NCBI GenBank assembly: GCA_013152315.1
Contig: JAADGP010000037.1
Span: 1-39,510 of the forward strand
Source: FCB group bacterium
Lineage (GTDB): Bacteria; Fidelibacterota; Marinisomatia; Marinisomatales; JAADGP01
Length of the DNA: 39,510 nucleotides
Direction of reading: 5' to 3'
Shown here: piece after piece, positions 1 to 39,510 of the stretch
Numbering within the stretch: position 1 is the first letter of the stretch
Layout: every line of letters starts with the position of its first letter
The notes under the pieces: model-generated
What the model was told of the DNA's origin: nothing
The model's database searches: none
The model's input: only the letters and a program-made list of their open reading frames with translations
Position numbers and translations under genes: made by a program

Positions 1-170
1 ACGCGATTTTCCCCAATATGGGTAAGGCCGGACTTCAAGGAATCAATGATCGCTTCAACCGGATGTGTTTTCGTGACCGCTACCAGGGTGACGGATTGTT
101 TATGTCCCCCACGCAAGCGGGCGGCCCGGACGCGATCCTCAATTACCGTAAGTCGTTCGGCAAGCTTCAC
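1..170 (-). CDS. YggS/PLPBP-family pyridoxal-phosphate homeostasis protein, N-terminal part
   Basis: About 56 codons are visible before the gene leaves the window. The family (YggS, YlmE, PROSC) binds PLP without known catalysis and buffers vitamin B6 in the cytosol. The reading contains [13 protein letters not shown] at residues 29-41, matching the family's PLP-lysine strand (Lys34 here), and a later THIGENR matching the conserved GENR segment. The start is GTG at 170-168, which overlaps the gyrA stop as GTGA. An in-frame TGA lies two codons upstream, so no earlier start is possible. It is translationally coupled to gyrA at the end of the dnaN operon. Recognition rests on motifs only, but they are specific. 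Confidence 0.85.
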
Positions 171-2671
171 GCCTCAGATTCGGATTCTTCGTTCAGAGAC
201 AATTGTTCGCCGGTTGGCGCCTGTTTTTCTTCCGTTTCAGCCTCATCTTCCTTAACAACTCTTGAAATGGAGGCAATGCTGGCGCCCGCATCCAGTCGAA
301 CCAGACGAACGCCCTGGGTTACGCGACCGATGGTGCGAATTGCCGCGACAGGTTGACGCATCAGGACCCCGGTGTCGGTAATCACTACCAGGTCATCCGT
401 ATCCACCACTTCCATGATGGAAACCATTTTCCCGGTTTTTTCAGTCGTCCGCATGGTGAACACCCCCTTGCCGCCGCGTGCCTGTGTTCGGTATTGAACA
501 AGATCCGTCCGTTTCCCATACCCTTTCTGTGTGGCCACCAGAATCGTGCCTTCCCTTTTGACTACCAGCATACCCACAACCTCATCGGATGGTGAGCTTG
601 GCCTGATACCTTTTACGCCCATGGTTTTACGCCCGCTGGGACGAATATCTTCCTCTGAAAAACGAATGGATTTCCCTTCCAGGGTTCCCAATAAAATGTC
701 ACTGTCACCGTTGGTAATTTTGGCTTCAATGAGCCGGTCGTTTTCACGAATATCTATAGCATAGATTCCACCTTTACGCGGATGGCCGTAGGCCGAAAGA
801 ACCGTCTTCTTAACGATCCCCTTTTTGGTTGCCATGACAATAAAATGCTCATCGTCAAAAGTGTTCACACTGACAAAGGCTTCTACGCGTTCGCCCGGCT
901 CACAGCCGATGAGATTCACAACGGCCCGGCCGCGGGTCGCCCGACCGCCCTGCGGCAGGTCATAAACTTTCTGCCAATAGCATTTCCCGCGATCGGTGAA
1001 GAATAAAATGTAATCGTGCGTATTCGCAATAAAAAGATGTTCAACAAAATCCTCGTCTTTAGAGGCCGCTCCCTGAATCCCCCGACCGCCACGTCGTTGA
1101 CTGCGATATGTGGTTACCGCTGTGCGTTTAATATACCCGTTATGCGTTATGGTGATCACCATATCTTCCTGGGCAATCATGTCTTCGATGGAAAAATTAC
1201 TGTCAACAGGAATTATTTCCGTGCGCCGGTCGTCGCCAAACTGTTCCTGAACATCCGTAAGCTCCCGCTTGATAATGTCCATTCTCCGGGCCCGGCTTTC
1301 CAGAATACTTTTCAGTTGGGCAATGTGCTGAATCGTTGCCTTGTATTCCTCTACGATTTTCTCCACTTCCAGGTTGGTCAATCGTTGGAGGCGCATATCC
1401 AGAATCGCCTGAGCCTGTCGCCCGGAAAGATCAAACGTATTCATCAGACCTTCCTTGGCGCGGACAGGGTCTTTGCTACTCCGGATAATGGTTATGACTT
1501 CATCAATGTTATCGAGGGCGATTTTGAGCCCTTCCAGAATATGAGCCTTATCTTCGGCCTGTTTCAGTTCAAATTCCGTGCGCCGGATAACCACTTCGTG
1601 GCGGAAATTAACAAAATGCTGCAGGGTTTCCTTGAGGCTCATAACCCGGGGAACGGCATTGACCAGGGCCAGCATAATGATACCAAACGTATCCTGAAGC
1701 TGAGTATGCTTATACAGCAGATTCAGAATAACATCCGGAACGGCATCCCGCTTGGTTTCGATTACAACTCGAATACCGTCTTTATCCGATTCATCCCGAA
1801 GATCGGAAATACCTTCAATTTTCTTATCACGCACCAGATCGGCAATTTTTTCAATCAACGTCGCCTTATTTACCTGATAGGGCAATTCGGAAATAATAAT
1901 ATGTTCTTTTCCCTGACGAGTTGTTTCGACGTAAGCACGTGCCCGTACCGTGATTTTACCGCGGCCGGTGAGATAAGCCTGTTTTAAACCGTCCATTCCC
2001 ATAATAAACGCACCGGTGGGAAAATCCGGACCTTTAATATGCTGCATCAGGTCTTCTGTGGAAATATCCGGATTATCGATCAGCGCCTTCAGACCTCCGA
2101 TGACTTCTCTCAGATTGTGGGGCGGAATTTTAGTTGCCATCCCCACTGCGATCCCCTCCGAACCGTTTATCAACAACCCGGGAACCATTGTTGGAAGGAC
2201 GGTGGGTTCCTTGAGGGTCTCGTCGAAATTTGGCGCCCAGTTTACCGTATCACGGTCCAGGTCTTTCAGCATTTCCGAACCGATACGGGTCATGCGGCAT
2301 TCGGTATATCGCATTGCAGCTGCATTATCACCATCTATGGAACCGAAATTGCCCTGACCGTCTACCAGCTCATAGCGCATGGAAAAATCCTGGGCCATCC
2401 GGACCAGGGCATCGTAAACCGACGAATCCCCATGAGGATGATATTTACCAAGCACATCACCCACAATTCGGGCACACTTCTTATAGCCCCGATTCCACTG
2501 CATTCCCAGTTCACTCATTCCATACAGAATTCGCCGATGAACCGGTTTTAGCCCGTCGCGCACATCCGGTAAAGCCCGTGCAACAATGACGGACATGGAA
2601 TAATTCAAATAGCTCTCGCGCATCTCCTCTACGATGTCGCGTCTGATGGTATTATCTCTTGCAATTTCCAC
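167..2671 (-). CDS. gyrA: DNA gyrase subunit A
   Basis: An 834-residue breakage-and-rejoining subunit of gyrase, which with GyrB introduces negative supercoils. The catalytic tyrosine is Tyr122 in [10 protein letters not shown]. The quinolone-determining region, [10 protein letters not shown], has Ser83 and Asp87, the usual sensitive-type residues. The GyrA box QRRGGRG at 525-531 in the C-terminal beta-pinwheel marks a true gyrase rather than topoisomerase IV. The protein ends in an acidic tail. Translation starts at GTG, with GGAAG about ten bases upstream; 27 nt separate it from gyrB. Fifth gene of the minus-strand dnaN operon. Confidence 0.98.
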
Positions 2672-2698
2672 GTTGGTACTGCTTCCGTTTCTAAATGA

Positions 2699-4944
<2,246 letters not shown>

Positions 4945-4945
4945 T

Positions 4946-6019
4946 TCAGTCCAGTTTAACGGTCACCATATCGTTTTGGTGGATATCCATTCCGTGGTTT
5001 TCCATGTCCAGCAAATCCGTTGTGGTAATAATTGTTTGAACACCGGAGTTCAGTAGCGAAAGAATGCGGTCTGAATGCTGGAAATCCAGTTTGGCAAACA
5101 GATCATCCAGAAGGAACGTCGGTGTTTTTCCCGTTTGATTCCTGATTAACGAAAATTCGGCAATCTTAATCAAAATCAGGGCCAGTTTCTGTTCACCCTG
5201 GGAGCCGTAATCACGTAACGGGTGCCGGTTCAGTTTGAATTCAATGCAATCCCGATGGGGCCCGAAACCGGTCCGGCCCAAAAGATGATCCCGGTCGTGT
5301 GTTTTCGCCAGTGAATCTTTGTATTCGTCCTCGGATTGTACCGGGACACCGGGCAACGACATGGAAAGATCGGTTTCATCGGTATATTCAGAGACCGTTC
5401 GGGATAATTCCCCGCGAAAGAGGTCTAAAAAATGTTTGCGCAGATTCCACAATCGAAACCCTTGCGTTACCAGCGACTGATCCCAGGCAGACAGCTCTCC
5501 GGCTGGTAAATGCCGGTTCTTTTGAAGCAGAGCGTTGCGTTGCTTCAGGGTTCGCTGATATTCGCTCAGTACATCCAGATATTCCCGGGACAGCACCGAA
5601 AACAACCGGTTGAAATAACGGCGGCGATCCCCCGGTGATCCCCTGGTAATAACCTGTTCCTCCGGTGATAGAATAACGACCGGGTTGGCCCCGACCAGAT
5701 CACGGGTTCGATTCAGGTTTTTCCCGTTAATGATAAATCGTCGCTGGCCGTCTGCCAGTTGATTGCACTGAACCGTCATTTCACGGTTTTCTGAAAAGAA
5801 TGTTCCGGTTACCGAAAAGTGCGTCGCACCCGATTGTAATAAATCTCTGTTTTTTGACGTTTTAAAACTTTTTCCGATGGACAATACGTGAATGCCTTCC
5901 AAAACGGACGTTTTCCCCGCGCCGTTCGGCCCCCAGATTACATTTACCTGTTCTCCGAATTTCAGGGTTGCATGTTTGTGATTACGGAATGAGATCAATT
6001 CGATTTCCTTAATCGGCAT
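4946..6019 (-). CDS. recF: DNA replication and repair protein RecF
   Basis: A 357-residue SMC-like ATPase that helps load RecA at gaps through RecOR. It begins with the family-typical strand IELISFRNH. Walker A is GPNGAGKT (30-37), the ABC signature region is GSQGEQK (272-278), and Walker B with D-loop is TFLLDDLFAKLD (301-312). Length is normal for the family. It lies 44 nt after dnaN and 1 nt before the DUF721 gene. No strong Shine-Dalgarno sequence is evident, but the N-terminus leaves little doubt about the ATG. Confidence 0.97.
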   Translation of the reverse strand: MPIKEIELISFRNHKHATLKFGEQVNVIWGPNGAGKTSVLEGIHVLSIGKSFKTSKNRDLLQSGATHFSVTGTFFSENREMTVQCNQLADGQRRFIINGKNLNRTRDLVGANPVVILSPEEQVITRGSPGDRRRYFNRLFSVLSREYLDVLSEYQRTLKQRNALLQKNRHLPAGELSAWDQSLVTQGFRLWNLRKHFLDLFRGELSRTVSEYTDETDLSMSLPGVPVQSEDEYKDSLAKTHDRDHLLGRTGFGPHRDCIEFKLNRHPLRDYGSQGEQKLALILIKIAEFSLIRNQTGKTPTFLLDDLFAKLDFQHSDRILSLLNSGVQTIITTTDLLDMENHGMDIHQNDMVTVKLD

Positions 6020-6063
6020 TGAATTTTATGTTTGTGTTTGTCTGAACCGAGGTAAAAAAGCGC

Positions 6064-7179
6064 CTAATCATTCAATCGAATAGGCATCAGCAACATGGTT
6101 ACATCCAGTTTTTCCCGTGGTGTTTTCGGGAAAAATAACGCCGCACTGATGGGTGTTTTAAAGCGAATAACGATGGTCTCATCCGAAACATGGGCAATGA
6201 TATCTTTCAGATACAGTGCATTATATCCAATCAGCAGATCCTCTCCTTCGTATTCTGCCGGGAGTTCTTCTTCCGCCTTGGACGCTTTTTCCGGATCTTC
6301 GGTGGTAATCAGGGATCGTTCCGGGCTCAGTCGCAACGCAATCTGCTGAGTGGATTTATTGGAAAAAATGGACACTCGCCGTACGGCGCCCAATAATTTA
6401 TCGCGGTCGATGGTCAATGTCTTGTCATTATCGGAGGGAATGACTGATTCGTAATCCGGATACCGGTCATCAATAACCCGGGTATAGACAAAATCATCAC
6501 CGATGGATGCGGTGAGATGGTTTTCGCTCATGGATAATTCCAGTGTTTCCGTTCTGTCCAGAAGATTATTCATCAGGCTCAGAAATTTACGAGGAACAAT
6601 CATACTTCCCGTATATCCCCCGGCTTCATAATCATTTACAATATACCGGACCAACCGATGGCCGTCGGTGGCTACGGCGGTAAGATTTTCGGCGGTGAAG
6701 TTGAAATACACGCCGGTTAGTACCGGTTTCAATTCATCCCGGCTAACCGCAAAAAGAGTCATGTCGATAATTGACTTCAGAACGCTGCCTGAAATCTGGA
6801 TATTTTGTTGTTCGGTAACCTCCGGCAGGGCGGGAAATTCCTCGGCTGATTTCCCCATTAAATCATAGACGCCGGTTTCGGTAATTAATTCAATTCTGTT
6901 TTCGGGGTTGGAAGCAATTGTGAGCCTTCCATCGGGTAGCGCAGAAGTAATGTCCAATAATGTTTGTAGCGGTATTGCCGTGGCTCCCGGCTCTTCGATG
7001 CTGGCCGTTAAGCGCGAAACCAGGGTGATTTCCAAATCCGTTGTTCGGAGTAGGACCTGATCTTGTTCCACCTTGAATAAGGCGCAACTGAGAATCGGGA
7101 GCGTAGACCGGGCGGGAACTGTTTTGGACAGTTTTTGCAGTACGGTAAGCAATTCTGATTTTGATGTGGATATTTTCAT
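6064..7179 (-). CDS. dnaN: DNA polymerase III beta subunit (sliding clamp)
   Basis: A 371-residue processivity clamp. The three-fold repeated clamp architecture is supported by the length, the N-terminal SKSELLTVLQKLSKTVPARS and TTDLEITL, the middle DGHRLVRY, and the C-terminal motif LLMPIRL that forms the partner-binding pocket. The ATG follows CAGGAATCCT, an acceptable ribosome site. It is the first gene of the six-gene minus-strand operon, and the origin-like region lies immediately upstream of it. dnaN is normally next to dnaA; here they are 11 kb apart with other genes between. Confidence 0.98.
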   Translation of the reverse strand: MKISTSKSELLTVLQKLSKTVPARSTLPILSCALFKVEQDQVLLRTTDLEITLVSRLTASIEEPGATAIPLQTLLDITSALPDGRLTIASNPENRIELITETGVYDLMGKSAEEFPALPEVTEQQNIQISGSVLKSIIDMTLFAVSRDELKPVLTGVYFNFTAENLTAVATDGHRLVRYIVNDYEAGGYTGSMIVPRKFLSLMNNLLDRTETLELSMSENHLTASIGDDFVYTRVIDDRYPDYESVIPSDNDKTLTIDRDKLLGAVRRVSIFSNKSTQQIALRLSPERSLITTEDPEKASKAEEELPAEYEGEDLLIGYNALYLKDIIAHVSDETIVIRFKTPISAALFFPKTPREKLDVTMLLMPIRLND

Positions 7180-7240
7180 AGGATTCCTGTGAAAATTGTA
7201 TCTGTAGGATTAAAAATTTTCATGTCCGATTTAGCACTTG

Positions 7241-7269
7241 ATGTTACCGAAAATCTCCCCGTTTCACAA
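7241..7269 (-). promoter_or_regulatory. Candidate sigma70-type promoter for the dnaN operon
   Basis: On the minus strand TTGTGA (7269-7264) and TAACAT (7246-7241) are separated by 17 nt, about 60 nt before the dnaN ATG. Each box matches four of six consensus bases. It is placed between the DnaA-box cluster and dnaN. Assignment is by eye and not exclusive. Confidence 0.4.
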
Positions 7270-7309
7270 GGGATTTTGGAGTGCGGGACAACATACACCT
7301 GCAGGGTAA

Positions 7310-7560
7310 ACCATATAAATAAATCCAGTTTATAGTAAAAGAATTAATTTTAATAAGCCCGGTGGATAAGGGGATAATTTTGTGGATAACAACTTGTTTT
7401 TATTCGTCAAAATGTGAAGATACGGGGAAAAGTTGAAGCCCGAAATTATGGGGAAAAGCGATATCAAAAAGTGGATAACGTTTGGAAAGAAAACAATCCC
7501 GGAGCATAACGGCTTCGACAAATATCATTTATACGGTATGTGGAAAGGTCTTGTGGAAAA
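7310..7560. other. Putative oriC: DnaA-box cluster, DnaA-trio-like triplets and AT-rich unwinding tract
   Basis: This is the core of the 382-nt gap between dnaN and surA. On the minus strand, DnaA-box-like 9-mers share one orientation: TTTTCCACA (7560-7552), CTTTCCACA (7547-7539), TTATCCACT (7478-7470), perfect TTATCCACA (7389-7381), TTATCCCCT (7378-7370) and TTATCCACC (7369-7361). Two further TTTTCCCC copies lie near 7447-7457 and 7423-7432. The last box is followed by GGGC and then TTA TTA AAA TTA (7356-7345). A tract at 7313-7356 is 39 of 44 A/T by my count. A DnaA box, then a GC step, then triplets, then an AT-rich tract is the arrangement described for bacterial basal unwinding systems. 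Origin function is inferred. Confidence 0.75.
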
Positions 7561-7561
7561 C

Positions 7562-8854
7562 TCAGCCGTTCTGAATGATGGTGAATCTGGACCGGGCAGA
7601 TTCGATCCATGATTGGAACCACTTCATCTTTTTCTGATTCAGGGCCATTTCTTCTATTCGGGCCCAGTGGATATCCAGATTTGGCTCACCTCCGGGCCGA
7701 ACATCTTCTAACCACAGCAAATGATAACCAAAATCGGTTTTCACCGGTGGACTGCACCGACCTTTTTCTAAATAAGGTACCACTTGCGCCAATTCGGGGA
7801 TGGAAAAATTATTGGGATCTACCCAACCCAAGTCACCGCCAATACTTTTAGTTTGTTCATCCGATGAATACTTCAAAGCAAATGCTTTAAAGGATTCCAG
7901 CGACTGTATTGAATCGGCTATTACACGTGCCTCTTCATAGGTTCGGGAATCGTCGGCATCCGTAATCTTCGGCTGGATCAGAATATGGCGAACGTGGATT
8001 CGATCACCTTTGATTTCCAGCGTTTGAATTAAATGATATCCAAAAACAGTTTTAACAGGAGCGCTGATATCGCCGATAGGCAAAGTAAAGGCCACCGATT
8101 CAAATTCGGGAACCAGGGTACCGCGCCGGACAAAACCCAGATCACCGCCTCGATCCCGCGTTCCCGGATCTTGTGAATATTTCCGAGCCAGGTCTTCAAA
8201 GGGTTCGCCGTGTATAATTTCATTCTTCAGGCTATCGAGCAGAGAAATCGTTTCATCCTGACTGGTCTTGCTTGGTTTAATCGGAATCAGAATGTGCCGC
8301 AGTTTGATTTCCGTGGGAAAAGAAGGCAGGCTGTCCCGATAAGTATTAAAAAACTGAATCACATCATTCCGGGTTACTTTAATATCATTCATTAACTGTT
8401 GCTGATAGCGTTCCGTGACCAGCCTGTCGTGCATATCCTGCCAAAATTCCCGACGGAATGATTTCAACGACTGACCCATCATTTCCTCGGCGCGAGCCTC
8501 GCTGCCGGCCTGAGCAATAATATTTTGGATCTGTTGATCTAGGGCGGAATCGACTTCCTTGTCTTCAACTTCAACGGAATCTAATTTGGCCATTTCAAGC
8601 ATAATTTTCTGATCAATCAAGGATTGAAGAACATTTTCTTGGAGTTTCACATATTTTTCAGGATCGCGATTGGGGTCCAATTTTTGTTGCATAGCGGTCA
8701 TGGATGACAATTGAGACACATCGCTTTTTAAAATAATATTTTCGCCCACCACGGCGGCGATTCCTTCGATTATCTGAGGTGCTTCCACCGTTTGCGCACA
8801 AAGTAACCCGGTTATAAACCCCGCTACCAGCAAAACTGGCCGTTTACTGATCAT
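7562..8854 (-). CDS. SurA-like periplasmic chaperone / peptidyl-prolyl isomerase
   Basis: A roughly 430-residue protein with a signal peptide (MISKRPVLLVAGFITGLLCA), a SurA N-terminal helical domain (IIEGIAAVVGENIILKSD onward) and two parvulin domains. The first has LRHILI and GGDLGFVRRGTLVPEFESVA; the second has VRHILI and GGDLGWVDPNNF. SurA-type proteins chaperone outer-membrane proteins in the periplasm, so the cell should be diderm. I chose the ATG at 8854 because it has a GGAGA site 7 nt upstream and an 11-nt overlap with the preceding gene. An in-frame ATG eight codons earlier would overlap by 35 nt and put charged residues before the signal peptide. Last gene of the yidC-surA run. Confidence 0.9.
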   Translation of the reverse strand: MISKRPVLLVAGFITGLLCAQTVEAPQIIEGIAAVVGENIILKSDVSQLSSMTAMQQKLDPNRDPEKYVKLQENVLQSLIDQKIMLEMAKLDSVEVEDKEVDSALDQQIQNIIAQAGSEARAEEMMGQSLKSFRREFWQDMHDRLVTERYQQQLMNDIKVTRNDVIQFFNTYRDSLPSFPTEIKLRHILIPIKPSKTSQDETISLLDSLKNEIIHGEPFEDLARKYSQDPGTRDRGGDLGFVRRGTLVPEFESVAFTLPIGDISAPVKTVFGYHLIQTLEIKGDRIHVRHILIQPKITDADDSRTYEEARVIADSIQSLESFKAFALKYSSDEQTKSIGGDLGWVDPNNFSIPELAQVVPYLEKGRCSPPVKTDFGYHLLWLEDVRPGGEPNLDIHWARIEEMALNQKKMKWFQSWIESARSRFTIIQNG

Positions 8855-9662
8855 TGATATTCTCCATAAGTACTTCAATATGTGAACTTAACCTAAGACT
8901 ATCCAATATCCTCAGATTCGCCAAAGCGCGTTTTTCCGAGATTAGTCGTTGGTAAATCTCATCATAAACTTCGTTCAAACTCTTCTGTGAACCTTTTGAA
9001 TGTCGCTCCAAAACTTCAATCACGTGATAACCGGAAGCGGTCTGAACCGGTCCCAAAATTCTTGCTCTCGATTTGGCCCGAAATACAAGATCGTCCAATT
9101 CTGGCAGCAAGTAACCCTTTTTCACAGTTATTGCGTCAACGCGGTAAGCGGTAAAAAGTTCTTTACGCTGAGCACCCGATTTGCGCGTCGTCAGGGTTCG
9201 AAACACAGAACGGGCCTCTTTCAGCGTGGGGAGAACAAAGTGATAAATACGGGCCTCGTCTGCGTTTCGCACAAACATGGTTTTGTTCTCTTGATAATAG
9301 GAGGACACATCGCCGGAGGTTATGGGCTTGAATTCCAGGGAGCGACTGTCCAGAAAGGTGCCGCCCAACAATTTCCGGCGGTAATTTTGAACCATCTTGG
9401 TCAGCGTTTCATCCCGATCAAGATCAGAAAGCAATGCGGCCTGATAGAGTAATTCCTCGTTTATCCACTGGGAAACAATATCATTCATGGTTGCCTGTGA
9501 CTGGTCATAGGCCAGTAAGCGGCCCCGGGCCTCTTTAAGGGTCAACCGGGCCCCGTTGACCCGTGCAACGACGGGATTGTCGGGCGTTGGCGGAGGCGCC
9601 GTATCTTTTTTGGAAGAACAACCGATAATCAGAAACAGAACAAGCAGCAGTAATCGTGACAT
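8844..9662 (-). CDS. Lipoprotein with degenerate parvulin-type (PpiC/PrsA-like) domain
   Basis: A 272-residue predicted lipoprotein: hydrophobic leader followed by the lipobox LIIGC with Cys15, then a Pro-rich spacer. A SurA_N-like segment follows (NPVVARVNGARLTLKEARGR, then a long helical stretch). The C-terminal part keeps the parvulin outline (EARIYHFVL near the start, GPVQTASGYHVIEVLE at the end) but lacks the GGDLG signature seen twice in the neighbouring SurA-like protein, so isomerase activity is doubtful. Its start overlaps the mfd stop by one base (TAATG), and its end overlaps the surA-like gene. A role as a folding factor for secreted or outer-membrane proteins is inferred from the pair. 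Confidence 0.75.
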   Translation of the reverse strand: MSRLLLLVLFLIIGCSSKKDTAPPPTPDNPVVARVNGARLTLKEARGRLLAYDQSQATMNDIVSQWINEELLYQAALLSDLDRDETLTKMVQNYRRKLLGGTFLDSRSLEFKPITSGDVSSYYQENKTMFVRNADEARIYHFVLPTLKEARSVFRTLTTRKSGAQRKELFTAYRVDAITVKKGYLLPELDDLVFRAKSRARILGPVQTASGYHVIEVLERHSKGSQKSLNEVYDEIYQRLISEKRALANLRILDSLRLSSHIEVLMENINDQ

Positions 9663-12600
9663 TATGTTTTTGGTGAACTCTTTTTGGTAACTTTCATGGA
9701 AAACAAACCGGCCAGCAGAAGGACGGAACGAAAAGAATCCTTTTCAGAACCGGAGTTTAATTTAAGGGTTAGAGAATCATTCTTTCCTGGGAAAAACTGA
9801 TACGGAACATTTTCTGAAACCAGCACCTTTGTTGTTACGCTCAATAATTGTTCCAGGGATTTAAACGGGGTTATACCGGTAAAATCAAGGGTGACGAAAT
9901 CGGAAGACAAAACAATTCGCGAAATGGACGTTCCTGTAAATCGGATTCTAAGCCGGGAAAGATCCAAGAGGCGAAGTGCCGGTTCTGAGAGTGAACCGAA
10001 CCGATCTCGCAATTCCGTGTGAACATCTTCAATTTCACTTACCGATTCCGCCGATGACAATCGTTGGTAGAAATAGAGTCGATCCTGGACCAAGGGGATC
10101 GTATCGACAGATAGAAACGCATCGCCATGGAATACGATTTTCGGATATTGTCGATTGGTTTTTTTTCCCAAGGCTTCATCTACGGCTTCCTGCAAAAGTT
10201 TACAGTAAAGGTCAAAGCCCACGGTTGCGATATGGCCGCTTTGTTTAAAACCAAACAAATTTCCCGCACCGCGTATTTCCAAATCCTTCCGGGCAATATC
10301 GTAACCGGAACCAAGCGATGTAAAGTGTTCGATTGCTTTCAGTCGCTGATAGGCCTGTTTGCCCAGCACTCGTCCGCGCGGGATGAATAAGTAGCAATAG
10401 GCCTGACGGTAGCTACGGCCAACACGCCCACGAATTTGATAAAGCTGAGCCAGGCCAAAGCGATGAGCTTCATTGATAATGATTGTATTCGCATTCGCGA
10501 CGTCCAGACCGGATTCGATTATTGTCGTGCAGATCAGCACATCAACATCTCCCGCGAAAAAGGAAAGTACGATACGCTCCAAATCCCGACTTTTCATTTG
10601 ACCGTGCGCAACGGATACGCGTGCGCTCGGGAACAGTTGTTGAACTTTTTCAGCTATAAACGGGAGCGAAAGAACATCATTGTGTAAAAAGTAAACCTGT
10701 CCACGGCGATCCAGTTCATATTTGATATGTTGTTCAACCAGATTCCAATTAAAATAGCTCACCGAAGTTTGAATGGGTTTCCGTGCTTTGGGCGGAGTGT
10801 CGATTTTGCTGATCTGGCGTATTCCGGTTAACGATTGTTGCAGGGTTCGCGGTATAGGCGTTGCGGTCAGGATCAACACATCAACAGATGCTTTTAACTG
10901 GCGCAATTTTTCTTTATGGCGGACTCCGAAGCGATGCTCCTCATCAATAATCAATAATCCCAAATCGGGGAATTGTACATCAGGGGAAAGCAGACGATGG
11001 GTACCGATGACCAGATCAAGATCGCCGGTCAGCATTTTTTCCAGGATTTGTTTTTGCTGACGAAGTGTGCGAAAACGAGATAATAACTCAACGCGGATGC
11101 CCAGGGGTTCCAAGCGAGATTTTGTGGAGATAAAATGTTGATCGGCCAAGATGGTTGTGGGTGTTAAAAATAAAACTTTTTTCCCTGAAGCGACGACCCG
11201 AAGAGAAGCCCGTAAGGCAATTTCGGTTTTTCCGAAACCAACATCACCACAGATGAGCCGATCCATGGGTTTTGGTTGATCCATATCGTGCATGACAGCA
11301 AGAATCGCCTGCCGTTGATCCTCGGTTTCATCATAGGGAAAGGAAGCCACTAGCGCATCATATAATTCATCATTTTTATCGTATGTAAAACCGCGCGGAT
11401 GCTGTCGGGATCGGTACGCATTGATAATCTCCTGCACCACTGTTGCCGTAACTGCCTTAACGCGACGTTTTTGCTGCTGCCAACGATTGGTTCCCAGCGT
11501 AGAGAGAGTGGGTGGCGCGTTGGCCGATACAATCAATTTATGGACACGGTTAAATTTTTCCACCGGAACATAAACCGCCCCGTTATTGCCGTATTCGATC
11601 CGAATACATTCCTGTTGAGATGTTTTTGACGTTACCGTTTCCAGTCCCCGGTATCGCCCCACGCCATAATCCTGATGAACGAGATAATCACCCCAATCCA
11701 AATCGGAAATAGATGAAACCTGAATTTGATGATGAGATGATTCAATATCCCAGCGTGTTTTTGTAGTGGAATCGCGATTGTAAAGCCGAGCAGCCGACAA
11801 ACCGAGGATTTCCGCGCTAGGAAGATCAAAAGAAAAATCGAGAGAGCCGATTACAAATATTGATGTTTTTGGCAATAGGGGTTTCAGAGCCTTTATTTGA
11901 TCTCCGGTTTCCGTGAAAACAATCAGCACTTTCCGGGAAGAAACCATGGTTTGAAAAGCATCCCGGTGAGTTTGCAACCAGGACAGGGATAACCGATCAA
12001 GCGAACGAAGTTTCCAATCCGGCAGATATTGGAACATTAAGGTGGCCGATGTTCCCGAATTCCGTTCATATTTGATTTGTTGAAGATCCGGGTAGCGTTC
12101 CAGAAATGAAATCGGATCAGAGAGCGAATTCCCGTCGGGTGGAGGCAATATTTCCATCAAACGGACATCTTTCACCTTCCGTTGCGATAAAGGATTAAAC
12201 AGCCGCATGGAATCTATTACATCGCCGAAAAATTCTATCCGCAACGGGTAAGCGGAATAGAGAAGAAATACATCCAGAATACCGCCCCGAACCGTATACG
12301 TTTTTGGCGACAAACACACGTCTTCCGGTGAATATCCCCAGGCTGACAGATCACGTATAAGCAGGTCGCGATCGATCTGATCTCCGGTTCGCATGAAATA
12401 CCCCGGATGTACCTTTTTTATAGGCGCCAATACCTTTTCCCGGAGAGCGGAAGCGGTGGAGATAATAAGGTTACGATGATCCGTTTTCAGAGCATTGACA
12501 ACTTCCGACCGGAAACGGTCCGTGCGGAGTCCGAATCCGGTGACCGAATCGGAATCTGCGTCGTCGTCGGGAAAATATAGCGTTACTTCGGGCCAGAAAT

Positions 12601-12817
12601 TATAGCATAACCGATACACTTCTTCTGCGGCGACGGAATCGGTGCAGGGAAGTACGAGTGTTTTGTTATGCCGAAGAAAAGTGGAAAACAATATCAGGGG
12701 CAGGGCCGGGTTTTCCACACAAACTGATTCACGGGAAAAATTTATTTCCGGTAGTACATAGTCCCGGAAAAATTGTTCAGGGTTAATTCCTGTTTCACGT
12801 GAAACGGAGAGCGTCAT
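9662..12817 (-). CDS. mfd: Transcription-repair coupling factor
   Basis: A 1051-residue Mfd, a translocase that removes stalled RNA polymerase and recruits UvrA. Order of domains: UvrB-like N-terminal region, CarD-like RNA-polymerase interaction domain around 370-430 (YLVHQDYGVGRYRGLE), then a RecG-like motor with Walker A GDVGFGKTE near 521-529, DEEH near 625, the TATPIPRTLQ motif, and the motif VI region QIRGRVGR. The TRCF C-terminal domain is present but the whole is a little shorter than the usual 1100-1180. The start ATG overlaps the mnmG stop (ATGA). Codons for SVSRET near the N-terminus are written by a parS-like palindrome (12791-12806). Confidence 0.97.
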   Translation of the reverse strand: MTLSVSRETGINPEQFFRDYVLPEINFSRESVCVENPALPLILFSTFLRHNKTLVLPCTDSVAAEEVYRLCYNFWPEVTLYFPDDDADSDSVTGFGLRTDRFRSEVVNALKTDHRNLIISTASALREKVLAPIKKVHPGYFMRTGDQIDRDLLIRDLSAWGYSPEDVCLSPKTYTVRGGILDVFLLYSAYPLRIEFFGDVIDSMRLFNPLSQRKVKDVRLMEILPPPDGNSLSDPISFLERYPDLQQIKYERNSGTSATLMFQYLPDWKLRSLDRLSLSWLQTHRDAFQTMVSSRKVLIVFTETGDQIKALKPLLPKTSIFVIGSLDFSFDLPSAEILGLSAARLYNRDSTTKTRWDIESSHHQIQVSSISDLDWGDYLVHQDYGVGRYRGLETVTSKTSQQECIRIEYGNNGAVYVPVEKFNRVHKLIVSANAPPTLSTLGTNRWQQQKRRVKAVTATVVQEIINAYRSRQHPRGFTYDKNDELYDALVASFPYDETEDQRQAILAVMHDMDQPKPMDRLICGDVGFGKTEIALRASLRVVASGKKVLFLTPTTILADQHFISTKSRLEPLGIRVELLSRFRTLRQQKQILEKMLTGDLDLVIGTHRLLSPDVQFPDLGLLIIDEEHRFGVRHKEKLRQLKASVDVLILTATPIPRTLQQSLTGIRQISKIDTPPKARKPIQTSVSYFNWNLVEQHIKYELDRRGQVYFLHNDVLSLPFIAEKVQQLFPSARVSVAHGQMKSRDLERIVLSFFAGDVDVLICTTIIESGLDVANANTIIINEAHRFGLAQLYQIRGRVGRSYRQAYCYLFIPRGRVLGKQAYQRLKAIEHFTSLGSGYDIARKDLEIRGAGNLFGFKQSGHIATVGFDLYCKLLQEAVDEALGKKTNRQYPKIVFHGDAFLSVDTIPLVQDRLYFYQRLSSAESVSEIEDVHTELRDRFGSLSEPALRLLDLSRLRIRFTGTSISRIVLSSDFVTLDFTGITPFKSLEQLLSVTTKVLVSENVPYQFFPGKNDSLTLKLNSGSEKDSFRSVLLLAGLFSMKVTKKSSPKT
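12791..12806. promoter_or_regulatory. parS-like ParB-binding site 1 (inside mfd)
   Basis: The plus strand reads TGTTTCACGTGAAACG, 15 of 16 positions identical to the parS palindrome TGTTTCACGTGAAACA. It lies within codons about 4-9 of mfd. ParB nucleates on such sites near the origin to drive chromosome segregation. No parA or parB gene is in this window. Confidence 0.85.
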
Positions 12818-14682
12818 TTTCGGACCAGGTAAACGGACAATACGGCTATATCCGCCGGGCTTATGCCTTGAATTCGCATGGCCTGGCCCAGTGTTTGTGG
12901 TCGAATGGCGCTAAGCTTTTCGCGGGCCTCGTTGGACAGCCCCAATAAACCGGAATAATCCAGGTGAGCGGGCAGCGATATTTTTTCATGCCGTCTGGAT
13001 TTTTGTACCTGCTCCCACTGGCGTTGAATATATCCTTCGTATTTGACTTCTGTTTCTGCTTCGCTAAGGATTTCGTTTTTTAACCACGACCCCCAATCCG
13101 CAGGAAAATCGGGAAAGACAATCGGCAAATCGGAAATCCTTATTTCAGGTCGTTTCAATAGGGCTCGGGCCGGTTGTTTTTGGGTTAATTGTTTGGTCCC
13201 GGAACGCACGAAAACGGGGTTCATTTCATCGGGAGAAAGGGAGGTGTTGAGACAGGCGTCGACCGCCCGGGTCAGGTTTTGTTTGGTTTCCAGGAAAAGG
13301 ATTTCTTTTTGCGGAAGAAGATGAATACGTTTTGCATGGGATAGCAGTCGTGCATCAGCATTTGAAAAACGGAGGAGAAGCCGAAACTCTGCGCGAGATG
13401 TAAACATGCGATAGGGTTCCACCGTATCCTTGGTAATCAGATCATCAATGAGTACTCCGATATAGGCTTCGTTCCGGCCAAGAATCAAAGGTTCGGTTCC
13501 GGCGGATCGTGCGGCGGCATTGATTCCGGCGACCAAACCCTGGGCGGCTGCTTCCTCATAACCTGAGGTGCCATTAACCTGTCCGGCGAAAAACAAACCT
13601 GCAAGCGCTTTGGATTCCAGGGTATTCTTATGTTGTCTGGGAGGAATAAAATCGTATTCGATAGCATATCCGGGTCGCAGGAATTCCACATTTTTCAACG
13701 CCGGTATTTTCCGCAAGGCCTCCAACTGAACATCTTCCGGCAAACTGGTGGAAAACCCATTGGCATAGATTTGCCGGGAGCCGGTCCATTCCGGTTCTAA
13801 AAAGATCAAATGTTTAGAATGATGGGCAAAACGATAGACTTTATCTTCGATCGAAGGACAATAGCGGGGACCGGTTCCGTGAATATCGCCGGAATACAAG
13901 GGGGATTCGATTAGCTTTTCCCGGATGATTTCATGAACCGATTCGGACGTGTAAACCTGATGACAAAGAACATTCGGCGGATCAAAATTATGCGACCGGT
14001 AGGAAAAGGGAACCGGGTTATCATCACCGCGTACCGGTTTCGTTAGGGACCAGTCAATCGTCGCCGCATCCAGTCGCGGAGGTGTCCCAGTTTTTAGACG
14101 GCCGGTAGAAAACCCCCGTGCGTGTAATGCTTCTGTAATTCCGTTTGCGGCCGACTCTCCCATTCGCCCGGCACGTATTTTCTGCCGACCTATATGGATT
14201 AATCCGTTAAGAAAAGTACCACAGGTTAAAATAACATTCCGGCTGGCAATTCTGGTCTGGTCGGAAAGAATAACGCCCTCAATTTGGCCACGGGCGTCAA
14301 TAAAATTTACCACCTCTGCGGCGATCAGAGTTAAGTTCTTTAATCGGGACAAGTGCCGCTGAACACCTTGCTCATACAGCCGTTTATCCACCTGTGCCCT
14401 GGGAGACCAGACCGACCGGCCCTTGGAGCGATTGAGAATTTTAAACTGAATACCGGCCCAATCGGCGAAACGGCCCATAATACCACCCAACACGTCAATT
14501 TCGCGAACGATTTGACCCTTGGCCAGTCCTCCGATGGCCGGATTACAGGACATTCGGGCGATACTGCGAAGATCCATAGTAATCAAAGCTGTTTTTCGTC
14601 CCAGATACGCGGCGATGGAAGCGGCTTCTACCCCGGCATGACCACCACCGACAACAAGGATGTCAAACTCTTCGTGTTTCAC
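12814..14682 (-). CDS. mnmG: tRNA uridine-5-carboxymethylaminomethyl modification enzyme MnmG (GidA)
   Basis: A 622-residue FAD protein which with MnmE installs the cmnm5 or nm5 group on wobble U34. The dinucleotide-binding motif VVGGGHAGVEAA is at 10-21. Family blocks include CNPAIGGLAKG, GRSVWSPRAQVDKRLY, GRLKTGTPPRLD and FTSRAEFRLLLR, with GQVNGTSGYEEAAAQG for FAD. The start is GTG at 14682-14680, preceded by GGAAAG in the last mnmE codons; a parS-like palindrome covers this start. Six nt separate it from mnmE, and its stop overlaps the mfd start. Length is normal. Confidence 0.98.
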   Translation of the reverse strand: MKHEEFDILVVGGGHAGVEAASIAAYLGRKTALITMDLRSIARMSCNPAIGGLAKGQIVREIDVLGGIMGRFADWAGIQFKILNRSKGRSVWSPRAQVDKRLYEQGVQRHLSRLKNLTLIAAEVVNFIDARGQIEGVILSDQTRIASRNVILTCGTFLNGLIHIGRQKIRAGRMGESAANGITEALHARGFSTGRLKTGTPPRLDAATIDWSLTKPVRGDDNPVPFSYRSHNFDPPNVLCHQVYTSESVHEIIREKLIESPLYSGDIHGTGPRYCPSIEDKVYRFAHHSKHLIFLEPEWTGSRQIYANGFSTSLPEDVQLEALRKIPALKNVEFLRPGYAIEYDFIPPRQHKNTLESKALAGLFFAGQVNGTSGYEEAAAQGLVAGINAAARSAGTEPLILGRNEAYIGVLIDDLITKDTVEPYRMFTSRAEFRLLLRFSNADARLLSHAKRIHLLPQKEILFLETKQNLTRAVDACLNTSLSPDEMNPVFVRSGTKQLTQKQPARALLKRPEIRISDLPIVFPDFPADWGSWLKNEILSEAETEVKYEGYIQRQWEQVQKSRRHEKISLPAHLDYSGLLGLSNEAREKLSAIRPQTLGQAMRIQGISPADIAVLSVYLVRK

Positions 14683-14690
14683 GTGGAACT
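14675..14690. promoter_or_regulatory. parS-like ParB-binding site 2 (over the mnmG start)
   Basis: The plus strand reads TGTTTCACGTGGAACT. Its reverse complement, AGTTCCACGTGAAACA, differs from the B. subtilis-type TGTTCCACGTGAAACA at one position. The GTG start codon of mnmG sits inside the palindrome centre. It lies about 1.9 kb from the first site. Confidence 0.8.
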
Positions 14691-16023
14691 ACTTTCCGAC
14701 GCAGAAATTGCTGAAAATGGCCCTGATAATATCATCCGGCGTTGTTTTGCCCAATAAAACATCCAAGGATTCTAAGGCGTCCCGGAATTCAAAAGAAATC
14801 AGCTCCAGGGAGGGGTTTGGGGAGTGTAAAATTGTCAGCGATTGTCGAATCGGCCTCTGAAAGGAAATCAATGCCGCATGCTGCCTGGCAGTGGTGAGCG
14901 CAACGCCACTCGAGAGCAATGGAGCCCCCCCTAAATTTTTTAAAAGTTTCGATTTGAAAGCTTCCATTCCGTCACCATAAAGAGCCGAAATAAACAGAAC
15001 ATTCGGATCAGTATTTTTCATAGAACTATCCAGTAAATCGGATTTATTCAACAGAACAATGTCCGGCTTTTTAGGTAAAGATAATTCTTCCGGAGATTTG
15101 TCCGTTGCAGACTGAATCCAAACCAGAATATCAGCATCTTTCATAAGGGTGCGTGTCCGGGTAATTCCCGCTTCTTCTATGGAATCCCTGCTTTCGCGGA
15201 GACCGGCGGTATCAATCAGGGTAACAGGAATCCCCTCTAACGTAAACTGTACATCAATAAAATCTCGGGTAGTACCCGGATCAGGGCTGGTGATCGCCCG
15301 TTCTGAGTTGGACAGACGATTTAACAATGTGGATTTACCGGAATTTGGGGGACCGGTAAGTACAACAGTAGCGCCAAAAGTTAACAAGTGACCCCGCTGA
15401 TAGGTAGCCAATAAATTGCTTGTAGATCTGTCGAGAGAAGTTGTGTCTTTCAATAGACCGGGGAGAAAACCCGGTTCGATTTCTTCCTCGGAAATATCCA
15501 GCGCATATTCCACGGATTGCAGGAGTGACATTAATTTTGTTTTTAAGGCGACCAGTCGGGTCGATAAATCACCCCGAAGGAGCCGATGATGTAAACGAGT
15601 GCTTTCCAGAGATTGAGCCTCAATGAAAGATGCCACGGCTTCGGCCTGGATTAAATCCATTTTCCCAAGGACAAAAGCCCGCTTGGTGAATTCTCCGGGA
15701 TCAGCGATGCGAGCGCCACGAGTACAACAACTGGACACCAGTTGTTGTACAATCAGTGGATTTCCATGGCAGGAAATTTCCGCCATGTCCTCACCGGTAT
15801 AGGAATTGGGAGACCGGAAAAACGTAGCCATCGCATCATCAAAGATAAGACCGGTGGAATCTTCCAGGCGGAGAAAGGTCGCCTGACGATGTTTAGGCGG
15901 ACGATGTTGGGAATCAAGAGCCTTGAGGATGTCGCCGGATTGGGGTCCGCTAAGACGAACGACCGCCAGTCCGCCGACACCGGGAGGGGTGGCCGGGGCG
16001 ACAATCGTATCGTGTTCGATCAT
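14689..16023 (-). CDS. mnmE: tRNA modification GTPase MnmE (TrmE)
   Basis: A 444-residue GTPase partner of MnmG. The N-terminal folate-binding domain starts DTIVAPATPPGVGGLAVVR. The G domain has G1 GPPNSGKS (224-231), the PGTTRD switch, DTAG (271-274) and NKSD (326-329). The protein ends in FCVGK, the C-terminal cysteine motif required for modification. The gene overlaps the yidC stop by 4 nt (ATGA) and is followed 6 nt later by mnmG, the ancestral order for this cluster. Confidence 0.98.
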   Translation of the reverse strand: MIEHDTIVAPATPPGVGGLAVVRLSGPQSGDILKALDSQHRPPKHRQATFLRLEDSTGLIFDDAMATFFRSPNSYTGEDMAEISCHGNPLIVQQLVSSCCTRGARIADPGEFTKRAFVLGKMDLIQAEAVASFIEAQSLESTRLHHRLLRGDLSTRLVALKTKLMSLLQSVEYALDISEEEIEPGFLPGLLKDTTSLDRSTSNLLATYQRGHLLTFGATVVLTGPPNSGKSTLLNRLSNSERAITSPDPGTTRDFIDVQFTLEGIPVTLIDTAGLRESRDSIEEAGITRTRTLMKDADILVWIQSATDKSPEELSLPKKPDIVLLNKSDLLDSSMKNTDPNVLFISALYGDGMEAFKSKLLKNLGGAPLLSSGVALTTARQHAALISFQRPIRQSLTILHSPNPSLELISFEFRDALESLDVLLGKTTPDDIIRAIFSNFCVGK

Positions 16024-17708
16024 TTTTTCTTCGGTTTTTTCCCTGATGAAACCGGGACCAGCGTTTCCTCGGTTGGGGTTAAATATTTCTGCTGTACGAT
16101 TGTCAGCACATTGAATAGGGTATAATACAGGTTCAATCCGCTGGGGAAACGATAAAAGATAAACAGCATCACCAGATTCATAATATAGGTCATTTGTTTT
16201 TGTTGTCCGGCCGCCTGGGTTGTGGGCATCATCATTTGCTGGAGCAACATGGTAACTGCCATGACAATGGGCAGAATATTAAGCGGGAAACCGCCAATGT
16301 ACATTAAAGTATCCGGGGCCGATAAATCAGTTATCCACAGGACAAAAGGTGCGCCACGTAACTCAATTGTGGAACGAAAGACCTGGAAAAGTGCAATCAA
16401 CAACGGCATTTGCAATACAACCGGCAGGCAGCCGCCCAGTGGATTTACACCGTATTCCTTGTACAGATTCATGGTGGCCTTGTTCAGCTTTTGAGGATCA
16501 CCTTTATATTTTTCTTTCAGACTGGCCAGCATCGGCTGAACCTGCTGCATTTTCTTAGTAGACTGGTAGCTCTTCTTGGTTAGGGGATAAACAACTATTT
16601 TTACGGCAATTGCAAAGAGAATAAGGATGACACCATAATTAGGTATCCACTTATGTGTATACGTAAGCAAAGCCAGGATACCGCGACTGATGGGTCGAAT
16701 AACGGACCAACCCAAGGTCATGATTTTTTCTAAATCCACATTCATACCGTGAATTCGTTTATACTCCAAAGGTCCGATATAAAGAGTTGTAATTTGATCC
16801 TGGGAAGCGGAAAGGATAAGCGAAACGTTATATAGCGGAACGGTTTTATTTTGATACATGCCACTGATTTCTGCACCCATCCCCGGTGTCTGGGGGATAA
16901 GCGCCGCGGCAAAATACTTGGATCGAACGGCAACCCAATTTGTACTGCCGGTCATTTTGCTTTTTAATTCCTTTTTCTTGGGAATCTTGGGATTTTGTAT
17001 TTCTCCGGCCTGGTTCACGTAGCCCCGAAAATAAAACAAGTCATCTTTGCTGTTTTTTTCGGTAATAGGCATACCCCCGCTCCATGATAACTGAAACGTT
17101 CCCGCGGAAAGGTTTTCTTCGACAACAGATAAATCCGTTTCAACATCGATTTTATAGGAACCGGGATAAAAAGTTAGCGTTTTGGTGATTTCTTTGCCGC
17201 CGAAAACCGTGGTGGAAAACGTAAGGCTTTGAGGTTTTCTGAAAACATTTATTTCAGTTGGCGGAGATGCAATCTGCCAGTTGTTATCCAGAACAAGCGG
17301 GTCACCATCAATGGAAAGAGTGCTAACCAAAAGATTGTTGCTATTCCGGGGTGTTATTAATTCTACCGCTTCGGTATCATTCATGGTATATCTGTTCAAC
17401 TGAAACGAAATCAGCGAACCGCCGTTTTTTGAGCTTACAACCGCTGTGTACAAATCGGTGTTTACAGTAATCATCGTAATCATCAGGGAATCTGCAACGG
17501 GTACGGAACGGGAAGATATGATCGGTTCGTAATTTTGTGCTTCAACGGGTTCGGCGGATTTAACTTTATTCCGGGATGGTTCCGTCGCAACCGAATCAGC
17601 GGTGATTTCTCGTTTAGGTGGCGGAGGTGTCACCTTATTCATGTAAAACGGGGTTGCAATAAGTATCAGGGCGATCAGAAAAAAAGCCAGAACGGTATTT
17701 CTATCCAT
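16020..17708 (-). CDS. yidC: Membrane protein insertase YidC
   Basis: A 562-residue inner-membrane insertase working with or without Sec. It has one N-terminal membrane segment (about 6-24), a large periplasmic beta domain as in Gram-negative YidC, then the conserved Oxa1-type core with several membrane helices from about residue 340 (PNYGVILILFAIAVKIVVYP, GGCLPVVLQMPLLIALFQVF, LYYTLFNVLTIVQQKYL) and a basic tail ending KKPKKK that could contact ribosomes. It heads the yidC-mnmE-mnmG-mfd run; the promoter may sit in 17709-17757, where TATAGT occurs on the minus strand, but no good -35 is seen. rnpA, which usually lies upstream, is absent. Confidence 0.97.
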   Translation of the reverse strand: MDRNTVLAFFLIALILIATPFYMNKVTPPPPKREITADSVATEPSRNKVKSAEPVEAQNYEPIISSRSVPVADSLMITMITVNTDLYTAVVSSKNGGSLISFQLNRYTMNDTEAVELITPRNSNNLLVSTLSIDGDPLVLDNNWQIASPPTEINVFRKPQSLTFSTTVFGGKEITKTLTFYPGSYKIDVETDLSVVEENLSAGTFQLSWSGGMPITEKNSKDDLFYFRGYVNQAGEIQNPKIPKKKELKSKMTGSTNWVAVRSKYFAAALIPQTPGMGAEISGMYQNKTVPLYNVSLILSASQDQITTLYIGPLEYKRIHGMNVDLEKIMTLGWSVIRPISRGILALLTYTHKWIPNYGVILILFAIAVKIVVYPLTKKSYQSTKKMQQVQPMLASLKEKYKGDPQKLNKATMNLYKEYGVNPLGGCLPVVLQMPLLIALFQVFRSTIELRGAPFVLWITDLSAPDTLMYIGGFPLNILPIVMAVTMLLQQMMMPTTQAAGQQKQMTYIMNLVMLFIFYRFPSGLNLYYTLFNVLTIVQQKYLTPTEETLVPVSSGKKPKKK

Positions 17709-17757
17709 GGAATAAGTTTCGTTTTTTAAGAGAAATTACTATAAGGGGAACGCGTTT

Positions 17758-17798
17758 AAAAAAACAGGCGGCGGCTATGCCAGGCACAACCCGCCGCT
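17758..17798 (-). terminator. Intrinsic terminator of rpmH
   Basis: The stem pairs CCGCCGC (17791-17797) with GCGGCGG (17768-17774), with a 16-nt loop. On the minus strand it is followed by a run of seven T (17764-17758). It lies 28 nt after the rpmH stop and separates rpmH from the yidC operon. Confidence 0.85.
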
Positions 17799-17825
17799 CC
17801 GATTTTTCCGGGTGCAGGGTTCCGG

Positions 17826-17960
17826 TCAGACAGCGAGCCGTTTGCGACCTTTTCGACGACGCCGGCTAAGAACCTGGCGTCCACCGACGGTTTGCATCCG
17901 GGAGCGGAATCCGTGTTTGTTTTTACGTTTACGATTACTGGGTTGAAAGGTTCTTTTCAT
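17826..17960 (-). CDS. rpmH: 50S ribosomal protein L34
   Basis: A 44-residue protein, [10 protein letters not shown] at the start, HGFRSRM in the middle and [12 protein letters not shown] at the end, an unmistakable L34. The ATG is preceded by GGAGTGAAA, a good ribosome site. It is a component of the large ribosomal subunit and by long convention sits beside dnaA at bacterial origins. It is divergent from dnaA, with about 211 nt between the two, and is closed by its own terminator. The usual next gene, rnpA, does not follow. Confidence 0.98.
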
Positions 17961-18128
17961 TTTCACTCCATTTTGAGCCCGCAAAAATACAATCGGTTAC
18001 CCCTTAGAATAAACCTCTTTTTCCCGGTGGCCGGTGAAGGGGTTACAAAAGAGAAAATAATGTGAAAAAAGATAAAAGGTCTTGGTTTTGCGTTCGCTTT
18101 CCGCTCTAATTTTTAGGTACAATTCTTC

Positions 18129-18148
18129 TGTGGAAAACCTGTGGATAA
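18129..18148. promoter_or_regulatory. Pair of DnaA boxes upstream of dnaA
   Basis: TGTGGAAAA (18129-18137) and the perfect box TGTGGATAA (18140-18148) lie 2 nt apart, 23 nt before the dnaA ATG. A candidate promoter lies upstream, near 18083-18111 (TTGGTT, 17 nt, TCTAAT), so the boxes fall in the leader or just downstream of the start site. They fit DnaA autoregulation and could be a second half of a bipartite origin. Confidence 0.75.
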
Positions 18149-18171
18149 CTAAAAGGGCATCTGTATAATCA

Positions 18172-19506
18172 ATGATTTGGGCCAAGACCAAAGACCTTCT
18201 TAGAGAGCGACTCACCGACCATGCATATAATACATGGTTTGAGCCGGTTACGTGTATTGCCGAAACACCGTCGGAAATAATTTTGGAAGTACCCAACCAA
18301 TTCTTTTATGAATGGATTGAAAGTCATTACCGGCGAACTCTGGATACAATTTTTAAAAACGATTTTCAGCAGAACCTGTCGATTAAGTATACCGTATCTC
18401 CGGAAACGGTAAAGTCTGTTACCGCAGGAGAAGAACCGCTGATCCGTTCGGAGCGAAGTGCGAAAACGACACCACCGCTGTTAAACCGGAATTATACTTT
18501 TACTTCATTTATTGAAGGCGCCAATAATCAATTTGCCCGCGCGGCCGCATTCAGCGTTGCTGAATCACCGGGACAAAGTACTTTCAACCCCTTGGTGATT
18601 TACGGTGGTGTGGGCTTGGGAAAAACCCACCTTTTGCACGCCATTGGTAATCATATCCTGCAGACCCGCCCGGGGATAAAAATCGTCAGCGCATCCAGTG
18701 AAAAATTCACCCAGGATTTTATTTCCAGTATTCAGAAGAATAAAACCGTGGAATTTTCCCGCTACTACCGAAAGGCCGACATACTCCTGATTGACGATAT
18801 ACAATTTTTCCAGCGAAAAGAACAGACCCAGGAGCAATTTTTCCACACGTTCAACGTTCTCTATCAAGCTGGAAAACAAATTGTAATGACCGCTGATCAA
18901 TACCCCGGAGAAATGAAGGGACTTCAGGAACGTCTTTTGTCTCGCTTTCAGTCGGGACTTTCGGTGGATATACAACCACCGGATTTTGAAACGCGGGTGG
19001 CCATCCTTTTGGAAAAAGCGGAAATGAACGGGTTGGAGTTACCTTATACGTATATAGAATTTATGGCCACACATATTAAGGATAACATCCGGGAATTGGA
19101 GAGCACAATCATTCGTCTTCTGGCCACATCCTCGCTGTTCAATCGGGAAATTGATTTGGAACTGGTAAAAAAAGTTGTCCGGGAGCGTCTGGGCCAACGG
19201 GCTCTCGTAGATCTTTCATTTGAAGATATTGTGCGGCGAGTATCCCGGCTGACCAATGTGACCGAAAAAGAAATCGTCGGTGTTCGTAGAACCAAACATA
19301 TTGCCCAGGCCCGACAGATCGCCATTTATCTCTGCCGGGAAATATTAAACAACTCGCTTTCGTCCATCGGACTCTATTTTGGTGGACGGGATCACACAAC
19401 AATTATGCACGCCTGTCAAAAAATAGAAAGCCGTTTGTCGTCGGATTTGCAACTGAAGAATCTGGTGAATTCAGCCCGGCAAGAACTGAATCGGATTCCT
19501 GCATAA
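18172..19506 (+). CDS. dnaA: Chromosomal replication initiator protein DnaA
   Basis: A 444-residue origin-binding AAA+ ATPase. Domain I begins IWAKTKDLLRERL. The linker runs about 75-105. Walker A is GGVGLGKTH (145-153) and Walker B ILLIDDIQ (204-211). Domain IV carries RTKHIAQARQIA (373-384) and the signature GRDHTTIMH (405-413) that contacts DnaA boxes. The start is set by the family-typical IW just after the Met; the Shine-Dalgarno sequence is weak (AAAGGG about 15 nt upstream). It is the first plus-strand gene and stands alone: dnaN is not downstream. Confidence 0.98.
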   Translation: MIWAKTKDLLRERLTDHAYNTWFEPVTCIAETPSEIILEVPNQFFYEWIESHYRRTLDTIFKNDFQQNLSIKYTVSPETVKSVTAGEEPLIRSERSAKTTPPLLNRNYTFTSFIEGANNQFARAAAFSVAESPGQSTFNPLVIYGGVGLGKTHLLHAIGNHILQTRPGIKIVSASSEKFTQDFISSIQKNKTVEFSRYYRKADILLIDDIQFFQRKEQTQEQFFHTFNVLYQAGKQIVMTADQYPGEMKGLQERLLSRFQSGLSVDIQPPDFETRVAILLEKAEMNGLELPYTYIEFMATHIKDNIRELESTIIRLLATSSLFNREIDLELVKKVVRERLGQRALVDLSFEDIVRRVSRLTNVTEKEIVGVRRTKHIAQARQIAIYLCREILNNSLSSIGLYFGGRDHTTIMHACQKIESRLSSDLQLKNLVNSARQELNRIPA

Positions 19507-19525
19507 GCCAGGTATTTCTCTTTTT

Positions 19526-19541
19526 TGTGACCACGCTCACA
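19526..19541. promoter_or_regulatory. CRP/FNR-family-type operator
   Basis: TGTGACCACGCTCACA is a perfect TGTGA-N6-TCACA palindrome, extended to TTGTGA/TCACAA. Its centre is about 61.5 nt upstream of the start site predicted from the next promoter, the classical class I activator position. Which regulator binds is unknown; the form is that of the E. coli CRP site. Confidence 0.65.
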
Positions 19542-19558
19542 ATTGCTCAAGCATTTTC

Positions 19559-19588
19559 TTGACAGGGTTGAAACCCCCTGCCTATATT
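19559..19588 (+). promoter_or_regulatory. Strong sigma70-type promoter of the giant T9SS protein, with structured leader
   Basis: Perfect TTGACA (19559-19564), an 18-nt spacer and TATATT (19583-19588). Transcription should begin near 19595, giving a leader of about 118 nt. That leader holds two small hairpins, CCCC-T6-GGGG (19625-19638) and GGTGT/ACACC (19642-19667), and ends in a perfect AGGAGG (19703-19708) 4 nt before the ATG. No known riboswitch was recognised. Confidence 0.75.
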
Positions 19589-19712
19589 CCTGCCAATTGA
19601 TTTGGAGAACGTGGGATTCGAGCACCCCTTTTTTGGGGGAAGGTGTAACAACACAAGCGCTCACACCAATATTTCAACTTCAAACCCTGAACGAACCCTA
19701 TTAGGAGGACCT

Positions 19713-22700
19713 ATGTGGCGTAGAACGTTAAACATAGTTGTTTATTCAACCGTTGCTCTCGCGATTGTTTTTGGTGGTCAAACCAACACAATCAGCGAAG
19801 ACAATACACCGGTTGGTTTAGTAAAACAAAAAATTGATAATAATGAACAGCTCACTTTTGCTGATAAACAAATTGCGGATGAAAACAATTTAATAGAGCA
19901 ATCGACAGTTGTATTTTATCCAAAAAGTTTTTTAAGTGCATCACGCACAATTTATCTTACAGAAAGTTTTGAGACGTGGCCCCCAACTGGTTGGACGTTG
20001 GATCCTGCTTCGGGAACGGGTTCGTGGATTCAGGATGACGGGACAGATCACGGTCCCGGATCAGCCTATGATGGATCTTATGCGGCGGATTTCAATAATT
20101 ATGATTATTCCTCCGGTACGCAAGGATCAATGATTTCCCCTGCTATTGATCTAAGCACAGCGACAGCGCCGTTATTAAAATTTTATTGGTGGGATGATGG
20201 CAGCAGTTATACACCGGCACAATTAATCGTTGCCACCACAACCGACGGTGCAACCTATACACCAATTGATACTATTGATACTTACGGATCTGGATCCACC
20301 TGGGTATTGGCTTCTTATTCCTTGGGCCTCGATGTCACTGGATTTAAACTTACCGGAGTAAGTGATTGGGGTGTTAAAAATACATTTGTTGATTTACTTA
20401 CCGTAGAAGAAGCCCCGACCGACCCGATTTTAACCGTGTCTGCCGATTCCCTCGGGTTCGGTGCGGTCATCCCCGGAATGTCTGTCGATCAGGTATTAAC
20501 GGTGTCAAACACCGGTGGCGCTACGCTGAATATATCCAGCATCACCTCTACGAATACGGCTTTCACCGTAGATGTAACCTCTGCAACCGTGTTGCAAGAC
20601 AGCTCCCTGGATGTAACGGTTACCTTCACTTCTTCAGCACCAGCCAGAACAGATTTTACAGGCGACTTGATTATTGTTTCCGATGCCGCCTCTTCACCGG
20701 ATACCGTACTTTTGGGAGGCGATGCCGCCCCAACGTCCGGTGGACCTGATGCTTATGGATACACCTGGACTACAAGCTATGATGCTTCCGGACCAACCTA
20801 TGCCTGGGTTGACACTACGGGTTCGCTGAATAGAGTTGTAGATGGTGATGATGTACGAGGTGAAATTTCCTTACCCTTCCCGTTTTATTTTTACGGAAAC
20901 TGGTATACAAATCTTTGGTTGACTACAAACGGGTGGGCAAGCTTTGGTGATGACCCGGGCAGTTCTTATTATAGCAACTATACAATACCCTCTTCCAGCG
21001 GACCGGAAAATATGTTTGCGCCCTTCTGGGATGATCTTAAAATAAATCAATCGCCTTACGGGACCAACTATGGTGGTGGATCGATTCGCACTAAAGTGGT
21101 TGGTACAGAACCAAACCGCCAATTTGTTATCATCTGGCAGGATGCGGGAAGGTATTCACCCTATGATAACAACGGAACGTTCCAGGCAATATTATATGAA
21201 ACGTCCAACAATATTGTTTTCCAATATCTTGATGTAGATTTTAATAATTATGACAATGGCGTTTCTGCTACCGTTGGGATTGAAAATATTGATGGTACTG
21301 TTGGTTCGCTGATTGAATACAATGGAGACCCACAGTTGGTTTACGACGGCGAAGCCATTTTATTCACAGCGCCGACACCCCCCGATCCCCTTTTCTTTTC
21401 TGAATACATCGAAGGATCAAGCAACAATAAGGCACTGGAAATTTATAATTCATCCACGGATACGGTTGATTTATCAAACTACATTATTCGCGGAAATTAT
21501 AATGGCAACGCTTGGAGCGAAGCCTTTCCTTTCCCGAACGGTGCAGCCATTGCTCCCGGAGATGTCTACGTGATAGCCAATAGTAGTGCCGATCAGGCCA
21601 TTCTGGATGTTGCCGATACTTCGTATGCATATGGCTCTCCCTATTATATAACAGCGTTTAATGGTGATGATGTTCGTGCTTTGTGTTCAGTCGTTGGTAC
21701 GGACACAACCATTATTGATATTATAGGAGCTTATGATCTTGTCGATCCCGGTTCTGGTTGGGATGTTGCTGGTGTAACAGCTGCTACAAAGGATCACACG
21801 CTTGTCCGCAAAGCAAGCGTTCTTCATGGGAACACGGACTGGGCCTCTTCCGCGGGGACTGATTCAACGAATTCTGAATGGCATGTTTTACCTCAGAATA
21901 CGTTCCAGTTCCTTGGTTCCCATCCTAATACTATTGTTCAGGGTGCTGGATGTGACAATCCGATCCCGGCAATTGCCGGAGAAAACAGCACTGCTGGCGC
22001 ACCGGTGTGGTATGAATACACAGCAACGGTTGACGGATCAATTACAATTTCATCCTGTTACACCGGCCAATTGGTAGATACTCGTCTCTCTGTGTATGAC
22101 GCCTGTGATGGTAACCAGGTCGCGTACAACGATGATATTTATTGTAGTGAATATTCTTATGCCTCTGAAGTAACCTTCAGTTCCCAGGCCGGTGTCACCT
22201 ATAAAATCTATTGGGATGACTACTGGTCAGCAGATTCATTCCTGTTCACACTTTCCGAAACCAGCGCTATGGTTGACTTTGTCGTTTCTTCCATGTGGGA
22301 TGATGCTGACACGGTGTTTGCCGTGGTGACCAACCAGGGCGACGCAGATTCTCCCGGATGGTTAGGTTTTGGTACCGATTACCACGGTTGGGATGTGGAT
22401 GGCGACACCTTGCGCTATGCTGCCGGACCGGCCTTGGCCGCCGGGGCCAGCGACACTTTCGCGCTCTACGGCTTTACCTGGGATAACGTTGGTATCGGAA
22501 CTTACCATGTTGGTTTTATCGCTGATATTGATAACGATACACAGGAATCAGACGAAACCAACAATAGTGCCTACCATGATATTGTTGTCCCCGCTCCTCC
22601 AATTATCCCACAGAATTTGCAGGCTTTCAGCGGATTTGGTTATGTGGACCTGTTCTGGAATCCGGCTCCGGTGATCGACACTTCCGTTGTACGTGGTGCT

Positions 22701-25700
22701 GAAACGCTGCTTCAACAGAAAGTCTTTGTGCAAGACCCGATCACCACAATTGCCAACCGCAGTGGTTTAAAACGGAAAACCATTGCCAAGGATCAAAACC
22801 CGGACGTTGGAGAGTCGCACGTTTCCAAAGCGGAATATCTTGGCAACGCCCGCCTCTTGGGCGATGATTGCTCTGATCCGTACATCATTGACGCTTTGCC
22901 GTTTGATACAACCGGATCAACATCTGGTTTTGCTGATGATTTTGGATCTTTTAACTCAGCTGGTGATGTGGTCTTTCAGTTTATTACGACTGAACTTTCT
23001 CATGTGACAATCTCCACAGATGGCTCCGGTTTTGATACCCAGCTCTTTCTGTATGATGATTGCGCCGGTGATTACCTCTATTTTGATGACGATGGCGGTG
23101 CCGGTTTACAATCTATGATTGTCGCCAATAATCTGCCAGCGGGAACCTACTACATCGTTGTGGATGGATACGGATCCAGCGAAGGCGATTATGTACTGAG
23201 TGTCACGGCTACAACCGGACCGCTACCCATGGCTGATCTGGAGATCACTTCGATGACCCAGAGTGCCGACACCGTAACTGCGGTGGTAACCAATATTGGT
23301 ACTGCGGATGCCGAATCCTTCTGGGGCGATGGTGGAACCGTGGCCTGGTTCCTTGACGATCAATATATTGGTGAAGTTTATCCCGATGTATTTGCACCGG
23401 GTGATTCTCAGGAATTCCTGCTTTACGGGTTGGAATATGCCAACATTGGTCCGGGAACTTTCTCGGTGGCGGTCTATGCCAATTTCTACATGGAATTTGA
23501 AGAATCCGACTATACTAACAACAGTGATTCCCTGGATGTTGTTATCCTTGAACCGGATTATATCCCGCTGTACAATGTGTATCGGGACAGTATTCTGCTG
23601 GTAGACAGTCTGCCGCCGATAGACTTTGCATTTAACGGTGGATATCATGACACTTCCGGCGTTCTGGATCAGGAATACTGCTATTACGTAACTCAGATTC
23701 TGGCCGATTCCACCGAATCAGACGGTTCCAATGAAGCCTGCGCTACAGCGATTACACCGCCTTTTGGTCATCCTCCCGGTAACGTCGTTGCCGAACCGGG
23801 TGACGCAGTCGTCGACTTGTACTGGAACGAACCCATGAGTCCCTGGGAAATTTTCTGGGATGACGGAACCGCCGAAGCGTGGTATTGGGTTGGGGCACCG
23901 GATGCTGACGGCCTGTATTACTTTGGTGAAACTTATATGTGGCCGGAGGATAATACCGTTGATCAGATAAAGGTTCTCTTGCGATCCTTTAACGTAACGC
24001 CCCAGGATATCAATTTCTATGTCTTCGGTGATGACAACGGTGAACCCGATGAGACCAATATTCTGGGTGGACCGTATACAGTTTCCTTTAATCCCGTAGA
24101 TGATCAACCGGTTTGGGTTTCTGTCGATGCCGGTGTTTCAATCACCGGTAATGTTCCTTTCCATATCGTGACCGAATGGACCACGGCCAATGATTATGCT
24201 GTGGGTTCAGATGATGCCATGCCGGACGGAATGAGCTACTGGACCATGGACGGTGGCGTGGAATGGAATCAATGGTTAAATCATGATTGGATGATTCATG
24301 CTGTCATGGGTGCTCCGGTACGTTCGGATGTGACCCCCGGAAACTACACGATAGAACCCAGCTCGATTCCCTATGGTGATGCGATTGTCGGCGCCACGAG
24401 CATGGATAAGAACATGACCGAACCACCAACCCAAAGGTTAGAAAAGATTACTCTTGGTACGTTGGTTAAGGGTCGGAATTACCATGTGGCTCCGGTACAA
24501 AACAGTAACCGCGCTTTCATCGGATACAACGTGTATCGTTCGGAAGATGGCGGTGACAATTTCGCCCAGGTCGCTACGGGAGTAACGGACTTGTTCTACT
24601 CTGACCTGACGGTGGTGAACGGTACTACGTATTGGTATGCCGTTACCAGTCAATATGATGAAGGTGAATCCCTGTTCTCTAACCTTGCGGTAGCCACACC
24701 GCTGGCACCGGGAATTCTTCCCTATGCCACTGATTTTGAAGCGGACAATGGTCTGTTTGCCGGCGATGGCGACTGGGAATGGGGTGCACCAACGGCCTTT
24801 GACGGACCCGACTCCGCTCACAGCGGTAGTAATGTATGGGGAACGGTATTGGCAGATGATTATCCCAATAATTCAGTTTCCTGGCTCCTGAAACCCTTTG
24901 ACCTGTCCGGCGTGACCGGAACTGCGGTCATGGGCGGCTGGGCCTGGTATGACATTGAAAGTGGTTGGGATTACTGCTACATTGTAGCCGGTCCCGATAC
25001 AGCCGGTTTCTACTGGATTCTGGATCAATTCACCGGCTCTTCCGATGGATGGGAAACGGGTGAAACCTTAATTCCGGATGAATTACTCAGCGATTATACC
25101 TACCTTGGATTCGTGTTTATTTCCGATGGTTCGGTTACCTATCCGGGTATGTTCCTGGATGACCTTTGGGTGGAAGACAGAGATCTACCCGAACTTACGC
25201 TGGATGGCGTCCCGTTTGAAGGTTTGAGTGTAAACCTTCTCTACGGCGATGTGGCCGGTTCTGTGGACTTCGGTCTGGGGAATGCCGGTACGGACTCCCT
25301 GGATTACAATATCACTTATGAAGCTGCCGCCGGACGTATTATTAACGCCCGTGAAATTGACGGCGCTCACATGTGGTCCATGGACCCGCCGCCAAGCGCT
25401 GGAGAAACGGTAGATCTGACGCTTTATGTTACCAATGAAAGTTCCGATGCGGAATGGATTGATTCCGTTGTGGTTACTTTCCCGGTTGGTGTTACCGTGA
25501 ACAGTTCCACAGATATGACCGTTGTTGGAGGTACACGGTATCTGCAAGGCGATGGAGCTACCGGTGACGGCGCTTCCATTACCTGGACGAACTGGGACGG
25601 TGGTTTTGGCAACATCTACAGCACCGAAACAGCCTCCGCGGTTGTTAATGTGACGATTGATGCCAATTACACCGATATGGTATACTTTGACTATGCCTTA

Positions 25701-27740
25701 AGTGGCGATGATTGGGGTGATGAACCTCATGATATTACAGGAACCTTTATCTTCCTGCCGCCGCTCTTCGAAGTTTCCATTACTCCTGATTCCGGCTTTG
25801 TCGCACCCGAAGACACAACTACAATCGTAGGCGACGTTGCGGTGAATGAATACTTTGCCGGCTTCTATCCGGGATTCCTGACCATTGAACATAACGATCC
25901 CCATCTCCAGGGACAGGATGTGGTCATTCCCTTCAATGTTATCCTGGATCCGGGTCGTGGAGATTTAACCGGAAGCGTAACCTCATCCTATGATGGTTCG
26001 GCTGTTGAAGGCGCCACGGTTGCCGTGGATACCTTTATGACAACAACTGACGCCACGGGTAACTTTACCATCCTGGATATTCCGGAAGGTGAATGGGACG
26101 TCATGTTCCACGCACCGGGATTCTATGATTATCTTGATTCCGCGGTTGTTATTGTTGTCGACAGTACAACCACTCTGGATATCGCCATGGATCCGAAGAT
26201 GCCCGAGGTCGTAATCGATGCTCCGGCTGAAGGCGAAACCGTATATGGTTCCAGCGTGGTTATCGATTTCACCGTGAATAACTTCAAAGTCGGTGGTGGC
26301 GCAACACGCTCACAGGAAGAACACACAGAGCTTGAGCGTCCGGCTGCTATTGATGTCAATTCCAAGGGTCCGCGAACGGATACACCTGAAGGTTTAATAC
26401 GGGTAGAAGCCGCGCCGCGTGAATTAATCATGCTGTCTCAACATGACGGCGTACCCAATAATGGCTACTATCAGGATTGGGGTACCGGCTATGGTGTGGT
26501 TTATGACCTTACTGATTATCCCGGTGCATCCATCGAACTGGTGGACTTCCGCCATAGTTCCTGGGGTCTTTCCGGAACATGGGACTATGCTATTCATGTA
26601 GTCGATATGGAAACCCGGACACCGTTGGCCGTTTTCACTGGTTTTCAAACAACGGTTGATGACGAATGGGAATTGAATATTCCGCTAGGTGTTGGTACTG
26701 ATGGTCAGGTCTATATCGGGATCTTTATGGAACCCATGGGTAATGTCGTAGACGATGCCTATCCGGATATTGATTGGGATGTGGCCCTGGATGGCGACAG
26801 CCGTTTGGTTGATCTTGCTGATTATTCCGATATCGGCGCATCCGGCGGTGATTTCCTGATGAATCTTTGGATTGATCCGGATGGCGGCGGCGTTGATGGA
26901 CATATTCAGTACTTCCTTGATGGGAATTTTATAGCCGATCATTTCAGTCGCGATCCCATCACCCTGGAAGATGTTACTATGGGCGACCACAATGTGAAAT
27001 TGCAACTGGTGGACACGCTGGGGAACGTTCTGGATCCCGATGCCTGGGATGAAGTGAACTTTATCCGCGGTAACCACGCCCCCGGCGATTTCACGCTGGC
27101 TTTCCAGGGTTCCAACAATGGAAACATCAATATTACTCCGGATAACCTGACAACACAGATTCTGTTCATGTGGACCCAATCTGTGGATATGGATGCCGAT
27201 GCAGTGAACTACGGATTCTATTTCATCAGCGGACAGGATTCGATCCGGATGTTGACCACCGATCAGATGAGTGCCAATATCTCCAACCAGGCGATTTATG
27301 ATTCCGTATCCGCTCACGGTTGGGATGGTGTCAGCACAGCCTCCTGGGCAATAGAAGCTTCGGATGGTTATGCTTCCACTTGGGCCGGTGATCCATTCAG
27401 CATAGCTGGGTTAACGATTGATTATTCGGCTATGGGTGTCGACGATGATGCTTTCATTCCGGATGAATTCGCACTTTATCAGAATTATCCGAATCCGTTC
27501 AATCCGATAACAACGATTGTTTATGATCTTCCCGAAGCATCGAATGTTACGATTGAGATCTACAATATTGTTGGTCAGCGGGTACGGACTCTGGTGAGCG
27601 ATCATCAGGAACCCGGTCGGTACAAGATTCACTGGAATAGCACCAATGACCTAGGAGCGCCTTTGTCCTCCGGTATGTATATTTATCGGATTCAGGCCAA
27701 AGACTTCTCCGCCGTCAAAAAGCTGATCCTGATGAAATAA
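19713..27740 (+). CDS. Giant multidomain secreted protein with T9SS C-terminal sorting domain
   Basis: 2675 residues. Start set by AGGAGG before ATG at 19713; the resulting N-terminus MWRRTLNIVVYSTVALAIVFGG is a Sec signal peptide. Rough order: MAM/jelly-roll-like (84-228), HYDIN/anchor-D-like Ig (237-335), NIDO-like (349-554), lamin-tail domain starting FFSEYIEGSSNNKALEIYN (556-737), PPC (747-850), CARDB (853-961), FN3 N-half (961-988), PPC (1050-1169), CARDB (1173-1281), FN3 C-half (1283-1350), second FN3 split by a jelly-roll module (1356-1665), MAM-like (1671-1822), DUF11-like region (1826-2014), carboxypeptidase-regulatory-like (2081-2160), an Ig domain split around another jelly-roll (2164-2452), FN3-like (2455-2566), and the sorting domain (2581-2675) with YQNYPNPFNP at 2589-2598. 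Acidic, no catalytic motif seen. Probably a cell-surface adhesin or scaffold; function unproven. Confidence 0.85.
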   Translation: MWRRTLNIVVYSTVALAIVFGGQTNTISEDNTPVGLVKQKIDNNEQLTFADKQIADENNLIEQSTVVFYPKSFLSASRTIYLTESFETWPPTGWTLDPASGTGSWIQDDGTDHGPGSAYDGSYAADFNNYDYSSGTQGSMISPAIDLSTATAPLLKFYWWDDGSSYTPAQLIVATTTDGATYTPIDTIDTYGSGSTWVLASYSLGLDVTGFKLTGVSDWGVKNTFVDLLTVEEAPTDPILTVSADSLGFGAVIPGMSVDQVLTVSNTGGATLNISSITSTNTAFTVDVTSATVLQDSSLDVTVTFTSSAPARTDFTGDLIIVSDAASSPDTVLLGGDAAPTSGGPDAYGYTWTTSYDASGPTYAWVDTTGSLNRVVDGDDVRGEISLPFPFYFYGNWYTNLWLTTNGWASFGDDPGSSYYSNYTIPSSSGPENMFAPFWDDLKINQSPYGTNYGGGSIRTKVVGTEPNRQFVIIWQDAGRYSPYDNNGTFQAILYETSNNIVFQYLDVDFNNYDNGVSATVGIENIDGTVGSLIEYNGDPQLVYDGEAILFTAPTPPDPLFFSEYIEGSSNNKALEIYNSSTDTVDLSNYIIRGNYNGNAWSEAFPFPNGAAIAPGDVYVIANSSADQAILDVADTSYAYGSPYYITAFNGDDVRALCSVVGTDTTIIDIIGAYDLVDPGSGWDVAGVTAATKDHTLVRKASVLHGNTDWASSAGTDSTNSEWHVLPQNTFQFLGSHPNTIVQGAGCDNPIPAIAGENSTAGAPVWYEYTATVDGSITISSCYTGQLVDTRLSVYDACDGNQVAYNDDIYCSEYSYASEVTFSSQAGVTYKIYWDDYWSADSFLFTLSETSAMVDFVVSSMWDDADTVFAVVTNQGDADSPGWLGFGTDYHGWDVDGDTLRYAAGPALAAGASDTFALYGFTWDNVGIGTYHVGFIADIDNDTQESDETNNSAYHDIVVPAPPIIPQNLQAFSGFGYVDLFWNPAPVIDTSVVRGAETLLQQKVFVQDPITTIANRSGLKRKTIAKDQNPDVGESHVSKAEYLGNARLLGDDCSDPYIIDALPFDTTGSTSGFADDFGSFNSAGDVVFQFITTELSHVTISTDGSGFDTQLFLYDDCAGDYLYFDDDGGAGLQSMIVANNLPAGTYYIVVDGYGSSEGDYVLSVTATTGPLPMADLEITSMTQSADTVTAVVTNIGTADAESFWGDGGTVAWFLDDQYIGEVYPDVFAPGDSQEFLLYGLEYANIGPGTFSVAVYANFYMEFEESDYTNNSDSLDVVILEPDYIPLYNVYRDSILLVDSLPPIDFAFNGGYHDTSGVLDQEYCYYVTQILADSTESDGSNEACATAITPPFGHPPGNVVAEPGDAVVDLYWNEPMSPWEIFWDDGTAEAWYWVGAPDADGLYYFGETYMWPEDNTVDQIKVLLRSFNVTPQDINFYVFGDDNGEPDETNILGGPYTVSFNPVDDQPVWVSVDAGVSITGNVPFHIVTEWTTANDYAVGSDDAMPDGMSYWTMDGGVEWNQWLNHDWMIHAVMGAPVRSDVTPGNYTIEPSSIPYGDAIVGATSMDKNMTEPPTQRLEKITLGTLVKGRNYHVAPVQNSNRAFIGYNVYRSEDGGDNFAQVATGVTDLFYSDLTVVNGTTYWYAVTSQYDEGESLFSNLAVATPLAPGILPYATDFEADNGLFAGDGDWEWGAPTAFDGPDSAHSGSNVWGTVLADDYPNNSVSWLLKPFDLSGVTGTAVMGGWAWYDIESGWDYCYIVAGPDTAGFYWILDQFTGSSDGWETGETLIPDELLSDYTYLGFVFISDGSVTYPGMFLDDLWVEDRDLPELTLDGVPFEGLSVNLLYGDVAGSVDFGLGNAGTDSLDYNITYEAAAGRIINAREIDGAHMWSMDPPPSAGETVDLTLYVTNESSDAEWIDSVVVTFPVGVTVNSSTDMTVVGGTRYLQGDGATGDGASITWTNWDGGFGNIYSTETASAVVNVTIDANYTDMVYFDYALSGDDWGDEPHDITGTFIFLPPLFEVSITPDSGFVAPEDTTTIVGDVAVNEYFAGFYPGFLTIEHNDPHLQGQDVVIPFNVILDPGRGDLTGSVTSSYDGSAVEGATVAVDTFMTTTDATGNFTILDIPEGEWDVMFHAPGFYDYLDSAVVIVVDSTTTLDIAMDPKMPEVVIDAPAEGETVYGSSVVIDFTVNNFKVGGGATRSQEEHTELERPAAIDVNSKGPRTDTPEGLIRVEAAPRELIMLSQHDGVPNNGYYQDWGTGYGVVYDLTDYPGASIELVDFRHSSWGLSGTWDYAIHVVDMETRTPLAVFTGFQTTVDDEWELNIPLGVGTDGQVYIGIFMEPMGNVVDDAYPDIDWDVALDGDSRLVDLADYSDIGASGGDFLMNLWIDPDGGGVDGHIQYFLDGNFIADHFSRDPITLEDVTMGDHNVKLQLVDTLGNVLDPDAWDEVNFIRGNHAPGDFTLAFQGSNNGNINITPDNLTTQILFMWTQSVDMDADAVNYGFYFISGQDSIRMLTTDQMSANISNQAIYDSVSAHGWDGVSTASWAIEASDGYASTWAGDPFSIAGLTIDYSAMGVDDDAFIPDEFALYQNYPNPFNPITTIVYDLPEASNVTIEIYNIVGQRVRTLVSDHQEPGRYKIHWNSTNDLGAPLSSGMYIYRIQAKDFSAVKKLILMK

Positions 27741-27763
27741 CTGGCTGATGCTTAATTAACCGT

Positions 27764-27797
27764 AAAGAGGGGTTCTTCGGAACCCCTCTTTTTTTTT
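27764..27797 (+). terminator. Intrinsic terminator after the giant gene
   Basis: A 12-bp perfect stem, AAAGAGGGGTTC with GAACCCCTCTTT, closed by a TTCG tetraloop, and followed by a T run to 27797. It lies 24 nt after the stop. This ends the giant gene's transcript before the metal transporter. The 180 nt from there to cbiM are A/T-rich with no firm promoter or riboswitch recognised. Confidence 0.95.
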
Positions 27798-27979
27798 AAT
27801 TAGAGAATCTGTAGATCTTGTCCTAAACCTTTACGCTTCCTGACTAATATACATTATACCCAATTTTCAGATTGCCTGCTTTGCCGTTGTATTAAGAAAA
27901 TATCCATGAGTAGATTTATTAGTCTTATGGAATATTATACCTGTCATCTTCACACCAATCGTTTTCAGAGGAACCAGAT

Positions 27980-28933
27980 ATGCATATGAGCGACGCCCTG
28001 GTTTCACCGGCAGTCGGAGGTGCGTTGTGGCTGTCCTCTCTGGCCATCGCCCGGCAAGCCTCCCGAAAAATGGAATCAAGACCAGTAGAAACACTACCCC
28101 TGATGGGTGTTGCCGGAGCGTTTGTGTTCGCGGCACAAATGATCAACATTTCAATTCCCGGTACTGGTTCCAGTGGGCATTTGGGCGGAGGACTGCTATT
28201 GGCATCTCTGGTGGGACCGGAAGCGGCATTTTTAATCATGTTCGTGGTTTTGTTTATTCAGGCCACCTTTTTTGCCGACGGCGGGTTGCTGGCACTGGGA
28301 TGTAATGTAATCAATATGGGTTTTTTCCCGATTTATATCGTTTATCCTTATATAAGGAATTCTTTGGCCAGTCCGGGACGAGGTTCACGAATAAAGATTA
28401 TTATCGCGGCTGTAATCGGCATAGAACTGGGTGCCACCGGTGTTGTAATTGAAACCGCTTTATCCGGTCTCGCTTCTCTGAACTGGAAACCCTTTCTGGC
28501 AGCCTTTTTACCCATCCATCTGGCGATTGGTCTCCTGGAAGGAGTTCTCACTGTAGCGATACTTTCTTTTCTGTATCGAATACGTCCTGACATTATTCCT
28601 TCCTACACCAAATCAGGGAAAACCCCCTCCCGCATATTTGTTGGTATAATTTTTCTTTTGGCTTTGGGTGTCGCCGGACTGGGGAGCCGATTTGCCTCCA
28701 CGCATCCGGATGGATTGGAATGGTCTCTGGTAAAAGGACAATTTTTCCAATCAAGCCCATCAAAGCTTCAGGAAAAAACCGCTCCTTTCCCCGGTTATCA
28801 GACAGGACCAAATCAGGATAGCACTTCATCCTGGGCTGGGATTATCGGCATACTTTTGACTCTGGGTGTCCTTATGGGAGTAAGGAAAGTCTTTATTTGG
28901 CGAAGGAAGAATCTGCCCCCCGGAAATACGTGA
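27980..28933 (+). CDS. Cobalt/nickel ECF transporter substrate-binding subunit CbiM/NikM with PDGLE domain
   Basis: A 317-residue membrane protein. The start MHMSDALVSP gives His at position 2, the N-terminal metal ligand of CbiM/NikM, so the first of two adjacent ATGs is used; GAGGAA lies 6 nt upstream. The core has the family block GHLGGGLLLASLVGPEAAF and LGCNVINMGF with several membrane helices. The C-terminal part carries HPDGLEWSLVKGQ, a PDGLE domain (as in NikMN and CbiN-like partners), followed by a final membrane helix. The metal, cobalt or nickel, cannot be decided from sequence. First gene of a three-gene operon. Confidence 0.93.
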   Translation: MHMSDALVSPAVGGALWLSSLAIARQASRKMESRPVETLPLMGVAGAFVFAAQMINISIPGTGSSGHLGGGLLLASLVGPEAAFLIMFVVLFIQATFFADGGLLALGCNVINMGFFPIYIVYPYIRNSLASPGRGSRIKIIIAAVIGIELGATGVVIETALSGLASLNWKPFLAAFLPIHLAIGLLEGVLTVAILSFLYRIRPDIIPSYTKSGKTPSRIFVGIIFLLALGVAGLGSRFASTHPDGLEWSLVKGQFFQSSPSKLQEKTAPFPGYQTGPNQDSTSSWAGIIGILLTLGVLMGVRKVFIWRRKNLPPGNT

Positions 28934-29748
28934 GCACTGGTCTCATCTCGCGCGCTGTTATCGAACTGCGTTCTCTGGATGCTTTGTCCAGGCAATCCAC
29001 TCCGGTTCACAAATTGGATCCCAGGGTCAAATTGATACTGGTTTTCGCCTTTGTTTTTATCATTATGTCTTTTCCTCCCTATGCCTTGCTGGCGCTGGTC
29101 CCTTTTTTCAGTTTCCCCCTCTGGATGTCTACCGCCGGGCGTATTCCACCGCGGGCGCTTTCCTGGAAATTACTGATGCTTGCACCGCTGGCAATATTGG
29201 TTGGCATTTTTAACCCTCTTTTGGATTCAACACCAATTCAGGTTCCGTTTTTAGGTACAATTTCAGGCGGGTGGATTTCCCTCGGATCTATCATTCTCCG
29301 TTTTTTTCTTAGTGCCAGCGCCGGACTATTGCTGGTTGGAACAACCGGACCCCTACGAATTTCTCAGGCTCTGCAACAATTAAAATTCCCCAAGTTTATC
29401 GGTGTTGTCTTTCTTTTGATTTATCGTTATCTCTTTATTTTAACGGATGAATTTTTACGACTTAACCAAGCCCGAATTTGCCGTTCGGCAAAACGGAAAG
29501 CGATCTCCATATCCCTGGCGGGCTCCATGATGGGTTCCGTACTGATTCGCACCTGGGATCGGGCAGAACGGATTACATCCGCCATGTTACTGCGAGGATT
29601 TTCGGGAACCGTACCCTTGCCAAATACTCAGAAATGGACCCGGAAAGAAACCTTACTATTATTTACCTGGCTTTCCCTGTTCATTTTATTCCGAATAGTT
29701 AATATTCCGGACTATTCGGGACAGGTTTTTATGCGGATATTCCGATGA
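28930..29748 (+). CDS. cbiQ: Energy-coupling factor transporter transmembrane protein CbiQ
   Basis: About 272 residues. It has the EcfT/CbiQ pattern: STPVHKLDPRVKLILVFAFV near the start, several membrane helices, and a cytoplasmic coupling region with LNQARICRSAKRK and ITSAMLLRGFSG that contacts the ATPase. I chose GTG at 28930, which overlaps the cbiM stop as GTGA; a TTG eleven codons upstream is in frame but would overlap by 37 nt. Its stop overlaps the cbiO start (ATGA). With CbiM and CbiO it forms a metal importer. Confidence 0.9.
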   Translation: MSTGLISRAVIELRSLDALSRQSTPVHKLDPRVKLILVFAFVFIIMSFPPYALLALVPFFSFPLWMSTAGRIPPRALSWKLLMLAPLAILVGIFNPLLDSTPIQVPFLGTISGGWISLGSIILRFFLSASAGLLLVGTTGPLRISQALQQLKFPKFIGVVFLLIYRYLFILTDEFLRLNQARICRSAKRKAISISLAGSMMGSVLIRTWDRAERITSAMLLRGFSGTVPLPNTQKWTRKETLLLFTWLSLFILFRIVNIPDYSGQVFMRIFR

Positions 29749-30476
29749 GCCATCATTTAGTCATCTGCCGTGATCTTTCTTTTTCTTATCCAGACGGTAC
29801 ACCAGCCCTGGACCGGGTCAGTTTTCTGATAACTCATGGTGAATCCGTAGCAATTGTGGGTGCGAATGGCGCCGGAAAATCCACGCTGTTATTGCACTTG
29901 GCGGGAGTTTTCCTTCCACAATCCGGATCGGTACAGGTCGGAGATGTCAAGGTAGAAAAAGCCCATTTGAACGAAGTTCGCCGAACAGTAGGGTTTGTCT
30001 TTCAAAATCCCGATGACCAACTTTTTATGCCAACAGTTTTTGACGACGTAGCTTTTGGCCCGCGAAACCTGGGAACCACCGAACCCGGTATAGAAGCCCG
30101 GGTAATGGCAGCGTTGAACGAAGTTGGTGCCGCCCACCTGAGAAACCGGCCGCCATACCACTTGTCAGGAGGCGAAAAACGATCCGTGTCTATAGCAACG
30201 GTTCTGGCATTGAATCCAGGAATTCTTGTACTGGACGAACCTACTTCAAACCTGGACCCGGTAAACCGACGAAAAATGATCCGTTTATTGAATCAATTTA
30301 CCCATACAAGAATCCTGGCAACTCATGATCTTGATCTTGTTTTGGATGTTTGTACCCGGGTTCTGATTCTTAATCAGGGACGGATAACGGCTGACGGCGA
30401 AGTTCAGACTGTTTTACGAAACAAGGACCTTCTTGAACGGAATGGCCTGGAATTACCCCTGCGTTTTCAAAATTAG
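29745..30476 (+). CDS. cbiO: Energy-coupling factor transporter ATP-binding protein CbiO
   Basis: A 243-residue ABC ATPase. Walker A is GANGAGKST (39-47), the Q-loop is in GFVFQNPDDQLF (Gln87), the signature is LSGGEKRSV starting at 140, Walker B is LVLDEP (161-166) and the switch His is His194 in LATHDLDL. The FQNPDDQLF form is characteristic of ECF ATPases. Only one ATPase gene is present, so a homodimer is expected, as in other CbiMQO systems. Translation is coupled to cbiQ. Confidence 0.93.
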   Translation: MSHHLVICRDLSFSYPDGTPALDRVSFLITHGESVAIVGANGAGKSTLLLHLAGVFLPQSGSVQVGDVKVEKAHLNEVRRTVGFVFQNPDDQLFMPTVFDDVAFGPRNLGTTEPGIEARVMAALNEVGAAHLRNRPPYHLSGGEKRSVSIATVLALNPGILVLDEPTSNLDPVNRRKMIRLLNQFTHTRILATHDLDLVLDVCTRVLILNQGRITADGEVQTVLRNKDLLERNGLELPLRFQN

Positions 30477-30724
30477 CCCAGTGGTGTGCTAGTAAAGATT
30501 AATATCGAATCAACGGTAATTTTCCGGTCCGCCGCCCCGCGGGTCTTTCCTCCTTCCGTTATCCAGTGTAAATTTATTAGCTGTAACTATGGGAAAAATA
30601 CTGATTCCAATACGAGTTGAGACCGCTGTCGAGACTGCCTTTCGAGGGGTCGAGCTCGATCACAGCGCCAAAAATTAAAAATGCACCGATTTCGGTGCAT
30701 TTCTGTTTTCAGGAAAGGAAGTAA
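30477..30724 (+). other. Unassigned 248-nt intergenic region, possible leader RNA
   Basis: No coding frame is convincing. It holds a hairpin in which GCTGT near 30626 pairs with ACAGC near 30662, enclosing several CGAG/CTCG repeats, and then an A/T stretch and a terminator-like stem. No tRNA, SRP RNA, cobalamin or zinc riboswitch motif was recognised. It could be the leader of the zinc-ribbon gene or a small RNA; neither is shown. Confidence 0.35.
30679..30709 (+). terminator. Terminator-like hairpin directly before the zinc-ribbon gene
   Basis: A 10-bp stem, AAATGCACCG with CGGTGCATTT, has a 4-nt loop and is followed by CTGTTTT. The ribosome site AGGAAAGGAAG starts 2 nt later and the ATG is at 30725, so no promoter fits between the hairpin and the gene. 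It may end upstream transcripts or attenuate the downstream gene. Confidence 0.65.
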
Positions 30725-31429
30725 ATGAGTACAATTCATAAATTGGTTGAATTACAGGAAATTGACGCCCAGCTTCAGGAAATCGAAGCCCTGCTGGGAG
30801 ATTTGCCGGAAAAAGTGGCTGACCTGAAGTCTGAAGAAGAGCGTCTTATTGTTTCGGTTGAAACAGGAAAAACACGTTTAAAGGAAATCGAAGTCCAGCT
30901 TGGGAAGAACGAACTTAATATTCAATCCTGTCGGGATAATATTGACAAACATAAAGATCAACTCTCACTTGTAACAACAAATCGTCAATACGATGCCATG
31001 ATGGCAGAAATTGAAACCATACAATCCACACTTCAGGAACTGGAAACCCAAAGTTTGGAGTTAATGGAAGAAAAATCAGAACTGGAAACCAGCGTCAATG
31101 ACCAGGAAGCCAATTTAGCCACTTTAAGTTCCGATTTGAAGGAACGGCGGAAAAAATTAGAAAAGAGATATGCGGATACGGCAGCGGAAAAAGATTCCCT
31201 GGAATCCGCCCGTGAAATCAAAGTTTCGGGTATTGATGAGCGTTACTTACGACAATACAAACGAGTAAGCGATGCTCGCGACGGTGTGGCTGTAGTGCCG
31301 GCCAACGGCAATGCCTGTGGCGGCTGTGGTGCCGTTGTACCACCGCAGATTGTATCCGAAATCCGGAATAATCTGACCTTACACACCTGCGATGTCTGTG
31401 GGCGCTTTTTATTCTGGAAACACGGATAA
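30725..31429 (+). CDS. Coiled-coil protein with C-terminal C4 zinc ribbon
   Basis: 234 residues. Roughly the first 170 are charged heptad-like helices (two long coiled-coil arms). The C-terminal zinc ribbon (PF02591 type, as in HP0958/CdsZ) has Cys198, Cys201, Cys222 and Cys225 in CGGCG and CDVCG. Such proteins are widespread and poorly understood; some members have been linked to RNA or flagellar regulation. The ribosome site AGGAAAGGAAG is strong. It sits directly upstream of rnpB, and a terminator-like hairpin precedes it. No more specific function can be given. Confidence 0.85.
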   Translation: MSTIHKLVELQEIDAQLQEIEALLGDLPEKVADLKSEEERLIVSVETGKTRLKEIEVQLGKNELNIQSCRDNIDKHKDQLSLVTTNRQYDAMMAEIETIQSTLQELETQSLELMEEKSELETSVNDQEANLATLSSDLKERRKKLEKRYADTAAEKDSLESAREIKVSGIDERYLRQYKRVSDARDGVAVVPANGNACGGCGAVVPPQIVSEIRNNLTLHTCDVCGRFLFWKHG

Positions 31430-31492
31430 GTCATAGCTGTTTTTTTCAACGCAGAATTATTCACTCCGAGCAGTAAATTTCGTTATTTAACA

Positions 31493-31896
31493 GGAGAGTT
31501 GGCCGGATGGCTGCTCTGATCCCGCTCCGGCGGGAAAAGAGAGGAAAGTCCGAGCACCGCAGGATAGGGTGCCCCGTAACGCAGGGAGTCCGCGAGGATA
31601 TGGAAAGTGCAACAGAAACCAGACCGCCCTTCCGATTTATCGGAGGAGCAAGGGTGAAACGGAGGTGTAAGAGACCCCCAGTTCTGTCGGCGACGATAGA
31701 AGCTTGTAAACCCCACCCGGTGCAAGACCGAATAGGCTCCGACAGCTTCAGCTGCGATGTGATCCGCATCGATGTCTCTTTGAGACCGGAGGAGCGGGTA
31801 GGTCGCTTGAAACCGGTTGCAAGACCGGGACCAGAGGAATGGCCATCTTCCCGGATTATTCCGGGAAACAGGACTCGGCTTATAGACCGACTCTCC
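31493..31896 (+). ncRNA. rnpB: RNase P RNA, bacterial class A
   Basis: About 404 nt encode the catalytic RNA that matures tRNA 5' ends. The 5' conserved block GAGGAAAGTCCGAGCACC begins at 31550. The 3' block runs ACAGGACTCGGCTTATAGACC. The terminal helix pairs GGAGAGT (31493-31499) with ACTCTCC (31890-31896). The core signature ATAGAAGCTTGTAAACCCCA is also present. A T-rich run (31897-31907) follows directly and serves as terminator. A weak promoter may lie at 31460-31488. The partner protein gene rnpA was not found in the window. Confidence 0.97.
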
Positions 31897-31949
31897 TTTT
31901 ATTTTTCAAGACGAACATTTTATTATAGTTCAACAACAGCGGTTTTGGT

Positions 31950-33653
31950 ATGAGATGGATTTTCCCGGAACCGGATCCGGACATTGTCCGCAACCTGGCT
32001 GGTGAATTTAAATGTTCTGAGATTCTGGCCCGGGTGATAGCCAATCGTCAATTCACATCCTTGGAAGCGGCCCGACCTTTTTTCAATCCTGATTTAACCC
32101 AGTTGTACGACCCCTTTTTGATGAAAGATATGGATCGGGCTGTCGAACGCATTCTGGTAAATCATCATCCGGGGATTCCCATTCTGATCTTTGGAGATTA
32201 CGATGTGGACGGTACCACCGGCGCGGCCCTGCTTACTACTGCCCTTCAGGAATTAGGTTTTAAAACCAGCATTGAAGTCCCGGATCGGGAACGGGATGGA
32301 TATGGTTTGTCCATCCGCGGCATCGAACGCGCCCGGGACCTGGGTGCAGATTTGATTATTACCTGCGATTGTGGGATTAACGCTTTTGATGAAGTCGATT
32401 ATGCCCGGAAAGTGGGAATAGACGTCATTATTACCGATCACCATACACCGGACGCTTCTCTGCCCCGGGCGGCGGCGGTTTTAAATCCCAAACAGGAAGG
32501 TTGCACGTATCCTTTTAAAGGCTTATGCGGAGGTGGTGTGGCGTTTAAATTATCTCAGGCGCTGGCTCGGACATTAAAAAAGAACTGGATGGAAATACCC
32601 TATATTCTTGAACTGGTTACCTTGGGCACTGCTGCCGATATGGTGCCTATTCTGGATGAAAACCGGGTTCTGGTAAGTCATGGAATTGAGCGATTACAGG
32701 AAACCGATCATGCCGGTTTACGGGCATTACTCAGAGCCGCAAACCTGTTGAATCGAGAATTGACCGTCAGTCGCCTTGTGTTCGGCGTTGCTCCCCGGAT
32801 CAATGCTGCCGGCAGAATGGGGGATGCTGCCCGGGCAGTGAAACTGCTCATCTCCAGCGATGAGCAGGAGGCGTTGCAACTTTCCGAAGCGTTGGATAAG
32901 GAAAATTGCCGGCGACAGGCGATTCAACAGGAAATGGTGAACGAAGCTCTACGGATGATTCATTCGGAAATTGATCTGCAACGCGATTTTGCTATTGTTC
33001 TGGGACATGAAGACTGGTCACAGGGTGTAATCGGCATCGTGGCTTCGCGCATTAAAGAACAATATCATCGGCCTACAATTATTATTGCTTTTGATCAGAA
33101 GGGGAAAGGGAAAGGATCAGCCCGAAGCATTACGGGGCTCGATTTATATGAAACACTGAGCGAATGCCAGGATTATCTGGAGGGATTCGGCGGCCATCCC
33201 ATGGCGGCAGGATGTACGCTGAGCCGTGATCAATTTTTCGCCTTTCGCACGGCCTTCACCCGAACATGTAATGCCAAACTATCTTCGGAAGATATGGAAC
33301 CGCGATTGATTCTTGAAGGCGAATTGACCCTAACCGACATTGATTCCAGATTCATGCGTTTTTTGGAAAAGCTCAGTCCTTACGGTCCGGGAAATATGCG
33401 CCCAAAATTTGCCGCCCGGGGTTTGCAGGTAATGGGTAACCCCCGTCTGGTAGGAAACGGCGATCATTTGAAATTTAAAGTAAAACAAGGTGGGCGAACA
33501 ATGGATGCCATTGGATTTAATCTTGGCGATTGCTATGAAAAATTGATCACTGGCTGGCCAATTGATTTAGCCTTTGTTGTGGAAATCAACGAATGGCAGG
33601 GCGAAACCAATCTCCAGTTAAACGTTAGGGATATTCGGGTTAATCAGAATTAA
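31950..33653 (+). CDS. recJ: Single-stranded-DNA-specific exonuclease RecJ
   Basis: A 567-residue 5'-3' ssDNA exonuclease of the DHH family used in RecF-pathway recombination and mismatch repair. Metal-binding motifs are GDYDVDGTT (82-90), Asp140 in TCDCGI, and DHH at 163-165. INAAGRMGDA follows, then the DHHA1 domain with GIVASRIKE, GSARSITG and GFGGHPMAAG, and a C-terminal OB-fold. Length is normal. The ATG has no clear Shine-Dalgarno sequence; it lies 53 nt after rnpB, where TATTAT may form part of its own promoter. Confidence 0.96.
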   Translation: MRWIFPEPDPDIVRNLAGEFKCSEILARVIANRQFTSLEAARPFFNPDLTQLYDPFLMKDMDRAVERILVNHHPGIPILIFGDYDVDGTTGAALLTTALQELGFKTSIEVPDRERDGYGLSIRGIERARDLGADLIITCDCGINAFDEVDYARKVGIDVIITDHHTPDASLPRAAAVLNPKQEGCTYPFKGLCGGGVAFKLSQALARTLKKNWMEIPYILELVTLGTAADMVPILDENRVLVSHGIERLQETDHAGLRALLRAANLLNRELTVSRLVFGVAPRINAAGRMGDAARAVKLLISSDEQEALQLSEALDKENCRRQAIQQEMVNEALRMIHSEIDLQRDFAIVLGHEDWSQGVIGIVASRIKEQYHRPTIIIAFDQKGKGKGSARSITGLDLYETLSECQDYLEGFGGHPMAAGCTLSRDQFFAFRTAFTRTCNAKLSSEDMEPRLILEGELTLTDIDSRFMRFLEKLSPYGPGNMRPKFAARGLQVMGNPRLVGNGDHLKFKVKQGGRTMDAIGFNLGDCYEKLITGWPIDLAFVVEINEWQGETNLQLNVRDIRVNQN

Positions 33654-33674
33654 TATAGCAAAACAGGTTAACAT

Positions 33675-33703
33675 TTTTCAGGAATTCAAAGCCGGGATAC
33701 AAT
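33675..33703 (+). promoter_or_regulatory. Candidate promoter of the fabH-mazG run
   Basis: TTTTCA (33675-33680), a 17-nt spacer and TACAAT (33698-33703; five of six consensus bases). It would give a leader of about 65 nt before fabH, which includes a tiny reading frame of four codons at 33750. Judged by eye. Confidence 0.4.
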
Positions 33704-33774
33704 AAATTCCAGACAGATTCAAACGCAAAAGACCTTCTTTCCAAAAACCATGAGTACAGTGTAAGGAAAAAATT

Positions 33775-34767
33775 ATGCGTCGAGCAAAAATTACCGGTGT
33801 TGGCCACGCCGTTCCGGAACGTGTCATTACCAACCGGGACCTGGAAAAAATGATGGATACGTCCAATGAATGGATTGTATCCCGGACCGGAATTGAAGAG
33901 CGGCATTGGGTAACAGAAGGCGAAGGAACCAGCGATCTGGCAATCCGCGCCTCTCGAAATGCTCTGCATCAGGCGGAAATTGATCCACGTGAAATTGATC
34001 TGGTGGTGGTGGGCTCCCTCACGTCAGACTATTTTTTCCCGGGAGTGGGCAACCAGCTTCAGGATAAGCTGGGTCTGGATACGGTTCCCAGCTTCGACAT
34101 TAAAGCTGCCTGTTCCGCTTTTATTTACGCCCTGTCCATTGGAGATCAATTTATTAAAACGGGTCAGGCGAATACGGTTCTTGTTGTGGGTGCGGAAGTT
34201 CAATCCACTGCATTGGATATCTCTACGGAAGGACGGGATATGTCTGTCTTGTTTGGCGATGGCGCTGGTGCGGTTATTCTTCAACCTTCCAACGATGATA
34301 CCGGAATTTTATCTACCCACCTCCATTCCGAAGGCAAATATTTAAAGGAATTGTGGTGTGAAGCACCGGCATCTCGATTCAATCCCCGGTTGTCACCGGA
34401 AATGCTGGCGGAGGGTCGTCAATATCCCAAAATGAATGGCCGGGAGGTTTTCCGCAATGCGGTTACCCGGTTTCCCGAAGTCATTCAGGAAGCGCTGGAG
34501 GCAAACCATCTGACCCTGGATGATATTTCCCTGATCATTCCTCATCAGGCAAATTTGAGAATCAGTCAAATGATCGCCAAAAAATTAGGGCTAAGCATGG
34601 ACCGGTTATTCAGCAATATTCACAAATATGGCAATACAACCGGCGCCTCGATACCAATTGCGCTTTCAGAAGCTTTAACAGAAGATAGAATTCATTCTGG
34701 CGATAACATTATTCTGGCGGCTTTTGGGTCCGGATTTACCTGGGCATCCGCTGCCATTCGCTGGTAA
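33775..34767 (+). CDS. fabH: 3-oxoacyl-ACP synthase III (KAS III)
   Basis: A 330-residue enzyme that condenses acetyl-CoA or another acyl-CoA with malonyl-ACP to start fatty-acid synthesis. The catalytic triad is visible: Cys113 in DIKAACSAF, His257 in IIPHQANLRI, and Asn287 in HKYGNTTGAS. The start is supported by AAGGAAAAAATT before the ATG and the family-typical AKITGVGHAVPERVITN. It opens a five-gene plus-strand run, 17 nt before an acyl-CoA dehydrogenase. Substrate preference (straight or branched primer) cannot be read from the sequence. Confidence 0.97.
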   Translation: MRRAKITGVGHAVPERVITNRDLEKMMDTSNEWIVSRTGIEERHWVTEGEGTSDLAIRASRNALHQAEIDPREIDLVVVGSLTSDYFFPGVGNQLQDKLGLDTVPSFDIKAACSAFIYALSIGDQFIKTGQANTVLVVGAEVQSTALDISTEGRDMSVLFGDGAGAVILQPSNDDTGILSTHLHSEGKYLKELWCEAPASRFNPRLSPEMLAEGRQYPKMNGREVFRNAVTRFPEVIQEALEANHLTLDDISLIIPHQANLRISQMIAKKLGLSMDRLFSNIHKYGNTTGASIPIALSEALTEDRIHSGDNIILAAFGSGFTWASAAIRW

Positions 34768-34784
34768 CTTAAACAAAAACAATC

Positions 34785-35939
34785 ATGGATAACTTATTTT
34801 TTACTGAAGAACATGAAATGCTCCGGGATATGGTCCGGGATTTTGCGAAAAATGAAGTGGCTCCCCATTCCCGGGAACTGGATGAAACCGGACGTTTTCC
34901 CCGGGAATTGGTGACAAAAATGGGTGAACTGGGTCTCATGGGAATTCCCGTCCCGGAACGCTATGGCGGTGCCGGAATGGATACAGTTGCCTATGCTACA
35001 GCGGTGATTGAGCTGGCTAAGGTCGATGCTTCGGTTGCCATTACCCTGGCGGCTCACACGTCTCTGGGAACCATGCCCATTGTTTTGGCGGGAAATGAAG
35101 ATCAAAAGCAAACCTGGGTTCCCCGACTGGCTTCAGGAGAAATCCTGGGTGCTTTCGGTCTCACCGAACCGAATGCCGGCAGCGATGCGGGGGCCACACA
35201 AACCACGGCCGTACGTGATGGGGATGATTATATCATTAACGGAGGAAAAATATTTATTACCAATTCCGGAGAAGCAGGCGTTCTGTCCCTGACTTCGCAG
35301 GTTGTTGAGGACGGAAAAAAAATCGGCATTGGCGCCTTTGTGATATCAACCGATACTCCCGGACTTACCATTGGCCCCAAAGAGAAAAAAATGGGTTGGC
35401 GGGCCAGCGATACCCGGCAATTGTTTTTTGAAAATATGCGGGTACCCGCCTCGGCTATGATGGGAAATCCTCGCAGTGGATTTAAAACCTTTCTCAAGAC
35501 ACTCACCGGTGGACGAATATCGGTTGCCGCATTAGCCGTAGGTACGGCAGAAGGTGCTTTTGAAAAAGCGCTTCAATATTCCACGGAGCGGGAAGCCTTC
35601 GGAAAACCAATCCACAAGTTTCAGGCGGTCAGTTTCAAGTTGGCTGATATGGCTACCCGGATTGAAGCAGCGAAACTACTGGTTTATCATGTGGCCTGGC
35701 TGAAAGACCAGGGTCGTGATGTGGTGAAAGAATCGGCTATGGCGAAACTGTTTGCCAGCGAAGTGGCCATGGATACCACAATTGAGGCCATCCAGATTCA
35801 TGGTGGGTATGGCTATGTAAAGGATTATGACGTGGAGCGTTATTTCCGGGATGCGAAAGTTTTGGAAATCGGAGAGGGAAGCAGTGAGATTCAACGAATA
35901 ATTATTGCCCGGGAGATCGTTAGGTCGGTACTTGATTAA
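34785..35939 (+). CDS. Acyl-CoA dehydrogenase (short-chain/butyryl-CoA type)
   Basis: A 384-residue FAD flavoprotein that introduces the alpha-beta double bond of acyl-CoAs and passes electrons to ETF. It has the family block [15 protein letters not shown], the FAD contact [18 protein letters not shown], and the catalytic base Glu364 in [10 protein letters not shown]. Glu in the GEG(T/S) position is the arrangement of short- and medium-chain enzymes, not of isovaleryl or long-chain ones. No ETF or thiolase genes are nearby. Ribosome site is weak (AAACAAAAACAATC). It lies between fabH and pgpH; 2 nt separate it from pgpH. Confidence 0.94.
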
Positions 35940-35941
35940 TT

Positions 35942-38299
35942 ATGTTTAAACGCTTGTCACTACGGCAAAAAAGAAAAGCCCGGTGGAAATTAATTACCAC
36001 CCAATATCGATATCATGCATTAATCCTGACCCTGTTGGTGTTTATTCTGGCGATTTTCTTTCCAACGGGTCGGGCCTTGAAATATACCTACCAATTGAAT
36101 GAGATTGCCCGTGAGCCGGTCATTGCTCCCTTTACCTTCCCGATTCTGAAAACTGAAGAAAAACTCAAAGCCGATTTGGACGAAGCACTGAGAGCGGAAC
36201 CCTTTTTATTTGAGCGTAATTCGGAGATCGTTGATAAAGCCATCACCGAGATAAAACAATTTTTTATATTAACCAACGACCTCAGATCGGCATATCGAAA
36301 ATATAAGGAGTCTGAGGAACTTGTATACCGATATCGATATGAACCGCAGTTTGACGACGCACGGACCGAGTTTTCTACCGACAGCACCGCCTGGCAGATT
36401 CTGGAAAACGCCTTCGCGGAAAAATACCCGTTTAAAACCGACCAGGAACCGTGGGCTTCATTTCTCCATGTTACCAGTGACACCTTACCCCGCTTTAACC
36501 TGAAACAATTTGAGAATGATATTATTCAGATTTGCCGCAATCGCTGGGCTGAAGGAATCTATGATATCAGTATGGATAATATTATCAGTCGGGAAGTCAT
36601 GATTGCTCAGGGCGATGTTCCGGAAACCGAAAGTCCCGATGCTTTTAATGATTTGGAAGCAGCCTGGATCAAGGCCCGTGTTGAAATCACAAAAATGTAT
36701 AGTGATGAATCCGATATTCGCCGGGATTTGGGGTATCCCCTGATTGTGGAATTTATGCAACCAAACCTGATCTATGACAAGGAGACCACCGAGCGTCGGC
36801 AACAGGCCCGGCTGGATCGGGTTCCCCGCTATCAGGGAACCGTTCTGAAAGATGAACGGATTGTGGATAAAAACACCCGAATTACACCGGACATCCTTCA
36901 AAAGCTTACCTCATTGTCACTGGCAATCAATCAACGGGAGCGATCCAGTTCTTTTCTCGATAAGTCCATGGCTTTTACCGGGCGGATCATCCTTATTGCC
37001 GTTATTATTTCCTTTTTCTTTACCTTTTTACTGCTCTATAGAAAACATGTTTATGACGACTGGCGAATGATTATGCTCATATCGCTGGTTTTTCTGACCA
37101 GTCTCAGCATTGCCCACTTGGTAGTCATTCGTATGAACGCCTCGGAATATCTTATTCCGGTATCCGTTGCCGCCATGGTATTGACGATTTTATTCGATGC
37201 ACGGATCGGGTTTATGAGTATTACCAGTATGGCCATTCTGGCGGGAATCATGATTGGAAACAACCTGGATTTCATTGTCGTGACCATGTTTACATCGTCG
37301 ATTGCCATGTATAATATTCGGAAACTTCGAACCCGGTCACAGTTATTTACCACGATTTTTGCCCTGATCGGTGCCAGTATTTTGGTGGTGATCGGCTTGG
37401 GTCTCTTTAAAAACCATTCTCTGGATAAGATGGAAAATGATCTTTTCTATCTCATCATTAACAGTGTTGCTGCGCCTATTATCACCTACGGTCTGATCGG
37501 GCTTTTGGAAATGGTATTCAATGTAACCACTGATTTAACGCTGATCGAACATCTGGACTTTGATCACCCGCTCCTGAAGCGCCTCCAGCGGGAAGCGAAC
37601 GGAACCTTTAACCATAGTATTGTTGTAGGTAATTTGGCGGAAGCTTGTGCCGATGCCATTGGTGCGCGGGCCTTGCTCTGCCGGGTGGGTGCCTATTACC
37701 ACGATATTGGTAAAATGACGCACCCGGAATATTTTATCGAAAATCAATTTCTTGGCATCAATAAACATGATACGCTGACCGCCACCATGAGTGCCAAAAT
37801 CATCCGCAATCACGTCCGCGAAGGTCTGCGCTTGGCTGAAGAATACGGATTGCCCCGGATTGTGAGCGATTTTATTCCCATGCATCATGGGACTACCCGG
37901 GTGGAATATTTTTATATGAAAGCCGTCGAAGAAGCGGGGAGCAAAGAAAAAGTGGATGAAACGGCGTTTCGTTATCCAGGACCCAAACCCAATTCCAAGG
38001 AAACGGGAATCCTGATGATTTGTGAAGCCGCAGAGGCGGCCATTCGTTCCATTAAAGATCCCGATATTTTTAAAATTGAAGCTATGCTGGATCGTATCAT
38101 TCAAAAACGGATCGGCGATGATCAACTATCAGAATGCCCCCTGACACTGGACGAACTTCGGAAAATCAAGGGGACTGTGGATGGACATTCCGGCATGCTG
38201 CCCGTCCTGCGGGGAATATATCATATCCGTGTTGAATACCCCGAAGAAGGCGAACATCCGCCCGATCCGGATGATGTTTTCCATCGCTCGCTGACGTGA
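35942..38299 (+). CDS. PgpH/YqfF-family membrane HD phosphodiesterase, likely c-di-AMP specific
   Basis: 785 residues. An N-terminal membrane helix (about 29-46) is followed by a large extracytoplasmic 7TMR-HDED domain, then a seven-helix membrane block (about 345-535), then a cytoplasmic HD domain. Metal ligands are His558, His587-Asp588 in YYHDIGKM, His624, and His648-His649 in PMHHGTTR. The known members of this architecture hydrolyse c-di-AMP to pApA. This implies that the cell uses c-di-AMP, though no synthase is in the window. Its stop overlaps the ybeY start as GTGA. Confidence 0.93.
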   Translation: MFKRLSLRQKRKARWKLITTQYRYHALILTLLVFILAIFFPTGRALKYTYQLNEIAREPVIAPFTFPILKTEEKLKADLDEALRAEPFLFERNSEIVDKAITEIKQFFILTNDLRSAYRKYKESEELVYRYRYEPQFDDARTEFSTDSTAWQILENAFAEKYPFKTDQEPWASFLHVTSDTLPRFNLKQFENDIIQICRNRWAEGIYDISMDNIISREVMIAQGDVPETESPDAFNDLEAAWIKARVEITKMYSDESDIRRDLGYPLIVEFMQPNLIYDKETTERRQQARLDRVPRYQGTVLKDERIVDKNTRITPDILQKLTSLSLAINQRERSSSFLDKSMAFTGRIILIAVIISFFFTFLLLYRKHVYDDWRMIMLISLVFLTSLSIAHLVVIRMNASEYLIPVSVAAMVLTILFDARIGFMSITSMAILAGIMIGNNLDFIVVTMFTSSIAMYNIRKLRTRSQLFTTIFALIGASILVVIGLGLFKNHSLDKMENDLFYLIINSVAAPIITYGLIGLLEMVFNVTTDLTLIEHLDFDHPLLKRLQREANGTFNHSIVVGNLAEACADAIGARALLCRVGAYYHDIGKMTHPEYFIENQFLGINKHDTLTATMSAKIIRNHVREGLRLAEEYGLPRIVSDFIPMHHGTTRVEYFYMKAVEEAGSKEKVDETAFRYPGPKPNSKETGILMICEAAEAAIRSIKDPDIFKIEAMLDRIIQKRIGDDQLSECPLTLDELRKIKGTVDGHSGMLPVLRGIYHIRVEYPEEGEHPPDPDDVFHRSLT

Positions 38300-38748
38300 A
38301 CCGACTCCAGCTTGAATTTGATCCCCGGTTGGACAAATATCCGGAAGAAACCATACGGGTTATTGTAAATACTGTTTGGGAGACGCATTCGGTGCCCGAT
38401 GCGGAAATCACTATTATTTTCGGGGATGATGAATTACTCAGCCGCCTGAAGGAAACTTTTTTTCACGTACAACAATTAACGGATGTAATTGCTTTCCGGT
38501 TCAATGAATCGGAGAGCACATCTCCCGAGGGAGAAATCTATATCAGTCTTCCCCGGGCCCGTGAAAACGCCGCCTTATTCAACGAGCCGGAACCCCGGGA
38601 AATAGCCCGACTTATTATTCACGGCTGCCTTCATTTGTTGGGATTTGATGATCAAACGGACAACGACCGCCGCGCCATGCGGACCCGGGAAGAAACCTTC
38701 TTATCCCAAACTCCCTGGAAAGCTTTAATACCTTTAAGACAGGAATAA
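38296..38748 (+). CDS. ybeY: Endoribonuclease YbeY (rRNA maturation factor)
   Basis: 150 residues. The family acts in 16S rRNA 3'-end maturation and ribosome quality control. The metal motif reads HGCLHLLGFDD, so two of the canonical three histidines of HGxLHLxGYDH are kept and the third is Asp. Upstream parts (ITIIFGDDELLSRLKETF, TDVIAFRF, GEIYISLPRARENA) match the family. The start is GTG overlapping the pgpH stop by 4 nt, with mazG following after 1 nt. pgpH-ybeY is a familiar bacterial gene pair. Confidence 0.93.
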   Translation: MNRLQLEFDPRLDKYPEETIRVIVNTVWETHSVPDAEITIIFGDDELLSRLKETFFHVQQLTDVIAFRFNESESTSPEGEIYISLPRARENAALFNEPEPREIARLIIHGCLHLLGFDDQTDNDRRAMRTREETFLSQTPWKALIPLRQE

Positions 38749-38749
38749 T

Positions 38750-39510
38750 ATGACCACTGGTGACAAATTTGAACAATTGATTAAAACCGTTGCCCGACTA
38801 CGAGATCCGGACGGATGTCCCTGGGATCGGGAACAAACTCATGCCTCCCTACTCCCCTATTTCCTTGAGGAGGCGTATGAAGTTATCGAAAGCGTGGATG
38901 AGGAAAACTGGTCAACACTGAAAGAAGAATTAGGTGATATTCTTCTCCATGTGGTGATGCAGGCCCAAATCGGCACCGAAGAGGGTCGCTTTTCGATCGA
39001 CGATTCCCTGGAAATGGTCAATGATAAAATTATTCGGCGCCATCCCCATGTCTTTGGGAATGCCCAAGCTGACGCTGCTTTTCATGCCAAACAAAACTGG
39101 GAATTGACCAAACATAAGGAAAAGGGCCGGGAATCCCGATTGGATGGCGTGCCCCCGAATTTACCGGCATTGATTCGGGCTCAGCGGCTTCAACAAAAAG
39201 CGGCTTTTGTGGGCTTCGACTGGGATCGGATCGAAGATGTTTGGGCCAAGGTACATGAGGAAATCCAGGAAGTTAAGGAAGCACAGACAGAAGGTTCCGA
39301 TGTCCACTTGGAAGAAGAAATTGGTGATGTGCTTTTTTCGATCGTCAATCTGGCGCGATTTTTACATATTTCCGCCGAAGATGCTTTACGGAAAACCAAT
39401 AAAAAATTTATTCGTCGCTTTCAAGCCGTGGAAAGGGAATTAAAAAAACGTAACCGGGATATTCAGGATGCAACCCTGGAAGAAATGGATGCGATCTGGA
39501 ATGAGGTGAA
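38750..39510 (+). CDS. mazG: Nucleoside triphosphate pyrophosphohydrolase MazG, C-terminal end missing
   Basis: 253 codons are visible and the frame is still open at the window edge; E. coli MazG has 263 residues, so little is missing. The protein has two tandem MazG domains. The first carries the metal motif EEAYE (40-44) with EELGD (59-63), after the typical LRDPDGCPWDREQTHASL. The second has HEEIQEVKE and EEEIGDVLFSIVN. MazG cleaves non-canonical or excess NTPs to NMP and pyrophosphate. The ATG is preceded by CAGGAATA, and ybeY ends one base before it. Confidence 0.96.
   Translation, partial: MTTGDKFEQLIKTVARLRDPDGCPWDREQTHASLLPYFLEEAYEVIESVDEENWSTLKEELGDILLHVVMQAQIGTEEGRFSIDDSLEMVNDKIIRRHPHVFGNAQADAAFHAKQNWELTKHKEKGRESRLDGVPPNLPALIRAQRLQQKAAFVGFDWDRIEDVWAKVHEEIQEVKEAQTEGSDVHLEEEIGDVLFSIVNLARFLHISAEDALRKTNKKFIRRFQAVERELKKRNRDIQDATLEEMDAIWNEV

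Follow-up and report, generated by a model that had tools for sequence, protein, structure and literature searches.

A probable chromosomal replication origin between surA and dnaN, away from dnaA, in a Neomarinimicrobiota bacterium

Introduction

Where does a chromosome begin to replicate when dnaA does not lie next to dnaN? This question is raised by a 39,510-nt contig (the window, by which we mean the whole stretch analysed) of a MAG from the Neomarinimicrobiota, the phylum formerly called SAR406 and now also named Fidelibacterota (PMC11652737); by DnaN, its nearest relatives are Candidatus Neomarinimicrobiota / Marinimicrobia. The contig carries gyrA, gyrB, dciA, recF, dnaN, an intergenic region (IGR), surA, prsA (our label for the second PPIase gene beside surA), mfd, mnmG, mnmE and yidC, all on the minus strand, followed by dnaA on the plus strand. 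A preliminary description, made from the sequence, had taken the surA–dnaN IGR to be a functional oriC without an adjacent dnaA. Our analysis supports this main inference: the IGR is, with high probability as judged from sequence comparison, the chromosomal oriC of this marine-type bacterium, a reading that follows from conservation across the phylum, a strand-composition switch in relatives, and the separability of the element from dnaN (by gene insertions) and from dnaA (in the relative G150). Our literature search found no replication origin described for Neomarinimicrobiota. A concrete origin is hereby offered for a large, almost uncultured phylum, and one cultured species, Fidelibacter multiformis (PMC11652737), makes it testable.

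Results and Discussion

The locus and its source

The product of the gene on the far side of the IGR contains SurA_N and two rotamase domains, bearing out its earlier designation as surA-like, and the DUF721 open reading frame within the dnaN–gyrA gene run is DciA, a member of a helicase-loader family. Directly past dnaA, positions 19602-27740 encode a 2712-aa protein with lamin-tail, CARDB and carboxypeptidase-regulatory domains and a type IX secretion sorting tail. Coordinates of the features discussed are collected in Table 1.

The source bin (G000; 163 contigs, 2.08 Mb) carries a second dnaA (contig C5) and a second dnaN/gyr block (contig C140), the two contigs corresponding to loci L003 and L006; the second DnaN is 67% identical to that of the window and resembles the congener G001. 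A real duplication is less likely, as C5 and C140 belong to one syntenic block of the congener; going by this synteny the bin contains a small admixture of a related species, which provides an extra comparison.

Table 1. Features of the surA–dnaN locus and of the dnaA side in the window
Feature	Position	Strand	Basis
dciA (DUF721), likely replicative-helicase loader	4669..4944	minus	Pfam DciA 1.1e-19
dnaN, sliding clamp	6064..7179	minus	Pfam
surA–dnaN IGR, proposed oriC	7180..7561	minus	box cluster; orthologous IGRs conserved; skew change point in relatives
Separate dnaN promoter-like block	7241..7270	minus	TTGTGA 7269-7264, 17 nt, TAACAT 7246-7241
AT tract 39/44, proposed DNA unwinding element	7313..7356	minus	starts TTA TTA AAA TTA; AT element kept at equivalent place in relatives
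GC step GGGC	7357..7360	minus	sequence; CCCC/TGCC/GCCC/GACC/GGCC there in some relatives, absent in others
Terminal DnaA box TTATCCACC, the box nearest the melting tract	7361..7369	minus	aligns with last box of relatives
Weak DnaA-box-like TTATCCCCT (2 mismatches), tandem with TTATCCACC	7369..7377	minus	sequence
Perfect DnaA box TTATCCACA	7381..7389	minus	sequence
Weak DnaA-box-like TTTTCCCCA (2 mismatches)	7449..7457	minus	aligned to the TTTTCCACATaAAgt box conserved among relatives
DnaA box TTATCCACT (1 mismatch)	7470..7478	minus	sequence
Weak DnaA box CTTTCCACA (2 mismatches)	7539..7547	minus	sequence
DnaA box TTTTCCACA (1 mismatch)	7552..7560	minus	sequence; many relatives with similar box ~-350 to -380 from dnaN
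surA-like periplasmic chaperone/PPIase, other neighbour of the IGR	7562..8878	minus	Pfam
Tandem boxes TTTTCCACA/TTATCCACA close upstream of dnaA, 11 bp apart; probably a DnaA autoregulation site	18129..18148	minus	same kind of pair abuts dnaA in relatives read
dnaA, initiator, divergent, 10.6 kb from proposed origin	18172..19506	plus	Pfam DnaA_N, Bac_DnaA, Bac_DnaA_C

The IGR holds a one-sided DnaA-box cluster and the least stable DNA of the window

An oriC is expected to contain a DnaA-box cluster above chance. Between 7361 and 7560 the minus strand carries seven 9-mers with at most two mismatches to TTATCCACA, four of them good boxes (at most one mismatch) and three with two mismatches, two of the seven overlapping by one base, while the plus strand of this segment has none. 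Six such 9-mers on one strand within 262 bp did not arise in any of 3000 Markov shuffles (mean 1.1), nor did four 1-mismatch boxes on one strand in any of 5000, and no 382-bp stretch of the window outside the cluster has more than two of these 1-mismatch boxes. The close pair TTATCCAC-N12-TTATCCAC occurs a single time in the 2.08-Mb bin, in this IGR.

The second expected feature, an adjacent AT-rich and thermodynamically unstable element, lies immediately behind the last box, where the letters following GGGC read TTATTAAAATTAATTC... (also given as TTATTAAAATTA) and open a tract that is the least stable 44-mer of the 39.5-kb window by nearest-neighbour energy. The preliminary description had listed at least six minus-strand box-like 9-mers, among them the perfect one at 7389-7381, and a terminal box at 7369-7361 leading through GGGC and TTA TTA AAA TTA into a 39/44 A/T tract; letter by letter, all of these stand at the positions given.

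From these elements a course of initiation can be proposed. DnaA, encoded 10.6 kb away, would bind the row of same-facing boxes, nucleate at those between 7389 and 7361, extend over GGGC onto 7356-7313 and melt the tract, after which the helicase would be loaded, probably via DciA, whose gene lies in the neighbouring operon. One fork would copy dnaN-recF-dciA-gyrB-gyrA co-directionally and the other would meet the genes from surA to yidC head-on.

The site is kept at surA–dnaN across the phylum

The order yidC-mnmE-mnmG-mfd-prsA-surA-IGR-dnaN-(recF)-dciA-gyrB-gyrA is found at almost every locus read; with dnaA in front it is conserved within the taxonomic order, and without dnaA beyond it as well. 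Even the 0.7-1.0-Mb genomes of family f15 retain dnaA|yidC-mnmE-mnmG-surA-IGR-dnaN-gyrB-gyrA, with mfd, recF and dciA not detected. G150, from another order of the class, has the same gene order with dnaA apart, and in two genomes of other classes (G106, G107) dnaN (minus) and dnaA (plus) are still ~14-15 kb from each other. Among 60 IGRs, 143 boxes point toward dnaN and 15 the reverse way, where 6 and 2 are expected, and the box columns, together with the AT element right behind the last box, align across the taxonomic order. On these alignments, the box/AT site is kept phylum-wide at surA–dnaN.

Strand composition switches at the IGR in relatives

The third expectation is a switch between leading- and lagging-strand composition. 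The raw GC skew of the window is misleading because genes on the same strand carry a skew of their own, and we therefore modelled G/C at 4-fold sites in seven long-contig relatives, the model having separate terms for gene strand and for the side of a change point. In this test, set beforehand and run on relatives with the same gene order, the 4-fold skew switches at the surA–dnaN IGR and not at the dnaA promoter: the summed likelihood of the seven peaks at 0 kb from dnaN with 150 log units and amounts to 72 at -11 kb, the position of dnaA. The joint signal is dominated by G034 (111 log units), whose change-point interval of -500..0 relative to dnaN coincides closely with its surA–dnaN IGR (-457..0) and whose raw cumulative minimum falls 120 bp upstream of dnaN; its dnaA site (-11.5 kb) fits 78 log units worse, the same deficit as in the joint fit. 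G013 also peaks at 0 (20 units) and G041 within 4 kb (6 units), whereas G060 favours -16 kb (23 units against 15 at 0). No informative local 4-fold signal, being either unclear or opposite, was obtained from G009, G076 and G025, and sampled skew in the single-contig relative G150 was noisy, with no clean switch.

A comparison of dnaN..gyrA with yidC..surA, which share a coding strand in the window, gives a difference there in the predicted direction (z 2.1), the 4-fold skew of the window being weak. The corresponding difference between coding strands reaches z 4.1-8.4 in four genomes from the family of G034 (L115, L116, L117 and L120). Across 36 genomes the mean difference is small (0.036) and positive in 22, is strong only in the G034 family, and runs in the opposite direction locally in L052 and L058. 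A composition switch is thus seen in G034, in G013, roughly in G041 and jointly, with the window itself at z about 2.

Boxes at dnaA and the possibility of a split or dnaA-side origin

A tandem box pair also lies just upstream of dnaA, and it is probably a site of DnaA autoregulation, to judge from the same kind of pair in relatives. It could alternatively belong to a split bipartite origin, in which the dnaN-side cluster with the melting site and the dnaA-side pair are joined by DnaA looping. Such an arrangement would be an inverted and stretched form of the bipartite oriC of H. pylori and B. subtilis (PMC8235120), where, as here, one set of boxes lies by the dnaA promoter and another, with the melting site, by dnaN; there, however, dnaA lies between the two sets and is looped out, while in the window the sets are separated by 10.6 kb and a block of other genes. 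Both sets are conserved, and in most genomes read the IGR and dnaA are no more than about 6-15 kb apart, but the pair abuts the start of dnaA, as autoregulation predicts, and leaves with dnaA in G150. We consider looping of this kind unlikely, and it would add to the oriC reading rather than oppose it.

If instead replication began at the dnaA promoter (18.0-18.17 kb), where many bacteria have their origin, the dnaN-side boxes would be auxiliary. The abutting pair of boxes 11 bp apart found in the relatives read, and the single-contig genome G115, which has dnaA at its contig start, agree with this idea. Yet the dnaA side offers two boxes only, no conserved AT element accompanies them in the relatives read, the upstream region of dnaA in the window is not unusually unstable by nearest-neighbour energy, and the change point there carries the 78-log-unit deficit described above. 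In G150, moreover, dnaA and its own box pair are 91 kb away, and the surA–dnaN IGR retains the tandem boxes TTGTCCACA-TTTTCAACA followed by an AT element. That the box/AT element has stayed put in this genome counts against an origin on the dnaA side, which we regard as very improbable.

The G115 record (C1) is numbered from dnaA (58-1404), with dnaN near the other end (2774263-2775369). This starting point probably differs from the origin. An origin assigned to dnaA, as the numbering of this record suggests, would be off by some 11 kb or more, and growth estimates from metagenome coverage depend on the correct origin.

In bacteria the common order is rpmH/dnaA-dnaN-recF-gyrB-gyrA. Compared with this order, a single inversion that broke between dnaA and dnaN and reached from dnaA past mnmG would give the arrangement seen; in this scenario the melting part would have stayed with dnaN and dnaA would have moved to the far end.

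Insertions separate the element from dnaN

The boxes might also be a DnaA-responsive regulatory region of the dnaN-recF-dciA-gyrB-gyrA operon, since the operon follows the cluster directly and relatives share a promoter-like block closer to dnaN; this is scarcely credible given that the skew switch is located at the IGR and that the four clearest loci with genes inserted before dnaN (L011, L034, L048 and L121) keep boxes and AT element directly after surA, up to 7 kb from dnaN. Other inserted loci (L051, L057, L059 and L122) have fewer or degenerate boxes beside surA. As in G150, the element remaining in place at the insertions counts against its being a dnaN promoter.

The promoter-like block itself, CTTGTgAAA...ggTAA..T (CTTGTgAAA...GGTAAcaT in the window), is conserved in relatives ~60-90 bp before dnaN, and in L011, with its gene inserted upstream of dnaN, a similar block still adjoins dnaN. 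We had also entertained the TATAAATAAT element of relatives as the dnaN promoter and rejected it, as it stays with the boxes at gene insertions (L034, L048) and the separate block lies nearer dnaN. A dnaN promoter in place of an oriC is therefore disfavoured, and the surA–dnaN element is very probably an oriC.

In six of the inserted loci, all from one subclade (L048, L051, L057, L059, L121 and L122), a recurrent signalling cassette sits exactly between the origin-like element and dnaN; its contents, named by eye, are an HATPase anti-sigma-factor-like ATPase, STAS-like and GAF/cyclase-like proteins and sometimes a large sensor.

Comparison with known origins and the DnaA-trio question

The proposed origin is very probably of a known kind, beside dnaN as in some cyanobacteria (PMC7198777). 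The oriC of Synechococcus elongatus (PMC7198777) is likewise near dnaN with dnaA encoded separately and a skew shift at dnaN; it belongs to another phylum with other neighbour genes, and here dnaA is usually within about 6-30 kb in an apparently inverted block.

The basal unwinding system (BUS) of B. subtilis oriC (PMC6669920, PMC8287927) resembles the window in its same-orientation tandem DnaA boxes, short GC step and AT tract opening with TTA triplets upstream of dnaN. It differs in that dnaA is not adjacent in the window and the trios are imperfect, with TATAAATAAT instead of clear trios in many relatives. The published search rule calls for a box with at most two mismatches, preferably in tandem, a spacer of 0-16 bp and three or more triplets in a row whose central base is A on the opposite (3'-5') strand (PMC8287927). 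In the window the tandem TTATCCCCT/TTATCCACC followed by GGGC provides the box at the required distance, and its DnaA keeps the ISM for single-stranded DNA and the box-binding domain IV, by the motifs SSEKFTQDFISSIQKNK and GGRDHTTIMHA (aligned with B. subtilis DnaA, 8btg). Read loosely, the rule is satisfied by TTA ATT CTT TTA CTA at spacer 13, which is likely by chance in such AT-rich DNA; read strictly, the run is two triplets long (TTA TTA), breaks at AAA and is no better than chance. The window is basal-unwinding-like in its layout of box, GGGC and AT tract, as the preliminary description had it, and that its AT tract is read as DnaA-trios has partial support.

Behind the last box, seven relatives (L114, L117, L108, L110, L102, L112 and L011) carry strict trio runs, which are convincing in the first six of these, among them L117 (TTATCCACA-CCCC-TTATTATTACTA) and L114 (TTATCAACA-TGCC-TTATTATTATTA). 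For family f15, the box-strand run with T at the centre is above both shuffles (z 9) and the opposite strand; outside this family strict trio content is not above shuffles. Perhaps, though we hold this only tentatively, the single-strand origin code has drifted within the phylum, with trios (TTATTATTACTA) in some families, TATAAATAAT in others and the window intermediate. Such drift would present a natural series in which the unwinding sequence changes and boxes, position and gene neighbourhood are constant, and perfect-trio and trio-less families at one conserved locus allow the requirements of DnaA for opening DNA to be tested by comparison. Finally, at the R1/DUE junction of E. coli oriC (NC_000913) TTATCCACA and GGGC are followed by CTAATAAG, which resembles the CCACAGCCCTAATAAATAA of some relatives of the window, the E. 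coli spacer being longer (13 nt) than that of the window.
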